In this document: in pieces, positions 1 to 64,000 of the stretch
Layout: each line of letters starts with the position of its first letter
Numbering within the stretch: position 1 is the stretch's first letter
From: Chloroflexia bacterium SDU3-3
GTDB lineage: Bacteria; Chloroflexota; Chloroflexia; Chloroflexales; Roseiflexaceae
DNA: 64,000 bases
NCBI GenBank assembly: GCA_009268125.1
Contig: WBOU01000002.1
Coordinates: forward strand, 496,001-560,000
Reading direction: 5' to 3'
Made by a program: the position numbers and the translations under genes
The notes under the pieces: generated by a model
The model's database searches: none
Seen by the model: only the letters and a program-made list of their open reading frames with translations
Told to the model about the DNA's origin: nothing

Positions 1-920
1 CAGTTGACCTTGAAGGCGATGTAGCCGCCCACGCCGTAGGTGACGGTGTAGGCGTGCACCAGGTAGGCCAGCTGCTGGCGCTCGCGCAGCTCAAGGAACA
101 GGCGCGACTTCAGGCCGCCGCCCAGCGCGTCGGCCAGCAGATCCATGGCGTGGCGGTCGTGCGAGAGGAACGAGGCCCCAGGGTAGGCGAACAGCAGGTC
201 GATGCGCTGGCTGCTGGTGGGCAGGGCGATCACACGCGGCTCGGTCTGGATGGGCAGGTCGAGCGTGCGGCTCGGCTGGGTCTCCCACGCGCCAAAGTAG
301 CGCTCGACTATGTCGGAGAAGCTGGCGAAGTCGATCGGGCCAAGCGCCACCAGGGTCATGCGGTCGGCCACGTAGTTCTGCTGCAGCCGCTGCTCGATGG
401 CGTCGCGGTCGAAGCGGCTGATGTTCTCCTTGCGCCCGATCACAAACAGCCCCACCGAGTGATCGCCCCACATGGCGTTGTCGAGCAGCTCTTTTAGCAC
501 ATTGCTGGATGAGAAGGCCATGGAGTGCTCGTGGAGGATGATCGAGCGCTCGTGCTCGATCACATCTACCGAGGTCTGCTTGCTGCTGGCGATGATGCTC
601 AGCAGGTGCAGCGCGCGCTCAAGCAGATCGGGGCGGCAGTTCACCACGAATCGGGTGTACTCTTTGCTGGTGTAGGCCTCGTAGCTCACGCCCGCGTCCA
701 TCAGGTCGTTCAGCAGCGAGCGCACGTGCGCGGGCATGTGGTTGGGGTTGAAGATCACATGCTCGATGTAGTGGGCGATCCCGTTGCTTTCGTAGTCCTC
801 GTGCTGCGAGCCGTGGCCGATGTAGAGGCCCAGGTTGATCGTGCGCTGGTGGTGGTGGGGCTTCAGGCGCACCTGCAGCCCATTGCTCAGCACGGTCTGG
901 ATGATTGTCTCTTTTGCCAT
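1..920 (-). CDS. M16 family zinc metallopeptidase, N-terminal part (cut by left edge)
   Basis: The reading frame opens at an ATG whose complement lies at 918-920 and stays open to the window edge, giving 306 visible residues; the 3' end is missing. The inverted zinc motif HYIEH is at residues 50-54, and a third ligand glutamate fits Glu131 in ERSIILHEH, the usual M16 spacing. Residues near 285 (LELRERQQLAYLVHAYTV) match the start of the second M16 lobe. M16 proteases cut small peptides, and several RiPP pathways use one to remove leaders. It is the last visible gene of a minus-strand cluster, 131 bp after a candidate precursor peptide gene, which suggests (inference) a role in maturing that peptide. 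A housekeeping M16 peptidase is the alternative. Confidence 0.9.
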   Translation of the reverse strand, partial: MAKETIIQTVLSNGLQVRLKPHHHQRTINLGLYIGHGSQHEDYESNGIAHYIEHVIFNPNHMPAHVRSLLNDLMDAGVSYEAYTSKEYTRFVVNCRPDLLERALHLLSIIASSKQTSVDVIEHERSIILHEHSMAFSSSNVLKELLDNAMWGDHSVGLFVIGRKENISRFDRDAIEQRLQQNYVADRMTLVALGPIDFASFSDIVERYFGAWETQPSRTLDLPIQTEPRVIALPTSSQRIDLLFAYPGASFLSHDRHAMDLLADALGGGLKSRLFLELRERQQLAYLVHAYTVTYGVGGYIAFKVN

Positions 921-1028
921 CGCCGATCCTATGCATGTGTCGCGGGGTTCCGGGCGGCGCTTGGGCGTGCGGCGATGCGCGTCAGCGCCCTGGCGGGGCG
1001 GCCTCGGGCGCATCGCCAACACGGCAAC

Positions 1029-1051
1029 GGCCCCAGCCAGCGGCTAGGGCC
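1029..1051 (-). other. Stem-loop directly after precursor peptide gene A
   Basis: GGCCC and AGCC at 1029-1038 pair with GGCT and GGGCC at 1042-1051 around an AGC loop, with one C/A mismatch. The hairpin abuts the stop codon of the 67-residue peptide gene. There is no T-run on the minus strand, so it is not a standard intrinsic terminator. It may protect the 3' end of the precursor message or separate it from the protease gene (inference). Confidence 0.6.
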
Positions 1052-1255
1052 TTACTCCACCTGAAGCGATACCGAGATCCCGCCCTGCTCTGGCGGGTCG
1101 TCGGATGGGGTGGGGGCGTTGGCGATCTGCTGCGCCAGCTCGTCCTGCTGGATGATCAGCTCGCCCTGCTCGTTCACCGTGAACTGGTCGGGCAGCAGGC
1201 TGGCAGCTTGCGCGTTCGCCGCCCCACGCTTGCGGCCCTTTTTCTGCGTGGCCAT
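1052..1255 (-). CDS. Candidate RiPP precursor peptide A (67 aa)
   Basis: A 67-residue peptide with a basic N-terminus (KKGRKR), a middle segment DQFTVNEQGELIIQQDEL, a NAP boundary at about residues 46-48, and a tail ending GGISVSLQVE. The middle segment and the NAP...P..G.I.V layout are shared with the peptide at 1338-1526. There is no cysteine. An AAAGGAAAGGA ribosome site precedes the ATG. It lies between a radical SAM C-methyltransferase gene and an M16 protease gene on the same strand. The precursor role is inferred from size, paralogy, context and layout (conserved leader-like part, short variable tail rich in beta-branched residues); I do not recognise a named family. Confidence 0.7.
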   Translation of the reverse strand: MATQKKGRKRGAANAQAASLLPDQFTVNEQGELIIQQDELAQQIANAPTPSDDPPEQGGISVSLQVE

Positions 1256-1302
1256 GGGTTCAGTCCTTTCCTTTGGCGGGTGTGCCTCACGGCGCTGTGA
1301 GC

Positions 1303-1330
1303 GGGGCCAGGGCTGTGCGGCCCTGGCCCC
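1303..1330 (-). other. Stem-loop directly after precursor peptide gene B
   Basis: A perfect 11-bp inverted repeat (GGGGCCAGGGC / GCCCTGGCCCC) with a six-base loop sits 7 bp after the stop codon of the peptide at 1338-1526 and upstream of the next peptide's ribosome site. It has no T-tract. Hairpins like this commonly stabilise or limit read-through of abundant precursor-peptide messages; that role here is inferred. Confidence 0.65.
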
Positions 1331-1337
1331 AAGAGCA

Positions 1338-1526
1338 CTAGGAAACCGAGACGCTCACGCCGACCGTGATGGTGCCCGCCTCGGGGGACTGGGCTACCTC
1401 TGGCGCGTTCTTGATGGCCTGGACGATCTCATCGTTCTTGATCACCAGCTCGCCCTTCTCGTTGAGGGTGAACTGGTCGGCGCTCAGCTGAAGTTTCTGG
1501 TCTTCGTGAAAGGTCTCGTCTGCCAT
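1338..1526 (-). CDS. Candidate RiPP precursor peptide B (62 aa)
   Basis: A 62-residue acidic peptide. I place the start at the ATG ending at 1526 (MADETFHED) because AAGGAG lies 6 bases upstream; the frame extends further back without a better site. Residues 17-43 (DQFTLNEKGELVIKNDE through NAP) parallel peptide A. The tail after NAP runs PEV..SPEAGTITVGVSVSVS, an alternating series of valine/threonine/isoleucine with serine/glycine. No Cys is present, so thioether chemistries are ruled out. It is the first gene after the radical SAM enzyme (85-bp gap) and is the likelier substrate for C-methylation of unactivated carbons (inference). Confidence 0.72.
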   Translation of the reverse strand: MADETFHEDQKLQLSADQFTLNEKGELVIKNDEIVQAIKNAPEVAQSPEAGTITVGVSVSVS

Positions 1527-1611
1527 TGGTGTGCTCCTTATGCTCTCGTTTGAAACCAGCCGCAACACTATGTCAGGCTAGCGCGTCCGCTAGTGAACGC
1601 CGTTGGGAATG

Positions 1612-3657
1612 CTAGGCCTCTACCATCTCGGGGCTGGGCGCTGGTGCGCCGAGCCGGATGGTGGTGGCCCCGCTGGATGCGGTGCCGATCTGGGTGATCA
1701 GCGCCTGGAGATTTTCAAGTACGGCTTTGCTGGGCGTGTAGCTGCCCAGTGGCACCGCTAGGCCCAGGTACAGCCCACCGCCGCCGCGCAGCATCACGTG
1801 CTGGTCGCACAGCGGCTGCAGCAGCTCGTCGATCTGGCCGGGCGCGGCTGGCTCGCCGCTATGCTCAAGGTAGATCTGCTCCAGCGCGCGGGTGGTGCTG
1901 GCCTGGTCGCAGGCTAGGTAGAGCGCCCGCTGCACACCGGTGAGCGTGATCAGGCGGTGCGGCAGGTTGGCGCGCAGATCCCAGATCAGCAGGTAGCTAC
2001 CCTTATCGACAAAGAACAGGCCGCTCTCGTCGTGGTGCTTCTTCCAGGCCGTGATCTCGCGGGCCACCGGCGCGGTGTAGCTGGCCACATCCTGTGGCTG
2101 GTGGTAGCCGAAGGTGAAGTAGTAGGCCAGGTTGGCCACTGCCTCGGGCGGCACGCGGTATACATAGCTGTAGGCCGGGTAGGGCTGCACATTGGCGAAT
2201 CCGGCCTCGGCGGATTGGTCGAAGTTAGGGCTGAAGCGGTCGAGCCGGATGGTGGCCGAGGCCATCGGCGGGTCGAAGTGGGTGAGGTAGGGCAGCAGCC
2301 GGGCGACCTCGGCGTAGTCCTCGGGCGACTCGCCAGGGAAGCCCCACAGCACATTCCAGTACGAGCGCACCCCCAGCTCCTTGCACCACTTCAGCAGCTG
2401 GATGTTCTGCACGGCCTTCACGCCCTTGCGCATCAGCTTCAGCACCGAGTCGCTCAGGCTCTCGATGCCGGGCTGGATGCCGGTGATCCCGGCCTGGCGC
2501 ATCATCTGCACCTGCTCTTTGCGCAGGTTGGCCTTGACCTCGTAGAACAGGTCGAGGTTCATCTCTTTGGCGATCAGGCTGGGGATGAAGTCTTTGAAGT
2601 ACTTCATGTCCAGGATGTTATCCACCACCGAGATCGGGCTGTCGGGGTGGCCGCTGGCCAAGTGCACCAGCTCGGCCATCGCGCGGTCCGCCGTCTTGCT
2701 GCGGTAGGTCATGGTCGAGCCGTTCAGGCCGCAGAAGGTGCAGTGGTTCTTCTCGCCCCACCAGCAGCCGCGCGAGGTCTCGTAGAGGATGCGGATGGGG
2801 AAGCGCGTGTCGATGTTGGCATCGGTCTTCTGGGCGAAGAAGTCGTCGTAATCGGGGTAGGGCAGCGCATCCATGTCGCGCACCGAGGGCGCGTTGCTGG
2901 CCCGCCCGGTCATGATCGCCAGGTCGGCGCTGGCGCGGGTATTCACGCCCTGCAGGTCGGCCAGCGAGCGGCGGGCCAGCACGCGCTCGACCAGCTGCGG
3001 GAAGATGATGTCGCCCTCGCCCGAGACGGTGGCGTCCATGAACGGGAACTGCCGCACCACCTCGGCCCCCATGATGCCCTCGCAGTTGGCCCCGCCCATC
3101 ACAGTGAAGATCTCAGGCGCGCGCTGCTTCAGCCGCCGCGCCAGTGCCAGCGAGGCCACTTGTTGCTGGAAGATGCTGGTGAAGCCCACCATCTTGGGCC
3201 GGTAGCTTAGCACGGTGTCCACGCAGGCATCCAGAAACTCGGCGGCCTGGGCGCGCACCGCCAGCACCTGGGCGATGTACTCCTCGGATGCGAGCCGTAT
3301 GGCCTCGCCCTGGCTGGTCTCGCGCCGCACCACGTTGTCGAGGTAGCCCTCGACGTCGTGCTCGATGTCGGGGAACAGCGCGCCGGAGAAGATCCACTCG
3401 CCGACCAGATCGTGGGTGAGCGGCCTGCCGTTTGAGATCTCGGTGTAGATCTCCGGCCCGATATGCTCGGCGAAGGCCAGAGTCATATACAGCACCTTGC
3501 ACGAGACCCCCAGCGGCGCGAGCGACGCTTTGAGCAGCCCCAGGCCGATCGATGGCTGGTTCAGCGGCCCAAATGGCATGGAGATCAGCAGCACATCGGT
3601 CTGCTCGGATCCCTGCGCAGCAAGGCCAGCAAGTGTGGTTCTCGCATCTGGCGGCAT
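1612..3657 (-). CDS. B12-binding radical SAM peptide C-methyltransferase (RiPP maturation radical SAM protein 1 type)
   Basis: 681 residues. Residues about 20-230 form a cobalamin-binding-like domain (SIGLGLLKASLAPLG; VGFTSIFQQQVASLALAR; VMGGANCEG). The [4Fe-4S] ligands are Cys298, Cys306 and Cys309 in CWWGEKNHCTFCGLNG, the C-x7-C-x2-C spacing and wording typical of the RiPP-maturation radical SAM C-methyltransferases (TIGR03975). Residues about 560-660 (LTGVQRALYLACDQASTTRA ... IDELLQPLCDQHVML) look like a PqqD/RRE-type winged helix that could bind the leader (inference). GAGGTGATT precedes the start. It heads the minus-strand cluster with the two short peptides and the M16 protease. Expected reaction: radical methylation of the precursor tail using SAM and methylcobalamin. 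Confidence 0.88.
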   Translation of the reverse strand: MPPDARTTLAGLAAQGSEQTDVLLISMPFGPLNQPSIGLGLLKASLAPLGVSCKVLYMTLAFAEHIGPEIYTEISNGRPLTHDLVGEWIFSGALFPDIEHDVEGYLDNVVRRETSQGEAIRLASEEYIAQVLAVRAQAAEFLDACVDTVLSYRPKMVGFTSIFQQQVASLALARRLKQRAPEIFTVMGGANCEGIMGAEVVRQFPFMDATVSGEGDIIFPQLVERVLARRSLADLQGVNTRASADLAIMTGRASNAPSVRDMDALPYPDYDDFFAQKTDANIDTRFPIRILYETSRGCWWGEKNHCTFCGLNGSTMTYRSKTADRAMAELVHLASGHPDSPISVVDNILDMKYFKDFIPSLIAKEMNLDLFYEVKANLRKEQVQMMRQAGITGIQPGIESLSDSVLKLMRKGVKAVQNIQLLKWCKELGVRSYWNVLWGFPGESPEDYAEVARLLPYLTHFDPPMASATIRLDRFSPNFDQSAEAGFANVQPYPAYSYVYRVPPEAVANLAYYFTFGYHQPQDVASYTAPVAREITAWKKHHDESGLFFVDKGSYLLIWDLRANLPHRLITLTGVQRALYLACDQASTTRALEQIYLEHSGEPAAPGQIDELLQPLCDQHVMLRGGGGLYLGLAVPLGSYTPSKAVLENLQALITQIGTASSGATTIRLGAPAPSPEMVEA

Positions 3658-3859
3658 GAATCACCTCTTCTATCCAGCGGGTTCCATGGCAAAGCTTGGC
3701 GGAAGCTGGCTCCATGGCCCCTCAGCTCGGATCATGTTGCGTGTTGGGATCGGCTATTGCTTGGGCGATGTGGTATGGGAAGATGATAATAAAATGGGGT
3801 TAGGCTGGGAAGATGCGAAGGGTTCATGTTGCCTGATACCTTCGTATCACCGCGGGCGC

Positions 3860-3896
3860 AAAAGCGCGGGCCAGCCCGGCCTGGGCTGGCCCGCGC
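3860..3896 (-). terminator. Intrinsic terminator of the patatin gene
   Basis: An inverted repeat GCGCGGGCCAGCCC / GGGCTGGCCCGCGC at 3864-3896 reads on the minus strand into TTTTGCG, 18 bp after the patatin stop codon. Confidence 0.8.
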
Positions 3897-3913
3897 GGCG
3901 GCAGGGCGGGGCG

Positions 3914-5029
3914 CTACTGCGCGGCGGCCAGGGCGCGCTCGGCGTCGGCGCGGCCCATGGCGAACAGCTGGTGGTGCTGGCTGTCCTCGTAGTCGATGAT
4001 CCACTCCATAGGCATCAGGTCTTTGGGGGCCACCACCAGCGGCGGGCGGATGCGGCGCGGGTACTCGGCGGGCACCAGCGAGGCGTCGCCCAGCCGTACG
4101 GCGGCCAGCCGCAGCCGCTCGATCAGCTCGGCCTCGCGGTTGCGGCGCTCCAGCGCCTCGAAGGCCACGCGGTACGATGCCAGCAGCGTCCAGTCGAGCG
4201 CCAGGGTGAGCGCCTGGATGAGATCCTGCGGGGTCTGGTGGAAGCTGGCCTTGGCCACACTGGGGTCGGCATTCCAGGGCGTCATCATCACCACCAGGAT
4301 GTCTACCTCATCGTCGCCCGCCAGGTCGATCACCGGCTCCAGCGGGGTGTTGGCCAGCACCGCGCCATCCCAGTAGCGCCCCGCGCCGATCTGCGTCCAC
4401 GGGTAGACGATCGGGATGGATGACGAGGCCATCAGGTGCTCGATGCCGATGGTGGTGGCGGGCGCGCCGTTCAGCTCGCGGTTGCAGAACAGCTCAAGCG
4501 CGCCGGTCTGCAGTTCGGTGGCGGCCAGCAGCAGCGCGGGCGACTGCGGGCTGTTGATCCGGCCAAAGTCCATCCAGCCCGCCAGCGTCCTGCGCCAGGG
4601 CGCGGTGTCGAGCAGGCTGAGGAAGGGGCGCTGGGCGAACAGCGTGCCTAGGTTTGAGAACAGGTTGTGCAGGCTGGCCTGGCGCTCCTCGGATGTGATC
4701 ACCGACAGCGGGCCGCCGTGGGCCTCGGATGTGAGCACGCTGCGCAGCAGGAAGCGCAGCAGCGGCTTGACCACCGGCGGCAGGTCGGCAGAAAGCTGGT
4801 GCACGTCCTCGGTGTGCATGGCCAGCCAGTGCTGCTTCAGCTGGGCCACTGTCAGGCCGGATGCCAGCGCCGCCGCGTTGATCGCGCCGATCGATGTGCC
4901 GGCGATGATATCGGGGCCTCTGCCATCCTCGATCCAGCCGTGCTCGACCAGGGCCTCAAGCACGCCGATGTGGTAGGCTCCGCGTGCCCCGCCGCCGGAG
5001 AGCACGAGCGCTTTTTTGGGGGTTGCCAT
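3914..5029 (-). CDS. Patatin-like phospholipase
   Basis: 371 residues. The oxyanion loop SGGGARGAYHIG is at residues 11-22, the nucleophile elbow GTSIG at 44-48 (Ser46) and the dyad aspartate in RYWDGA at Asp221, so the Ser-Asp catalytic dyad is complete. The family hydrolyses acyl esters of membrane lipids. No signal peptide is visible, so a cytosolic serine hydrolase is likely. It stands alone: an intrinsic terminator follows and the LysR gene upstream is 64 bp away. The substrate cannot be read from the sequence. Confidence 0.92.
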   Translation of the reverse strand: MATPKKALVLSGGGARGAYHIGVLEALVEHGWIEDGRGPDIIAGTSIGAINAAALASGLTVAQLKQHWLAMHTEDVHQLSADLPPVVKPLLRFLLRSVLTSEAHGGPLSVITSEERQASLHNLFSNLGTLFAQRPFLSLLDTAPWRRTLAGWMDFGRINSPQSPALLLAATELQTGALELFCNRELNGAPATTIGIEHLMASSSIPIVYPWTQIGAGRYWDGAVLANTPLEPVIDLAGDDEVDILVVMMTPWNADPSVAKASFHQTPQDLIQALTLALDWTLLASYRVAFEALERRNREAELIERLRLAAVRLGDASLVPAEYPRRIRPPLVVAPKDLMPMEWIIDYEDSQHHQLFAMGRADAERALAAAQ

Positions 5030-5093
5030 CGCCTCGCTCCTTGTCAGCTTGTCATCTGCTGTGGTATAGAACGAGGCGGCGACCCCGATTTTT

Positions 5094-5972
5094 CTAGTGC
5101 CTGCCCAGCAGCTCGATCAGGGCCTGGGTGGCGGCGCTGGGCGCGCGACCGCGCCGCAGGCCGTAGGCGTAGGTGCGGCGGTCGTCGCCGTCGATCAGGG
5201 CCAGCGCGCACAGCATGCCCGCCGCCACCTCGCGCCCGATCGCGATGCCCTGGATGAGCGCCACGCCCAGCCCGGCCTCGACGCAGCGCTTGATCGCCTC
5301 GGTCTCGGCCAGCTGGATGCAGGCCTCGCTCTCTAGCACGGCGGTGCCCAGCAGCCGCTCCACGGTGGCGTGTAGCGCCGACCCCGGCTCGCGCGTGAAC
5401 AGCATGCGGCCCCGGATCTCCTCGCGCGTCACCTCCTCGCGCTCGGCCCAGTCGTCCTCGGGCGACACGATCACCACTAGCTTGTCGTGGCGGAACGGCG
5501 TGACCTCGACCTTGGGGTGGATGGCGGGCGAGCCGACCAGCACCAGATCCACCGTGTCGGCGGCCACCAGATCCAGCAGCTCGCTGGTGTTGCCCACGCT
5601 GATCCGCACGTGGTGCTGGGGGTGCAGCTCGCGGTAGCGCCGCAGCAGCATGGGCAGCATATAGGTGGCCAGGGTGTGGCCCACGCCGATCCGTAGCGTG
5701 CGGTCGGCCACGCCTGCGGCGGCGCGGGTGGCCTCGGCGGCGGTCTCGCTGAGGGCCAGCATCTGCTCGGCGTAGGGCAGCAGGGCCTCGCCCGCGCTGG
5801 TGAGCCGCAGCCGCCGGGTCTGGCGCTCGATCAGCTGCGCGCCCACCTGGGCCTCCAGCACGGCGATCTGCTGCGAGACGGTGGGCTGGGTCATATGCAG
5901 CGCCTCGGATGCGCGCGTGAAGCTGCCGAGCCGGGCGACGGTGGCGAAGATGTGGAGTTTGTGCAGATCCAT
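5094..5972 (-). CDS. LysR family transcriptional regulator
   Basis: 292 residues. An N-terminal winged helix (MDLHKLHIFATVARLGSFTR, then SEALHMTQPTVSQQIAVLE) is followed by a periplasmic-binding-like effector domain from about residue 90. It is divergent from the methyltransferase gene at 6097, and the 124-bp gap contains a GGTATACC palindrome, so it probably controls itself and that neighbour (inference). The effector is unknown. Confidence 0.93.
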   Translation of the reverse strand: MDLHKLHIFATVARLGSFTRASEALHMTQPTVSQQIAVLEAQVGAQLIERQTRRLRLTSAGEALLPYAEQMLALSETAAEATRAAAGVADRTLRIGVGHTLATYMLPMLLRRYRELHPQHHVRISVGNTSELLDLVAADTVDLVLVGSPAIHPKVEVTPFRHDKLVVIVSPEDDWAEREEVTREEIRGRMLFTREPGSALHATVERLLGTAVLESEACIQLAETEAIKRCVEAGLGVALIQGIAIGREVAAGMLCALALIDGDDRRTYAYGLRRGRAPSAATQALIELLGRH

Positions 5973-6003
5973 AGGCGTGCCTCGGCAGTGTATAGAAAAT
6001 TCC

Positions 6004-6026
6004 TATCATAGGTATACCATAGATAC
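6004..6026. promoter_or_regulatory. Candidate LysR operator between divergent genes
   Basis: The AT-rich divergent gap has overlapping inverted repeats: CCTATCATAGG at 6002-6012 and the perfect 8-mer palindrome GGTATACC at 6011-6018 flanked by AT/AT. LysR proteins usually bind a T-N11-A palindrome in this position. Assignment is by location only. Confidence 0.45.
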
Positions 6027-6096
6027 ATTGGAAAAATGGTAGTGATGAGGCTATGCTGCTAGGAGATTTCTTTTCACACTCCTACAGGAGGATGCC

Positions 6097-6882
6097 ATGG
6101 AGCCAGACGTGAAGCAGCGGGTGCAGGCCCAGTTCGGGGCCGCCGCCGAGCGCTATGTGGCCAGCGCGGGCCACGCCAAGGGCGACGACCTGGCCCAGCT
6201 GGTGGCGCTGGCCGGGCTGCGCGGCCACGAGCGGGTGCTGGATGTGGCCACCGGCGGCGGGCACACCGCCCTGGCCTTCGCTCCCCACGCCAGCGAGGTG
6301 GTGGCCAGCGACCTGACGCCCGACATGCTGGCCGCCGCCGAGCGCTTTGTGCGCGGCCAGGGCGCGCAGAACGTGCGTTTCGAGCTGGCCGACGCCGAGG
6401 CGCTGCCTTTCGCCGATGCCAGCTTCGACGTGGTGACGGTGCGGATCGCGCCGCACCACTTCCCCGCCCCGGCGCGCTTCGTAGCCGAGGCGGCCCGCGT
6501 GCTGCGCCCCGGCGGCATCTTCCTGCTGGATGACAATGTCGCGCCCGAGGATGCGGAGCTGGCCGCCTTCATCAACCGCGTGGAGGCCTGGCGCGACCCC
6601 AGCCACGTGCGCTGCCTGCCGGTGAGCGAGTGGCGCGCGCTGATCGCAGCGGCGGGGCTGGATGTGGAGCACGTGAGCGATGTGCTCGTGAAGGCCTACG
6701 ACTTTGCGCCCTGGGCCGAGCGCATGGCTATGCCCGCCGCCGAGCAGGCCGCCCTGGAGCGCTGGCTGCTGGCTGCGCCCGAGGCCTGCGTGGCGGCCTT
6801 CCAGATTGTGGCCGAGGGGGGCCGCGTGCGTAGCCTCTCGACGGGCTTCGTGATCATCAAGGCCCGCAAGCCGGTGCGATAG
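6097..6882 (+). CDS. Class I SAM-dependent methyltransferase
   Basis: 261 residues with a Methyltransf_11-like Rossmann core: motif I VLDVATGGGHTALAFA at about residues 46-61, an acidic strand-2 end (VVASDLTPDML), motif II FELADAEALPFADASFDVV and post-motif LRPGGIFLLDD. An AGGAGG site lies just upstream of the ATG. It resembles the UbiE/YcgJ-like group, but the substrate is not determinable. The divergent LysR gene suggests local regulation. Confidence 0.88.
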   Translation: MEPDVKQRVQAQFGAAAERYVASAGHAKGDDLAQLVALAGLRGHERVLDVATGGGHTALAFAPHASEVVASDLTPDMLAAAERFVRGQGAQNVRFELADAEALPFADASFDVVTVRIAPHHFPAPARFVAEAARVLRPGGIFLLDDNVAPEDAELAAFINRVEAWRDPSHVRCLPVSEWRALIAAAGLDVEHVSDVLVKAYDFAPWAERMAMPAAEQAALERWLLAAPEACVAAFQIVAEGGRVRSLSTGFVIIKARKPVR

Positions 6883-6971
6883 ATCAAATCTAGCGCACTC
6901 CTCGTGCCAGCGGCCTATCTTCGTGGTAAAACGTTCTTGTGCCGCCTTGCTGGTGAAGGGCTGCGCTTGCC

Positions 6972-7000
6972 TTGCACAACCCTGTGAACTAGCGCATAAT
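6972..7000 (+). promoter_or_regulatory. Sigma-70-type promoter of the Crp/Fnr gene
   Basis: TTGCAC at 6972-6977 and CATAAT at 6995-7000 are separated by 17 bp. Transcription would begin near 7007, giving a leader of about 30 bases with GGGGGAAG before the ATG at 7037. Confidence 0.6.
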
Positions 7001-7036
7001 ACAGGCCCGGATCTGCGCACCTGCGGGGGAAGCCAT

Positions 7037-7735
7037 ATGAGCGATACGATCGATACCAGCGCCTGCGAGCCAACCGACGACCTGTTTGGCGACCTAGACA
7101 GCGGGGCGCGGGCGGCGCTTGAGCGCCAGACCTCGTATGGCAGCTACCCGGCGGGCTACATCTTCTTCTCGCCCGAGGAGTACACCGAGCACCTGCTGTT
7201 TGTGAAATCGGGACGCGTGCGGCTCTACAAGCTCTCGCCCGAGGGCCGCTCGCTCACCCTGTTTGTGCTGAGCGCCCACTCGGTGTTCGCCGAGGCCGCG
7301 CTGCTGGGCGACCGCGCCCACGACTGCTTCGCCGAGGCGCTGACCGAGTGCAGCGTGGGGGCTATCCCCAGCGACGAGGTGCGTCAGATCATGGCGCAGC
7401 ACCCCGAGGTGGCCATGCGCATGATGGACATCATCGCACGGCGGCTGCGCTCGCTGGAGCGCAAGCTGGCCGACATCGCCTTCAAGAGCGTGCCCCAGCG
7501 CCTGGCGGCCATCCTGCTCGATCTGGCCGACTGCGGCAATGGGATCGACCAGTCGGCACCGCCTGCGGTCATCCGCTACACCCACCAGCAGCTGGCCGAG
7601 ATGCTCGGCTCGTACCGCGAGACCGTGACCAAGGCCGTGGGCGAGTTCCGCGAGGCCGGGCTGATCCGGATCGCTGGCGACATGATCTACCTGCTGGAGG
7701 TGCCGCGCCTGCGCGCTCTGGCCGATGCCACATAG
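7037..7735 (+). CDS. Crp/Fnr family transcriptional regulator
   Basis: 232 residues from the ATG at 7037, chosen for its ribosome site and promoter; the frame is open further upstream. A cyclic-nucleotide-binding-like beta roll (about residues 30-140) is followed by a dimer helix and a winged helix whose recognition region reads YTHQQLAEMLGSYRETVTKA, the Crp/Fnr pattern. No cysteine cluster for an Fnr-type Fe-S centre is seen in the N-terminus, so an O2-sensing role is unsupported. Ligand unknown. It is followed by the glycosyltransferase genes on the same strand after 168 bp. Confidence 0.92.
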   Translation: MSDTIDTSACEPTDDLFGDLDSGARAALERQTSYGSYPAGYIFFSPEEYTEHLLFVKSGRVRLYKLSPEGRSLTLFVLSAHSVFAEAALLGDRAHDCFAEALTECSVGAIPSDEVRQIMAQHPEVAMRMMDIIARRLRSLERKLADIAFKSVPQRLAAILLDLADCGNGIDQSAPPAVIRYTHQQLAEMLGSYRETVTKAVGEFREAGLIRIAGDMIYLLEVPRLRALADAT

Positions 7736-7903
7736 TAGCTGCAGTCGGCGGCTTTTTGCGCCGCGCCGCAAACATGCGGGTGCGGATGCACCACACATGG
7801 GCAAGATAGTGTACAATGGCGCGGCAGACCGCACGCTTCTGTAGAAGATCCGCCAGCCCCAGCGCCGCCACGGCGCTGGAAAGCGCCAGTACAACAAACA
7901 ACC

Positions 7904-10357
7904 ATGTCAGTTGCCGAGTTTCCACCGCGCTCAACCGAGGCAGACCCACGGGACCGACACACTGCGCAGCAGCGATTTCGGCTGAGCCTCACCCTAGAGC
8001 AGTGCCTCTACATCGCCCTCATCCTCGTGGCCCTGCTCACCCACTTCTGGGGGCTTGGGGTACGGGCCTACCACCACGACGAGACGCACCACGCCTTCTT
8101 CTCGTGGAAGCTCTACCAGGGCGAGGGCTATGTCCACGATCCGCTGCTGCACGGGCCATTCCTCTACTTCGCCAACGCCTTTATCTACATGCTGTTTGGC
8201 GACAACAACACCACCGCCCGCGTCAGTGTCGCGCTGTTTGGCACCTTGCTGGTGGGGCTGCCCTACCTCATCCGCCGCGAGCTGGGGCGGGGCACGGCGC
8301 TGGCCGCCGCGCTCTACCTCACGGTCTCGCCCGCCATCCTGTATGTGGGGCGCTTCATCCGCCACGACACCTTCGCCGTCACCTTCGAGCTGCTGGGCTT
8401 CATCGGCATCGTGCGGTATGTGAGCACCCAGCAGAAGCGCTGGCTCTACCTGCTGGCGGTGGCGCTGGGCCTGATGTCGGTGACGATGGAGTCGTTCTTC
8501 CTGTATGTGGCGATCGTCTTCCCGCTGCTGATCGCGCTCTTCCTGTGGTACGCGTGGAAGCCGAGCCTGCTGATCGCCGGGGTGACGGGCGTGATCTTCG
8601 CCGCGCTGATCTTCGTGCTGCCGGGCGCGCCCGAGCGCTCGGGCGACAAGGTGCTGCGCACCAGCGGCAGCTATGTCTGCCCCTCGCCTAGCAACCTCTT
8701 CCCGCCCGACAACCCCATGCGCTTCACGCCGGGCCCGGTGCTGGGCCTGCCGCCGCTGCCCACCGCCGACAACGACTATGGCGTGTGCGTGCGCAACCAG
8801 CCCGACAATAGCTTCCCGGCCTACTTCGTGAAGCTGGGCCAGTTCTTCGGCCACCCGGCCATCCTGCTGGCGCTGGCGGTGCTAGTGCTGGGCCTAGGCG
8901 CGGCGTTTGCGCCGATCTGGCTGCTGAAAGATGCCAGCGGGCTGACGCCGTGGCAGCGGGCCAAGGAGCTACAGAACCCGATCGTCGAGGTCTTCACCAG
9001 CCTGGGCCGCGACCGGCGGCTGTGGGTGGCGCTGGGCATCTTCTTCGCGATCTACGCGCTGTTCTTCACCGCGTTCCTCACCAACCCGGTGGGCATCCTG
9101 AGCGGTATGTTCGGCTCGGTGCTGTACTGGATGGCCCAGCACGACGTGCAGCGCGGCGGGCAGCCGGGCTACTACTACACCATGCTGCTCAGCGTCTACG
9201 AGCCGCTGGCGATCAGCTGGGGCCTGATCGGCACCGTGATGGTGCTGGTGGGCGGCGCGCTGATGGTGCTGCGCCGCCGCGCAGCCGCCACGGCGCAGGG
9301 TGTGGCGCGCGGCATCGACTGGTCGGTGGCGTTGCCAGCGATGCTGGTCTGGTGGTCGCTGGCCACCTGGTTCATCTACTCGTGGGCGGGCGAGAAGATG
9401 CCCTGGCTGACGATGCACGTGGTGATGCCCATGGCGCTGCTGGCGGCCTGGGCGCTGGTAAAGACGGTGACGTGGAGCTTCGCGGTGGCCAGCGATGCGG
9501 TGGCCGACATGCGCGCCCACCGCGCCCAGCGCCGCAGCGCGCTGCTGATCTACCTGGCGGTGGTCGCCGCACTGGCGATCTTCACCGTGATCATTATGGG
9601 CGCGGCCACCAGCAACAGCGCTACCACTTTCGCGCTGCCGATCGCGGTGTTCCCGCTGCTGGCACTGCTGCTGGGCGTTATGGCCACCGTGCTCTACGGG
9701 CTGATGCGCGGCTTCCGCGAGGCCCTGGGCGCGCTGGCGCTGGGCATGGTGCTGGTGCTGGGCAGCTACACGCTGCGCAGCTCGTACCAGCTGAACTACC
9801 TGTGGGGCGACACGCCGCGCGAGATGATGATCTTCGTGCAGACCTCGCCCGACGTGGCGCGGGTGATGTCCCGGCTGGAGCAGGCCTCGGTGCGGCGCAC
9901 CGGCGGCATGGGCATGCCGATCTGGTACGACAACGAGACGATCTGGGGCTGGTACACCCGCCGCTTCACCACTAAGGCCCAGCAGTCGCCCGCGCTGGCC
10001 GCCGCGCCTGGGCCAGAGGTGCAGGCCGTGCTGATGCTGCAGGAGAACCTGGACACCAACCCGCAGAACCGCGACAAGCTGAACGGCTTTGTCATCCAGC
10101 GGCTGCCGCTGCGCTGGTGGTTCCCCGAGGATCAGTACCGGCTGCCCAGCGAGTGGCGCACCGCCCAGGTGAACGAGGGATCGCCGCTGCTGATGCGGCT
10201 GATGCGCTTCCAGTTCGACAACACCACCACCTCGCAGCTCTGGCAGTTTCTGATCTACCGCAACCCGCCGGGGATTCTCGGCTCCACCGATTTTGTGATC
10301 GCCGTGCGCCCAGATCTTGCGCAAGAGATCGGCCTTGGAACAGGAGCGAAGCAGTAG
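7904..10357 (+). CDS. GT-C membrane glycosyltransferase, Agl23-type (TIGR03663-like)
   Basis: 817 residues with about a dozen hydrophobic segments. The first external loop carries YHHDETHHAFFSWKLYQG, the acidic D-E motif of lipid-linked sugar transferases (PMT/GT39-like). A second family marker is the YSWAGEKMPWL stretch near residue 490. The family (flippase activity-associated protein Agl23) uses polyprenyl-phosphate sugars on the outer membrane face. It shares both motifs with the next gene and is probably a duplicate of it. Together with the converging Wzx/Wzy/Wzz-like operon it suggests surface glycan or glycoprotein synthesis. A TACAAT box about 90 bp upstream may be its promoter. Confidence 0.85.
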   Translation: MSVAEFPPRSTEADPRDRHTAQQRFRLSLTLEQCLYIALILVALLTHFWGLGVRAYHHDETHHAFFSWKLYQGEGYVHDPLLHGPFLYFANAFIYMLFGDNNTTARVSVALFGTLLVGLPYLIRRELGRGTALAAALYLTVSPAILYVGRFIRHDTFAVTFELLGFIGIVRYVSTQQKRWLYLLAVALGLMSVTMESFFLYVAIVFPLLIALFLWYAWKPSLLIAGVTGVIFAALIFVLPGAPERSGDKVLRTSGSYVCPSPSNLFPPDNPMRFTPGPVLGLPPLPTADNDYGVCVRNQPDNSFPAYFVKLGQFFGHPAILLALAVLVLGLGAAFAPIWLLKDASGLTPWQRAKELQNPIVEVFTSLGRDRRLWVALGIFFAIYALFFTAFLTNPVGILSGMFGSVLYWMAQHDVQRGGQPGYYYTMLLSVYEPLAISWGLIGTVMVLVGGALMVLRRRAAATAQGVARGIDWSVALPAMLVWWSLATWFIYSWAGEKMPWLTMHVVMPMALLAAWALVKTVTWSFAVASDAVADMRAHRAQRRSALLIYLAVVAALAIFTVIIMGAATSNSATTFALPIAVFPLLALLLGVMATVLYGLMRGFREALGALALGMVLVLGSYTLRSSYQLNYLWGDTPREMMIFVQTSPDVARVMSRLEQASVRRTGGMGMPIWYDNETIWGWYTRRFTTKAQQSPALAAAPGPEVQAVLMLQENLDTNPQNRDKLNGFVIQRLPLRWWFPEDQYRLPSEWRTAQVNEGSPLLMRLMRFQFDNTTTSQLWQFLIYRNPPGILGSTDFVIAVRPDLAQEIGLGTGAKQ

Positions 10358-10414
10358 GCCGTAGCGCGGCGCGCTGGCCCGCGCGGCGCGCTGTGCTGCG
10401 GCCCCCACACAACT

Positions 10415-13400
10415 ATGTCAGCACTACCTAGCGACAGCCGCGACTATGCCGCGCCCCCCGCGATCGATCGTGTGATCGAGTTTACGCGGGTCAACACCGA
10501 GCTTGTGGCCTACGCCGCCCTGGTGATCCTCAGCATCGTGGCGCACATCTGGGGCCTGGGCCACATGGCCATGCACCACGACGAGTCCATCCACGCGTGG
10601 ATGAGCTGGAAGTTCTTCACGGGTTCGGGCGGGTTCACCTGCGCCAACGGCGGTAGCTCGTTCACCTACTGCTACGACCCGGTCTACCATGGCCCGGCGC
10701 TCTACACCCTGACTCTGATCTCCTACTTCCTCTTTGGCATCGGCGAGGCCCAGGCCCGCATGCCGCAGGCGGTGGCGGGCGTGGTGCTGGTGGCCTCGTG
10801 CTGGATGCTGCGGCCCTTGATCGGCAGGCGCGGGGCCTTTAGCGCCGCCGCGCTGCTGGCCTTCGCGCCGTCCATCCTCTACTACACACGGTTCGCCCGC
10901 CACGACGGCCTGATGCTGCTGTGGACGCTTTGGATCGTGGTGGGCATGTTCCGCTTCCTGCAGGAGGGCAAGGCCCGCTGGCTGTACCTGCTGAGCGCGG
11001 GCGCGGTGCTGGCGGTGGCCACCCACGAGCTGTGGTACATCCTGGTGTTCCTGTTCGGCTTCTACCTGCTGGTGCAGCTGCTGGTCGAGCTGCTGCCGCG
11101 CAGGCCGGTGATCATCGGCCTGGGTGTGCTGGTGGGCGCTGCGGTGCTGATCGAGCTGGTGGGCACGCGGCTGTTGCTGCCCAAGATGGTCTCGGGCCTG
11201 GGCCTGCTGGTGGGCTGCGTCAGCCTGGTGAGCCTGCTGGCGCTGCGCGTGGCCGACCGCCGACCGCTGTTTGTGCGGCGCTTCCGCGAGCTGTGGGCCG
11301 AGCGGCGCGTGGCGGTGTGGGTGGCGCTGGGCCTGTTCTTTGGGCTGTACGCTGTGCTGTTCACCACCTACTTCACCTACCCCAAGGGCTTGATCGATGG
11401 CTTTGTGGCGGGCATCTCGTACTGGCTTGGCTCGCAGCAGGAGTACGCGCGCGGCAAGCAGCCCTGGTACTACTACCTGATGCTGATGCCGCTCTACGAG
11501 CCGCTGGGCTTCTTCGGCTCGATCTCGGCCAGCATCGCCCTGCTGGCGCGGCGCGCGCCTAGCGAGGAAGTTGCCGCCGAGAGCAAATCCTTCGATGCCG
11601 ATCCAGATCAGGGTCTCGTCAAGCGGCTGTTCCCGCTGTTTCTGGTGTTCTGGTTCTTCGGCTCGCTGGTGGCCTACTCGTGGGCGGGCGAGAAGATGCC
11701 CTGGCTGGTGACCCACATCGCGCTGCCGGGCAACCTGCTGTTCGCCTGGGGCTTGGGCAAACTGCTGGGGCGCATGCCCTGGCGCGATATCCCCACCATA
11801 GGCCGCGTGGTCATCCCATCCAGCCTCGTGCTACTGCTCATCACCATCGGCGTGATGTTCTGGCGGCTCACCGATAAGGGCAGCGTGGGCATGACCGCTG
11901 GCTCTAGCCTGATCGCCGGGCTGGTGCCGCTGGTGGTTAGCGGTGTGCTGATCTTCATCATCCTCACCCTGGCCCAGCGTATCGGCTGGCGGGCCACGGG
12001 CGGGCTGGCCGTGCTCACGGTTTGCACCCTGCTGGCGCTCTACAGCATCCGCGCCAGCTGGATGGTGGTCTACGATCACCCCGACACCCCGCGCGAGCTG
12101 CTGATCTACACCCAGTCGTCGCCCGATGTGCCGCTGATCGTTAACGACCTGAACACGCTGGCGATCAGCCAGACGCGCAACAGTCGCACCGATAAGGATG
12201 ATGCGGGCGGCCTCTCGATGCCGGTGATCATCGACAACGGCGACAGCAGCGGTGATGGCAGCCTCTCGTGGCCGTTCCAGTGGTACCTGCGCGACTACCA
12301 GCGGCTGGAGAACCGCAGCGCCGACTTCTTCCGCGACGCCACGGCCAATAGCTTCGATGTGACCATGCCCGACGGCTCGACCAAGCCCGCGCCAGTGGTG
12401 ATGGCCTACTCGCAGCATATCACGCCGCAGGCCGCCAAGGCGCTTGAGGCCAACTACGTCAAGCGCTACGACTCGAAGCTCAACTGGTGGTTCCCCGAGG
12501 GCGACCTGAGTGGCTGCAACCCCGAGACGCCCGGCTACAAGCAGTTCTTCTACAGCTCGTGGTCGGTGGAACAGGCCAAGGCCGACAAGGACTGCGCCTC
12601 GATCGATTTTGCGACCGCCAAGTACCAGCCGCCGCTGGCCCCGATCGCGTGGGTCTTCGACCAGTCGCACTGGCCCGACCTGTGGCGCTTTGTGATGTGG
12701 CGCGACCTGCCCGAGCCGCTGCAGATCAGCGGGCGCGAGATGCAGGTGTGGGTGCGCAAGGATCTGGCCCCCGCCGCCAGCACCTCGGCCCCCGCTGGCA
12801 GCGCTGGCGCATCCTCGACGCTGCGGCTGATGGCCGAGCAGGCGGTCGGCTCGCTGGGCGGCCAGGAGGGCCAGCTGACCGAGCCGCGCAGCGCGGCGGT
12901 GGACAGCAAGGGCAATATCTACGTGGTCGACACCGCCAGCAACCGCGTGACGGTCTACAGCCCCGAGGGCGCGGTGCTGCGCACCTTCGGCAGCCTGGGC
13001 GCTGGCCCCGGCCAGTTCAACGAGCCGCGCGGCATCGCGGTCGATCTGCAGGGCAATATTTACGTGGCCGACACCTGGAACGCCCGCATCGCCAAGTTCG
13101 ACGCCAATGGCACCTTCCTCAAGTCGTGGGGCGAGGGCAAAGAGGACTTCGGCAATGGGCGCACCGCCACCACCACCGACCGCAGCGAGGCGGGCAACCA
13201 GGCCAACCAGCTGGGCTTCTTCGGGCCGCGCGGCGTGGCGGTGGATAGCAAGGGCAATGTCTACATCACCGATACGGGCAACCGCCGCGTGGTGGTGACG
13301 GACACCGAGGGCAACTACCGCTACCAGTGGGGCTACGAGGGCAGCCAGGACGGCCAGTTCACCGAGCCGATCGGCATCGCGGTGGACTCGTTTGGCAATG

Positions 13401-13774
13401 TCTATGTGGCCGATGTCTGGAATGGCCGCGTGCAGGTGTTCTCGACCGGCATCGACCAGGTCAGCCCCACGCCCAGCTCGGTGTGGTCGGTCCCCGGCTG
13501 GCAGGCCAACTCGTACGACGACCCGTTCATCGCGGTGTCGCCCGATGGCCGCGTGTATGTGACGGTGCCGGGCGAGAACCTCATCCGCGCCTACACCGCC
13601 AACGGCGAGCCGCTGCTCAGCTGGGGCGGCTCGGGCAACGATCTGGCCTCGATGAACCTGCCCACCGGCATCGCCACCGATGCCAGCGGCAATGTCTACG
13701 CCACCGACCGTGGCAACGGGCGCGTGCTGCGCTTCCGCGTGCCTGCGGTGGCCCCCTCGCCCGCCGGGCAGTAG
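10415..13774 (+). CDS. GT-C glycosyltransferase fused to an NHL-repeat beta-propeller
   Basis: 1119 residues. Residues 1 to about 790 resemble the preceding gene: MHHDESIHAWMSWKFFTG near residue 50, many membrane helices and YSWAGEKMPWL near 420. From about 805 onward there are repeated NHL units (EPRSAAVDSKGNIYVVDTAS, EPRGIAVDLQGNIYVADTWN, GPRGVAVDSKGNVYITDTGN, EPIGIAVDSFGNVYVADVWN), enough for a five- to six-bladed propeller. The propeller should lie outside the membrane with the active-site loops, where it may bind the acceptor glycan or protein (inference). The gap to the previous gene is 57 bp, so the two are probably cotranscribed; a strong bidirectional terminator follows. Confidence 0.87.
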   Translation: MSALPSDSRDYAAPPAIDRVIEFTRVNTELVAYAALVILSIVAHIWGLGHMAMHHDESIHAWMSWKFFTGSGGFTCANGGSSFTYCYDPVYHGPALYTLTLISYFLFGIGEAQARMPQAVAGVVLVASCWMLRPLIGRRGAFSAAALLAFAPSILYYTRFARHDGLMLLWTLWIVVGMFRFLQEGKARWLYLLSAGAVLAVATHELWYILVFLFGFYLLVQLLVELLPRRPVIIGLGVLVGAAVLIELVGTRLLLPKMVSGLGLLVGCVSLVSLLALRVADRRPLFVRRFRELWAERRVAVWVALGLFFGLYAVLFTTYFTYPKGLIDGFVAGISYWLGSQQEYARGKQPWYYYLMLMPLYEPLGFFGSISASIALLARRAPSEEVAAESKSFDADPDQGLVKRLFPLFLVFWFFGSLVAYSWAGEKMPWLVTHIALPGNLLFAWGLGKLLGRMPWRDIPTIGRVVIPSSLVLLLITIGVMFWRLTDKGSVGMTAGSSLIAGLVPLVVSGVLIFIILTLAQRIGWRATGGLAVLTVCTLLALYSIRASWMVVYDHPDTPRELLIYTQSSPDVPLIVNDLNTLAISQTRNSRTDKDDAGGLSMPVIIDNGDSSGDGSLSWPFQWYLRDYQRLENRSADFFRDATANSFDVTMPDGSTKPAPVVMAYSQHITPQAAKALEANYVKRYDSKLNWWFPEGDLSGCNPETPGYKQFFYSSWSVEQAKADKDCASIDFATAKYQPPLAPIAWVFDQSHWPDLWRFVMWRDLPEPLQISGREMQVWVRKDLAPAASTSAPAGSAGASSTLRLMAEQAVGSLGGQEGQLTEPRSAAVDSKGNIYVVDTASNRVTVYSPEGAVLRTFGSLGAGPGQFNEPRGIAVDLQGNIYVADTWNARIAKFDANGTFLKSWGEGKEDFGNGRTATTTDRSEAGNQANQLGFFGPRGVAVDSKGNVYITDTGNRRVVVTDTEGNYRYQWGYEGSQDGQFTEPIGIAVDSFGNVYVADVWNGRVQVFSTGIDQVSPTPSSVWSVPGWQANSYDDPFIAVSPDGRVYVTVPGENLIRAYTANGEPLLSWGGSGNDLASMNLPTGIATDASGNVYATDRGNGRVLRFRVPAVAPSPAGQ

Positions 13775-13794
13775 CGCCCAGGGCAGCGCACACA

Positions 13795-13831
13795 CAAGGC
13801 GGGCTGGCACCACTGGTGCCAGCCCGCCTTG
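13795..13831. terminator. Bidirectional intrinsic terminator between converging glycan genes
   Basis: A 17-bp perfect inverted repeat (CAAGGCGGGCTGGCACC and its complement) with a three-base loop lies between the stop of the NHL-fused glycosyltransferase and the stop of the flippase. Confidence 0.8.
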
Positions 13832-13848
13832 CTGTATCGCGGGGCTGC

Positions 13849-15342
13849 CTAGCCCCCGCTGCCCACCGCGTCGGTCGGGCGGGGGCGGAAGCGGGCCAGC
13901 ACCTTCTGGAAGCCGCGCAGCAGCAGCGCCAGATCCTCCTTGGGCAGGATGCGCAGCAGCAGCACCATGGGCACATACACCACGCCGCCCACCACGATGG
14001 GCACCAGCACAAACTGGTCGCTCACCAGCCAGCAGGCCAGCGCCATCACCGCCCCGGCCACGGCCGTGCGGGCCGCCACCGACACATTTTCCCAGGTGAA
14101 GGTGCCGCGTGGCAGGATGAGGATGCCGATACATGTCATGGCCAGCTCGGTCACGGCGAAGCTGAGCGCGCCGCCGATAGCCGCGTTCTGGTAGCGCAGC
14201 TCGGCCCAGGGCATCAGCACTAGGTCGAGCGGGACGGTGAGCGCGGTGCTGATGAAGACCAGCAGCGTCCACATGTTGGTGCGGTCGGCGGCCACCACGA
14301 ACTGGCCAAGCAGCGTGGCCAGCCACGTGATGATCAGCACGAAGCCCATGATGTGCAGGATCGGCCCGCTCTGCGCGAACGAGGGGCCGTAGATCAGCAG
14401 CACCACCTGGTTGGCGATCACCGATGTGCCGAAGCCCACCGGGATGCCCACCAGCAGCAGGATGTTGAAGCTCTTGCGCAGCAGCCTGGATGCGGCCTCC
14501 ATCGACTCGGCCACCGTGCGCGAGAGCGCGGGGAACACCGCCGTGGTCAGGATGTTGGGCAGGAAGATCAGCGTGCCGGTGAGGCCGATGGCCACGGTGT
14601 ACCAGCCCACCACCTTCTCCTCGGCCAGCATGCCCATGATCTGCTTGTCCACCTCGAAGTAGAATGTGAGCGCCAGGCCCGACATAAAGTAGGGCAGGCC
14701 ATCTTTTAGCAGCGACTTGGCGATCTGGGCATCCCAGTGCAGCCGGAACCGGGTGTAGCTGCGCAGGAACCACAGCTCGATGATGGTGGCCACCGCGTAG
14801 ACCACAGCGGGGATGGCCGCGATCACGATAATGTTGGCCTTCATGAAAATACACAGAAAGCTGAGTGCGACGGTGATCACCTTATTTACGATCTCGATGA
14901 TCGAGATGCGGTGCATGGCCTCGTAGCCCTGGAACACCGCGTTGAACACCACCACCGTCTGCTGGAACGGCTGCGAGAGCGCCAGCACCCACACCAGCAG
15001 AATAGTATCATCGGAGTAGGGCACCACCAAGGTGTAGAGGTAGACCACCACGCACGATATAGCGAAGAACGCATAGCGCTGCAGCAGCGCCGTGCCCAGC
15101 AGGTCGGCGGCGCGCTCAGGGTTGCGCGCGATCGCCTTGGTGAGGTAGGTGGTGACGCCGGTGCTCATCACTATGCCCATAATCGTCCAGATCGAGCCTG
15201 CCAGGGCGTACTTGCCCATGTCGGTCGCGCCAACATAGCGCGGCAGGTAGATCGAGAGCACAAAGCCCAGCGCCCAGGTGATGCTCTGGGCCACGAGCAT
15301 CACGCTCACGTTCTTCACGATGGTCTTACCCGATGAGTTCAT
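13849..15342 (-). CDS. Wzx-like oligosaccharide flippase (MATE/PST superfamily)
   Basis: 497 residues, about 12-14 membrane helices from the N-terminus (VSVMLVAQSITWALGFVLSI; YVGATDMGKYALAGSIWTIM). The polysaccharide-synthase N-terminal pattern (YLPRYVGATDMGKYA) and a C-terminal half of repeated helices fit lipid-linked oligosaccharide flippases. It is the last gene of the minus-strand operon with Wzz-, Wzy- and kinase-like proteins, which supports a Wzx role over a drug/MATE role. Confidence 0.87.
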   Translation of the reverse strand: MNSSGKTIVKNVSVMLVAQSITWALGFVLSIYLPRYVGATDMGKYALAGSIWTIMGIVMSTGVTTYLTKAIARNPERAADLLGTALLQRYAFFAISCVVVYLYTLVVPYSDDTILLVWVLALSQPFQQTVVVFNAVFQGYEAMHRISIIEIVNKVITVALSFLCIFMKANIIVIAAIPAVVYAVATIIELWFLRSYTRFRLHWDAQIAKSLLKDGLPYFMSGLALTFYFEVDKQIMGMLAEEKVVGWYTVAIGLTGTLIFLPNILTTAVFPALSRTVAESMEAASRLLRKSFNILLLVGIPVGFGTSVIANQVVLLIYGPSFAQSGPILHIMGFVLIITWLATLLGQFVVAADRTNMWTLLVFISTALTVPLDLVLMPWAELRYQNAAIGGALSFAVTELAMTCIGILILPRGTFTWENVSVAARTAVAGAVMALACWLVSDQFVLVPIVVGGVVYVPMVLLLRILPKEDLALLLRGFQKVLARFRPRPTDAVGSGG

Positions 15343-15416
15343 GCTGTCGTACTCTCTCTAGAAGCGGATAGCGGGAGATGCGATAGGGATGATGCGCTTC
15401 TGCGCCGCTGGTGGTC

Positions 15417-16268
15417 CTACTGCGCGGGACGCACCATCAGCCGCACATGGTCGATCGAGAACGGCGTGAGCCGCTTCTCGTCGTTGATGATCGCCACGCC
15501 GGTCACATAGGTGTACTGAGGGTCGTAGATCAGGTCGTCGAGCCACAGCACCACCTCGGTCCAGCGGTTGGCCGGGAAGGCGCGGTTGTAGCCCAAAAAG
15601 TAGAGCCGCGTCTCGGGGAACAGCGGGTCTTTGGGGTTGGCGTCGGGCTGGCGCTCGACCGAACTATCGGTCTTCAGCCAGTAGCTGTAGTCGTTGCTGC
15701 CCTCCACCGCGATCAGCAGGTCATCCAGCTTCACCTCGTTATCGCCGCCGTTCACCCAGAAGCTCACGCCCAACACATCGCTGCGCAGCAGCGGGGCCGC
15801 GCCCTTCTGCCGTGTGAAGAACAGCCGCCCATAGCCAGCCTGGGGCTGGGCCAGGATGGCGGCGGTGCCGGTGTAGACCTCGGTGCGGCTTGCGAGGCTC
15901 AGCTTCATATTCTGGCTCTGGGCTGTGCTCCAGCCTGCGGCCAGCTTGTCGGTGTAGACCGACTGGTACTCGTAAGCTATGTCGGGGGTGGCGTCGGCCT
16001 GGGCCGAAGCTGCGGCCTGGGGGGTGGCGGCGCGGTCGCGGGTGGGCGCGGGCGTGCGGATGGCGGTGGGCGTCACTGGCGTGGGCACCTCGGTGACAGG
16101 GTCGGCGAAGAGCGGCGACATGGTGGGGGTGGGGCGCGCCAGCGCGGTGGTGGTGGCGGCGCTGTCGGGGCTGCCGCAGGCCGCCAGCGCGCCGATGGCC
16201 GCCAGCAGCAGCGCGCAGCGCCAGCGCGTGCGGGCCGATCTCGTATGGCTCCAGTTGTTACCAGACAC
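15417..16268 (-). CDS. Predicted lipoprotein in glycan operon, unrecognised
   Basis: 283 residues starting with GTG (complement at 16266-16268) after AAGGAT. A signal peptide with lipobox ALAAC (Cys at about residue 31) is followed by a Thr/Pro/Ala-rich linker to about residue 90 and a domain of about 190 residues with alternating beta-strand-like segments (SDVLGVSFWVNGGDNEVKLD; NRWTEVVLWLDDLIYDPQYT). That layout resembles carbohydrate-binding beta-sandwich domains in cell-surface proteins, but I cannot name a family. Its place between the polymerase and flippase genes suggests a surface role in handling the glycan (inference). Confidence 0.72.
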   Translation of the reverse strand: MSGNNWSHTRSARTRWRCALLLAAIGALAACGSPDSAATTTALARPTPTMSPLFADPVTEVPTPVTPTAIRTPAPTRDRAATPQAAASAQADATPDIAYEYQSVYTDKLAAGWSTAQSQNMKLSLASRTEVYTGTAAILAQPQAGYGRLFFTRQKGAAPLLRSDVLGVSFWVNGGDNEVKLDDLLIAVEGSNDYSYWLKTDSSVERQPDANPKDPLFPETRLYFLGYNRAFPANRWTEVVLWLDDLIYDPQYTYVTGVAIINDEKRLTPFSIDHVRLMVRPAQ

Positions 16269-16313
16269 AAGCGATCCTTCTACAAGATGTGGCCCTGGAG
16301 CGCGTGCCCGGCG

Positions 16314-17855
16314 CTAGCTGCTTGGCTGGGGCGCGGCTGGCTGCTGCCAGGGCCAGCGGATGGGCGCGACGGCGGGGCGCTCGCGTGCGACCACATCGAA
16401 GATGCACACCAGCCCCATCATAATGCCGATCACGCCCATGTTGCTGACCTCCCACGCCATATCGACGTAGGCGTAGACGAAGAATACCACCAGATACGAG
16501 AGCGCCAGCACGGTGGCTATGCCCACCTCGTCGTTTGCGGTCTCCCATAGTCGCCGCCCGCCGATCACAAAGGCCGTGCCGAAGGTCGCTGCCATCGAGA
16601 GGAATCCAAGCGCACCCATGTCCATCCAGATCCACAGGATCGAGTTGTGGACGATGTACTCCCACCACTCGAAGAAGCTGATGTCGGGCGTGGGCACGAT
16701 CTGCATGAACTTATTGCCGAACCCGACGCCAAAAAGCACGTTTTTGTGGATGGTGTAGAGGTTGTTGATATTCTCGTAGACGCGGTAAATGTTCGAGGCC
16801 GCGTCGCGCGGGTCGGCCTGGCCGAACACCGAGCGCACCGCCTTGGCCGGCGCGCCCAGCGCCCCCGAGCTGTTCCAGAAGATGGCCACGTACAGCATGC
16901 CACATGCGGCCAGTGGCGGCACGATCAGCCAGAACTTCTGCTTGTTCAGCCGCAGCAGCAGCAAGAAGATGATCACCACGGCGATGCCCATGGTGATGAA
17001 CGAGGCGCGGCGGTTGTTTGCGGCGTAGGCCAGCAGCACCACCGGGAAGCCGATCCACATCACCGTGCGCTTGGCGACCGAGGTGCGGAACAGCATCGAC
17101 GCGAAGAAGATGATGAAGAAGGCGTTGAAATGGATAGAGAGCGCGTGCTCGCCGATCGCCTCGACGCCCGCCAGCTGGAACTTTAGCTCGGTGGCGGTGT
17201 AGACCGAGCCGACGACTCCGTTGACGATGTTGGGCAGGATGATCAGCCACAGCATGGTCTGCACGTGGCTGCGCCGCTCGATCAGGTTCACCGTCAGCCA
17301 GTACGCGGGCAGGATGTAGAGCAGCGACCGCGCCTCCCACAGCGCGATCACGCGGTCGCCCCCGCGCGCGATGCCGTAGAGCAGCGAGAACATGACGCAC
17401 CCGCTGAACAGCGCCAGCGGCCAGAACACCGGCCCGAAGCGGAACCGCCACTTGCGCTGGAAGGCCATGCGCAGGAACCATACCGCCAGCGTCAGCGCTA
17501 GGCACAGCTCGAAGGGCGAGAAGCTGAATGAGTCGCTGAAGTACAGCAGCGACTCGGCGCTGGAGAGGTTCTTGCGGAAGGGGTACCACGGCATCAGCAG
17601 CGCGTCGCCTAGGAAGCTGAAGGTGAGCAGGCAGAACACACCGTTGCGCGGCTCGTAGATGATCAGGCCCACGCAGGTGAAGAAGCACAGCCACGCGATC
17701 AGCGACACGGGTGCCATCAGCCGCCCCATGGCGTACGACTGGAACAGCGCCGCCGCCAGCACGAACAGCGCCCACAGGCCGTTGCGGATCCACCCGCGCT
17801 TGATCTGGGCCTCAATCGAGAGGTATTTGGGATCGGTGGTGATCGGCTGGTTCAT
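16314..17855 (-). CDS. O-antigen ligase / Wzy polymerase family membrane protein
   Basis: 513 residues with 10-12 predicted helices and a large loop (about residues 330-400: RVYENINNLYTIHKNVLFGV) followed by helices, the usual Wzy_C/WaaL layout. FFEWWEYIVHNSILWIWMDM near residue 400 matches the conserved HN...L region (H-N-x-x-L/W) of O-antigen ligases. Located between the small membrane protein and the lipoprotein in the glycan operon. It should join or transfer repeat units outside the membrane; polymerase versus ligase cannot be decided. Confidence 0.85.
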   Translation of the reverse strand: MNQPITTDPKYLSIEAQIKRGWIRNGLWALFVLAAALFQSYAMGRLMAPVSLIAWLCFFTCVGLIIYEPRNGVFCLLTFSFLGDALLMPWYPFRKNLSSAESLLYFSDSFSFSPFELCLALTLAVWFLRMAFQRKWRFRFGPVFWPLALFSGCVMFSLLYGIARGGDRVIALWEARSLLYILPAYWLTVNLIERRSHVQTMLWLIILPNIVNGVVGSVYTATELKFQLAGVEAIGEHALSIHFNAFFIIFFASMLFRTSVAKRTVMWIGFPVVLLAYAANNRRASFITMGIAVVIIFLLLLRLNKQKFWLIVPPLAACGMLYVAIFWNSSGALGAPAKAVRSVFGQADPRDAASNIYRVYENINNLYTIHKNVLFGVGFGNKFMQIVPTPDISFFEWWEYIVHNSILWIWMDMGALGFLSMAATFGTAFVIGGRRLWETANDEVGIATVLALSYLVVFFVYAYVDMAWEVSNMGVIGIMMGLVCIFDVVARERPAVAPIRWPWQQPAAPQPSS

Positions 17856-17874
17856 CCGGCTCCTCGCCTGGCGG

Positions 17875-18018
17875 CTACGATGGGTCCATGAAGTAGATGC
17901 CGATGGCGAACAGGATGGTCATGCCGATAACCGGCAGCAGGTAGGTGTAGTTCGACTTGGGCTTCCAGAAGATGCCCAGCGCGATGCACGCGACAGTGAA
18001 GGTCAGCACAACTTTCAT
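17875..18018 (-). CDS. Small two-helix membrane protein (47 aa) in glycan operon
   Basis: A 47-residue frame fills the gap between the Wzy-like and kinase-like genes: ATG complement at 18016-18018, stop at 17875-17877. It reads MKVVLTFTVACIALGIFW, a short KPKSNYTY loop, then LLPVIGMTILFAIGIYFMDP, so two membrane helices with little else. It starts 4 bp after the upstream stop and ends 19 bp before the next start, which argues for translation coupled to its neighbours. I do not recognise it; a subunit or stabiliser of the Wzy/Wzz machinery is a guess. Confidence 0.68.
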   Translation of the reverse strand: MKVVLTFTVACIALGIFWKPKSNYTYLLPVIGMTILFAIGIYFMDPS

Positions 18019-18022
18019 GGCG

Positions 18023-18805
18023 TCAGTCCTGCGGGATACGGTTGTAGATCCAGCGCGGCATGCTCACCTTGGTCTGGTTGAGCACCACGCCCAGCATCTG
18101 GATGTGCTTCACCTCATCAAGCGCGCGCCGCACGAAGCTCACCGGCGTGATGCCCTGGCGCACCACCACGCACGCGGCGTCGGCCCGCGACGCGATTGCG
18201 ATGCCGTCGCTGTTGGCCATCAGCGCGGGCGCGTCGATGATGATGTGGTCGAAGCGCCCGGCCAGCTCGGCCAGCAGCTGATCTAGCCCCTGGCTACGCG
18301 ATGCCATGGCCCACTGGTGCGGCGGCATCTCGCCCGCTGGCAGCAACAGCAGGTTGGTCAGGCTGGTGGCGATCAGCGCCTCATCCAGGGTGGCCTGCCC
18401 GGCCAGCACGCCGCTGACGCCTAGGCTGGTGGGCAGATCGACATCGGGCGGCGGGGCGGGCTTGCCGAAACGCTTTTTGGGCGGGCGGGTGGCCTCGCCC
18501 AGCTGGCGCTGCAGGCCCGGGCTGGCCCAGTTCAGCTCGACCACGCATACGCTCTGGGCTAGGTCGGATGCCATGGTGGTGGCCAGCGCGAGGGCGCTGT
18601 AGGTCACGCCCTCGCCACGGATGGCGCTGACCATGGCGATGCGCGCGGGGATGTGCTCGCGGTAGAGCATGCCGGTGATCATGCGGCGGTAGCTGGCGAT
18701 CACCTCGGCGGAGAACACGGTGAGCGGCACGCCCGCCGCCGAGAGCAGCACGGTGGGCAGGCTGGCGGCGGGTATGGGCTTGCTGCGCTTTCCTAGCTTG
18801 GGCAT
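18023..18805 (-). CDS. BY-kinase/CpsD-like P-loop protein with degenerate Walker A
   Basis: 260 residues in the MinD/BY-kinase fold. In place of the Walker A GEGKS/T motif it has SAIRGEGVTYSALALATTMA (about residues 65-85), lacking the P-loop lysine. The A' position reads CVVELNWASPGLQ, not the usual ID(A/G)DLR. Walker B is kept (FDHIIIDAPALM, about residue 188). The C-terminal tail ends NRIPQD without the tyrosine cluster that BY-kinases autophosphorylate. It follows the Wzz-like gene by 3 bp, the normal activator-kinase pairing. It is probably a nucleotide-free or weakly binding regulatory partner, not an active tyrosine kinase (inference). Confidence 0.83.
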   Translation of the reverse strand: MPKLGKRSKPIPAASLPTVLLSAAGVPLTVFSAEVIASYRRMITGMLYREHIPARIAMVSAIRGEGVTYSALALATTMASDLAQSVCVVELNWASPGLQRQLGEATRPPKKRFGKPAPPPDVDLPTSLGVSGVLAGQATLDEALIATSLTNLLLLPAGEMPPHQWAMASRSQGLDQLLAELAGRFDHIIIDAPALMANSDGIAIASRADAACVVVRQGITPVSFVRRALDEVKHIQMLGVVLNQTKVSMPRWIYNRIPQD

Positions 18806-18808
18806 GGG

Positions 18809-19909
18809 CTACTCCTGGGTGCTCTGGGCCAGTGCGCCGGGCATGGGCTGCGCTGCTGGCTCGGCTGCTGGCGGCTCGGCGGCTGGCTCGCCAGGGCTGG
18901 CGGCGGGCATAGCTGCGGCCAGCAGCTCTTTGCGCACCCGGCTGCGCGGCGGCATGGCCAGCACGGGCAGGCTCAGGCGGTTGTTTACGTCGATCGGGAA
19001 GCGCAGGCTCGGGTCGAGCACGGCCACGCCCACGATTGCGATGATGCTGAGCAGGAAGCCTGCGATCACGAAGATGATGTTCTCCATCAGGCGTTTGCGC
19101 AGGCCGTTGGTCGGCTCGTCGGCCCTCAGCGGCGCGTCGATGATCAGGTACATCTGGCGCAGGTTGCGCTCGGCCTGGTCCTTGGCCAGCTGGGCGCTCT
19201 CGACCTTCGACTGCACATCCTGCACGCGATCCTCGGCCTGCTTCACCGCCGACTGGAGCTGGTCGACCTTCACCAGCTCGTCGCCGGGGCGCTCGCCGCG
19301 CTCGGGGGCGGGGTGGGCCAGCAGGTACTCGAGCTGGGCCTGGCGCGCGGTCTCTAGCTCCTGCTTCAGCGGGTCGAGCTGCTTCTGGAAGAACTCCTCG
19401 GCGGCCTGGCTGTCCTGCTTGTTGCTGTTCAGCTTCCAGACCACGTAGCTCTCTGGCAGGTGCTGGGCCAGCAGGTAGGCGGTGTCGGCATCCTCGGCGG
19501 TGGCGCTGAAGCCCACCAGGTTGTCGTTCACCGAGGCGACCGCCAGGTTTTTGCTGAGGTCGGCCATGGCCTTGTTCAGGTCTTCCTGGCTCTTGTTCAT
19601 CTTGGCCTCAAGCGAGGTGCCAGCGGCCACGCGGCGCATGAAGGCCTCGGTCTTCATCAGCGCCGAGATCTCGCTGACAAACACCGAGGATGGTGTGACC
19701 CAGGCTGCGGTGCCGTTGCCCGGCAGATCGGTGAGCGAGGAGACCAGCGAGGAGCCTTGGACATAGATCGACCCGGCGGATGTGTACGAGGGCTTCTCCC
19801 TCAGCGCGAAGAAGCCGCTCGCCGCCGCCGCGATCACGATCGGCAGCATGTAGAGCCAGAAATAGCGAAACAGCGATTCGATCAATCGCAGCAGCGCAAG
19901 TCGTATCAT
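18809..19909 (-). CDS. Wzz-like chain-length determinant / polysaccharide co-polymerase
   Basis: 366 residues. An N-terminal helix (YFWLYMLPIVIAAAASGFFA, about residues 17-36), a long coiled-coil-rich external domain (about 60-250, including ELETARQAQLEYLL and VKQAEDRVQDVQSKVESAQ) and a second helix (NIIFVIAGFLLSIIAIVGVA, about 270-290) give the classic Wzz layout. A Pro/Ala-rich C-tail follows. GGAGG precedes the ATG. It is the first gene of the six-gene minus-strand glycan operon ending at 13849. Confidence 0.87.
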   Translation of the reverse strand: MIRLALLRLIESLFRYFWLYMLPIVIAAAASGFFALREKPSYTSAGSIYVQGSSLVSSLTDLPGNGTAAWVTPSSVFVSEISALMKTEAFMRRVAAGTSLEAKMNKSQEDLNKAMADLSKNLAVASVNDNLVGFSATAEDADTAYLLAQHLPESYVVWKLNSNKQDSQAAEEFFQKQLDPLKQELETARQAQLEYLLAHPAPERGERPGDELVKVDQLQSAVKQAEDRVQDVQSKVESAQLAKDQAERNLRQMYLIIDAPLRADEPTNGLRKRLMENIIFVIAGFLLSIIAIVGVAVLDPSLRFPIDVNNRLSLPVLAMPPRSRVRKELLAAAMPAASPGEPAAEPPAAEPAAQPMPGALAQSTQE

Positions 19910-20446
19910 ATGGGCACCATCCTCCGGTTGTTGGCATTCCCAAGGTAGGAACAGATAGTGGCGATGTTGGGCAGGTGTCGGCCACGCGGCTCTATGGCTC
20001 GCTGGCGGGCAGCGCCAGGGCGCGCCGAATCAGAACAGCGCTGTTGGGCCTGTGTGCAGTGCTTATTGTAGCGGCATTGGCCATGTTCAGCATGAACATT
20101 CTGCGCCCCGAGCTGTCTATTCGTTCATCTTGGCATGGAGACCGGCAGTGTGCCCGCGCCGATGCTGTGCCCACCATGATGACACATTTTGCCATACTGC
20201 TGCAACCACCGCGATAACATTCTACTCACCTTCGTACTGCGCTGGGTGAGGTTGTTGCGCACTGCTGTGCCCTGAGAGTAGTGATCTGCCAGCAAATGCT
20301 AACCAAGATTTTATCTGCGCTTGGTATCTCGGCGCGGCGAGCTAAGCAATTGGGGCGGTGTGCGTGCCGCTGGCGTTGCTGGTGCGGCAGGTGCTACGTG
20401 CCAAAAAGTGGTACCGATTGAGGCCATGGTATAGCTTATTGTGGTC
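19910..20446. other. Gap upstream of the glycan operon and nrtR
   Basis: About 540 bp separate the Wzz-like gene (minus) from the nrtR promoter (plus). No frame here has a ribosome site and family-like protein on either strand. The right half (20200-20446) is more AT-rich than its surroundings. It presumably holds the glycan operon promoter, but I cannot place one with confidence. Confidence 0.4.
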
Positions 20447-20475
20447 TTAACAAAATAGACAAAGTGTGGTATACT
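20447..20475 (+). promoter_or_regulatory. nrtR promoter
   Basis: TTAACA at 20447-20452 and TATACT at 20470-20475 with a 17-bp spacer. The predicted start point near 20482 places the palindrome at 20488-20512 immediately downstream, a good position for autorepression. Confidence 0.65.
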
Positions 20476-20487
20476 ACCCTCACTGAA

Positions 20488-20512
20488 AGTAAAGGTTATT
20501 ATAACTATTACT
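20488..20512. promoter_or_regulatory. Candidate NrtR operator (nrtR)
   Basis: A 25-bp imperfect palindrome: left half AGTAAAGGTTA, right half TAACTATTACT, around TTA, with two mismatches. Its left half shares GTAAAGGT with the palindrome before nadA, as expected for two sites of one repressor. Confidence 0.6.
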
Positions 20513-20518
20513 AGTGAA

Positions 20519-21235
20519 ATGACGATCACGCTCGACAAACCTGCGACCCCGCCGCTACGCGATGGGCAATGGCCCACCGTCGGAGTGAGTGTGGTGATCT
20601 TCAGCCTGCAGCCCGCCGAGCGCGGCAGCGAGCTGTCGGTGCTGCTGGTGCGCCGCACCTGCGCCCCGTGCGAGGGCGCGTGGGCGCTGCCGGGCGGCTG
20701 GGTGCACAGCGGCGAGGGCTTGGAGCAGGCGGCGCGGCGGCACCTGCTCACCAAGGCCGGGCTACGGCCCACCTACCTTGAGCAGCTCTACACCTTCGGG
20801 CGGCCCGACCGCGACCCGCGCGAGCACCGCATTGCGGTGGCCTACTACGCCCTAGTGCGCAACGACGAGAGCGAGATCGCCACCGCGCCCGACCGCGAGG
20901 CCCGCTGGTTTGCCGTGGATCGCCTGCCATCGCCGCTGGCCTTCGACAACGACGAGATCGTGCAGTATGCGCTCTGGCGGCTGCGTAACAAGGTCAGCTA
21001 CGCCTACATCTCCTACCAGCTGCTTCCGCCTACCTTTACGCTCACCCAGCTGCGCGAGGTGTACGAGGGCATCCTCGGCACCGAGATCGACCCGACCAAC
21101 TTCCGCCGCAAGGTGGAGGCCAGCGGCACGATTGTGCCCACCGGCACGCGGGTGGAGGGCGGCGCGCACCGCCCGCCCAAGCTCTACCGCTGCACCCTTT
21201 CGCCCGACCAGCTCTTTAAGGGGCCGCAAAGCTAA
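20519..21235 (+). CDS. nrtR: NrtR, Nudix-related repressor of NAD metabolism
   Basis: 238 residues. A Nudix-like N-terminal domain (about 18-150: VSVVIFSLQ, WALPGGWVHSGEGLEQAARR) carries a degenerate Nudix box: the REXXEE core reads AARRHLLTKAG, so hydrolysis is not expected. The C-terminal winged helix (about 160-235) contains TLTQLREVYEGILGTEIDPT and NFRRKVEASGTIVPTGTRVE, the NrtR signature. In the family, ADP-ribose and related NAD products release the protein from DNA. Gene order (next to nadA-nadB-nadC) and matching palindromes before nrtR and nadA support local control of NAD synthesis. Confidence 0.9.
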   Translation: MTITLDKPATPPLRDGQWPTVGVSVVIFSLQPAERGSELSVLLVRRTCAPCEGAWALPGGWVHSGEGLEQAARRHLLTKAGLRPTYLEQLYTFGRPDRDPREHRIAVAYYALVRNDESEIATAPDREARWFAVDRLPSPLAFDNDEIVQYALWRLRNKVSYAYISYQLLPPTFTLTQLREVYEGILGTEIDPTNFRRKVEASGTIVPTGTRVEGGAHRPPKLYRCTLSPDQLFKGPQS

Positions 21236-21309
21236 GAGAAGCCTTTCCAACACGCGAGCGATGTTGCTCGGATGCGTGTCACTAGCCTACAGGTTTTTGT
21301 GTGTTTAGT

Positions 21310-21332
21310 GTAAAGGTATTTGTGACCTTTAC
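21310..21332. promoter_or_regulatory. Candidate NrtR operator (nadA)
   Basis: Perfect 8-bp arms GTAAAGGT (21310-21317) and ACCTTTAC (21325-21332) separated by 7 bp, just upstream of the AAAGGAG ribosome site and the nadA ATG. The arm sequence recurs in the nrtR promoter palindrome. Confidence 0.68.
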
Positions 21333-21346
21333 TCAAAGGAGCATCC

Positions 21347-22591
21347 ATGACCACCGCTCTTCCGCCGACACTGGTCGGCGCAACATGCAGCCCCGAGCTT
21401 GAGCTTCAGCCCTGGAACTTCGACGCCCCCAAGGCACCGCAGTACGGCCCAGGCGCAAGCCAGGAGGACACCATCCCGCTGGATGCGCCGGTGCAGCAGC
21501 AGATGCCCGCCAGCTACCGCGCCATGGACGCCGCCGAGCTTGACCGGCGCATCCGCCAGGCCAAGGCCATCCTGGGCGAGAAGCTGCTGATCCTAGGGCA
21601 CCACTACCAGCGCGACGAGATCATCCAGTACGCTGACCTGCGCGGCGACTCGTTCAAGCTCTCCGAGCTGGCCGCCGCCCGCAGCCAGGCCGACTACATC
21701 CTATTCTGCGGCGTGCACTTCATGGCCGAGAGCGCCGACGTGCTGGCCCAGCCGCACCAGCAGGTCATCCTGCCCAACATGGCGGCGGGCTGCTCCATGG
21801 CCGACATGGCCCACCCCGACGACGTGCTGAACGCCTGGGATCAGCTGGCCGAGCTGTACGGCCCCCAGCAGGGCCAGCGCCAGCCGCTGCTGCCCGTGAC
21901 CTACATGAACTCGGCGGCCTCGCTCAAGGCCTTCTGCGGCGAGCGCGGCGGCGTGGTCTGCACCTCGTCCAACGCCGACACGGTGCTGCGCTGGGCCTTC
22001 GAGCGCGGCGAGCGCGTGCTGTTCTTCCCCGACCAGCACCTGGGCCGCAACACCGGCTTCGCCATGGGCATCCCGCTGGAGCAGATGGTGCTGTGGAACC
22101 CGCGCAAGCCGCTGGGCGGCAATACCCCCGAGCAGCTGCGCGAGGCCAAGATCATTCTCTGGCAGGGCCACTGCTCGGTGCACAAGCGCTTCACCGTGGC
22201 CCAGATCGAGCAGGCCCGCCGCGACTACCCCGGCGTGAACGTGATCGTGCACCCCGAGTGCGATATCAAGGTGGTGCAGGCCGCCGATAGCTACGGCTCC
22301 ACCGAGCACATCCTGGCCAAGATCGCCAAGGCCGAGCCAGGCTCGATCTGGGCGGTGGGCACCGAGATCAGCATGGTGAAGCGGCTAGCCGCTGAGAACC
22401 CCGACAAGACGATCTTCTGCCTGGACCCGGTGATCTGCCCCTGCTCGACGATGTACCGCATCCACCCGGCCTATGTGGCCTGGGCGCTCGACAACCTGCT
22501 TGAGGGCCGCGTGATCAACCGCATCACGGTGGACGAGGACACCAAGCGCTGGGCGAAGGTTGCCCTTGAGCGCATGCTTCAGCTTCGGTAG
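21347..22591 (+). CDS. nadA: Quinolinate synthase NadA
   Basis: 414 residues. Condenses iminoaspartate with dihydroxyacetone phosphate to quinolinate, using a [4Fe-4S] cluster. Conserved blocks include LLILGHHYQRDEIIQYADLR, SLKAFCGERGGVVCTSSNA, ILWQGHCSVHKRF, IVHPECD and CLDPVICPCSTMYRIHP, covering the cluster cysteines and substrate histidines. There is an extra N-terminal segment of about 60 residues before the domain. First gene of the nadA-nadB-nadC-nifS run behind a palindromic operator; the neighbouring cysteine desulfurase may supply its cluster. Confidence 0.96.
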   Translation: MTTALPPTLVGATCSPELELQPWNFDAPKAPQYGPGASQEDTIPLDAPVQQQMPASYRAMDAAELDRRIRQAKAILGEKLLILGHHYQRDEIIQYADLRGDSFKLSELAAARSQADYILFCGVHFMAESADVLAQPHQQVILPNMAAGCSMADMAHPDDVLNAWDQLAELYGPQQGQRQPLLPVTYMNSAASLKAFCGERGGVVCTSSNADTVLRWAFERGERVLFFPDQHLGRNTGFAMGIPLEQMVLWNPRKPLGGNTPEQLREAKIILWQGHCSVHKRFTVAQIEQARRDYPGVNVIVHPECDIKVVQAADSYGSTEHILAKIAKAEPGSIWAVGTEISMVKRLAAENPDKTIFCLDPVICPCSTMYRIHPAYVAWALDNLLEGRVINRITVDEDTKRWAKVALERMLQLR

Positions 22592-22684
22592 CGCGTCGCT
22601 TTCTCCCAGGGGCCGCCGTGCGCGCGGCCCCGCCAGGCCGAGGCCCACGTGCTGACCGCGGCCACGATATAGTGAGGAACAGCT

Positions 22685-24274
22685 ATGTACGACTATATTA
22701 TCATCGGCAGCGGGATCGCAGGCTTGTACACCGCGCTGCGGGCGGCCCAGCACGGCAGCGTGCTGGTGCTCACCAAGAGCAAGCTGGAGGAGAGCAACAC
22801 GCGCTATGCCCAGGGCGGTATCGCGGCGGCCTTCTCGCCCGAGGACAGCCCGGCGCTGCACTACGAGGACACCCTGATCGCAGGCGCTGGCCTGTGCGAC
22901 GAGGCGGCGGTGCGCGTGCTGACCGACGAGGCCCCCGCTCGCATCCGCGACCTGTTCAGCTACCAGGTGCCCTTCGACCGCCACGATGGCGAGGTCTCCC
23001 TGGGGCTGGAGGGCGCGCACTCGCGGCGGCGCATCCTGCACGCTGGCGGCGACGCCACCGGCTGGCATATCGAGGAGGCGCTCTGCCAGGCCATCCGCAA
23101 GGCCAATGTGGCGGTGCTTGAGGATGCGTTTGTGACCGAGATCGCGGTGGAGCATGGCCGCGCCACCGGCGTGTGGGCCATGCAGGGCGAGCGGCCCGCG
23201 CGGCGCTACCGCGGGCGGCACATCATCCTGGCCAGCGGCGGGGCCGGGCAGCTCTACGCCTACACCACCAACCCCGGCGTGGCCACCGGCAGCGGCATGG
23301 CGCTGGCCTTCCGCGCCGGTGCCGAGCTGATCGACCTAGAGTTCTACCAGTTCCACCCCACCGCGCTGCGGATGGATGGACTGCCGCCCTTCCTGATCTC
23401 CGAGGCGGTGCGCGGCGAGGGCGCGTACCTGCGCAACAGCCTGGGCGAGCGCTTCATGCCGCGCTACGACGAGCGCAACGAGCTGGCCCCGCGCGACATC
23501 GTGGCGCGGGCGATCACCAGCGAGATGCGCCGCACCGGCAGCGACTGCGCCTACCTCGACCTGCGGCATCTGGACGCCGAGGAGGCCCTGCGCCACTTCC
23601 CGACCATCGCCAAGTTCTGCGCCGAGGCCGGGATGGACATCACCAAGGATCTGGTGCCGGTGGCCCCCGCCGCCCACTACATGATGGGCGGTGTGCGCAC
23701 CAACAGCTGGGGCGAGACCAGCCTGCCCGGCCTGTATGCCTGCGGCGAGGTGGCCTGCTCGGGCGTGCACGGCGCGAACCGGCTGGCCAGCAACTCGCTG
23801 CTGGAGGGCCTGGTGTTCGGCGGGCGGATCGTGGAGCGCACGCTCCAGCGTGGCGCGGCGTGGTTCGAGGATACCGAGTCGGCAGATTTTGGCCCCGACC
23901 AAGTGCTGGAGCTGGCCCAGCCGCAGCATGCCGCGCCCAGCAAGGCTCCAACCCAGGCCGACCTGCAGCGGCTGATGTGGCAGAACGTGGGCCTGGTGCG
24001 CGAGGCCGCCGAGCTTGAGGAAGCGGTCGAGACCATGGGCCGCTGGCAGGCGGCGCTGGCCCACCCGCGCAGCATCGCCGACCACGAGCTGCGCAACCAG
24101 GTGCTGCTGGGCTGGCTGATGGCCCAGGCCGCGCTGGCCCGCCAGGAGAGCCGCGGCGGCCACTTCCGCAGCGATGCCCCCGAGACGCTGGACGCCTGGC
24201 GGCACCGCATTGTGGTGGGCCAGCGCGTGGCTGTCGAGCACGCGCTGGAGCGCAGCCTTGCGGCGGCGGACTAG
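22685..24274 (+). CDS. nadB: L-aspartate oxidase NadB
   Basis: 529 residues, flavoprotein that oxidises L-aspartate to iminoaspartate for NadA. The FAD dinucleotide site IIIGSGIAGLYTALRAA is at residues 5-21, with ARYAQGGIAAAF-type region NTRYAQGGIAAAFSPEDS near 38, EFYQFHPTAL, ARDIVAR (PRDIVARAI) and HGANRLASNSLLEGLVFGGR. The last motifs are shared with succinate dehydrogenase/fumarate reductase flavoproteins, but size and gene context settle NadB. Preceded by GAGGAA. Confidence 0.95.
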   Translation: MYDYIIIGSGIAGLYTALRAAQHGSVLVLTKSKLEESNTRYAQGGIAAAFSPEDSPALHYEDTLIAGAGLCDEAAVRVLTDEAPARIRDLFSYQVPFDRHDGEVSLGLEGAHSRRRILHAGGDATGWHIEEALCQAIRKANVAVLEDAFVTEIAVEHGRATGVWAMQGERPARRYRGRHIILASGGAGQLYAYTTNPGVATGSGMALAFRAGAELIDLEFYQFHPTALRMDGLPPFLISEAVRGEGAYLRNSLGERFMPRYDERNELAPRDIVARAITSEMRRTGSDCAYLDLRHLDAEEALRHFPTIAKFCAEAGMDITKDLVPVAPAAHYMMGGVRTNSWGETSLPGLYACGEVACSGVHGANRLASNSLLEGLVFGGRIVERTLQRGAAWFEDTESADFGPDQVLELAQPQHAAPSKAPTQADLQRLMWQNVGLVREAAELEEAVETMGRWQAALAHPRSIADHELRNQVLLGWLMAQAALARQESRGGHFRSDAPETLDAWRHRIVVGQRVAVEHALERSLAAAD

Positions 24275-24321
24275 CCCAGGTTCAATGAAGAGCCGCCATG
24301 CGGCCTAGAGAGGGAAACAGA

Positions 24322-25209
24322 ATGACAGCGGCATATATCCCATCCACCAGCCACTACATCTCCGATGAGGCGCTGGCGCGGCTGGTGGGCGCGGCGCTCG
24401 ACGAAGATCTCGGGCGCGGCGACATCACCTCCGACCTGCTGGTGCCGGACGGCATCCAGGCCAGCGCGGTGTTTCGTGGCCGCAGCGCGGGCGTGGCGGC
24501 TGGCCTCACCATCGCCGGGCTGGTCTTCCAGACCGCCGATAGCCGCGTCACCTTCGAGCAGCTGGTGCCCGAGGGCGCGGCCATCGAGCCGGGGCAGGAT
24601 CTGGCCGTGGTGCGCGGCCCGGCCCGCAGCCTGCTGCGCGGCGAGCGCGTGGCGCTCAACTTTGCCCAGCGTCTGAGCGGCATCGCCAGCCTGACGGCGC
24701 GCTACGTGGCCGCCGTGCGCGGCACCAGGGCGCGGATCGTGGACACCCGCAAGACCACCCCCGGCCTGCGGGCGCTGGAGAAGTACGCCGTGCGTGTGGG
24801 CGGCGGGCGCAACCACCGCCGCGACCTGAGCGACGCCGTGATGATCAAGGATAACCATCTAGTCGCTATCGCCATGCGCGGCCTGAGCCTGCCCGCCGCG
24901 GTGGCGCAGATGCGCGAGCAGCTAGCCCACACGGTCAAGATCGAGATCGAGGTCGACCGCATCGACCAGATCCCGCTGGCCCTGGAGGCCAGGGCCGACA
25001 TTATCCTGCTGGACAATATGGGGCCAGATCTGCTGCGCGAGGCCGTAGCGCTGATCGACGGGCGCGCGCTTACCGAGGCCTCGGGCGGGGTGAATATGGC
25101 CACAGTGGCGGCGATCGCGGCCTCGGGCGTCGATATTATCTCGGTCGGCGGGCTGACCCACTCGGCACCCGCGCTGGATATCGGGCTGGACATGGAGCTG
25201 GCGCAATGA
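24322..25209 (+). CDS. nadC: Nicotinate-nucleotide pyrophosphorylase NadC
   Basis: 295 residues from the ATG at 24322 (MTAAYIP); an upstream in-frame ATG at 24298 has no better site. Converts quinolinate and PRPP to nicotinate mononucleotide. LDEDLGRGDITSDLL near residue 22, FAQRLSGIASLTARYV, RIVDTRKTTPGLRALEKYAV, GGGRNHRRDLSDAVMIKDNH and the barrel strand IILLDNMGPDLL are all family hallmarks. Its stop overlaps the start of the next gene (ATGA). Confidence 0.95.
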   Translation: MTAAYIPSTSHYISDEALARLVGAALDEDLGRGDITSDLLVPDGIQASAVFRGRSAGVAAGLTIAGLVFQTADSRVTFEQLVPEGAAIEPGQDLAVVRGPARSLLRGERVALNFAQRLSGIASLTARYVAAVRGTRARIVDTRKTTPGLRALEKYAVRVGGGRNHRRDLSDAVMIKDNHLVAIAMRGLSLPAAVAQMREQLAHTVKIEIEVDRIDQIPLALEARADIILLDNMGPDLLREAVALIDGRALTEASGGVNMATVAAIAASGVDIISVGGLTHSAPALDIGLDMELAQ

Positions 25210-26345
25210 GCGACGCGGGCCTGATCTACCTCGATCACGCCGCGACCACGCCCACCCATCCCAAGGTGCTGGAGGCGATGTGGCCCTACTTCACCCAGCA
25301 GTTCGGCAATGCCTCCAGCCGCTACCCGCTGGCCGAGCAGGCCCGGCGGGCGGTGGAGTGGGCGCACGCCACGGTGGCCCAGCGCATCGGGGCGCGCCCC
25401 GGCGAGGTGATCATCACCAGCGGCGGCAGCGAGGGCGACAATCTGGCGCTGAAGGGCGTGGCGCTGGCCAGCCGCAGCCGGGGCGACCACATCATCACCA
25501 CGCAGATCGAGCACCACGCGGTGCTGCGCGCCTGCGAGTACCTTGAGGCCGCCCACGGCTTCCGTATCACCTACCTGCCCGTCGATGCGGCTGGCGTGGT
25601 CGATCTGGCCGCGCTCGATGCGGCGCTGGATGCGCGCACGGTGCTGGTCAGCGTCATGCTGGCCAATAACGAGGTGGGCAGCATCCAGCCCCTGGCCGAG
25701 ATCGCCCAGCGCACTAGGCCGCGCGGCATCCCGCTGCACACCGATGCGGTGCAGGCCATGGCCAACATGGTGGTGGATGTGGATGCGCTGGGCGTCGATC
25801 TGCTCACCATCTCGGCCCACAAGCTCTACGGCCCCAAGGGTGTGGGCGCGCTCTATGTGCGGCGCGGCACCCCGCTCGATCCGCTCATCCACGGCGGACA
25901 CCAGGAGCGCGATAGGCGCGCGGGCACCGAGAATGTGGCGGGCATGGTCGGCCTGGCCGCAGCGCTCCAGCTAGCTGCCGAGCACGACATGGCGGCCACC
26001 CAGGCCCTGCGCGACCACCTGATCGCGGGTGTGCTGGACATGGTGCCGGGGGCCATGCTCACCGGCCACCCCACCCAGCGGCTGGCGGGCAGCGCCAGCT
26101 TCTGCTTCGCGGGCGTGGCGGGCGAGGCCGTGCTGGTGGCTCTGGCCGACCGGGGCGTGGCTTGCTCTAGCGGCTCGGCCTGCGCGGCGGGCGAGACCGA
26201 CCCCTCACATGTGCTCACGGCCATGGGCATCCCTGCCGAGCTGGCGCAGACGGCGGTGCGCTTCAGCCTGGGCGCGCTGAACAGCGCCGAGCAGATCGAC
26301 CGCGTGGTGGCGATGCTGGGAGACATAATGATGGAGCTACGCTAG
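25206..26345 (+). CDS. nifS: NifS/IscS-type cysteine desulfurase in the nad operon
   Basis: 379 residues, PLP enzyme. The Schiff-base lysine is Lys206 in TISAHKLYGPKGVG, the PLP histidine lies in IEHHAVLRACEYLE, and the catalytic cysteine is Cys326 in CSSGSACAAGE, the group I loop with SSGSAC. It overlaps nadC by 4 bp. Cysteine desulfurases beside nad genes are known (NifS with nadABC in Bacillus) and are thought to build the NadA Fe-S cluster; the same role is inferred here. A strong terminator follows. Confidence 0.93.
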   Translation: MSDAGLIYLDHAATTPTHPKVLEAMWPYFTQQFGNASSRYPLAEQARRAVEWAHATVAQRIGARPGEVIITSGGSEGDNLALKGVALASRSRGDHIITTQIEHHAVLRACEYLEAAHGFRITYLPVDAAGVVDLAALDAALDARTVLVSVMLANNEVGSIQPLAEIAQRTRPRGIPLHTDAVQAMANMVVDVDALGVDLLTISAHKLYGPKGVGALYVRRGTPLDPLIHGGHQERDRRAGTENVAGMVGLAAALQLAAEHDMAATQALRDHLIAGVLDMVPGAMLTGHPTQRLAGSASFCFAGVAGEAVLVALADRGVACSSGSACAAGETDPSHVLTAMGIPAELAQTAVRFSLGALNSAEQIDRVVAMLGDIMMELR

Positions 26346-26361
26346 AGCGATCTATGGCAGC

Positions 26362-26399
26362 AGAAAGCGGGCTGGGTATATGCGCCCAGCCCGCTTTCT
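26362..26399. terminator. Bidirectional terminator after the nad operon
   Basis: A 15-bp perfect inverted repeat AGAAAGCGGGCTGGG / CCCAGCCCGCTTTCT with an 8-base loop serves nifS (plus) and the DsbA-like gene (minus). Confidence 0.85.
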
Positions 26400-26418
26400 A
26401 TTGTATCGACCTGCGCTG

Positions 26419-27189
26419 CTACTTTCCGAGCTTGGCCAGCTCGTCGTCGAAGGTCTTCTTCCAGGTGTCGTAGGGCTGCGCGCCCACCACCAGTGTACCG
26501 TTTACCGTAAACGAGGGCGTGCTCTGCACCCCCGCCGCCGTGCCCTCGCGGTAGTCGGACTCGATCTGCGTCGCGAACTGCTGCGACTGGACGCACGTCT
26601 GCAGCGCCTTCTCGTCCAGCTTCAGCTCGCGGGCGTAGCCCAGCATGGTTGAGAAATCCTGCGAGAGGTTGCTGGTGCCCCACTCTTTGTCCGTCTGGCC
26701 CTTGAACAGCCGGTCGTGCATGGGGTAGAAGCTGCCCTGCACCGCCGCGCAGTTGGCCACGTGGGCAGCCAGCACCGCGCTGCTGTGGATCTCGGAGAGC
26801 GGGAAGTCGCGGAACTCGAACGAGACCTTGCCGGTGTCGATGTAGTTCTTCTTGATCTCGGGCATGGCCTGCTCGGCAAACATCGCGCAGTAGGGGCACT
26901 GGAAGTCGCTATACACGACCACCTTGATCGGCGCGCTGGGGTCGCCCATGCTGCGGCTGGCCGCGCTGGCGGTGGCGGTGGCCTCGGCGGCTGGCGCGGC
27001 GGTGGCCTCGGCTGCGGCTGGCGCGGCGGTTGCCTGAGTGGTGGCCCCCGAGGTTGTCGAGCCCTCGGCAGTCGCGCTGGCGATGGTGGAGACAGTGCCT
27101 GTGGGGCCGCACGAGGCCGTGAGAAAGAGCGCGCCGCCCAGCAGCGCGCCTGAGAGCGCCCGCTGGATGCGGGGCGAGAATGCTACCAT
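26419..27189 (-). CDS. DsbA-like thioredoxin-fold lipoprotein
   Basis: 256 residues from the ATG at 27189. A signal peptide (residues 1-26) ends in a lipobox-like LTASC (Cys27), followed by an Ala/Thr-rich linker to about residue 78. The thioredoxin fold contains YSDFQCPYCAMFAEQ with the redox pair Cys98/Cys101 and, later, STPSFTVNGTLVVG, the cis-Pro loop typical of the Thioredoxin_4/BdbD group. It should oxidise or isomerise disulfides of exported proteins on the membrane surface. Shares strand with the zinc-ribbon gene 90 bp upstream. Confidence 0.9.
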   Translation of the reverse strand: MVAFSPRIQRALSGALLGGALFLTASCGPTGTVSTIASATAEGSTTSGATTQATAAPAAAEATAAPAAEATATASAASRSMGDPSAPIKVVVYSDFQCPYCAMFAEQAMPEIKKNYIDTGKVSFEFRDFPLSEIHSSAVLAAHVANCAAVQGSFYPMHDRLFKGQTDKEWGTSNLSQDFSTMLGYARELKLDEKALQTCVQSQQFATQIESDYREGTAAGVQSTPSFTVNGTLVVGAQPYDTWKKTFDDELAKLGK

Positions 27190-27278
27190 GTCAGATCCCT
27201 TCAGAGCGATAAAAAGATGCCGCGCAGAGCCGCCTCGGGGCGCAGCGCGCCGCAGACGCATGCCCGCACGGCCCGTGT

Positions 27279-27797
27279 CTAGCGCTTCAGCGCCTCCACT
27301 GGCTGCGTCTCGGGGGCGCGGCGGTAGAGCTGGTGCATGGCCCGCCCGGTGCCGTCCTCGCCACAGTAGGGGCAGACCGACCACGTGAGGTCGATCACGT
27401 GGCTGCATGTCTCGCAGCGGCGGCGCAGCGAGGTGTGGCAGTGCGGGCAGAGGATGAAATCTGGCTCGATGCCGCGCTGGCAGTGCGGGCAGACATACGG
27501 CTCCTCAAGGTCGCGCCGCATATATTGCTCTTCCAGCGTGCGCTCGTACTTCTCGCCTAGGGTCTGGCGCGGGCGCAGGATCATGTGCAGCACGATCCCG
27601 GCGAACGGCAGCAGCAGCACCAGCGAGACCGCGAACACCTGCACCACCACATCGTCGCTGCGGCTGCGGATGTCGCGGTAGGCCCACAGCACCGATGCGG
27701 CCCACAGCAGAATAAGGTAGGCGAGCAAGGCCCAGCCAAGCACCACCAGGATGGGTATCGTATTTGTGATCAGCGACTGAATCGCTTCCAAGGTCAT
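27279..27797 (-). CDS. Membrane protein with double zinc ribbon
   Basis: 172 residues from the ATG at 27797, which has AAAGGAG upstream. Two membrane helices (IPILVVLGWALLAYLILLWA; VFAVSLVLLLPFAGIVLHMI) are followed by a cytosolic region with paired CPHC...CPHC and CETC...CPYC knuckles (about residues 98-145), a DZR/zinc-ribbon pattern. Function unknown; such proteins are common in Chloroflexota and often bind partner proteins. An upstream in-frame start would add about 47 residues without a ribosome site. Confidence 0.8.
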   Translation of the reverse strand: MTLEAIQSLITNTIPILVVLGWALLAYLILLWAASVLWAYRDIRSRSDDVVVQVFAVSLVLLLPFAGIVLHMILRPRQTLGEKYERTLEEQYMRRDLEEPYVCPHCQRGIEPDFILCPHCHTSLRRRCETCSHVIDLTWSVCPYCGEDGTGRAMHQLYRRAPETQPVEALKR

Positions 27798-27896
27798 AGC
27801 TCCTTTCCTATTGCGGCTCATTTTCTCGCAATAGAAGAAAATGTCAAGTTCCTGGCACGGCGCGCGCTGGCGCATCGCGACGCCCGCAAAGGCCAA

Positions 27897-27931
27897 GAAA
27901 ACACATGTGGGAGGCGTCGCCTCCCACATGT
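27897..27931 (-). terminator. Intrinsic terminator after the darA gene
   Basis: A 14-bp inverted repeat ACATGTGGGAGGCG / CGCCTCCCACATGT reads on the minus strand into GTTTTCTTGG, 25 bp after the darA stop. It closes the long minus-strand run that starts near 33.3 kb. Confidence 0.75.
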
Positions 27932-27955
27932 CGTGCAATCGCTATGCCGCATCGG

Positions 27956-28309
27956 CTAGACGCGCAGCATCTGCCCGGCTTTCAGCACAAACACCGTCGC
28001 CCCGCCCACCTGCACCTCGATCGGCGCGGGCGGGTAGAACTCGCCCGACTCGGCGATTGGCGGCAGCGGCGAGACGTAGCGGGTGCGGGTGTAGCAGTGC
28101 TCGCGGATGACCCGCAGCAGCGGCTCCAGCATGTCGGTCTCGGTGGCGATAAACAGAGTCATATTGCCCTCGTGCAGGAAGCCGCCCTCGCTGCTGATGC
28201 GGGTCACGCGGTAGCCGCGCTCGGTGAGCGCCGCCACTAGGTCGGCGGCATCCTGGCGCTGCACCACCGCGATCACTAGGCGCATGGGGGTTGGTTCGTT
28301 GCTTGCCAT
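27956..28309 (-). CDS. darA: Cyclic-di-AMP receptor DarA/PstA family (PII-like)
   Basis: 117 residues. MRLVIAVVQRQDAADLVAAL, TERGYRVTRISSEGGFLHEG and NMTLFIATETDMLEPLLRVI follow the PII-like DUF970/DarA fold, including the T-R-I-S-S-E-G-G-F-L loop that binds c-di-AMP in the family. It lies 31 bp downstream of tmk, the same pairing seen in Bacillus (tmk-yaaQ). The start at 28309 has a GAAGAGGA site; Met9 is an alternative. No diadenylate cyclase is in this window. Confidence 0.9.
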   Translation of the reverse strand: MASNEPTPMRLVIAVVQRQDAADLVAALTERGYRVTRISSEGGFLHEGNMTLFIATETDMLEPLLRVIREHCYTRTRYVSPLPPIAESGEFYPPAPIEVQVGGATVFVLKAGQMLRV

Positions 28310-28340
28310 TCAGTCCTCTTCGCTCTCGTGCCAGCGGGGC

Positions 28341-29030
28341 CTAGCTCTGGTGTAGCACCGACTCGACCGTATCGCCGATCTGCGCGGCGATCTCCTCGAC
28401 CGCCAGGCAGGCGTTGAACACGTGCCAGCGCTCCTTCGACTCGTTGATCAGCTGGCGGTAGCCCTCCTCCACCCGCTTGTGGAACTCTAGCTCGCGGGCG
28501 TCGAGCCGATTCCACTCGACCGGCACGCCCGTGCGGCCCTCGGGCATCGGGGTCAGCGGGGCCGACTGCGAGCGGAGGCGCTCGCGGGCGCGGGCCTTGC
28601 GCTCCAGGCCATCCTCGGCGCTCAGGTCGAGGTAGATGGTCATGTCGGGCTGTAGGCCGCCGGTGGCCATCTCGGTCAGGATGCGCAGCTCGCTCATGTC
28701 GCGGCCCAGGCCGAAGCCCTGGTAGGCGTAGGTCGAGTCGGCGTAGCGGTCGCACAGCACGATGCCATCGTGGGCCAGGTAGGGCCGGATGACCTCGTGG
28801 ACCAGCTGGGCGCGCGCCGCCGAGAACAGCAGCGTCTCGGTCATGGGCAGAATCTCGGTGTTGTGCAGGTCCAGCACGATCCGCCGGATCATGTCGCTGA
28901 TCCGCGTGCCGCCCGGCTCGCGCACCAGGATGACGGGGTATCCGCGCTCGACCATGTACTCGTAGAGCAGCCGCGACTGGGTGCTCTTCCCGCTGCCCTC
29001 AGGCCCCTCGAATGTGATAAATAGACTCAT
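28341..29030 (-). CDS. tmk: Thymidylate kinase
   Basis: 229 residues. The P-loop FEGPEGSGKSTQ is at about 7-18, the DRX motif reads LCDRYADSTYAYQG and VREPGGTRISD matches the conserved REPGGT. Phosphorylates dTMP to dTDP. It has an insert around residues 150-175 (RSQSAPLTPMPEGRTG) in the LID region, longer than in E. coli Tmk. Positioned between the R3H ATPase and darA. Confidence 0.95.
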   Translation of the reverse strand: MSLFITFEGPEGSGKSTQSRLLYEYMVERGYPVILVREPGGTRISDMIRRIVLDLHNTEILPMTETLLFSAARAQLVHEVIRPYLAHDGIVLCDRYADSTYAYQGFGLGRDMSELRILTEMATGGLQPDMTIYLDLSAEDGLERKARARERLRSQSAPLTPMPEGRTGVPVEWNRLDARELEFHKRVEEGYRQLINESKERWHVFNACLAVEEIAAQIGDTVESVLHQS

Positions 29031-29092
29031 ACGTTAGAAGAAGTATGGGTGCCAGCGTCTCCTTGTGTGTTGCCCTGGCACCCCGCAGGCTG

Positions 29093-30781
29093 CTAGCCTC
29101 TGGAAACTTTCACGCGCCGATGTGGCTCGCGGCCACGGCTCTCCGAGCGGACATTATACCGCTCCGCCATCTGGTGTTGGATCTTGCGGATGTAGTTGCT
29201 GCGCGGCGTCAGCTCCACCGCGTGCTGCTCGCCGTTCAGCACCTGGGTGATCGCGCTCTCGGTCTCGACGCGGGCCTCCTGTTCCTCATCCTCGTAGAAG
29301 TTGCCGCGGTAGGCGGGCACCACCTCGGGGGTGACATCGCCCAGGTGGAAGATGTCGGCCAGCTGGCGCTCCATCTGGTGGGCGGTGTTGTTGCGCAGCA
29401 CGTAGACCGGCACGCCCCGGCCCTCGGCCTGGCGTACGCGCTCGGAGCCTTGGCGGTAGTAGTTTTTTAGCGTCATCACCAGTGTGGCCTCGCCCATCTC
29501 GCGCACGATGGTGGCGGGCACGCGCAGCGCGTGGATGGCCTTCTCCAGCCGGTCGCGGCTGATCCCGAAGGGGTAGATCCGCTGGGCCGACACCCCGTTC
29601 ATCGCGCCGCTGTTGCCCGAGAGCGCCGCCCGGTCGCGGTTGGCCGCCTGGGCCACGCCTGCGCCGCGCTGGCCGCCATCGCGCCTGCGGCCCGGCTCGC
29701 CGCCGCGCTCGCCGCCGTCGCGCCTGCGGCTGCTGTACTCGGCGCGCTCGAAGCCTTCGCGCGGGGCGTGGCCTTTGGTCTCCACCTGGATGTCGCCGTC
29801 GGCGTTGCGCTCGCGCAGCTCGGCCTGCGGCTCCTCGCCACGCAGGATGGAGTCGACGGCGGCGGCCACATCGGGGTAGACCAGCACCTTGTCCCAGCTC
29901 TGGATCTCGACCAGGATGTCGAAGGTGGGCGGGGCCTTGCGCTCCAGCACGGTCTTCTGGGTGCCGCGCCGCCGGGCCTCGTCGTCGCCCAGGGTCACAG
30001 CCTGGATGCCGCCGATCAGGTCGGAGAGCGTGGGGTTGATCATCAGGTTGTCGAGCGTGTTGCCGTGGGCGGTGCCGATCAGCTGCACGCCGCGCTCGGC
30101 GATGGTGCGGGCGGCCTGGGCCTCAAGCTCGGTGCCGATCTCGTCGATCACGATCACCTGCGGCATGTGGTTCTCCACCGCCTCGATCATGATCGCGTGC
30201 TGCTCGGATGGGCGCGGCACCTGCATGCGGCGGGCGCGGCCAATGCCGGGGTGCGGCACGTCGCCGTCGCCGGCGATCTCGTTGGATGTGTCTACAATCA
30301 CCACGCGCTTGCGCAGCTCGTCGGCCAGCACGCGGGCGGTCTCGCGCAGCATGGTGGTCTTGCCCACGCCGGGGCGGCCCAGCAGCAGCACGCTCTGGCC
30401 CGACTCCACTAGGTCGCGCAGGATGATGATGGTGCCGTACACGGCGCGCCCCACGCGGCACGTGAGGCCGATCACATCGCCCGAGCGGTTGCGGATGCCC
30501 GAGATGCGGTGCAGCGTGCGCGGGATGCCAGCGCGGTTGTCCTCGCCGAACATGCCGATCCGCGAGATCACATAGTCGATATCCTCACGGGTCACATCCT
30601 CGCTGCTCAGCAGGCGCTCGCTGTCGCGGTAGCGCGCCTCGGGCAGCCGCCCCAGATCCATCACGATCTCGAGCAGGTCGTCTTTGCTCTCCTCCCCTTG
30701 CTCAAGTGCCGCTCGGATCCCCGTCGGCAGCGTCTGAAGCAGCAGGTCGATGTTGCTTGTGATATCGTGTTGATCTGACAT
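29093..30781 (-). CDS. AAA ATPase with R3H domain (SpoIIIAA/Ycf45-like)
   Basis: 562 residues. An N-terminal region about 1-110 leads to a SpoIIIAA-like AAA core: Walker [21 protein letters not shown] (about 134-153), [12 protein letters not shown], and Walker [19 protein letters not shown] (about 202). A charged Gly/Arg-rich linker (about 330-390) follows; the C-terminal part (about 395-560) contains a helical segment, [20 protein letters not shown], and ends with an R3H-like motif ([20 protein letters not shown]). The family is a single-strand nucleic-acid-binding ATPase found in cyanobacteria, plastids (Ycf45) and Chloroflexi. Its first 80 bp overlap the preceding gene. Confidence 0.85.
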
Positions 30782-31769
30782 ATGCCCTCGCGTCCTCGTT
30801 TATCGAGGATATCGTTGGTATGGATACACGAGACTCCAGCATCGGTTCGGCGATAGGGCGGAGGATGGGCTGCCGCACAGGTGCGGTGATGTGGCGCACG
30901 TAGAGCGCCTGTTCGCCAATGGGCTGAAATCCTAGGTCGCTGGCGGGCATCAGCAGCTCGCGCTGGTACTCGCGTAGCAGTAAGTATACCGGCAGGTCGT
31001 CGCTGATCTGGCCCAGCCCAAACCGCAGCACATCGGTGGTGATCTCGCGGGACTCGGGGTGGAGCAGCAGCGTCAGCACGTGCCCGGCGGTGCCGGTGGT
31101 CACATGAAGGTACGCGGTCAGATTGTCGTCGGATCCAAGCACCCAGCCGCGCGTCCCCGCGCGGTCGCGCGCCCGGGGCAGCTTCCAGGTGCGGCTGTCG
31201 CGCACCTCGGCCTGCTGCACGGTTCGTGGTGTGGTCAGGCCGTAGAGCTTCTGGATGGCGAACAGCGAGCGCTGGGTCTGGGGGCGCAGCGGGGCCACGG
31301 TGGTGCCCTGGTCCCAGTCCGGCCCTTCGAGCCGCAGCACCAGCTGGGTGGTGTAGTGGCTAAAGCCGCTCTGGCGGAACAGCTCGCGCAGCTCGGTGTG
31401 GCTCTGCGAGAGCGCGGCGTAGAGCCGCTGCACCGCCGCCCGCCCCGCCAGCGCCGAGAGCTGCTCCAGCAGCCGGAACCACATGTCGGGGTCGGTCGGC
31501 CCGCCCTCGACGCCGCCATAGGAGGCCAGCACCGCCACGTCGTGCTCGGGCCTGCCGCTGCGGGCCACGGTCTGCACCGCCGCCCGCAGGCCCCGCTCGC
31601 GCAGCATCATGGTCATCCCGTGGTAGCTGTTGCCCTCGATGATGCTGCGCAGCGCGCACCACAGGAATCGATGGGGCCGTGCGAGCATGGCCTCGTTGTA
31701 CAGCATCACGTGGCTGCGCGGTTTACGCCGTAATGTCCAGAGGTCGCCAGGTGTGGCAGGTCCGATCAT
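30702..31769 (-). CDS. Unrecognised protein, possibly GNAT-fold
   Basis: 355 residues. I cannot assign a family. Two roughly 150-residue halves ([40 protein letters not shown]) alternate strands and helices in a way reminiscent of tandem GNAT domains, and [20 protein letters not shown] could be an acetyl-CoA strand region, but the R/Q-x-x-G-x-G/A loop is not evident. Its last 80 bp overlap the start of the R3H ATPase in another frame, so the two are translationally linked. It sits 43 bp after pdxT. Confidence 0.6.
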
Positions 31770-31812
31770 GTGTGTGGCGTGCGGCGCGCTGGCGGTGGCC
31801 GGTGCGCTGCGA

Positions 31813-32382
31813 TTAGAGTTCGAGAAAATAGCGGTGCATCCGGTCGTCGTCGGTCAGCTCGGGGTGAAATGAGCTGGCGAGCAGCTTCCCTTGCTGCGCG
31901 GCGATGATCCGGCCATCGTCGAGCTTGCCCAGAATATCGACCCCCGCGCCCACCTGCTCGATGGTCGGGGCGCGGATAAACACGGTGCGGATGGGCTCCT
32001 CGCCCAGCGCCGCGATCTGCGTGGTGGCCTCGAAGCTGTCGAGCTGCCGCCCGAAGGCGTTGCGCCGCGCGGTGATGTCCATCAGCTGCAGCCCCGGCTG
32101 GCCCGGCTTGCCGTCGGCGATCTGCTTGGCCAGCAGGATGGCCCCCGCGCACGTGCCCCAGATCGGCATCCCGGCCAGGGCGCGCTCGCGGATCGGCTCC
32201 AGCAGATTGTAGATCACCATCAGCCGCCCGATGGTGGTGCTTTCCCCGCCTGGGATGATGAGACGATCGACGGTGTCCAGGTGTTTCAGCTGCCGAACCT
32301 CAACAACCTCCGCGCCGATGTGTTGAAGCTTCGCTTTGTGCTCGCGGAAATCGCCCTGCAGGGCGAGAACTCCTGTTGTCAT
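31813..32382 (-). CDS. pdxT: Pyridoxal 5'-phosphate synthase glutaminase subunit PdxT
   Basis: 189 residues. The class I glutaminase triad is complete: Cys78 in [13 protein letters not shown], and His and Glu in [10 protein letters not shown] near the C-terminus. [13 protein letters not shown] is the family signature. It hydrolyses glutamine and passes ammonia to PdxS, whose gene is 63 bp upstream. Confidence 0.96.
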
Positions 32383-32445
32383 AGGTTCTGTGCTGCGCCA
32401 GGCGCGGCGGCATCCTGCCAGCCGCGCCCGGCCCTCCTTGGGAAA

Positions 32446-33327
32446 CTACCAGCCGCGCCCGGCCATCAGCTGGCCCTGCTGCAGCGAGTTGACGCTGATC
32501 CCGACCATCGGCTCGCCCAGGCCCTTGGAGACCTCGGCGATGATCTCCGGCTCGTTGAAGTGGGTGGTGGCCTGCACGATCGCGCGCGCGCGCTTGGCCG
32601 GGTCGCCCGACTTGAAGATGCCGGAGCCAACGAACACGCCGTCCACGCCCAGCTGCATCAGCAGCGCGGCGTCGGCGGGGGTGGCGATGCCGCCTGCGGC
32701 GAAGTTCACCACCGGCAGCTGCTTGTTTTCGGCCACCGAGCGCACCAGATCGTAGGGCGCCTGGATGTTCTTGGCGTAGGTGTACAGCTCGTCCTCATCC
32801 ATGCTGCCTAGTCGGCGGATCTCGCTGAACACGGTGCGGGCGTGGCGCACGGCCTCCACCACGTCGCCGGTGCCGGCCTCGCCCTTGGTGCGCAGCATCG
32901 CCGATCCTTCGGCCACGCGGCGCAGCGCCTCGCCCAGGTTGCGGCAGCCGCACACGAACGGCACTTTGAACGTGTGCTTGTTGATGTGGTGCTCCTCATC
33001 CGCCGGGGTCAGCACCTCGCTCTCGTCGATATAGTCGATCCCGAGCGACTCAAGCACCTGCGCCTCCACAAAGTGGCCGATGCGGGCCTTGGCCATCACC
33101 GGGATCGTCACCGCCTCCATGATCTTGAGGATCAGCTCGGGGTCGCTCATGCGCGCTACGCCGCCCTGGGCGCGGATGTCCGCCGGGACGCGCTCAAGCG
33201 CCATCACGGCGCACGCGCCTGCCTCCTCGGCGATCTTGGCCTGCTCGGGGGTGACCACATCCATGATCACGCCGCCCTTGAGCATCTGCGCCAGCCCAGC
33301 CTTTGTTGTCCATGTTGACTTGTCCAT
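32446..33327 (-). CDS. pdxS: Pyridoxal 5'-phosphate synthase lyase subunit PdxS
   Basis: 293 residues from the ATG at 33327 ([16 protein letters not shown]), chosen because GAGGGA precedes it and the length fits the family; an upstream in-frame ATG at 33378 lacks a site and coincides with a TACAAT promoter-like box. Conserved blocks: [79 protein letters not shown] and [14 protein letters not shown]. Makes PLP from ribose 5-phosphate, glyceraldehyde 3-phosphate and ammonia. Confidence 0.96.
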
Positions 33328-33438
33328 TGCATCCCTCAGATCTATTTTTTGAGCGGTGAGAATTTTTGTTTGTGTCATTGTACCACACCGCTCGGCGCAG
33401 CATCCTCCGCCTTGAGAAGGCTTGGTGATGCGGCATCC

Positions 33439-34611
33439 CTAGGCCCACAGGTGGGCGTACTTCAGGCCGGTGCCGGTGTTGAACAGCACCACCTGCTCGT
33501 CGCGGGCGATCCAGCCGCGCTCAAGCAGCAGGCGCTGGGCCGTCAGGCACGCCGCGCCCTCGGGGGCGGGGAAGATGCCGGTGGCGGCCCCCATCAGCCG
33601 GGTGCTCTCGCGCAGGCTCTCGTCGCTCACGGCCACGGCGCAGCCCCCGCTGGCGCGGATGGCCCGCAGCATCAGAAAGTCGCCGATCGCCACCGGCACG
33701 CGGATGCCGTCGGCGATGGTGCGCGCGCCCTGCCACAGCTCGGCGTGCTCCACGCCCTGCTCGAAGGCCCGCACGATCGGCGCGCAGCCCTCGCTCTGCA
33801 CGCTCACCAGCCGGGGGCGCTTGGGGCCGATCAGCCCGATCTGCTCCATCTCGTCGAAGGCCTTCCACATGCCGATCAGGCCGGTGCCGCCGCCGGTGGG
33901 GTAGATCAGCACGTCGGGCAGCCGCCAGCCCAGCTGCTCGGCCAGCTCGTAGCCCATGGTCTTCTTGCCCTCGATCCGGTACGGCTCGCGCAGCGTGCTC
34001 ACGTCGAACCAGCGGCCCTGCTGCACGCCCTCGCGCACCCGCGCCCCGCAGTCGTTGATCAGGCCATCCACCAGCGTCACCTCCGCGCCCAGCGCGGCGC
34101 ACTCCACGCGGAACGGCATGGGCACGTCGGCGGGCATGAACACGTGGGCGGGCAGCCCGGCCAGCGCGGCGTAGGCGCTCATGGCACCGGCGGCGTTGCC
34201 CGCGCTGGGCACAGCCAGGGCCTGCGCGCCCAGCTCGTAGGCCCGGCTCACCGCCGCGCTCAGGCCACGGGCCTTGAAGCTGCCGGTGGGGTTGAGCGAC
34301 TCGTCTTTGATCAGGGTGTTGGGGCAGCCGATCTGCTGGCCCAGCCGGGTGGCGCGGGCTAGCGGCGTCCAGCCCTCGCCCAGGCTGAGGATGTACGCGT
34401 CATCCTGCACCGGCATCACCTCGCGGTAGCGCCACATGCTGGCGGGCCGCCTGGCCAGCGCCTCGGGGGTGAGCGTGGCCGCCGCGCGCTCTAGGTCGTA
34501 GCGCGCCAGCAGCGGCTTGCCGCACGCCGGGCAGAGGTTCAGCAGCTGATCGTGGGCGTAGCGCTGGCCGCACGCCCCGCACTCAAGGTGGGTTATGGTC
34601 GACTGGCTCAT
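33439..34611 (-). CDS. thrC: Threonine synthase with N-terminal zinc ribbon
   Basis: 390 residues from the ATG at 34611 (MSQSTITHLE); the frame is open further upstream but runs into repeat DNA. A zinc ribbon uses Cys11, Cys14, Cys27 and Cys30 (CGACG, CPACG). The PLP lysine is Lys113 in NPTGSFKARGLS. Later blocks VPSAGNAAGAMSAYAALAG and YPTGGGTGLIGMWKAF are typical of fold-type II threonine synthases, which turn O-phosphohomoserine into threonine. A PLP enzyme just upstream of pdxST may be coincidental. Confidence 0.93.
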   Translation of the reverse strand: MSQSTITHLECGACGQRYAHDQLLNLCPACGKPLLARYDLERAAATLTPEALARRPASMWRYREVMPVQDDAYILSLGEGWTPLARATRLGQQIGCPNTLIKDESLNPTGSFKARGLSAAVSRAYELGAQALAVPSAGNAAGAMSAYAALAGLPAHVFMPADVPMPFRVECAALGAEVTLVDGLINDCGARVREGVQQGRWFDVSTLREPYRIEGKKTMGYELAEQLGWRLPDVLIYPTGGGTGLIGMWKAFDEMEQIGLIGPKRPRLVSVQSEGCAPIVRAFEQGVEHAELWQGARTIADGIRVPVAIGDFLMLRAIRASGGCAVAVSDESLRESTRLMGAATGIFPAPEGAACLTAQRLLLERGWIARDEQVVLFNTGTGLKYAHLWA

Positions 34612-34718
34612 GGTCTGTGCATTCCTCGCGTGTGAATGGTAGGTAGCGCGGGCCGAGTATAGCATAGCCCCTCCTGCGGAGGCACAAAGGGCCTCTATGC
34701 GCTCATTCGGCAGCACGT

Positions 34719-34800
34719 TTTTACCACCAAGACTCCAAGACACCAAGGAACCACAGGGAACCAAGACACAACGAGGGAAACCGATTCACCATCAAGATGC
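34719..34800. repeat. CCAAG-word intergenic repeat, copy a
   Basis: Runs of the word ACCAAGAC / CCAAGACA / CCAAGG follow TTTTTACCA at about 34721. The same wording opens the copy at 61013. Located in the gap upstream of thrC. Confidence 0.75.
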
Positions 34801-34860
34801 GAGGTGGCATCAGATAGCGCGCATAGGACGGCCCTACCACCCCAGGGGTGGCTGGTGCAT

Positions 34861-35508
34861 TCAGCGGCCCAGCCCCAGCGCCCCAAGCGCCTGCGGGTTG
34901 CCGCGCAGCGCCACCTTGGCCAGCCGCCGAAAGCGGCTGCGGCGGCTGGCTAGCTCGGCCAGCGCTAGGCGCTGCTGCTCGGTGGCCTGCCGCGCCCGGA
35001 ACGCGGCCACCTCGCGCGCGGCACCGGCCTGCTGCAGCAGGTCGATGCCCCCGCGCTCCTCTTCCAGCCGCAGCTGGTCATAGCCCGCATCCGCCAGCAG
35101 CGGCAGCAGCTCGGCCTGCTCCAGCAGCCCATCGTAGAGCGCACGGGCGCGGGCGATGAAGGCGCTCCGGGCCTTCTGTTGGCTGGGGTTCCCGCGCAGC
35201 CGCAGTCGCTCGTGCAGGATCGGTTCGCTGGGGAAGACCGCTCGCACCGTGCTGGCCAGCGCGCTGTAGCACGCCTGGGCCTCGGCGCGCAGCTGCCGCA
35301 CCTGCTCGATAGCCCGGGCCAGATCCAGCTGCGCCGCACTCTGCCGCTCAATCGCCACCATCGCGGCGGCGCAGGCCGCATAGTCGCTCTCTAGCCTGCC
35401 CTCGGTATAGCCCACCCGTCTCAGCTCCTCCTGGATGATGCGCTCCTGCTGGATGACCAGGATGCTCCGCTGTGCGCTGGCGATCTGATGATCGCGGCTC
35501 ATGCTCAT
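34861..35508 (-). CDS. Unrecognised coiled-coil protein next to the 21-bp repeat array
   Basis: 215 residues from the ATG at 35508, with AGGAAGGAG 7 bases upstream; the open frame continues through the repeat array to 36060, but that start has no site. The protein is helical and rich in Ala, Arg, Glu and Leu (AAQLDLARAIEQVRQLRAEA; LEEERGGIDLLQQAGAAREV), suggesting coiled coils, and ends with a basic patch ASRRSRFRRLAKVALRGNPQ. No family recognised. It is isolated between repeat-rich gaps. Confidence 0.6.
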   Translation of the reverse strand: MSMSRDHQIASAQRSILVIQQERIIQEELRRVGYTEGRLESDYAACAAAMVAIERQSAAQLDLARAIEQVRQLRAEAQACYSALASTVRAVFPSEPILHERLRLRGNPSQQKARSAFIARARALYDGLLEQAELLPLLADAGYDQLRLEEERGGIDLLQQAGAAREVAAFRARQATEQQRLALAELASRRSRFRRLAKVALRGNPQALGALGLGR

Positions 35509-35581
35509 CCCCATGCTCCTTCCTGATACGGTCTTGAAAATAGTGTAGAGCGTTTTTTCTTCTTTGCGCAAGAGCATATTA

Positions 35582-35938
35582 GTGTTGACGAAGGTCAGGG
35601 CGGTATTGATGAGGGTCAGGGCGGTATTGACGAGGGTCAGAGCCGTGTTGACAAGGGCCAGGGTGGTATTGACGAGGGCCAGAGCTATGTTGACGAAAGT
35701 CAGGGCGATATTGACGAGGGTCAGAGCCGTGTTGACGAGGGTCAGAGGCGTGTTGACGAGGGCCAGGGCGGTATTGACGAGGACCAGAGCCGTATTGACA
35801 AGGGCCAGGGCGGTATTGACAAGGGTCAGAGCCGTGTTGACGAAAGTCAGGGCGATATTGACGAGGGCCAGAGCCGTGTTGACGAGGGTCAGAGCGGTGT
35901 TGACGAGGGTCAGAGCGGTGTTGACGAGTAGCATAGCT
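35582..35938. repeat. Tandem array of 17 units of 21 bp
   Basis: Head-to-tail units with consensus GTGTTGACGAGGGTCAGAG plus two bases; 16 full units and one degenerate unit at 35918-35938. The units are contiguous with no spacers. Two flavours alternate (ending GGGCG or GAGCC), and a 7-unit (147-bp) pattern recurs: the units at 35687/35708 match those at 35834/35855, including a rare GACGAAAG. Because 21 is a multiple of three, the array can be read on either strand as heptads (minus strand TALTLVN; plus strand VLTRVRA). Each unit has a TTGAC word. Confidence 0.95.
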
Positions 35939-36077
35939 GCTGAAGACCTTTTGGCCACCATTCGCCATCGATGGTCGATGATGACGCATCGTAGAGGCAT
36001 CCGATGCATGCGATGCACGTGGGCGGGCACGAGACCCGCCTCGACGTCGATGGAAATCAACGCCCCATCCCACTAAT
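35939..36077. other. Structured gap between repeat array and hairpin element
   Basis: Contains ATCGATGGTCGATGATG-type imperfect palindromes and the inverted repeat GGGCGGGCACGAGACCCGCC at about 36021-36040. A comparable segment (GGGGCGGACACCAGGTCCGC at about 55652) lies near another copy of the dispersed hairpin element. No gene seen. Confidence 0.5.
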
Positions 36078-36250
36078 CCCATGCGGCGAAGGAGCCGCAA
36101 AAGTCTTGATGGCCATATGCACGAACGCCAGCAGCTAGGAAACGGCACGGGAACGCTCAACATTGGGGGATCGAAGGGGGTTACACCCCCTCGCGGGGTT
36201 CCTAGGGGCCAGGCCCCTAGGCGCCGCCCGCGCAGGGCATCCACCCACCC
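36078..36250 (+). repeat. Dispersed double-hairpin element, copy 1
   Basis: About 173 bp from CCCATGCGGCGAAGG to CATCCACCCACC. It contains AGGGGG-TTACA-CCCCCT (36175-36191) and the perfect inverted repeat CCTAGGGGCC-A-GGCCCCTAGG (36201-36221). It aligns along its length with the segments at 53456-53625 (inverted) and 55318-55484. Confidence 0.85.
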
Positions 36251-36360
36251 GACAAGCACGACCGCCATCGGCGAAAGCACACCCTAGCCGACCCGACGGC
36301 AACGTGCAATTTTGCCAAAAACGCCTCGGAAAGCCCGACTACGTGACACCATGTGAGGAG

Positions 36361-36405
36361 TTACACCCCCTCGCAGAGGCCCCAGGTGCCACCCGCGCAG
36401 GCGGG
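36361..36405 (+). repeat. Remnant of the double-hairpin element
   Basis: TTACACCCCCTCGCAGAGG and CCACCCGCGCAGG repeat two blocks of copy 1 with the central CTAGGGG hairpin eroded, so this looks like a decayed or deleted copy. It is preceded by GTGACACCATGTGAGGAG, which recurs almost exactly (GTGACACCATGTGAGCAG) near 55787. Confidence 0.6.
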
Positions 36406-36453
36406 AAACCCCGCTCTGCGGCGCGCGATCTGGCCTTCGCGCGTAGTTGCGGC

Positions 36454-36459
36454 TATAAT
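36454..36459 (+). promoter_or_regulatory. Minus-10 box for the SDR gene
   Basis: A TATAAT box lies 91 bp upstream of the ATG at 36550. No convincing minus-35 hexamer is present at 16-18 bp. Confidence 0.45.
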
Positions 36460-36549
36460 CAGCCCGCACCACCTTCGTATGGCAGGCGCGCGCCACCTGC
36501 GCCAAACGCGGGCCTGCGACCACAACGCTGAAATAAGGGAGAGCAGCCC

Positions 36550-37365
36550 ATGGCCACACCTGGCAATGTCATGATCATCACCGGGGCCTCAAGCGGGTTT
36601 GGAAAGCTGACGGCGCTGCTCGCGGCGCAGAAGGGCTACCGCGTGGTGGTGGCCGCCCGCCGCGCCGAGCGGCTGAATGAGCTGGTCGAGGAGATCGAGA
36701 TGAAGGGCGGCACCGCGCTGGCCATCCCCTGCGATGTGACCAAGCCCGAGGATCAGAAAAACCTGATCGACCAGACCATCCGCCGCTTTGGCCGGATCGA
36801 TGTGCTGGTGAATAACGCCGGCGTGCCGCTGAAGGAGAGCTTCGCCGAGGCTGCGATCGACGACCTGCGCCGCCAGTGGGAGACCAATGTGCTCAGCCTG
36901 GTGCTGCTCACCAAGCGCGCCCTGCCCGCCCTGCTGCGCTCGCACGGCGTGGTGATCAACATCGGCTCGATGGCGGGCCACTTCTCGCTGCCCGGCTGGG
37001 GCAACTACTTCCCCACCAAGGTCTCGGTGCGCAGCCTGAGCCACTCGCTGCGCCGCGAGCTGCTGCCCTATGGCGTGCGGGTGTCGCTGGTCGAGCCGGG
37101 GCCGTTCAAGACCGAGTTTGGCGAGATGGCCGGGGCCGAGATGCCCGGCCTAGAGCCGATACAGGTGGCCAAGAAGATCGTGAAGCTGGCCGAGCGCCCC
37201 AGCCGCACCGCGATCGTGCCGGGCTGGCTGGGCGTGGCGGTGCTGCTGGCGGGCGGCATCGCCGCGCTGCTGCCCGACGTGATCGACCTGGCCTATCTCC
37301 TGATCGGCAGGCGCAAGCTCGGCGGGGCGAAGGATGCCCCAGGTGCTACTGCGGTGGCATCCTGA
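36550..37365 (+). CDS. Short-chain dehydrogenase/reductase
   Basis: 271 residues. The nucleotide site TGASSGFGKLTALLA is at about 11-25, NNAGVPLKES near 91, the catalytic Ser in INIGSMAGHFS and the YxxxK pair in GNYFPTKVSVRSL. The arginines after strand 2 (AARRAERLNEL) favour NADPH. A C-terminal hydrophobic stretch (LGVAVLLAGGIAALLPDVID) suggests membrane association, seen in some SDRs acting on lipids. Substrate unknown. GGGAG site upstream; a small disordered protein gene follows. Confidence 0.9.
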   Translation: MATPGNVMIITGASSGFGKLTALLAAQKGYRVVVAARRAERLNELVEEIEMKGGTALAIPCDVTKPEDQKNLIDQTIRRFGRIDVLVNNAGVPLKESFAEAAIDDLRRQWETNVLSLVLLTKRALPALLRSHGVVINIGSMAGHFSLPGWGNYFPTKVSVRSLSHSLRRELLPYGVRVSLVEPGPFKTEFGEMAGAEMPGLEPIQVAKKIVKLAERPSRTAIVPGWLGVAVLLAGGIAALLPDVIDLAYLLIGRRKLGGAKDAPGATAVAS

Positions 37366-37428
37366 CGCCCGATCGCCGCTGGCACGCTCTCTGCATGGAG
37401 TCCTCACCACAACGAAGGAGGGACTACC

Positions 37429-37767
37429 ATGGCAGAGAAACAGCGCCATCCCAGGGGCAACGCCCCCGATCCGCAACACGAGGATGATAAGCCGCGACCC
37501 ACGCACTATGGCGTCGATGGCGTCGGCGGTGCTGGCGGCTCCTCTGGCACGGGCGGGCATCGCACCGCGCCAGCCTACGTAGGCGAGATCTCAGGCATCG
37601 ATGCCGAGATCGAGAGTGATGAGATCCCAATGCCGGGAAGCACCGGCAAGGCCGGGCCGACGAATGCGCGCCAGGGCCACACCGAAAACAGCATGAACGG
37701 CAAGAGCCGCGGCCCAGCCAGTGAGACTGAGCCGAGCCGCTCGCTTGGTAATGGCGATAACGACTAG
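37429..37767 (+). CDS. Small disordered hydrophilic protein
   Basis: 112 residues, rich in Gly, Pro, Asp, Glu, Asn and Ser with almost no hydrophobic runs (HEDDKPRPTHYGVDGVGGAG; EIESDEIPMPGSTGKAGPTN). GGAGGGAC lies before the ATG and a strong terminator follows its stop, so it is a real transcription unit end. No family recognised. Composition resembles stress-related hydrophilic proteins, but that is only an impression. Confidence 0.65.
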   Translation: MAEKQRHPRGNAPDPQHEDDKPRPTHYGVDGVGGAGGSSGTGGHRTAPAYVGEISGIDAEIESDEIPMPGSTGKAGPTNARQGHTENSMNGKSRGPASETEPSRSLGNGDND

Positions 37768-37778
37768 GCCCGAAGCAC

Positions 37779-37822
37779 AGGGGCGGGCGGCAGATAATAA
37801 ATCTGCCGCCCGCCCCTCTTTG
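37779..37822 (+). terminator. Intrinsic terminator after the small disordered protein
   Basis: Seventeen-base arms AGGGGCGGGCGGCAGAT / ATCTGCCGCCCGCCCCT around AATAA, followed by CTTTGTG. Confidence 0.85.
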
Positions 37823-37921
37823 TGCCGCGTGAATATCGATACACCAGCCCTCGCCTCACCCCTTGCGCTACCACACCCCGCCGCAGATCGCCAGCGCCAA
37901 AGCCCGCCCAAAGGGCTATGC

Positions 37922-37927
37922 TATAAT
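37922..37927 (+). promoter_or_regulatory. Minus-10 box for the HAD gene
   Basis: TATAAT 36 bp upstream of the ATG at 37963, with GAGAGGAA between them as ribosome site. No clear minus-35 hexamer. Confidence 0.5.
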
Positions 37928-37962
37928 ACGAAAACGAAACCTGAGAGGAATAGCTGGCAGGC

Positions 37963-38637
37963 ATGAGCACACACGACAACACACCCACCCGCGCCGCCCT
38001 GTGGGACATGGACGGCACCCTTCTCGACTCCGCCGAGTACCACTGGCTTTCGTGGCGCGACACGCTTGAGCAGGCTGGCTGGCCGGTAACCGAGACCTAT
38101 TTTCAGGCCACCTTCGGGCAGCGCAACGACGTGATCCTGCGCGGCCTGATGGGCGAAGATCTGAGCGACAGCGAGATCGCCCGCATCGGCGGCATCAAAG
38201 AGGAGCTGTACCGCCAGATGGTGCGCGAGCGCGGCATCCACCTGCTGCCGGGCGTGCGCCAGTGGCTCGATCGGCTGCAGCGGGCCGGGTTCCGCCAGGC
38301 CGTCGCCTCATCCGCACCGCGCGCCAACGTGGATGCGATTATCGATGTGCTGGACATCGCACAGTACTTCTCGGCGGTCACATCTGCCGAGGATGTGACC
38401 TATGGCAAGCCCGACCCGCAGGTCTTCCAGCTGGCCGCCCAGCGGCTGGGGGCGCACCCCGCCCACTGCGTCGTCTTCGAGGACGCCCCGGCGGGCGTCG
38501 AGGCCGCCCGGCGCGCCAGCATGCGCGTGGTCGGCATCCTCTCCACCCACGGCAGCCTTCAGGCCGATGTGGTTGTGCGCTCGCTTGAAGAACTGCCCGA
38601 GGACGCGATCGAACTGCTGCTCGCGCGTGAGAGCTAG
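37963..38637 (+). CDS. HAD superfamily hydrolase (phosphatase-like)
   Basis: 224 residues. Motif I WDMDGTLLDS is at about 12-21, motif II ASSAPRANVDAI near 112, motif III lysine in GKPDPQVFQLA, and motif IV VFEDAPAGVEAARRA. The helical cap follows motif I directly (C1 type), as in beta-phosphoglucomutases and sugar phosphatases. The substrate is not determinable. An acyltransferase gene follows 83 bp downstream. Confidence 0.92.
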   Translation: MSTHDNTPTRAALWDMDGTLLDSAEYHWLSWRDTLEQAGWPVTETYFQATFGQRNDVILRGLMGEDLSDSEIARIGGIKEELYRQMVRERGIHLLPGVRQWLDRLQRAGFRQAVASSAPRANVDAIIDVLDIAQYFSAVTSAEDVTYGKPDPQVFQLAAQRLGAHPAHCVVFEDAPAGVEAARRASMRVVGILSTHGSLQADVVVRSLEELPEDAIELLLARES

Positions 38638-38720
38638 CGATCTGCTTGCCAGAACACGCCGCCAATTCTTCTCCTCCGCTGCGCCACGCTCTACTGGCGC
38701 AGCGCCACATCTAGGGAGGC

Positions 38721-39404
38721 ATGGAAGCAGCCATGGGAATGTATACGAGCCGACATCCGGCAGCCCGCATCAAGATCCCTGCGCATCTCTTTATGAGCGT
38801 CATCCGGCTCTACTGCCGACTGAAGGTCGAGGGTAGCGAGCATATCCCCGAGCACGGTCCCTTCCTGCTGGTCGCCAACCACACCAGCCATGCCGACACC
38901 CCGCTGCTCTACGCCAGCCTGCCCTCGAAGCTATGGCCAAATGTGGTGGCCGCCGCCGCCAGCGACTACTTCTTCACCGGTGGGACGATGGAGAAGGTGT
39001 CGCGCGTGCTGTTCAACACCATCCCGATCGCGCGCAAGCCCAAGGTGGGCGTCGACCCGCTGCGCCACGTGGTGCGGGCGCTGCGCGAGGGCTACGGCGT
39101 GGTGCTCTACCCCGAGGGCACGCGCAGCCGCGATGGCTCGATGGCACAGTTCCGCAGCGGCGTGGGGCGGCTGCTGGCCGATTTCCCCTACCTGCCCGTG
39201 CTGCCCGCCTATATCGAGGGCACTGGCCGCGTGATGCCCAAGAACCGCGTCCTGCCGCGCCCCTACCCCGTGACCGTGCGCTTCGGGCCGGTGATCGACC
39301 ACCTGGTGGCCGACCCCGGCAACAAGCACACCTGGCGCGCGGTCTCGCGCGAGCTGCACGATGTGGTTGCGGCGCTCGGCGAGGGTCAGGCTAGTATCAA
39401 GTAG
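38721..39404 (+). CDS. PlsC-like 1-acylglycerol-3-phosphate acyltransferase
   Basis: 227 residues. Motif I NHTSHADTPLL (H-x4-D), the F-x-x-R region around NTIPIARKPK, motif III YPEGTRSRDGSM and motif IV LPVLPAYIEGTG are all present, so the protein should be an active membrane-bound lysophospholipid acyltransferase. The start is uncertain: ATGs at 38721, 38733 and 38739 are in frame, and GGAGG sits one base before the first. It shares a terminator with the opposing pncB. Confidence 0.9.
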   Translation: MEAAMGMYTSRHPAARIKIPAHLFMSVIRLYCRLKVEGSEHIPEHGPFLLVANHTSHADTPLLYASLPSKLWPNVVAAAASDYFFTGGTMEKVSRVLFNTIPIARKPKVGVDPLRHVVRALREGYGVVLYPEGTRSRDGSMAQFRSGVGRLLADFPYLPVLPAYIEGTGRVMPKNRVLPRPYPVTVRFGPVIDHLVADPGNKHTWRAVSRELHDVVAALGEGQASIK

Positions 39405-39452
39405 CAGCAGAACGCGGGCGCACCCACACTGGGTGCGCCCGCGTTCTGCTGC
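39404..39452. terminator. Bidirectional terminator between the acyltransferase and pncB
   Basis: A 22-bp perfect inverted repeat beginning GCAGCAGAACGCGGGCGCAC with loop ACACT; the plus-strand side runs into ATTTCT. Confidence 0.85.
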
Positions 39453-39463
39453 ATTTCTGCCCC

Positions 39464-41011
39464 CTACTTCGCGCGCGCCTCGGTGATCAGGCGCTCCTTC
39501 AGCTCCCACAGGGCCTGCGAGAGCGAGACGTGGTAGACATGCGGGTTCACCAGGCGCTTCACGCCGGGGTCGAGCCGCTTCACATCGGTGCGGCGGGCCA
39601 GGCGCATGTCGTCCAGCGTGGGCGGGTCGTACACCAGTTTGCCCTCGGCCAGCACATCCGCCAGCACCGGCTCGATCTGCGAGATATCGCTGGCGCGCAC
39701 GATGCGCGACTTGTTGATATCGCTGGGGTGGCGCAGGATGATCTGGTCCCACTCGCGCGGATCCTCATCCTCCAGCGTCAGCAGGTCGGCGGTGGCGCTG
39801 CCGCGCCGGTCGTAGAGCCGCCACAGCCGCTTGTTGCCGGGGTTCGGCGTCTTCTCCGCCGAGTCCGACAGCTTGATGGCGGGCGACCACACACCCTGGT
39901 GCTGCAGCGCCATCAGCTTATACACGCCGCCCAGGGCGGGCGCGCCCCACGATGTGATCAGGCGGGTGCCTACGCCGTAGGTCAGCCGCCGCAGCACCGC
40001 GTTGGCATCCAGCCCGTGGCGCTCGGCCTCCTCGCGGATCTGGGTCTTGATCTGCCAGATGATCATCTCATCCAGGTTGCTAGAGAGCACGATGCCCGCC
40101 TCGGGGAACCCGGCGTCATCCAGCATCTTGGCCACCTCGATCGTCAGGTAGGCCAGGTCGCCCGAGTCCAGCCGCACGCCCACCGGGCGGTGGCCCTTGG
40201 CGCGCAGCTCCTCGAACACGCGGATGGCGTTTGGAACGCCGCTCTCCAGCGTGTTGATCGTATCCACCAGCAGCAGGCAGTCGTCGGGGTAGGCCTCGGC
40301 GTAGGCGCGGAAGGCGTCAAGCTCGGTCAGGCCCATGGCCATGAAGGCCTGGATCATGGCGTGGGCGTGGGTGCCCTTGGGCTGGTAGCCCAGCGCGTGC
40401 GAGATGCCCACGTCGCTGGTGAAGTCGGCCCCGCCGATCAGCGCGGCCCGCCCGCCCTCGATCGCGCCGATGCCCTGCCCGCGCCGCACCCCGAACTCCA
40501 GCACCAGCTGGCCGCCGCCGCTCTCGCGGATACGCGCCGCCTTGGTGGCCACCAGCGTCTGGTAGTTGATGATGTTCAGCAGCGGCGTCTCGATGATCTG
40601 AGCCATGGCCAGCGGCCCGCGCACCACCGTCAGCGGGGTGTTGGGGTGCACCACGCGCCCCTCGGGGATGGCCTGCAGCGAGAGCGCCCCAAAGCTGCCG
40701 TTTTTGCGCAGCCAGGCCAGGAAATCATCGTGGAACAGCTGGCTGCCATCATTGGCCCGCTGGCTGCGCAGCATGGCCAGCTCCTCCTCGCCAAAGCGCG
40801 CGCCCTCCATCCACTCTAGCAGGGTGCCCAGCCCCGCGCTCACACAGTAGCCCGCCTGGTGTCCGCCGTAGTCGGGGTAGCTGCGGAAGTAGTGCTCGAA
40901 CTGCGCGGTGTTCTCGTGGATGCCCATGCGAAAGTAGAGCTGGGCCATCGTGAGCTGATACTGATCGGTGAAGAGGATCCCCTCGACCGCGCGGCGGCTA
41001 ACCTCTGGCAT
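39464..41011 (-). CDS. pncB: Nicotinate phosphoribosyltransferase PncB
   Basis: 515 residues. Turns nicotinate plus PRPP into nicotinate mononucleotide, the salvage arm of NAD synthesis. Family blocks: [15 protein letters not shown] (about 13-27), [36 protein letters not shown] with the phosphohistidine-region His, [17 protein letters not shown] and [11 protein letters not shown]. It is far from the nad operon, and I see no NrtR-like palindrome in the 100 bp upstream. Confidence 0.94.
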
Positions 41012-41492
41012 TGCGATGCTCCTTCGAGCACGGCACAGGTGCCGTGCCCTGCCTGATTGTGTTCAATACCTCTTGGCAAAACTGTACCACAAAGCGCCGA
41101 CGCGTAGCGGCCTGGGCCGTCGGAAGATTGTGCCGGGCGATACAGGTTATTTCGTCCTATGTCAATCTAGTACCTCTCTCACCCCCAGGCAAGGAACAAT
41201 AGGTACATTGAATCCTGCCAAAAATATGCTGATACTACAAGATGGGCGGGTGGTTGACGCTGGCAAGATTCTTGCCACATGCGCGATCATCTATACCAAC
41301 TCCAATGCGGCCCGCACACGGGCGCTCTCACGCGAAGACACCAAGGTGGGCGGTCTTGTTCCGGGGGTGGGTTTCCTTCCCCTTGTTTTGCGCATACGCT
41401 CGTTTATACCAGTAGCAAGGGCAACGCGGCCCCACACACGGTTCGCGATCTGCGCGCCCTGTCGACAAACAACTCTACCAGCGGAGGCTCAT
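41012..41492. other. Gap between pncB and a small membrane protein gene
   Basis: About 480 bp of mixed composition. A possible plus-strand promoter is TTGAAT (about 41208) with GATACT 17 bp later. No frame here looks like a protein on either strand. Confidence 0.4.
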
Positions 41493-41747
41493 ATGCTGGC
41501 AATGCTTGTTCAACTTTCGGTCGTTGGTATCTGGAGTGCGATGTTTGTCACCAATACGCGTCGGCTGCTGCGCCTTGCCCAGGCGGTCTCGATTGATTCG
41601 CTGCGCAACCATCCGCTGCGGCACCGGCTCAACCGTGTGTGGTGGTGGCTTGGCCGCGAGGAGTTCTGGCGGGCAGTGCAGTTCGACTGCCTCCACTGCG
41701 TGCAGCTGACCCTGGTGCTGCTGATGATGGCCTGGGGCATCCGCTAG
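41493..41747 (+). CDS. Small membrane protein (84 aa), unrecognised
   Basis: 84 residues from the ATG at 41493, with GGAGG five bases upstream. An N-terminal helix (MLAMLVQLSVVGIWSAMFV), a basic middle (RHRLNRVWWWLGREEFWRAV) and a C-terminal helix (CVQLTLVLLMMAWGI) suggest two membrane passes. Its stop abuts the stop of the converging SURF1 gene with no bases between. No family recognised. Confidence 0.62.
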   Translation: MLAMLVQLSVVGIWSAMFVTNTRRLLRLAQAVSIDSLRNHPLRHRLNRVWWWLGREEFWRAVQFDCLHCVQLTLVLLMMAWGIR

Positions 41748-42533
41748 CTAGCCGGGCCTGCCCTGCGCTGTGGGCAGCGCTTCTTCCAGCAGGTTGTGCC
41801 GCTGGCGATGCATGAACACCAGGTAGCCGCTCACCAGGATGATCGCAAACGAGAACCACTGGATGGCGTAGGACAGATGGTTCCCAGCGCTCGGCAGCTC
41901 GGTGGCGCTGCGCAGCGGGAAGCTGGTCTGCTCCTCGCCCTCGCTGGGCTGCTGCTCGATGAAGATCGGCAGTAGCGGCTCGGCCACCTGCTGCTGGATG
42001 CGCGCAATGTTGATGCGGAACCAGGCATCCAGCCGCGTCTGGCCGCTGGCGAGCGGCGGGTCGAATGGGGCCGCGTCGGCATCCTGCGACTGCTGCGCGA
42101 TGCCCTCGATCGTCACCTCGCCGCTGGGCGGTGCGAAGGCGGCGCGCTGGGCGGGGGATGATTGGTCGTAGGGGATCCAGCCGCGGTCGACCAGCAGGGC
42201 CTTGGTGGAACCGGCGATGTGAAATGGCGTGACGAGGTGGAAGCCGGTGGCACCGTTGAACGAGCGGTTGCGGCGCAGGATCTCCTGCGATGGCTCGAAG
42301 GTGCCGCGCACCTGGATGCGGCGGTAGTCGAGCGCGGCGGTGTCGAGGGCCTCGCCCCCGGTGAGCTCCACCACAGGCTGCGCCATACGCTCGCGCATCA
42401 GGTCGATCATGGCGAAGCGCTGGCCGAGCCGGTTGAGCTGCCAGATGCCCAGCCCGCAGAACACGATCGCCATCAGCACCACCAGCGCGGTGAATATGCC
42501 GCGGCGGCCTTGAAATAGATACTGAACAAACAT
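41748..42533 (-). CDS. SURF1 family cytochrome oxidase assembly protein
   Basis: 261 residues from the ATG at 42533. The N-terminal helix ALVVLMAIVFCGLGIWQLNR with the family's GxWQLxR signature, the central GTFEPSQEILRRNRS and VLVDRGWIPYDQ-like (LLVDRGWIPYDQSSP) blocks, and the C-terminal helix IQWFSFAIILVSGYLVFMH give the SURF1 layout. In other bacteria the protein delivers heme a to cytochrome oxidase. No oxidase genes are in this window. Confidence 0.92.
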   Translation of the reverse strand: MFVQYLFQGRRGIFTALVVLMAIVFCGLGIWQLNRLGQRFAMIDLMRERMAQPVVELTGGEALDTAALDYRRIQVRGTFEPSQEILRRNRSFNGATGFHLVTPFHIAGSTKALLVDRGWIPYDQSSPAQRAAFAPPSGEVTIEGIAQQSQDADAAPFDPPLASGQTRLDAWFRINIARIQQQVAEPLLPIFIEQQPSEGEEQTSFPLRSATELPSAGNHLSYAIQWFSFAIILVSGYLVFMHRQRHNLLEEALPTAQGRPG

Positions 42534-42775
42534 AGCCTTGTGTACGGTGCTCCATCGTTGGGAAGAACATAGCCTGGGATCGCCAGCTGGCCCTGATCGG
42601 TGCTGCGCGCTCCGGATGGGCATAGTCTAGCACGAAATGGGTGAGATTGTGAGAAAAATCTCCAGTTTACCAGGGCCTGCTACTTTCGTCTCTCTGGCCT
42701 TTTTTTATAAAAACGTTAGGGGTAAACCAGCGGTTTGCTTCCTGTCTGCCATCCATTCGTTTGCCATAGGCGTGC

Positions 42776-42781
42776 TATAAT
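42776..42781 (+). promoter_or_regulatory. Minus-10 box for the histidine kinase gene
   Basis: TATAAT 56 bp upstream of the ATG at 42838, in an AT-richer gap that starts at 42534 and otherwise shows nothing. The minus-35 is weak. Confidence 0.5.
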
Positions 42782-42837
42782 TTCAACGCGTTAAAAAAGC
42801 AGAGCCGTTTGGCACAGATCGTAGCAAGGTGCAGCAC

Positions 42838-45081
42838 ATGAGCCTTGAGGCCATTCCAGAGCAAGATCTTTTTGCCCAGCCAGCGCACGAGCCTGTGCCC
42901 AGCTCCGCCGCCATCCTGCTGCAGATCGCATCGCAGCTGGTGTCCATCCACGACCCCGACACCCTCTACCGCGCCATCCCCCAGAAGATCGCCGAGGCGC
43001 TGCCCAGCATCGATGCCAGCATCCTCTGGCTGTATAGCCCCCAGCAGAGCACGCTGCAGGTAGGGGCCTCGCACGGCCTTGAGAGCCAGGACAACCCAGC
43101 GTTCCTGCGCCAGATCCGCCTACGCCATGGCGAGGGCCTGGCTGGCAGCATCCTGCAGCGCAGCGACCCGCTGTGGGTCGATGGGCGGTCGCGCTACCGC
43201 GAGCTATCGGGGCCATACAACCAGCGCAATCAGGAAGGCCTGCGCCAGCTGTTCGACCTGATACCACGTGATATGAGCGCCGTGCTGCTGCCCCTGCGCG
43301 CCGGGGCCGATGTGATGGGTGTGCTGGAGCTGCTGAGCCTCAACCATCGCCCGCCGTTTGGCAGCAGCGATTTCCCCACCCTACAGCTGTTCGCCAATAT
43401 TGTGGCGTCAGCTATCCACAGCGCCCAGATCTACGTGCAGATGAAGACCGACCAGCGGCGGCTGGAGTCCTTCGGCGCGATCAGCACGGCGGTGAGCAGC
43501 GCCAGCGATCTGGATGAGCTGGTGAGCAACACGCTGGATGTGCTGATGGGCGTGGTGCAGGCCAACGCTGGCATGCTGCTGCTCTACAACCCCTCGCGGT
43601 CGAGCCTGACCCTGGGGGCGCAGCGGCACATGCCCGCCAGCTACGCCCAGCACCACGAGGAGATTGGCGTGGCCGACGCGGCCTGCGCCGAGGCCGTGCG
43701 CTATGGCCAGCCGATCAGCCGCCCGCTGCTGCCCGATGAGCAGGCCCTGATCGACGATGGCATGGCCAGCTGCATCTATCTGCCGCTGCTGGCCGGTGGC
43801 ACCGTGGCTGGTGTGGCCTGCATGTATGGCGTCGGCAACCTCTACGAGCAGATCGACACCCGCGTGCTGATGATGATCGGCAGCCTGGTGGGCTTCGCCA
43901 TCGCCAACGTGAAGCTCTACACCTACAGCGAGATCGAGCGCCAGCGGCTGGCGGCGGTGATCGGCGGTATCGCCGAGGGCGTGGCGCTGTGCGATGGCGA
44001 GGGGCGGCTGATCTTGGCCAACCAGACAGCTATGGACCTGCTCTCGCTGGAGCATGTGCCCTTCGGCCAGCAGGTGAGCGAGATGCCCGACTTCTACGGC
44101 ATCCGCAGGCTGAATGGCGACCCGCTGCCCGTGGAGGAGCACCCGCTGGCCAAAGCGCTCTCGGGCGAGATCTTCCACGACTACCGCGTGTTCCAGCGCG
44201 GTGCGAGCGGGCGCGATACCGTGATGAGCTTCAGCGGCGGGCCGGTGAATCAGGATGATCTCACCCAGGGCGCGGTGGTGGTGTTCCGCGATGTGACCGC
44301 CAGCCAGAAGGTTGAGCGCGCCAAGGATGATTTTCTGGCCGTGGCCGCCCACGAGCTGCGCAGCCCGCTGGCCGCCGTGCGCAGCTACACCGATCTGCTG
44401 GTGCGCCGCGAGCAAAAGCGCGACGAGGACTCGCCCGACCTGCGCGGCTTGACGATCCTGGCCCAGCAGGTGACCCATATGCTGCGCATGGTGGACAATC
44501 TGCTCGACGTGTCGCGCCTAGATGCCGACCAGGTGAGCCTGCAGATCCAGCAGGCCAACCTTGCCAGCCTGGTGCAGCAGGTGATCGAGCAGCAGCGCCC
44601 CTCGGCGGGCGAGCGCACGCTGAACCTGGAGATCAAGCAGCCCGATCTGACGATCGCCTGCGACCCGCTGCGCATCCGTCAGGTGCTGACCAACCTGGTG
44701 AGCAACGCCATCCGCTACAGCGCCAACGAGACCAGCATATCGGTTACGCTGGCCCAGGATCGGGTGGCCGACGTGCTGGCTCGCCACCCCGATGCGCTGG
44801 CGCTGCGCCACGCCGACGGCGGGCTGGCCCTGGCCGATGATCTGGCGCTGATCGCGGTAGAGGATCAGGGTGTGGGCATCTCCGAGGAGCAGCGCGCCAC
44901 GCTGTTCCGGCGCTACTCGCGCGGGCGCGAGCGGCGCGGCGAGGGCCTGGGCCTGGGTCTCTACCTGAGCCGCGAGTTTGTGCAGCGCCACGGCGGCCTG
45001 CTGTGGGTCGAGAGCGAGCTTGGGCGGGGAAGCACGTTCTACGTGGCCCTGCCGATGGAGCAGCCCGACGAGGGTTTTTAA
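42838..45081 (+). CDS. Sensor histidine kinase (GAF-GAF-PAS-HisKA-HATPase)
   Basis: 747 residues from the ATG at 42838 with AAGGTG before it; a GTG nine bases earlier is possible. Two GAF domains (about 20-175 and 190-350), a PAS domain (about 360-480: VIGGIAEGVALCDGEGRLIL) and the kinase core follow. The phosphoacceptor is His505 in VAAHELRSPLAAVRSY; the N box is LVSNAIRYSAN, G1 VEDQGVGISEEQ and G2 GEGLGLGLYLSREF. No membrane helix, so it senses a cytoplasmic signal. There is no response regulator beside it. It is followed after 14 bp by an M23 peptidase gene. Confidence 0.93.
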   Translation: MSLEAIPEQDLFAQPAHEPVPSSAAILLQIASQLVSIHDPDTLYRAIPQKIAEALPSIDASILWLYSPQQSTLQVGASHGLESQDNPAFLRQIRLRHGEGLAGSILQRSDPLWVDGRSRYRELSGPYNQRNQEGLRQLFDLIPRDMSAVLLPLRAGADVMGVLELLSLNHRPPFGSSDFPTLQLFANIVASAIHSAQIYVQMKTDQRRLESFGAISTAVSSASDLDELVSNTLDVLMGVVQANAGMLLLYNPSRSSLTLGAQRHMPASYAQHHEEIGVADAACAEAVRYGQPISRPLLPDEQALIDDGMASCIYLPLLAGGTVAGVACMYGVGNLYEQIDTRVLMMIGSLVGFAIANVKLYTYSEIERQRLAAVIGGIAEGVALCDGEGRLILANQTAMDLLSLEHVPFGQQVSEMPDFYGIRRLNGDPLPVEEHPLAKALSGEIFHDYRVFQRGASGRDTVMSFSGGPVNQDDLTQGAVVVFRDVTASQKVERAKDDFLAVAAHELRSPLAAVRSYTDLLVRREQKRDEDSPDLRGLTILAQQVTHMLRMVDNLLDVSRLDADQVSLQIQQANLASLVQQVIEQQRPSAGERTLNLEIKQPDLTIACDPLRIRQVLTNLVSNAIRYSANETSISVTLAQDRVADVLARHPDALALRHADGGLALADDLALIAVEDQGVGISEEQRATLFRRYSRGRERRGEGLGLGLYLSREFVQRHGGLLWVESELGRGSTFYVALPMEQPDEGF

Positions 45082-45095
45082 GCGGAGAAGACAGC

Positions 45096-45710
45096 GTGCG
45101 TATCTTTTTGGCAAGCCTGTGCGTTGGCCTCATGCTGCTGGCCAATGCCATCACGGCGGGGGCTGCACCGCCCACGCCCACCCCAAGCCCGACGGCGGCT
45201 CCTACCGAGGCACCTTCCTACACCTACGCCTTCCCCGTGCAGCTGACCGCGCAGGGCAAAAAGCTGGGCAAGATCAGCTACGGCAAGTACCACCACGACT
45301 ACCCCGCCGCCGATATTTTTTGCCCTAGGGGAAGCCATTTTGTAGCACCAACCAGCGGCACCGTCGAGTGGGTGACGACGACGGACACCTGGACCCCCAA
45401 GCGCAACGACCCCGCGACGCGCGGCGGCCTCTCTGTCGCCATGATCGGCGATGATGGTGTGCGCTACTATGGGTCGCACCTCTCGGCGGTGGCGGATGGG
45501 ATTGAGGTGGGCGCGCATGTGGATGCGGGCCAGCTGCTGGGCCTGACGGGCAAGAGCGGCGACGCGCGCTACGTCGCGCCGCACCTGCACTTCGGCATCT
45601 CGCACCCCACCACGCCCGAGGACTGGGCCACGCGGCGGGGCGAGATCGCGCCCTACCCCTACTTGCGCGCCTGGCAGCGCGGCGAGCAGATCACGCCGTC
45701 GTTAGAGTAG
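45096..45710 (+). CDS. Secreted M23 family metallopeptidase
   Basis: 204 residues from the GTG at 45096, with GGAGAAG upstream; an ATG-started frame would have to begin inside the kinase gene. A signal peptide (IFLASLCVGLMLLANAITAG) is followed by a Pro/Thr linker and a LytM-like domain: zinc ligands expected in KYHHDYPAADIFCPRG and HLHFGIS. The family cuts peptidoglycan cross-bridges. The close spacing suggests cotranscription with the histidine kinase, perhaps linking sensing to wall remodelling (inference). Confidence 0.85.
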   Translation: MRIFLASLCVGLMLLANAITAGAAPPTPTPSPTAAPTEAPSYTYAFPVQLTAQGKKLGKISYGKYHHDYPAADIFCPRGSHFVAPTSGTVEWVTTTDTWTPKRNDPATRGGLSVAMIGDDGVRYYGSHLSAVADGIEVGAHVDAGQLLGLTGKSGDARYVAPHLHFGISHPTTPEDWATRRGEIAPYPYLRAWQRGEQITPSLE

Positions 45711-45720
45711 CGCCCTTTCT

Positions 45721-45774
45721 GCACACAAAACGGGCCTGGGATGAAAGATCCCAGGCCCGTTTTGTGTGCTTTTT
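45721..45774. terminator. Bidirectional terminator between the M23 and GH13 genes
   Basis: A 22-bp perfect inverted repeat beginning GCACACAAAACGGGCCTGGG with loop GAAAG, followed on the plus strand by TTTTTGC. Confidence 0.9.
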
Positions 45775-45775
45775 G

Positions 45776-47602
45776 CTAGGGCATGCGCCAGAGCTGCACG
45801 CCCACCTCGGGCATGTGCAGCAGCGGCAGCCTGCCGCCCACCACAGTGCTCTCCACGCCGGTCAGCATCTCCACGCAGGTCACGCCATCGGCGATACCTG
45901 CGGCGCGCACATCCAGCGCGCCCATGCCGTCGTCGGCGCGGCGAGCCACCACCAGCACGCGCTCATCCAGCACCTCGCGTAGGAAAGCCACCGTCTGGCC
46001 ATGGGCGTGCACCAGCTGGAAGCCGCCGTGGCGCAGCGCTGGCGAGCTGCGGCGGATGCGGGTGAGCTTGCGCTCGAAGTCGAGCACCGCCGCATTCCAG
46101 CGCGACTCGTCCCAGGGCATGGGGCGGCGGTTGTCGGGGTCGGTGCCGCCCTCCAGGCCCACCTCGTCGCCGTAGTAGATGCAGGGCACGCCGGGGAAGG
46201 CGTACAGCAGCGCGCGGGCCACCTGCAGCTTGGCCAGATCGCCGCCGAGGATGGTGGTGACACGGGGCGTGTCGTGGCTGCCCAGCAGGTTGAACTGCTG
46301 CAGCGCTACCTGGTAGGGCACGGGGGCCAGGAAGGCCAGCCACTGCGCCGCCATGGTGGCTGTGTCCAGCGGGCGCACGTCGGCCAGCCACTGGGCCTGC
46401 AGGAAGTAGTCGCCCGCCAGCCACTGCAGCAGCGGGAAGGCGAAGCCGCGGTAGTTCATGCTGGCGTCCAGCTCCTCGCCCTGCAGGTGGGGCGTGCCAT
46501 CAAAGAAGTTTTCGCCTAGCAGGTAGGCCTGGGGGTTCTCGTCTTTCACCGCCCGCCGCATGCCGCGCCCGATCTTGTGGCCCAGCTGGCTGTCGCCCTG
46601 GCGGGCCAGCATGTTGGCTACGTCGATGCGCCACGCATCGATCCGGTAGGGCGGGCGCATCCAGCGCCGCACGATCGAGTTTTCGCCCGCGTACATGCGC
46701 TCGCGCAGCTCCTCGCTGCGGTAGTTGAGCTTGGGCAGCGTCGAGACACCCAGCCACTTCTCGTAGTCGCCTGGGTGGCTGCGAAAGGTGTAGAATCCAG
46801 CCTCGGGCGCATCTTTGTCGGCCAGGGCGGCCTGAAACCATGTGTGGCGGTCGCCCGAGTGGTTGGGCACCAGGTCGAGCATCAGGCGCATGCCGCGCAC
46901 ATCCAGCGCCGAGCGCAGCTCGGCCAGGGCCGTGTTGCCGCCGAAGTGCGGGTCGACCTCCTCGTAGGTGGCGCTGTCGTACTTGTGGTTGGATGGCGAG
47001 GTGAAGACTGGCGTGAGGTAGATGGCGGTCACGCCCAGATCCTGCAGGTAGCCCAGCTTCTGGATGATGCCCTGGATGTCGCCGCCGAAGAACTCCAGCG
47101 GGCCAAGCTCGCGGGTGGGGGTGGCATCCCAGCCGCGCGCGATCACGGGGCGGCGCAGGTAGGTGTACTCGCCGTCGCGCACGTTGTTGCTGGGGTCGCC
47201 ATCGCAGAAGCGGTCGGGGAAGATCTGGTAGAACACGGCGTTGCGCACCCACGCGGGCATGGTGGCGCTGTCGAGCAGCTTAAAGTCGGTGGTGTCGGTG
47301 GGGGTGTGGCGGGTGACCCCGGCGGCGGAGAGCCAGAAGTCGCCCTCGGCGGTGATGATGTAGAAGCGGTAGCCGTCGCGCGGCATGGCGCGGGGCAGCT
47401 CGGCCTGCCACCACTGGCAGACGCCCTCATCCGCCACGCGCTCCATCGGCGTCATGCTCTGCTCGCCGTCGGGGGCCGAGCGGATGAGGATTTTCTCGAT
47501 CGGCGCGTGTATGTCGGCGCGAAGGCGCAGGGTGGCTCGACCATTGGACGGCGCAACGTAGCGCGGGGAACCATCGTGGTGTATCGACGCGATCCAATTC
47601 AT
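45776..47602 (-). CDS. GH13 alpha-glucan hydrolase (neopullulanase/cyclomaltodextrinase-like)
   Basis: 608 residues from the ATG at 47602 with AAGGAG upstream. An N-terminal beta domain (about 1-125) precedes the barrel. GH13 regions: LVPNHSGDRHTWF (region I), YRIDAWRIDVANML (region II, nucleophile Asp), AYLLGENFFD (region III, general acid Glu) and FNLLGSHDTPRV (region IV). A small C-terminal beta domain ends the protein. No signal peptide, so it should act on maltodextrins or cyclodextrins in the cytosol. Confidence 0.92.
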   Translation of the reverse strand: MNWIASIHHDGSPRYVAPSNGRATLRLRADIHAPIEKILIRSAPDGEQSMTPMERVADEGVCQWWQAELPRAMPRDGYRFYIITAEGDFWLSAAGVTRHTPTDTTDFKLLDSATMPAWVRNAVFYQIFPDRFCDGDPSNNVRDGEYTYLRRPVIARGWDATPTRELGPLEFFGGDIQGIIQKLGYLQDLGVTAIYLTPVFTSPSNHKYDSATYEEVDPHFGGNTALAELRSALDVRGMRLMLDLVPNHSGDRHTWFQAALADKDAPEAGFYTFRSHPGDYEKWLGVSTLPKLNYRSEELRERMYAGENSIVRRWMRPPYRIDAWRIDVANMLARQGDSQLGHKIGRGMRRAVKDENPQAYLLGENFFDGTPHLQGEELDASMNYRGFAFPLLQWLAGDYFLQAQWLADVRPLDTATMAAQWLAFLAPVPYQVALQQFNLLGSHDTPRVTTILGGDLAKLQVARALLYAFPGVPCIYYGDEVGLEGGTDPDNRRPMPWDESRWNAAVLDFERKLTRIRRSSPALRHGGFQLVHAHGQTVAFLREVLDERVLVVARRADDGMGALDVRAAGIADGVTCVEMLTGVESTVVGGRLPLLHMPEVGVQLWRMP

Positions 47603-47665
47603 GTCCGTGCTCCTTGGGATTGACCTGTACCGGTTTAGTTTACCATAGTCTCTACGGCGACATGC

Positions 47666-47671
47666 TATAAT
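47666..47671 (+). promoter_or_regulatory. Minus-10 box directly before the dus start codon
   Basis: TATAAT ends only 9 bases before the dus ATG at 47681, and no ribosome site lies between. If used, transcription would start about 3 bases before the ATG, giving an essentially leaderless message. The minus-35 is weak. Confidence 0.45.
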
Positions 47672-47680
47672 TCGTAGACT

Positions 47681-48721
47681 ATGAATCAAGATACACCATC
47701 GATTACCGCAGAATATGCCGACCTGCCCAGCAGCTACCAGGTCGCGCACATCACCATACAGCCGAACATCGTGCTGGCCCCCATGGTGGGCGTCACCGAC
47801 ACCGTGTTCCGGCGGCTGGTGCTGAGCCTGGGCGGCTGCGGCCTGGTGAGCAGCGAGATGACCAACGCTGCCAGCATCACCCCCAAGGCCCTGGCCCGCC
47901 ACCACCAGCTCGACTTCCTGCCCGAGGAGCGGCCCTTCACCGTGCAGCTCAGCGGCAACGACCCCGATCTGATGGCCACCGCCGCCAGCACCGTGGAGAA
48001 GCTGGGGGCCGACATCCTCGACATCAACTGCGGCTGCCCCTCGCCCAAAGTCACCGGCGGCGGCCACGGCTCGGCCCTGCTGAAGGACCTGGGCAAGATG
48101 GAGCGCGTGCTGAGCGCCGTGGTCAAGGCCGTGAGCATCCCGGTGACGCTCAAGTTCCGCGCCGGCTGGGATGACGCCAGCCTCAACTACCTCGACACCG
48201 CCCGCATGGCCGAGTCGGTCGGCATCAAGGCGCTGTCGCTGCACCCGCGCACCCGCGTGCAGCTCTACACCGGCACCGCCGACTGGAGCCGCCTGAGCGA
48301 GGTGAAGCAGGTGGTCTCCATCCCCGTGATCGGCTCGGGCGACGTGAAGGACGCCCACGAGGCGCTGCGCAGGCTGCGCGTGTACGGTGCCGACGGCATC
48401 ATGATCGGGCGCGGCGCGATGGCCAACCCCTGGATCTTCCAGCAGACCGCCCAGCTGCGGGCGGGCCAGCCGATCTTCCAGCCCTCGCCCGAGGATAAGT
48501 ACCAGCTGCTGCTGCGCTACCTGGAGATGTGCAAGGATGAGATGCAGGAGCGCCTGGCGCTCAACAAGCTGAAGCAGCTGCTCGGCCAGTTCTCGGTGGG
48601 CATGCCCAACAGCTCGGCGCTGCGCGAGAGTGTGCACCGCTCATCCACCACCGACGAGGCCATGGCCAAGATCGACGCCTTCTTTGGCAAGACCAGCAGC
48701 GCCGAGCGCGCTGCCGCCTAG
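47681..48721 (+). CDS. dusB: tRNA-dihydrouridine synthase (DusB/NifR3-like)
   Basis: 346 residues, FMN enzyme that reduces uridine in tRNA. FMN site APMVGVTDTVFRRL at about 33-46; the catalytic cysteine is Cys119 in DINCGCPSPKVTGGGHG; LKFRAGWDDASLN, ALSLHPRTRVQLYTG and VIGSGDVKDAHEAL follow the family order, ending with MIGRGAMANPWIF. The subfamily call (DusB) rests on length and wording. Confidence 0.93.
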   Translation: MNQDTPSITAEYADLPSSYQVAHITIQPNIVLAPMVGVTDTVFRRLVLSLGGCGLVSSEMTNAASITPKALARHHQLDFLPEERPFTVQLSGNDPDLMATAASTVEKLGADILDINCGCPSPKVTGGGHGSALLKDLGKMERVLSAVVKAVSIPVTLKFRAGWDDASLNYLDTARMAESVGIKALSLHPRTRVQLYTGTADWSRLSEVKQVVSIPVIGSGDVKDAHEALRRLRVYGADGIMIGRGAMANPWIFQQTAQLRAGQPIFQPSPEDKYQLLLRYLEMCKDEMQERLALNKLKQLLGQFSVGMPNSSALRESVHRSSTTDEAMAKIDAFFGKTSSAERAAA

Positions 48722-48923
48722 CGGGTTCGAGGATTGACATCACCACTACCTTGCGGTACCATACGCCAGCGTCCCACCGGGGCGCTCAAATGTTCAACAC
48801 AGGTCTACCTCATACGGCTGCTGACGAGCGCCTTCGACGGCGTGACTTGTGCTGTTGCGCCCGATATTGAGCGGCCCCACGCCGCTCCCGCGCCACCCCA
48901 GCAATGGGAGGTGGGAGACACCC

Positions 48924-49826
48924 ATGGAAGAGCAGATCTCCGCGTTCTTAGAGCACTTGGCCGAGAAGCGCGGTCTTTCGGCCAATACCGCCGCCGCCTA
49001 CCGAACCGACCTTGAACAATTTATCGCCTTTCTCAAAGAGCGCGGCATCGCGGACTGGTCGATCGTTAGCCACGACGATATGCTGGCCTTTCTGCTGTTT
49101 CTGCGCGAGCGCCAGTATGCCAACTCGACTGTCGCCCGCAGGACAGCGGCGGTAAAATCTTTCTATACCTTCCTGCGCGGCTGCGGCGCGGTGCAGAGCG
49201 ACCCGACCGAGCGGATTGACTCGCCCAAGGTCGACCGCTACCTGCCCAAGCCGCTCACGCCCACCCAGGTTGACGACCTGCTGGAGCTGCCGCTGCGCAA
49301 CCCCACGCCCGAGCGCCTGCGCGACAAGGCCATGATCGAGCTGCTGTACGCCACAGGCATGCGCGTGAGCGAGCTGGTGGCCCTGGATCTGGCCGACTTC
49401 AACAGCGAGACCGAGGCGGTGCGCTGCGCTGGCAAGGCTGGCCGCGAGCGCATCCTGCCGCTCTCGCCCTCGGCGATGACCGCGCTGGAGGAGTTTCTGG
49501 ACATCGCCCGCCCGCAGCTGGCCCGCAACTCGGAGCCGCAGGCCGAGTCGCTGTTCCTCAACCACCGTGGCAAACGCCTGACCCGCCAGGGCTTCTGGCT
49601 GATCCTCAAGGGCTACGCCGACGAGCTGGGCATCGAGGAGCTGACGCCGCACACGCTGCGCCACTCGTTCGCGGCGCACATGCTGAGCAACGGGGCCGAC
49701 ATCCGCGCGGTGCAGACCCTGCTGGGCCACGCCTCGATCTCGACCACGCAGATCTACCAGCAGCTGGCCACGCCCAACGGCAGCGCCGCCCAGCCCAGCG
49801 GCGAGCGGCTGGCGAAGGGGCACTAG
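48924..49826 (+). CDS. XerC/XerD-type tyrosine recombinase
   Basis: 300 residues from the ATG at 48924 (MEEQISAFLEHLAEKRGLSA) with GGGAGGTGGGAG upstream. An SAM-like DNA-binding N-terminal domain (about 1-90) and the catalytic domain: Arg147 in ATGMRVSEL, Lys in CAGKAGRERILPL, HTLRHSFAAHML, LGHASISTTQIY with nucleophile Tyr278. Length and lack of surrounding phage or transposon genes favour the chromosome dimer resolution recombinase. Whether it is XerC- or XerD-like cannot be decided. Confidence 0.9.
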   Translation: MEEQISAFLEHLAEKRGLSANTAAAYRTDLEQFIAFLKERGIADWSIVSHDDMLAFLLFLRERQYANSTVARRTAAVKSFYTFLRGCGAVQSDPTERIDSPKVDRYLPKPLTPTQVDDLLELPLRNPTPERLRDKAMIELLYATGMRVSELVALDLADFNSETEAVRCAGKAGRERILPLSPSAMTALEEFLDIARPQLARNSEPQAESLFLNHRGKRLTRQGFWLILKGYADELGIEELTPHTLRHSFAAHMLSNGADIRAVQTLLGHASISTTQIYQQLATPNGSAAQPSGERLAKGH

Positions 49827-49885
49827 GGGCCACTCCATATGTTTTGGCCGAGCCGCCCAGGGCTAGCCCTGGGCGGCTTTCGTTC

Positions 49886-49999
49886 CCTTGGCGTCTTGGA
49901 TCCTTGGTGGGAGATCATCTTTCCGCCCTTCGTGTCTTCGCGCCTTCGTGGTATTCGTTTCTTTTTGTTCCTTGGTGTCTTGGAGTCTTGGTGGGAGAA
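49886..49999. repeat. CCAAG/CGAAG-word intergenic repeat, copy b
   Basis: Reverse-oriented words: CTTGGCGTCTTGGATCCTTGG, then CTTCGTGTCTTCGCGCCTTCG, then CTTGGTGTCTTGGAGTCTTGG, each about 20 bases, joined by AT-richer stretches. Both word types (CCAAG and CGAAG) occur in one copy. Confidence 0.8.
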
Positions 50000-50037
50000 G
50001 TCCCCGCGCCCTTGTGCTGAATCGGCTTGCTGGCCGA

Positions 50038-50066
50038 TTGCTCATCCCCAGCCGCTGTGCTATACT
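50038..50066 (+). promoter_or_regulatory. glyS promoter
   Basis: TTGCTC (50038-50043) and TATACT (50061-50066) with a 17-bp spacer; transcription from about 50073 would run straight into the T-box leader. Confidence 0.7.
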
Positions 50067-50072
50067 GGCGCG

Positions 50073-50285
50073 GTACGGCGTTGAGGCAGAGGAGTAGCCA
50101 CACGGGCCGCCTTCAGCGAGCCGGGGACAGTGCAAGCCCGGCGGCAGAGCATGTGGCGAAGGGCGCTGCGGAGCCAACAACCAAATGTGATGAGAGACCA
50201 GCGCGCGCCGCGCCTGGTAACTGGGGTGGAACCGCGCATCCCCCGGATGCGTCCCCAGGCGAAACGCACTCGCCTGGGGCTTTTT
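50073..50285 (+). ncRNA. Glycine-specific T-box riboswitch (transcriptional)
   Basis: Stem I base pairs GCAG (50086-50089) with CTGC (50166-50169) and CCACA (50098-50102) with TGTGG (50152-50156), enclosing an internal loop AGGAGTAG on the 5' side and CGAAGGGCG on the 3' side. The loop places a GGC glycine specifier at 50162-50164. The T-box is GGGGTGGAACCGCG (50223-50236); its TGGA can pair with UCCA of uncharged tRNA-Gly. CTGGGG (50221-50226) can pair with CCCCAG (50253-50258) to make the antiterminator around a CGCATCC/GGATGCG helix; the same CCCCAG is part of the terminator CCCCAGGCGA/TCGCCTGGGG followed by CTTTTTG. The structures exclude each other, so low charged tRNA-Gly should allow read-through into glyS. 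Confidence 0.92.
50253..50285 (+). terminator. Regulated terminator of the glyS T-box
   Basis: Ten-base arms at 50253-50262 and 50270-50279 with a seven-base loop, then CTTTTTG; competes with the antiterminator helix. Confidence 0.9.
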
Positions 50286-50340
50286 GTTGCCCTGGGCGGC
50301 AAGGCGGCCCAGCGCCGCACGTGAACAGGAGGAGGTTCCC

Positions 50341-51933
<1,593 letters not shown>

Positions 51934-51939
51934 CCTTTT

Positions 51940-51985
51940 TCACCACGAAGACTCGAAGACGCGAAGGTCGGACGGCAAGGGCGCG
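51940..51985. repeat. CGAAG-word intergenic repeat, copy c
   Basis: TTTTTCACCACGAAGACTCG followed by AAGACGCGAAGG, a short copy of the CGAAG form just after the glyS stop codon. Confidence 0.65.
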
Positions 51986-52110
51986 GAGGGAAGATACCCC
52001 CTTCGCGCCCTTGCCTGTTTTTGGGGCCGCAGGCGAAGGTGCGTGCGCTCACTATTACGGACTGCGGTGCGAGCCACCGCGCCAATTTTTCTAACAGAGG
52101 GAGCGGGACA

Positions 52111-53319
52111 ATGAGCAGCGTGACCCCTATCGCCGTGGCCGAGCAGGCCGAGGAGCGGCGGATCGACCGGCGGCTGGTGGCCGTGATGGCGGCGGCCAGC
52201 GGGCTGGCCGTGGCCAACCAGTACTATGTGCAGCCCATCCTGCCGCTGATCGCCAAGGACTTTGGCGTGGGCACCGCGCAGGCGGGCATCGTGGCCACCG
52301 TCACCCAGCTGGGCTATGCCCTGGGGCTGCTGCTGATCGTGCCGCTGGGCGACACCCACAACCGCCGCCGCCTGATCGTCGCCACGCTGCTGGCGGTGAT
52401 GGCTGCGCTGGCGGCGGTGGCGCTGGCCCCCAGCCTAGTGTGGCTGGCAGTGGCCAGCTTTGCGGTGGGCGTGCTCACCGTCTCACCCCAGGTGATCGTG
52501 CCGTTCGCATCCAGCCTGGCTGGGTCGCGCGAGGGCGGGCGCGTGGTGGGCACGGTGATGAGCGGGCTGCTGATCGGCATCCTGCTGGCGCGCACGGCCA
52601 GCGGCCTGGTGGGCGCGGCGCTGGGCTGGCGGGCGATCTTCTGGATCGCGGCGGGCATGATGGTGCTGCTGGCGCTGGCGCTGCGGCTGGCCCTGCCCGA
52701 CGACCCCGCGCGCGCGGGCCTGCGCTACGGCCAGCTGCTGGCATCCATGTGGCAGATGCTACGCACCATGCCCGCCCTGCGCGAGGCCGCCGCCTTCGGG
52801 GCTTTGGTGTTCGGCTGCTTCAGCGCGTTCTGGGTGACGCTGGCCTTCCACCTGCAGACGCCGTCCTACCACTACGGCAGCGATGTGGCGGGCCTGTTCG
52901 GCCTGGTGGGCGTGGCCGGGGCCATGGCGGCCACCTTCGCCGGTCGGCTCTCCGACCGCATGCCGGCGCGGCGGATCACCGGCATCGGCATCGCACTGGT
53001 GCTGGTGTCGTTCGGCGTGTTCTGGCTGCTGGGCGATCAGCTCTGGGGGCTGGCGCTGGGCGTCATCCTGCTCGACCTGGGCGTGCAGGGTGCGCATATC
53101 TCGAACCAGACGCGGGTCTACGCGCTGAACCCGGCGGCGCGCAGCCGCCTGAACAGCGCCTACATCGTGATCTACTTCCTGGGCGGCTCGCTCGGCTCGG
53201 CGCTGGCCTCGGCGGCCTGGGCCAGCCTGGGCTGGGCGGGCGTGTGCGCGCTGGGCGGCGGGTTCGCGGCGCTGGCCCTGCTGATCTGGCTGGCGGGCGT
53301 GCGCCGCTTCGGGCGGTAG
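52111..53319 (+). CDS. MFS transporter (drug/arabinose efflux-like)
   Basis: 402 residues from the ATG at 52111 with AGAGGGAG upstream; twelve hydrophobic segments. LLIVPLGDTHNRRRLIVATL near residue 75 is the loop 2-3 signature (G-D-x-x-x-R-R), and FAGRLSDRMPARRITGIGIA repeats it in the second half. YYVQPILPLIAKDFGVGTAQ matches the first-helix region of small-molecule efflux MFS proteins. Substrate unknown. Confidence 0.9.
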   Translation: MSSVTPIAVAEQAEERRIDRRLVAVMAAASGLAVANQYYVQPILPLIAKDFGVGTAQAGIVATVTQLGYALGLLLIVPLGDTHNRRRLIVATLLAVMAALAAVALAPSLVWLAVASFAVGVLTVSPQVIVPFASSLAGSREGGRVVGTVMSGLLIGILLARTASGLVGAALGWRAIFWIAAGMMVLLALALRLALPDDPARAGLRYGQLLASMWQMLRTMPALREAAAFGALVFGCFSAFWVTLAFHLQTPSYHYGSDVAGLFGLVGVAGAMAATFAGRLSDRMPARRITGIGIALVLVSFGVFWLLGDQLWGLALGVILLDLGVQGAHISNQTRVYALNPAARSRLNSAYIVIYFLGGSLGSALASAAWASLGWAGVCALGGGFAALALLIWLAGVRRFGR

Positions 53320-53455
53320 GGGCGGCGCTGGCGCGTGCCTCGTATGGTTTCACTTTTGAGGCATCTCTGTGTCGTCCCGACCGTAGGCAATGCTTGCAGC
53401 GTTGCCCGGTCGGGACGACCGGCTACGGCCTCAATGATGACGGTTGCGCTTGATT

Positions 53456-53625
53456 GGTGGGTGCATGCCCTGCGCGGGCAGCGCCTAGGGGCCAGCCCCT
53501 AGGAACCCCGCGAGGGGGCGTTGCCCCCTTCGAAACCCCAATTTGGAGCATTCCTATGCCGAAATCAGGCATCTGGTGTTCGTGCATATGGCCAGTATGC
53601 ACGAGCGGCACCTTCGCCGCATGGG
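53456..53625 (-). repeat. Dispersed double-hairpin element, copy 2 (inverted)
   Basis: Reading the minus strand from CCCATGCGGCGAAGG to GCATGCACCCACC it matches copy 1 along its length, including AGGGGGCAACGCCCCCT and CCTAGGGGCTGGCCCCTAGG. It begins about 135 bp after the MFS stop. Confidence 0.85.
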
Positions 53626-53667
53626 CCAGGTGAGTAGGGCTGGCCCCTCGCCTGTTTCTATTGCCTT

Positions 53668-53856
53668 TTCTCCCTTGGTGTCTTGGAGCCTTGGTGGTAA
53701 AGAATCTTCGCGCCTTTGCGTCTTCGAGGTAAAACGGTTCTTTCTTCCCTTGGTGTCTTGGAGCCTTGGTGGTAAAGAATCTTCGCGCCTTCGCGTCTTC
53801 GAGGTGAAACGGTTCTTTCTCCCCTTGGTGTCTTGGAGCCTTGGTGGTAAAACGCT
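53668..53856. repeat. CCAAG/CGAAG-word repeat, copy d, in 75-bp tandem units
   Basis: Two and a half near-identical units of 75 bp, each with CTTGGTGTCTTGGAGCCTTG followed by GGTGGTAAAGAATCTTCGCG and ACGGTTCTTTCTT. The units differ by only a few bases, pointing to recent tandem duplication. Confidence 0.88.
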
Positions 53857-53928
53857 CCCCCATGTTGCGGCTGCGGGCCAATGTGGGTATGATCGCGGTC
53901 GGATCATTTTCGCGAGATATGGCACACC

Positions 53929-55107
53929 ATGGATATCACCACCCTGGCATGGCTGCAGGCTCCCGAGGGCGCGGCGCTGCTAGCCGAGCTGGCCGAGCGC
54001 GACCTGCGCGACGCCACGCTGCTGCCCGAGATCGAGCGGCTGCGCGCCCGCTACCGCCCCGAGCAGGCCCGCGCCGCGATCGAGCAGGCCCTGCTGCGGC
54101 GCAAGGCCCAGGCCAAGTTCAGCCGCGCCGACCAGATGTTTTTTACCCGCGAGGCCCTAGAGCAGGCCACCGCCGAGCCGGTGGCCCAGCACCGCGCGGC
54201 CCGCATCGCCCGCGCGGGCGTGGCGCATCTGGTCGAGGTGGGCTGCGGCATCGGCGGCGACGCGCTGGCCCTGGCGTCGGCGGGCGTGCGCGTCACCGCC
54301 TTCGAGCGCGACCCGCTGCGCGCCGCCCTGGCCACCGCCAACGCGCAGGCCCTAGGCCTGGCCGACCGCATCGCCGTGCGGGCCGAGGAGCTGGCCGACG
54401 ACCCGCCGCCCGCCGATGCGCTGTTCTGCGACCCGGCGCGGCGCGACGAGCGGCGGCGCGTGTTCGACGTGGCCCAGTACCAGCCGCCGCTGCCGCAGGT
54501 GCTGGCCTGGCGCGGGCGCATCCCCTCGCTGTGCGTGAAGCTCGGCCCGGGCGTGCCCTACGACAGCATCCCTGGCCTGGAGGGCTGCGAGGTCGAGGCG
54601 GTGTCGCTGGGCGGCGACCTGAAGGAGCTGGTGCTGTGGTGCGGAGCCTTGGCTCAGCATCCCCGCCGCGCCACGGTGCTGCCCGCAGGCGCAGCGCTGC
54701 TGCCCGCCCCGCAGCCGCCCGAGGTGCCCCTGGCCGACCCAATGGCCTACCTCTACGAGCCAGACGCGGCGGTCATCCGCGCCCACCTGGTGCGCGAGCT
54801 GGCCGACCAGCTGGGCGCGGCGCAGCTGGATGCGCAGATCGCCTACCTCACCAGCGATCGCCTAGTTGCCACGCCGCTGGCCCGCGCCTGGCGGGTGCTG
54901 GAGTGGCAGCCCTTCCAGCTGAAGCGGCTGCGGGCGCGCCTGCGCGACCTGGGCGCGGGGCCGGTGACGGTGAAGAAGCGCGGCTCGCCGCTGGACACCG
55001 ACGCGCTGGCCCGCCAACTCTCCGGCGATGGCCCTCGCCCGCTGGTGGTGGTGCTCACCCAGGGGCGCGGCCAGCCGATCGCGCTGATCTGCGAGCAGCG
55101 GGGATAG
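53929..55107 (+). CDS. Class I SAM methyltransferase with THUMP-like domain
   Basis: 392 residues. A helical N-terminal segment (about 1-85), a Rossmann core with motif I VEVGCGIGGDALALASAGVR (about 103-122), acidic TAFERDPLRAAL and motif IV ALFCDPARRDERRRVF (DPAR), then a C-terminal part (about 300-392: TVKKRGSPLDTDALARQLSG) matching the THUMP-like family. DPA(R/F)R-type motifs occur in nucleic-acid methyltransferases, so an RNA target is plausible. No close neighbours suggest a pathway. Confidence 0.85.
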   Translation: MDITTLAWLQAPEGAALLAELAERDLRDATLLPEIERLRARYRPEQARAAIEQALLRRKAQAKFSRADQMFFTREALEQATAEPVAQHRAARIARAGVAHLVEVGCGIGGDALALASAGVRVTAFERDPLRAALATANAQALGLADRIAVRAEELADDPPPADALFCDPARRDERRRVFDVAQYQPPLPQVLAWRGRIPSLCVKLGPGVPYDSIPGLEGCEVEAVSLGGDLKELVLWCGALAQHPRRATVLPAGAALLPAPQPPEVPLADPMAYLYEPDAAVIRAHLVRELADQLGAAQLDAQIAYLTSDRLVATPLARAWRVLEWQPFQLKRLRARLRDLGAGPVTVKKRGSPLDTDALARQLSGDGPRPLVVVLTQGRGQPIALICEQRG

Positions 55108-55317
55108 GTAGGGTGAAAAAGGCCCGCCAGCGCTAGGCGAGGCATTCCCGCTGCGGTGAGGATTATGGCCAGCAGCCCTGTGCGCACGCCTTCGCTGGAT
55201 GGCCGAGGCCGCTGTGTTGCAATTGCGGGCGGCTGGCATGCAGTCGGGTTCCGGCGTGCTGCAAACGCAGGCCGTAGACATACAATCGTGGGACACGATA
55301 AAACCCTACCCACCCGG

Positions 55318-55484
55318 CCCATGCGGCGAAGGTGCCGCTAGAGTCTTAATGGCCATATGCACAAACACTAGCCGCCAGCTAGAAGCACGGGAACGCCCAA
55401 AATTGGGGGTTCCAAGGGGGCGTAGCCCCATGGCGGGGTCACTAGGGGCTGGCCCCTAGTCGCCGCCCGCGCAGGGCACGCACT
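55318..55484 (+). repeat. Dispersed double-hairpin element, copy 3
   Basis: From CCCATGCGGCGAAGGTGCCG to CAGGGCACGCAC; same layout as copy 1, with AAGGGGGCGTAGCCCC-type first hairpin and ACTAGGGGCTGGCCCCTAGT as the second. Hairpin-stem differences are compensated on both arms (ACTAGG/CCTAGT against CCTAGG/CCTAGG in copy 1). Confidence 0.85.
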
Positions 55485-55834
55485 ACTATTCAAGCACCGC
55501 CGCTGTTGACGAAGGCGTACCCTGCTCGCCCGCACGGCGTGTATCTGTAGATCGAATGCCCCTGCGATGCGGGCGATGCATGCGGCGCGGCGCGCATCGT
55601 CACGCGCCGTGAGCACCGGATGGAGACGCGATGAACGCGGCGCATCGCGATGGGGCGGACACCAGGTCCGCCCCTACATCATTGCGGCCATCGGGCCGAT
55701 GACGATGGCGGCGATGCGAGGTCATCGTTACCTGATCCGGTCACATTGGGTTCGGTGGCGCAATCGACCGAGAAACATCCACAAATGTGACACCATGTGA
55801 GCAGCTTGCCCGCTGCATCATCGCCCACAAAAGC
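55485..55834. other. Gene-free structured gap
   Basis: About 350 bp with several short palindromes (GCGGCGCGGCGCGC; GGGGCGGAC-ACCAG-GTCCGCCCC near 55652-55675; ATGGCGGCGATGCGAG) and a GTGACACCATGTGAGCAG block shared with 36343. No credible gene. Confidence 0.45.
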
Positions 55835-55871
55835 CGAAGGCCCCAAGATCGGTTAGATCTTGGGGCCTTCG
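55835..55871. terminator. Terminator at the pepF end
   Basis: Sixteen-base arms CGAAGGCCCCAAGATC / GATCTTGGGGCCTTCG around GGTTA, 13 bp beyond the pepF stop; the minus-strand side runs into GGCTTTTGTGG. Confidence 0.85.
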
Positions 55872-55884
55872 TGATGAGAAAGAG

Positions 55885-57687
55885 CTACACCAGCGTCTCA
55901 AGCTCATCCAGCAGATGGTCGAACTCGTCCATGGCGGCCTGGATCGGCGCGGGCGACTCCATGTCCACCCCCGCGCCGCGCAGCAGCTCGATCGACGACT
56001 TCGACGAGCCGCCGCGCAGGAAGTTCAGGTAGCGGTCGATGGCCGGCTGGCCCTCGCCGATGATCTGCTTCGAGAGCGCGAGCGCCGCCGAGAGGCCGGT
56101 GGCGTATTGGTAGACATAGTAGTTGTAGTAGAAGTGCGGGATGCGCGCCCACTCCAGCGCGATCTCATCATCCAGCACCACCGCCGGGCCGTGGTAGCGG
56201 CCCACCAGCTCGTGGTAGCGCTGGCTCAGGCCATCGGCGGTCAGCGGCTCGCCCTGCTCGGTGCGGGTGTGCATGTCCAGCTCGAACTCGGCGAACATGG
56301 TCTGGCGGAAGATCGTGGTGCGCACGTCCTCCAGCTGCTGCACCAGCAGGCGGCGCTTCAGCGAGGCGTCGGCGCGGTTCTTGATCATGTAGTCGGTCAG
56401 CAGCGCCTCGTTCAGCGTCGACGCCACCTCGGCCACGAAGATGGTGTAGTTGCCGTAGACGAAGGGCTGGGTCTTGCGGGTGAAGAATGAGTGCATCGAG
56501 TGGCCCAGCTCGTGGGCCAGCGTGAACACGTCGTTCAGGCGATCCTGGTAGTTCAGCAGGATGAACGGCGCGGTGGTGTACGAGCCATCGCTGTATGCGC
56601 CGCTGCGCTTGCCCACGTTCTCGTAGACATCGATCCAGCGGCTGGTGAAGGTCTGCTGCAGCGCGTCGGCGTACTGCGCGCCCAGCGGGGCCAGCGCGTC
56701 GCGCACCAGCGCCGCGCCCTCGGCGTAGGAGATCACCACATCCGGCTCGTTGATCATGGGGGCGTAGAGGTCGTAGATCCGCAGGTCGTCCAGGCCCATC
56801 ACGCGCTTGCGCAGCTCCATGTAGCGGTGCAGCTTGGGCAGGTTGGCGTTGATCGTGCTGATCAGGTTGTGGTAGACATCCAGCGGGATGTCGTTCGGCT
56901 CCAGCGCGGCGGCCAGCGCCGAGGGGTAGTTGTGGATGCGCGCGCCCACCACGTGGCTGCGGATCTCGCCCGCGAGCGTGGTGGCCAGCGTGTTGCGGAT
57001 CTTGCCGAACGCGCTGTACATGCCCTTGAACGTATCGCGCCGCACGCGCCGGTCCTGGCTCTCTAGGAAGCGCCCGTAGCGGGCGTGCGAGAGCTGGATG
57101 TCGTTGCCGCTCTCATCCTTGATATAGGGGAAGTCCAGATCGGCGTTGGTGAGCATGCCGAAGATATCGCTGGTGGAGCGCGCCACGTCGCCGAACTGCG
57201 CCACCACGTTCTCCACCTCGGCGGAGCGTACGTGGGCGCGCTGGCGGGCCAGCTGCTCCAGCTTGTAGCGGTACAGCTCTAGCCCCGGCTCCTCGGCCAG
57301 CCACTGCTGGATGGTGGCGTCGGGCAGGGCCAGGATCTCCGGCTCGATGAAGGCCATGGCCGCCGAGATCTTGGCGACCACCGACCCGGCGCGGCTGTCC
57401 AGCGCCTGCCCGGCGGTGTCGGTGGTGTCCGAGTCGTGGCGGCGTCCGGCGTAGACGTAGACCTGCCAGAGCTGCTCGGCCACCTTGTCGGCCAGGGTCA
57501 GCGCGTGCAGCAGCGCCTTCGCGCCCTGGGCTATGGTGCCCTCCAGCGCGCCGAGGTCGGGGGTCTGGGCCTCCAGCGCGGCCACCGCCTGCTCCCAGGC
57601 GGCGTCATCTGCGTAGATCGTGCTGAGATCCCAGGTGTACTCGTCCTCGACCTCATCGCGGCGCGGGACTTTATGCGTATCGGTCAC
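55885..57687 (-). CDS. pepF: Oligoendopeptidase F (M3B)
   Basis: 600 residues from a GTG at 57687, chosen because AAGGAGG lies six bases upstream; the open frame extends 28 codons further without a site. The zinc motif HELGH is at residues 392-396 in TLAHELGHSMHSFF, and the third ligand glutamate is in FVAEVASTLNEALLTDYM. YTWDLSTIYADDAAWE at the N-terminus is typical of PepF. It cleaves short cytosolic peptides. Confidence 0.94.
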   Translation of the reverse strand: MTDTHKVPRRDEVEDEYTWDLSTIYADDAAWEQAVAALEAQTPDLGALEGTIAQGAKALLHALTLADKVAEQLWQVYVYAGRRHDSDTTDTAGQALDSRAGSVVAKISAAMAFIEPEILALPDATIQQWLAEEPGLELYRYKLEQLARQRAHVRSAEVENVVAQFGDVARSTSDIFGMLTNADLDFPYIKDESGNDIQLSHARYGRFLESQDRRVRRDTFKGMYSAFGKIRNTLATTLAGEIRSHVVGARIHNYPSALAAALEPNDIPLDVYHNLISTINANLPKLHRYMELRKRVMGLDDLRIYDLYAPMINEPDVVISYAEGAALVRDALAPLGAQYADALQQTFTSRWIDVYENVGKRSGAYSDGSYTTAPFILLNYQDRLNDVFTLAHELGHSMHSFFTRKTQPFVYGNYTIFVAEVASTLNEALLTDYMIKNRADASLKRRLLVQQLEDVRTTIFRQTMFAEFELDMHTRTEQGEPLTADGLSQRYHELVGRYHGPAVVLDDEIALEWARIPHFYYNYYVYQYATGLSAALALSKQIIGEGQPAIDRYLNFLRGGSSKSSIELLRGAGVDMESPAPIQAAMDEFDHLLDELETLV

Positions 57688-57941
57688 ATGAGCCTCCTTC
57701 TGGCCTGAATGATGCTTGATTCTACCACGGATGCTACGCGGATGCTTGGAAGATGGCATACAGATGCGCAAAGATCGGGCTGGGGGTGTATGCGAAGCGG
57801 TGGCCGCTTGGCGGGTCTCTTTTTCAGCTCGCTGTAGTTAGCAGCGCTCAGTGGTGAGAGGCGGTATTCCCAACGAGCGGGGGCAGCGCGCAAAATGGGC
57901 GCGCAGGCCATACGACCATGCGCGCCCGCTGTTCTGCCCGC

Positions 57942-59207
57942 CTAGCGCAGCCGCAGGCTGAAGGCGTAGGCGATGCCGCTCTGCAGGGTGCCGCGTGTGA
58001 TGATGCTGCTCAGATCCACGCCCAGACCCACCAGCGTCTGTGCCACCTCGGGGCGGATGCCGGTGAGCACCACGCGCGCGCCCAGCAGCTTCACGGCGTT
58101 GGCGGCCCGCAGCAGCGCGTTGGCCACGTGCGTGTCCACCACCGGCACGCCGGTGATGTCGAGGATGGCCACGGCGGCGTGGTTGGCGCTCACGCCATCC
58201 AGCAGGTTGTCGACGATCTGCTGGGCGCGGGTGCTGTCGATACTGCCGATCAGCGGCATGGCCACCACGCGGTCGGCCAGCGGGATGAGCGGGGTCGACA
58301 GCTCGCGCAGGGTGGCGGCCTGGGCGTCGAACATCTGCTGCTGCAGCGCCTCGTGCTCGCGCTCGGCCCGCAGCTGCTCGGTCACATCCTCGGCCTGCGA
58401 GAGCACGCCGATCACATCGCCGCCCTCGTCGTAGAGCACCGCGTTGTACCACTGGCAGGTGATCGTGCGGCCATCGCCGGTGCGGTTGGCGATCTGCCGG
58501 TTCACTAGGTCGCCCTTGGCCATGCGGGCCAGCAGCGTGGCCACCGCGTCGGGGTCGTGGTCCACGCCCAGCAGCTCGACGATGTTGCGGCCCACCGCCT
58601 CCTCGGCAGTCCAGCCGAAGATCCGCTCGGCGCTGGGGTTCCAGAACAGGATGCGCCCGTCGGTATCCCACTCGACCGAGGCCAGCGGCGTGCTCAGGTA
58701 GCTCTGCTCAAGGCGGTTTTTGGTGGTGCGCAGCTCGTCGGCCTGGCGGTAGATGCTCTCGTACAGCCGCCCGTGGTAGAAGTCGGCCAGCAGCATGGTG
58801 GTGGTGTCGGTGAGCAGCACGATGCCCTTGAGCGCGTCGGCGGCGCTGGCCACCCCGCTGGTCAGCGCCGAGATGGCGTACTCCAGCAGGTGCTGGCGGT
58901 AGACCCGCAGCAGGTTGAACAGGCTGGCGATCTCCATGTGCCGCTCGATCAGCGGCATGAACTCCTCGATCAGCGGCTGCGGCACCTGGTCTGGGGTCTC
59001 AAGCCCGGCGAGCATGGCCTCGATATGGCGCTCGACGCGCTGCTCCAGCGGCTCGCCATGCCCGGCATTGGGCAGCACCGACATCCGGCCAAGATCATAG
59101 ACGATAGCGCTTCGGATCGCGGGAAGACAGCCTCGCATGAAGAAACGGAAGGCAGAGAGGTCGGCGATGGAGGCATCATCATTGATGACAAAATCTTTGG
59201 TCGTCAT
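57942..59207 (-). CDS. RsbR-like protein with PAS and STAS domains (second of tandem pair)
   Basis: 421 residues from the ATG at 59207 (MTTKDFV); an ATG at 59231 is in frame and a TATACT box just upstream could even make that start leaderless. Layout: helical N-terminal sensor-like part (about 1-150), PAS (about 165-285: LASVEWDTDGRILFWNPSAE) and STAS (about 305-415). The STAS domain keeps both RsbR phospho-threonine regions, LDITGVPVVDTHVANALL and VVLTGIRPEVAQTLVGLGVD. In stressosomes such proteins are phosphorylated by RsbT and release it; neither rsbS nor rsbT is nearby. Confidence 0.87.
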   Translation of the reverse strand: MTTKDFVINDDASIADLSAFRFFMRGCLPAIRSAIVYDLGRMSVLPNAGHGEPLEQRVERHIEAMLAGLETPDQVPQPLIEEFMPLIERHMEIASLFNLLRVYRQHLLEYAISALTSGVASAADALKGIVLLTDTTTMLLADFYHGRLYESIYRQADELRTTKNRLEQSYLSTPLASVEWDTDGRILFWNPSAERIFGWTAEEAVGRNIVELLGVDHDPDAVATLLARMAKGDLVNRQIANRTGDGRTITCQWYNAVLYDEGGDVIGVLSQAEDVTEQLRAEREHEALQQQMFDAQAATLRELSTPLIPLADRVVAMPLIGSIDSTRAQQIVDNLLDGVSANHAAVAILDITGVPVVDTHVANALLRAANAVKLLGARVVLTGIRPEVAQTLVGLGVDLSSIITRGTLQSGIAYAFSLRLR

Positions 59208-59319
59208 GGAGCAGCTCGGTACTCTAGTCATGAATTAGTATATGACTAGAGTACCATACTTTTGAAATATTTGGGGGTACCTTTTTCTGATCTGTGGTGA
59301 TGCGTTCGTACTACACAGA

Positions 59320-59462
59320 AGATTCTTTACCACCAAGTTGCTAAGGGAAAGAACGCATTTACCACGAAGACGCGAAGGCGCGAGGGAGAAGATTTCCCAC
59401 CAAGATGCCAAAACGCCAAGGGAACGCAGGGGGGACGACGAGCACGAAGGCGCGCGGGGAAG
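59320..59462. repeat. CCAAG/CGAAG-word intergenic repeat, copy e
   Basis: Words on the plus strand: TTTACCACCAAGTTGCTAAG, then TTTACCACGAAGACGCGAAG, then CCCACCAAGATGCCAAAACG, then ACGAGCACGAAGGCGCG. Lies in the 345-bp gap between the two PAS-STAS genes; nothing else is seen there. Confidence 0.78.
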
Positions 59463-59576
59463 AAAAGGATGCGGGGCGAGGAGGAGCCATCGCTGATGGC
59501 GCACCAGCGCAGCGGCAACCAGGCACCGCTTGAAGGGTCGCCTAGTCGCCGTTGCGCATCCCGGTGCTTTTCCCTG

Positions 59577-60839
59577 CTAGCGCCGGGCCTTGCCTGCGCG
59601 GCTGTGGAAGGCGTAGGCGATGCCGCTCTGCAGCGAGGCCAGCGTGATGATGCTGCCCAGATCCACGCCCAGGCCCACCAGCGTCTGGGCCACCTCGGGG
59701 CGGATGCCGGTGAGCACCACCTCGCCGCCCAGCAGGCGCACGGCCTGGGCCGCGCTCAGCAGCGCATTGGCCACCTTGGTGTCCACCACGGGCACGCCGG
59801 TGATGTCGAGGATGGTGATGCGGGCGCGGTGCTCGGCCACGCCGCTCAGCAGCGTGTCGATCACCTGCTGGGCGCGGGCGCTGTCGATGCTGCCGATCAG
59901 CGGCATGGCCACCACACCATCGGCCAGCGGGATGAGCGGGGTCGACAGCTCGTGCAGCGCAGCGGCCTGGGCCTCGATGATCTGCTGCTGCAGGCTGGCG
60001 CGCTCTTCCTCGGCGCGGATCTGGTCGGTCACATCCTCGGCCTGCGAGATAGCGCCGATCACCTGGCCCTGCTCGTCGCGCAGCACGGCGTTATGCCACT
60101 GGCAGGTGATCAACCGGCCATCCCGCCTGGTGTTCTGGTTGCGGTTGTTCAGGGCCTGGCCGCTCAGCACCTCGCGCAGCACGCCGCCCACCTGGTCGGC
60201 GGCCACATCGGGCACCAGCAGGGCGATCAGGTTCTGGCCCAGCGCCTCATCCGCCGCCCAGCCGAAGATGCGCTGGGCGCTCTGGTTCCAGAACAGGATG
60301 CGGCCCTGGGCGTCCCACTCGATCATGGCCAGCGGCGTGCTCATGAAGGCCTGCTCGAAGCGGTCGCGGGTGTTGCGCAGCTCGTCGGTCTTGCGGTGGA
60401 TGTCCTCTTCGAGGTGCAGCTGGTGCAGCTCGACGATGTGCTCCGAGGCGATATCGGCCAGCTCCATCAGCCGCTTGAGGCCCCACAGCGTGTTGGGCAC
60501 GCCCGCCATGTCGGCGCGGATGGCCATGTCCATGAACTGCTGGCGGAACAGCGAGAGCAGATTGAGCAGGTTGGCGACCTTGGTCTGCTGGCGGATGATC
60601 ATGCCCAGCGACGACTCGACGTGCGGCGGGATGAGCGCGGATGAGTCGAAGCCGCGCTCGAAGGCGACCATGTGCATCTGGATGCGCTCGCGGGCGATCG
60701 GCTCGGGCGCGTTGTGGAAGGCGATCGAGATCGCGCGGAAGTCGGGCACCAGATTGGTGACGATGGTGGGGAACGATTCCTTGAAGAAATCGCGGAACGG
60801 CTGAAGATCCGGCTCGACAGTTGTTTCGATGTGCTGCAT
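59577..60839 (-). CDS. RsbR-like protein with PAS and STAS domains (first of tandem pair)
   Basis: 420 residues. Same architecture as the gene at 57942: N-terminal helical domain (about 1-150), PAS (LAMIEWDAQGRILFWNQSAQ, about 165-285) and STAS (about 305-412) with LDITGVPVVDTKVANALL and VVLTGIRPEVAQTLVGLGVD. The PAS-linker-STAS parts are nearly identical between the two while the N-terminal sensor regions differ, so they look like a duplication with divergence of the input domain. The PAS lacks the N-C-R-F-L-Q flavin cysteine motif of light-sensing homologues. Confidence 0.88.
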   Translation of the reverse strand: MQHIETTVEPDLQPFRDFFKESFPTIVTNLVPDFRAISIAFHNAPEPIARERIQMHMVAFERGFDSSALIPPHVESSLGMIIRQQTKVANLLNLLSLFRQQFMDMAIRADMAGVPNTLWGLKRLMELADIASEHIVELHQLHLEEDIHRKTDELRNTRDRFEQAFMSTPLAMIEWDAQGRILFWNQSAQRIFGWAADEALGQNLIALLVPDVAADQVGGVLREVLSGQALNNRNQNTRRDGRLITCQWHNAVLRDEQGQVIGAISQAEDVTDQIRAEEERASLQQQIIEAQAAALHELSTPLIPLADGVVAMPLIGSIDSARAQQVIDTLLSGVAEHRARITILDITGVPVVDTKVANALLSAAQAVRLLGGEVVLTGIRPEVAQTLVGLGVDLGSIITLASLQSGIAYAFHSRAGKARR

Positions 60840-61012
60840 GGCAGTATCTGTCCCTGATGAATCCGAGCGCAGGCGATGGCAAAGCGCAGCGCTGCCTGGA
60901 TGTTCGCCGTTGATTTAAAAACCGTTAAGGGTTGCTCTATTGTACTGTAAGCTTCCTGCTTCGGCAAGATGGAATCAGCGCGCTACTAGGGCCTATGCAT
61001 TCTCGGTCGGCA

Positions 61013-61195
61013 GAACGTTTTTACCACCAAGACTCCAAGACCCCAAGGGGAGAAAAGGGAGCGCATACCACGGAGGTGCGAAGGCACGAAGGGAAGAGGC
61101 CCGATTTACTACCAAAATAGCATCTTGCGAAGCGTCATCTTCGTGGTGAACCGGTTGCTTTGCTCCCTTGGTGTCTGGGGGGAACCGGTTCTTTT
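61013..61195. repeat. CCAAG/CGAAG-word intergenic repeat, copy f
   Basis: Begins ACGTTTTTACCACCAAGACT, the same 20 bases as copy a, continues with CCAAGACCCCAAGGGG and GAAGGCACGAAGGG, then turns over into reverse-oriented words (CTTCGTGGTGAACCGGTTG; CCCTTGGTGTC). A head-to-head arrangement. The remaining part of the 60840-61217 gap shows nothing. Confidence 0.78.
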
Positions 61196-61217
61196 CACAT
61201 GCTCGCTATCGGCCTGC

Positions 61218-62519
61218 CTACGCCGCGCTTGGCTCGGGCTTTGGCTCGTTGCCCACCTGGAACAGCACAAACAGCCCTAGCCCGGCGAAGCGCACCAATG
61301 CCGCGAAGATCAGCGCGGCGCTATAGCCGAACATATCGCCGATCGTGGTGCCGATCATGGGGCCGAAGAACGTGGCCACCGAGTTGGTCATCTGGTAGAG
61401 CGCCACGTAGGTGGCGGTGTGGCTCTTGGGGCAGGTGCTCAGCAGGATGTCGAATAGCACCAGGTCGATCCCGGCGCTGAACAGGTTGGCCACGCCCGCG
61501 TAGAGCGGCAGCGGCCCGGTGGTGTGGGTCAGCCCGGTGACCAGCGGGTAGAGTGCCATGCCGAACACGCAGATCCGCAGCACGATCCCCGGCCCGCGCC
61601 GCTCGCTGACCGACGACCAGATGAAGTAGGCGATCAGCAGCACCGCGTTCGATACCGTGTTGATGATGCCCACCCACGAGTCGCTGGCCTGCAGGTCGCG
61701 TACCCAGTAGATCGGGAACAGCGGGATGCCGATGCCCAGCCCCAGCCGGAACAGGAACTGGCTGCCGATGAAGCGGTTGTATGACCCGTTGCCGCGCAGC
61801 AGCGCCAGCGTGTCATTGAGGTGCTGCCGGGGGCTGCGCCGCCCGCCCTGGGGCTTGGCCACCGGCTCGTTGTCGGGGATGCTGATCTGCCGCGAGAAGG
61901 CGAAGCTGAGCAGCCCGGCGGCGAACGAGGCGATGAACACGATCTGGTAGTTCAGCGGGAAGGTGATAGTGTCGAGCAGCCAGCCGCACAGCGCCACCGA
62001 TATGGCGGTCGATGCGCCCAGGATCGACCAGCGCCTGCTCATCAGGTAGTAGCGCTTGTCTGGCCCGGCCACCGCGCCCATCACCACCGTGAAGGCCACG
62101 TTCAGCACGATCTGCGGCACTGTGGCGAAGGCCCACAGGATGATGATAACGATCGGGATCATGTCGAGCGGGAAGAAGAACGGGGCCACGCCCATCAGCG
62201 CGTAGGAGAGGAACACCAGCACCCGCGAGGCCGAGTACCACGGCACGATGTTGCGCTGCCGCTCCAGCAGCTGCCCGATGAAGATGGTGAGCACCATGCC
62301 CGCCAGCGCTGGGAGCGATGTCAGCAGGCCGACCATGAGCGAGGAGGCGTTGAGGCGAACCAGGAAGATCGAGAGGAAGGTGGCGACACCGTTGACCAGC
62401 CCGACGCCGAAGCCGTCGATCAGGACATTGCGGATGTTGCGCTGCGGTATGTCGGAAGGCCAGAAGAAAGAGCGAAGCGATGAGCCGATACGTCGTTGAA
62501 ATGTGTAAAGTGTTTGCAT
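61218..62519 (-). CDS. MFS transporter
   Basis: 433 residues from the ATG at 62519 (MQTLYTFQRR); an in-frame ATG at 62552 overlaps a TAGAAT promoter-like box and lacks a ribosome site. Twelve hydrophobic segments from about residue 40 (VLIDGFGVGLVNGVATFLSI). IGQLLERQRNIVPWYSASRV is the loop 2-3 region with a weak MFS signature, and FSRQISIPDNEPVAKPQGGR is the central loop. Substrate unknown. Confidence 0.85.
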   Translation of the reverse strand: MQTLYTFQRRIGSSLRSFFWPSDIPQRNIRNVLIDGFGVGLVNGVATFLSIFLVRLNASSLMVGLLTSLPALAGMVLTIFIGQLLERQRNIVPWYSASRVLVFLSYALMGVAPFFFPLDMIPIVIIILWAFATVPQIVLNVAFTVVMGAVAGPDKRYYLMSRRWSILGASTAISVALCGWLLDTITFPLNYQIVFIASFAAGLLSFAFSRQISIPDNEPVAKPQGGRRSPRQHLNDTLALLRGNGSYNRFIGSQFLFRLGLGIGIPLFPIYWVRDLQASDSWVGIINTVSNAVLLIAYFIWSSVSERRGPGIVLRICVFGMALYPLVTGLTHTTGPLPLYAGVANLFSAGIDLVLFDILLSTCPKSHTATYVALYQMTNSVATFFGPMIGTTIGDMFGYSAALIFAALVRFAGLGLFVLFQVGNEPKPEPSAA

Positions 62520-62642
62520 CAGTGCATAGATTCCCCTGAAATTAAAAGGCATTCTAGCACGACTGATTCTCAGCCGTCATCAGCCAAAGGGTTTAATTTC
62601 TGTAAAGAGAATTGTCTGCGGCCTGGCGGGCCTGCGGGGCGC

Positions 62643-62676
62643 AAAAAGACCAGGTGCCCAGCGGGCATCCTGGTCT
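62643..62676 (-). terminator. Terminator after tRNA-Ser
   Basis: AGACCAGG-T-GCCC / GGGC-AT-CCTGGTCT hairpin reading on the minus strand into TTTTTGC, 31 bp after the tRNA 3' end. Confidence 0.75.
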
Positions 62677-62706
62677 CTTGGCTGGCTCGGCCTGGGCCAA
62701 GCGGTC

Positions 62707-62796
<90 letters not shown>

Positions 62797-62809
62797 GGAA
62801 AGCGCTGCT

Positions 62810-62839
62810 ATTATAGCAGAAGAGTGCCTTTTTGTGCAA
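62810..62839 (-). promoter_or_regulatory. tRNA-Ser promoter
   Basis: On the minus strand TTGCAC (62834-62839) and TATAAT (62810-62815) are 18 bp apart; the minus-10 ends 13 bp before the tRNA 5' end. Confidence 0.75.
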
Positions 62840-62904
62840 AAAAGCTGCGGGCCTAACAGAGCCAGCGCCATAAGGTTGGCGCTGGCTCTGTGGCGCGGCC
62901 TTGC

Positions 62905-64000
62905 TCATTTGAGGATGTAGTAGGTGCCGCGCTTCTCGCCCACCTTCATCAGCAGCCCGCGGTCGACGAGGTCGGCCAGGTCGCGGCGCAGTGTCTCGGC
63001 GGAGACATCCGGGGCGAGATCCTGCATGTCGCTATTGGTGAGCCGGTGGTGCTCGGCCACATGCACCATGGCGGCGATCTGGCGCTCGTTGAGGCCTAGC
63101 CTGCGCCACTCGGATGTGTCCACGCCGCCCGCGTCCAGCTTGTCGTCGCCCACCTGGCCGCGCAGCGTCACCAGGAAGCCTGCGGCGGTCTCGCGGAAGC
63201 CAGGCGCGGGCAGGCCGGCCTCGCGCATCTGCCGCAGCATGCGGTCGATGCCGTAGCCCAGCCGCTCGATCATGCCGAAGTCGGCCAGCACCTGCACCAG
63301 CGTCTCGTTGCGCGAGTAGCGCTCCTCCAGCAGGTTCTCCAGCGTCACGTGGCCCGGCAGCCTGCCCGGCGAGTAGCACTCCAGCCGGTCGCCGAACAGC
63401 GCGATGCGGATGCCCTCGCCCCGGATGGTGTAGTCGCGGTGGGCCACGGCGTTCACCAGGGTCTCGCGCACCGCGCCCAGCGGGAACTGGGTCCAGTCCT
63501 GCCGCTCTAGCCCGACCATGCGGCTGCCGTGCCGCATGTTTTCCGAGAGCCAGATCTCGGCGCGGCGCAGAGCCTCGGGCAGCGTGTCGCGGATGTCCTC
63601 GCGCAGGAACTCGTCGCTCATCTCGCGGCCACGGTAGCGCACCAGCGTGATTTCGCACTGGGGGAAGAAGCGGTCCACATCGCGCCCGAACAGCAGCAGC
63701 CCGGCGTTGGTGGGGCGGAAGGTGTCGGGCGCAGGCGCGCGGGCCAGCGCGCCGCGGCGGTAGAGGAACTCGTAGACATTGGACTCGGCGGCGGGGCCGA
63801 TGCGGCGGGTGTAGGCCCCGATCTTCGAGAGGTCGAGGTCGGCCAGGCTGGCATCCTGGGGCGACATGCGCTCCCAGCTGGTCTCGCCGCGCTCCAGCAG
63901 CAGCCTGCGCAGCGCATCTGGCGCGATCGGCTGATCCTCGGCACCCTCGCGCCGCAGGTATTTGCCGTGCAGGCTGTAGACGTGGGGCAGGCCCGAGGGC
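62905..64000 (-). CDS. AlbA_2/Schlafen-type ATP-binding protein (RecG-like regulator), C-terminal part, cut by right edge
   Basis: At least 364 residues; the frame is open to the right edge, so the true start is outside. The first visible residues (LPHVYSLHGKYLRREGAEDQ, then TSWERM) belong to the AlbA_2 (Schlafen-like) domain, so an internal Met at 63867 is not the start. A GHKL-like ATPase part follows (ETLVNAVAHRDYTIRGEGIR; LECYSPGRLPG; YGIDRMLRQMREAGL), then a C-terminal winged helix (LTNSDMQDLAPDVSAETLRR). Such proteins are often annotated as transcriptional regulators or DNA-helicase-related and are frequent in variable regions. Next to a tRNA gene. Confidence 0.85.
   Translation of the reverse strand, partial: PSGLPHVYSLHGKYLRREGAEDQPIAPDALRRLLLERGETSWERMSPQDASLADLDLSKIGAYTRRIGPAAESNVYEFLYRRGALARAPAPDTFRPTNAGLLLFGRDVDRFFPQCEITLVRYRGREMSDEFLREDIRDTLPEALRRAEIWLSENMRHGSRMVGLERQDWTQFPLGAVRETLVNAVAHRDYTIRGEGIRIALFGDRLECYSPGRLPGHVTLENLLEERYSRNETLVQVLADFGMIERLGYGIDRMLRQMREAGLPAPGFRETAAGFLVTLRGQVGDDKLDAGGVDTSEWRRLGLNERQIAAMVHVAEHHRLTNSDMQDLAPDVSAETLRRDLADLVDRGLLMKVGEKRGTYYILK

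What the first reader, a model, noticed from the sequence alone, without database searches (positions are those of the whole stretch)
1..3657. Candidate new RiPP locus: B12 radical SAM C-methyltransferase, two Cys-free precursor-like peptides, M16 protease
Seen: four same-strand genes with 82-131 bp gaps. The radical SAM protein has the C-x7-C-x2-C motif (Cys298/306/309) and an N-terminal cobalamin-type domain. Two short peptides share DQFT-NE-GEL-I--DE...NAP and have different tails (GGISVSLQVE; GTITVGVSVSVS). Known: the TIGR03975-type enzymes methylate unreactive carbons in RiPPs, and M16 proteases can remove leaders. Inferred: the alternating Val/Ile/Thr tails are the C-methylated cores, giving strand-like peptides. 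I do not recognise this precursor family, and no lanthipeptide, YcaO, Nif11 or ABC exporter gene is visible. More of the cluster may lie left of the window.
Basis: partly seen in the sequence, partly recalled or inferred. Interest (0 to 1): 0.85.

Follow-up and report, generated by a model that had tools for sequence, protein, structure and literature searches.

The report
New C-methylated peptide (RiPP) gene cluster
A bacterium of the phylum Chloroflexota carries a small conserved gene set that appears to make short valine-rich peptides, methylate them with a vitamin-B12 enzyme, cut them free and export them; the enzyme type is known, but the peptide family matches nothing in the family libraries searched.

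Summary
In detail: four minus-strand genes at the stated positions, with the radical SAM protein at 669 bits against TIGR03975 (cut-off 282). Extending left completes the operon: rSAM, pepA, pepB, M16 protease, winged-helix protein, MFS transporter, a third precursor (pepC), second MFS.

The order rSAM, 2-3 peptides, M16, winged-helix, MFS recurs in Ktedonobacteria and in a second genome of the window's own order, found with a peptide profile not trained on it. Peptide relatives also sit beside TIGR03975 genes in Mycobacterium, Rhizobiales, Rhizobium, another alphaproteobacterium and Methylococcaceae. Held-out members score 21-56 bits; the best decoy scores 15. In 1,375 genome scans (some repeated) no convincing peptide relative lay away from a TIGR03975 gene.

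The enzyme has the Cx7Cx2C motif of PoyC, which methylates Val/Ile beta-carbons, and the last ten residues of the peptides are 39% Val+Ile (background 12%). Best reading: a RiPP whose Val/Ile tails are C-methylated, released by M16 and exported by MFS. RiPP nature is strongly supported; methylation sites, cleavage and biological role are inferred. The precursor family matches no NCBIfam or Pfam model and I found no report of it: a new variant of a known kind.

The parts
1612..3657 (-). B12-dependent radical SAM protein, TIGR03975 (rSAM_ocin_1), 681 aa; N-terminal cobalamin-type domain, radical SAM domain with Cx7Cx2C, C-terminal winged-helix (RRE-like) domain about residues 547-632
   Evidence: 669 bits vs cut-off 282; PF04055; invariant Cys 298/306/309; model pLDDT 92.5; Foldseek OxsB, TokK, TsrM, CysS
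1338..1526 (-). precursor peptide pepA, 62 aa, tail GTITVGVSVSVS
   Evidence: RBS AAGGAG; profile members beside TIGR03975 in ten genomes; held-out score 56.1 bits vs best decoy 10.5
1052..1255 (-). precursor peptide pepB, 67 aa, tail GGISVSLQVE
   Evidence: 53% identical to pepA over 47 aa; held-out score 41.4 bits
1..920 (-). M16 metalloprotease (HYIEH motif), 5' part; the full gene is 417 aa, G000:C2:495667-496920. Left of the window follow: winged-helix protein 495094-495645, MFS 493839-495071, third precursor pepC 493582-493749, second MFS 492277-493578 (all minus strand)
   Evidence: PF00675 and PF05193 over cut-off; MFS_1 over cut-off; ORFs; pepC
1555..1606 (-). 52-nt element upstream of pepA with the palindrome CTAGCG-GACG-CGCTAG; second copy (96%) upstream of pepC; possible promoter/operator
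   Evidence: the repeat finder D10; only two strong copies in the 6.76-Mb genome
1302..1331 (-). 12-bp hairpin starting 6 nt after the pepA stop
   Evidence: 0 of 300 shuffles as good; similar hairpins after pepB, pepC and two precursors of G1073
1029..1051 (-). 10-bp hairpin directly after the pepB stop
   Evidence: 2.3% of shuffles as good

Best explanation
This is a RiPP gene cluster. Three Cys-free precursors share a leader (around L-x3-F-x-[LVI]-N-E-x-G-[ED]-[LV]-x-[IV]) and end in short Val/Ile/Thr-rich cores. The PoyC-type B12 radical SAM enzyme binds the leader, probably through its C-terminal winged-helix domain, and methylates beta-carbons of Val/Ile in the core (for example Val to tert-leucine), +14 Da per event. 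The M16 protease cuts in the Pro/acidic linker between leader and core, an MFS transporter exports the product, and the winged-helix protein regulates the operon. Shown here: gene content, conserved gene order, precursor family, enzyme family, motif and predicted fold. Inferred: leader binding, methylation and its sites, cleavage, export, regulation.
For: TIGR03975 at 669 bits. Cx7Cx2C as in PoyC and the bottromycin methylases (PMC5682303; PMC11285071). Predicted fold nearest to B12 radical SAM enzymes. Peptide family found beside this enzyme in ten genomes and, in 1,375 genome scans, never convincingly elsewhere. Same operon order in Ktedonobacteria and in the held-out genome G1073. Leave-one-out scores 20.6-56 bits vs 14.9 for the best of 15,294 decoys. 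Tails 39% Val+Ile vs 11.9% background. M16 enzymes remove RiPP leaders elsewhere (PMC10885120).
Against: No chemistry was observed. The closest rSAM relatives of the window enzyme (L060, L061) lack this precursor family, so enzyme and precursor have not simply co-evolved. The mycobacterial and alphaproteobacterial relatives have no M16 or obvious exporter nearby, so these parts are not universal. The RRE assignment rests on secondary-structure order only; Pfam shows no PqqD hit.
Confidence: 0.7

Rival explanations
1. A RiPP cluster, but the radical SAM enzyme performs another reaction on the tail (for example C-C bond formation or epimerisation), or methylates residues other than Val/Ile.
For: Val residues of a RiPP are turned into cyclopropylglycine by another radical SAM enzyme (TvgB, PMC9062424); B12 radical SAM enzymes also do non-methylation chemistry (OxsB is among the nearest folds).
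Against: TvgB was found in a different radical SAM subfamily (IPR023867, enzymes binding up to three Fe-S clusters). The characterised Cx7Cx2C RiPP enzymes are beta-carbon methylases. NCBIfam names the whole subfamily C-methyltransferase.
Confidence: 0.2
2. The product is not a secreted natural product but a peptide-derived cofactor or internal factor, as in PQQ biosynthesis (radical SAM enzyme plus M16-family protease plus short peptide).
For: The M16 protein has weak similarity to PqqF (43 bits, cut-off 320) and PQQ also uses a radical SAM enzyme (general knowledge).
Against: Two to three precursors with differing tails per cluster do not fit one cofactor; MFS transporters are part of the operon in all Chloroflexota forms; no Glu-Tyr pair or other cofactor motif is conserved in the tails.
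Confidence: 0.07
3. The short peptides are not substrates of the enzyme but unrelated small proteins that happen to lie in the operon.
For: They match no NCBIfam or Pfam family, so nothing in the libraries names them as precursors.
Against: They lie beside the same enzyme family in ten genomes from several phyla, are tandemly duplicated, and keep the N-terminal part while the hydrophobic tail varies. In the Rhizobiales locus L105 the peptide start overlaps the rSAM stop and a T-run terminator follows.
Confidence: 0.03

Closest known systems
Polytheonamide-type (proteusin) pathway with PoyB/PoyC
   Same: B12 radical SAM C-methyltransferase with Cx7Cx2C; PoyC methylates Val and Ile (PMC11285071; PMC5682303)
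   Different: Proteusin precursors have long nitrile-hydratase-like leaders and carry many other modifications. Here the leader is short and matches no NHLP model; no epimerase or dehydratase is in the operon; M16 and MFS are.
Bottromycin pathway (BmbB/F/J or BotRMT1-3)
   Same: Cx7Cx2C B12 radical SAM enzymes methylating Val, Phe and Pro beta-carbons (PMC5682303; PMC11285071)
   Different: One methylase instead of three, and an N-terminal leader instead of a C-terminal follower; no YcaO gene seen in the operon.
Other TIGR03975 clusters (Cys-rich TIRACTI-type, Nif11/NHLP-like, Lys-rich precursors)
   Same: Same enzyme family beside short precursor genes
   Different: Unrelated leaders and cores; not detected by the profile for this precursor family.
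Paenithopeptin/bacinapeptin M16 proteases (PttP1/PttP2)
   Same: M16 protease as RiPP leader peptidase (PMC10885120)
   Different: Class III lanthipeptides with a heteromeric M16 pair; here there is one M16 gene in the operon, no lanthipeptide synthetase and no Cys.

Membership tests
TIGR03975 RiPP maturation radical SAM C-methyltransferase | score over the curated NCBIfam cut-off across the whole model | tested here: met
   669 bits, positions 1-606 of 606, cut-off 281.85
TIGR03975 RiPP maturation radical SAM C-methyltransferase | Cx7Cx2C cluster motif and B12-type N-terminal domain | tested here: met
   C298/C306/C309 invariant; B12-binding Pfam below cut-off (25.3 vs 32.1) but the predicted fold matches B12 radical SAM enzymes
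TIGR03975 RiPP maturation radical SAM C-methyltransferase | C-methylation of a peptide | not testable with these tools
   needs co-expression and mass spectrometry
RiPP gene cluster | precursor genes with conserved leader and variable core beside the modifying enzyme in several lineages | tested here: met
RRE-containing RiPP enzyme | PqqD-like winged-helix leader-binding domain | tested here: inconclusive
   strand-strand-strand-helix-helix-helix order at residues 547-618 of the model; no PqqD Pfam hit; the domain alone could not be searched by fold
Proteusin (NHLP) or Nif11 precursor | leader matching the NHLP or Nif11 models | tested here: not met
   no NCBIfam or Pfam match to pepA or pepB up to E 1, nor such a match to eight further members up to E 10
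Lanthipeptide, sactipeptide or ranthipeptide | Cys in the core and the matching synthetase or SPASM enzyme | tested here: not met
   pepA, pepB and pepC lack Cys; none of the operon's genes is such an enzyme
M16 metalloprotease | HxxEH zinc motif and both M16 domains | tested here: met
   HYIEH in the sequence; PF00675 66.8 bits and PF05193 109.6 bits, both over cut-off

The most novel reading that the evidence does not exclude
A new RiPP class: very short, strand-forming peptides whose Val/Ile runs are multiply beta-C-methylated (dense tert-leucine), made as sets of variants, released by a dedicated M16 protease and used as signals or antimicrobials, with the precursor family spread over several phyla.
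Probability: 0.3. Interest if true: 0.75.

Novelty: new variant of a known kind. Interest (0 to 1): 0.58.

Why it matters
Methylating unactivated carbons of Val/Ile is difficult chemistry, and the known peptide examples (polytheonamide, bottromycin) come from elaborate pathways. A compact cluster with one methylase, short Cys-free substrates, its own protease and its own exporter would be a tractable model of how these enzymes recognise leaders and choose residues. The precursor profile also finds such clusters that current NCBIfam and Pfam models do not name.

Tried and rejected
Known precursor families: no convincing NCBIfam or Pfam match for any member tested; the sub-threshold hits (OsmC-family, Amidase_2, MCM4_WHD) look like chance. 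TVG/cyclopropylglycine pathway: different radical SAM subfamily, TVGG-repeat substrate. Plasmid search with the Rhizobiales peptide: no match. Surveys of 248 genomes of the genus of the Mycobacterium locus, 397 of the order of the Rhizobiales locus and 201 of the family of the Methylococcaceae locus found no further member, only one marginal hit in a 306-aa frame. A relaxed motif scan around relatives without the precursor found no missed members. Marginal profile hits in G129 (503-aa frame) and G641 (306-aa frame) were taken as chance. The model of the winged-helix protein is of low confidence (pLDDT 46.8), and its relation to the Ktedonobacterial protein at that position is weak (hhalign probability 17%). 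hmmsearch 'best decoy' d1636 was a real family member left among the decoys; corrected.

Full report
WHAT IS THERE. The window is G000:C2:496001-560000 of a 6.76-Mb genome. Its phylum is Chloroflexota: genome G346, listed as same phylum, has the contig and position of Ktedonobacter robiniae locus L117. The four genes lie as stated. The radical SAM protein covers all 606 positions of TIGR03975 at 669 bits, cut-off 282. C298, C306 and C309 are invariant among 71 relatives. Taking the stretch left of the window (L024, L025) completes the operon: M16 protease of 417 aa with an HYIEH motif and both M16 domains over Pfam cut-off, a 183-aa winged-helix protein, an MFS of 410 aa, a third precursor pepC of 55 aa, and a second MFS of 433 aa that is 69% identical to the first. 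pepC was found because the peptide profile hit between the two MFS genes.

CONSERVATION. Of 400 Chloroflexota genomes, 10 carry a TIGR03975 protein over cut-off. Three besides the window genome (G220, G346, G358) have rSAM, two or three peptides, M16, a winged-helix protein of 185-186 aa and an MFS in that order; two of these loci are named Ktedonobacterales and Ktedonobacter robiniae. The peptide profile, run over the 400 genomes, hits only the window genome and these three, plus one marginal hit inside a 503-aa frame. Searching the window's own order then found G1073, a genome not used in the profile, with three tandem peptides at E 3e-10 to 2e-8. Its contig carries rSAM (58% identical to the window's), three peptides, M16 (62%), a 184-aa winged-helix protein and MFS (51%). 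The M16 proteins of the window and Ktedonobacteria are 35% identical and the radical SAM proteins 38%. The winged-helix proteins of the two lineages hold the same place but are barely alignable.

PRECURSOR FAMILY. Inspecting the best 80 TIGR03975 loci from 84,980 species genomes gave further members in Mycobacterium sp. ACS1612 (L084), a Rhizobiales MAG (L105), a Rhizobium MAG (L095), another alphaproteobacterial MAG (L071) and a Methylococcaceae MAG (L087). Each of those five genomes has one copy, the one beside the rSAM gene. No M16 of this type was found near them; L084, L105 and L071 have about 10 kb on each side, whereas L087 and L095 are short contigs that cannot exclude it. Tails include GVSVGVVVSF, TIGVVVSRSF, VKVGIVIEF and TITVGVSVSVS. 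Over 15 peptides, 58 of the last 150 residues are Val or Ile against 11.9% background (its p-value of 4e-17 treats related peptides as independent and is too small). With each genome or group left out of the profile in turn, its peptides score 20.6-56.1 bits while the best of about 15,290 decoy frames scores 14.9. Members tested match no NCBIfam or Pfam family. Six surveys with the profile, 1,375 genome scans with some genomes repeated, found no convincing relative away from a TIGR03975 gene.

HOW IT PROBABLY WORKS. The polytheonamide and bottromycin beta-carbon methylases share the unusual Cx7Cx2C motif (PMC5682303), and PoyC methylates Ile3 and Val 5, 10 and 21 of polytheonamide (PMC11285071). 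The window enzyme has this motif, a confident model (pLDDT 92.5) whose nearest solved folds are OxsB, TokK, TsrM and CysS, and neighbours with Val/Ile tails. Its C-terminal domain shows the strand-strand-strand-helix-helix-helix order of a RiPP recognition element, and C-terminal RRE fusions are reported for proteusins (PMC7470986); this is suggestive only. M16 proteases remove leaders of some class III lanthipeptides (PMC10885120). Methylation, cleavage, export and regulation were not tested and are inference.

DNA AND RNA ELEMENTS. pepA and pepC each follow a copy of a 52-nt element, 96% identical, with no other strong copy in the genome. A 10-13-bp hairpin begins 0-12 nt after the stop of five of the six precursors of the window genome and G1073; the Ktedonobacterial precursors do not show this consistently. 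These may set precursor dosage or carry a regulator site; both are guesses.

EVOLUTION. The rSAM genes with this precursor lie in one part of a 71-sequence tree but need five changes of state, and many deep forks are weakly supported. The window enzyme is closer to L060 and L061, where no such precursor was found, than to the Ktedonobacterial enzymes. The enzyme family works beside many unrelated leader types, so enzyme and precursor have probably been reshuffled.

NOVELTY. The enzyme family and its presumed chemistry are known; the precursor family and the rSAM-precursor-M16-winged-helix-MFS arrangement appear unreported. The literature search covered only open-licence PMC papers, so a report in a subscription journal could have been missed. 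The collection scan returned the best 80 of at least 590 relatives, so the family is probably larger than shown.

Noticed in passing
L170:643-1566 and L060:6453-7304: Subtilisin-like (S8-type) protease genes, 64% identical to each other, lie just upstream of the TIGR03975 gene in two Chloroflexota genomes; a possible alternative leader peptidase.
   Followed up: no
L104:9571-9963, L109:3357-3749, L113:9461-9865, L133:7288-7728, L091:9631-10005: TIGR03975 genes of Paracoccus, Pyrinomonadaceae, other Acidobacteria and Solirubrobacter are preceded by a different precursor type: leader TLEMRVAELEDKL and Cys/Ile repeats such as TIRACTI, ending in GGGGFGGLGG.
   Followed up: no
L079:12083-12196 and L074:12068-12220: Acidobacterial TIGR03975 genes are followed at 16-22 bp by small Lys/Ala-rich ORFs with strong RBS (for example tail KVGCIFPG); candidate unusual precursors.
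   Followed up: no
L024:15277-18071 (G000:C2:492277-495071): Two MFS genes, 69% identical, flank the third precursor pepC, which suggests a tandem duplication of transporter with precursor cassette.
   Followed up: partly
G000:C8:123127-123149: A 23-nt partial match (91%, E 0.03) to the 52-nt precursor element elsewhere in the genome; may be chance.
   Followed up: no
L072:11994-12137: A frame overlapping the 3' end of an acidobacterial TIGR03975 gene reads IPERFSLNDQGDLVIR, like the leader of this family but without a tail; it was the best decoy in every held-out test.
   Followed up: no
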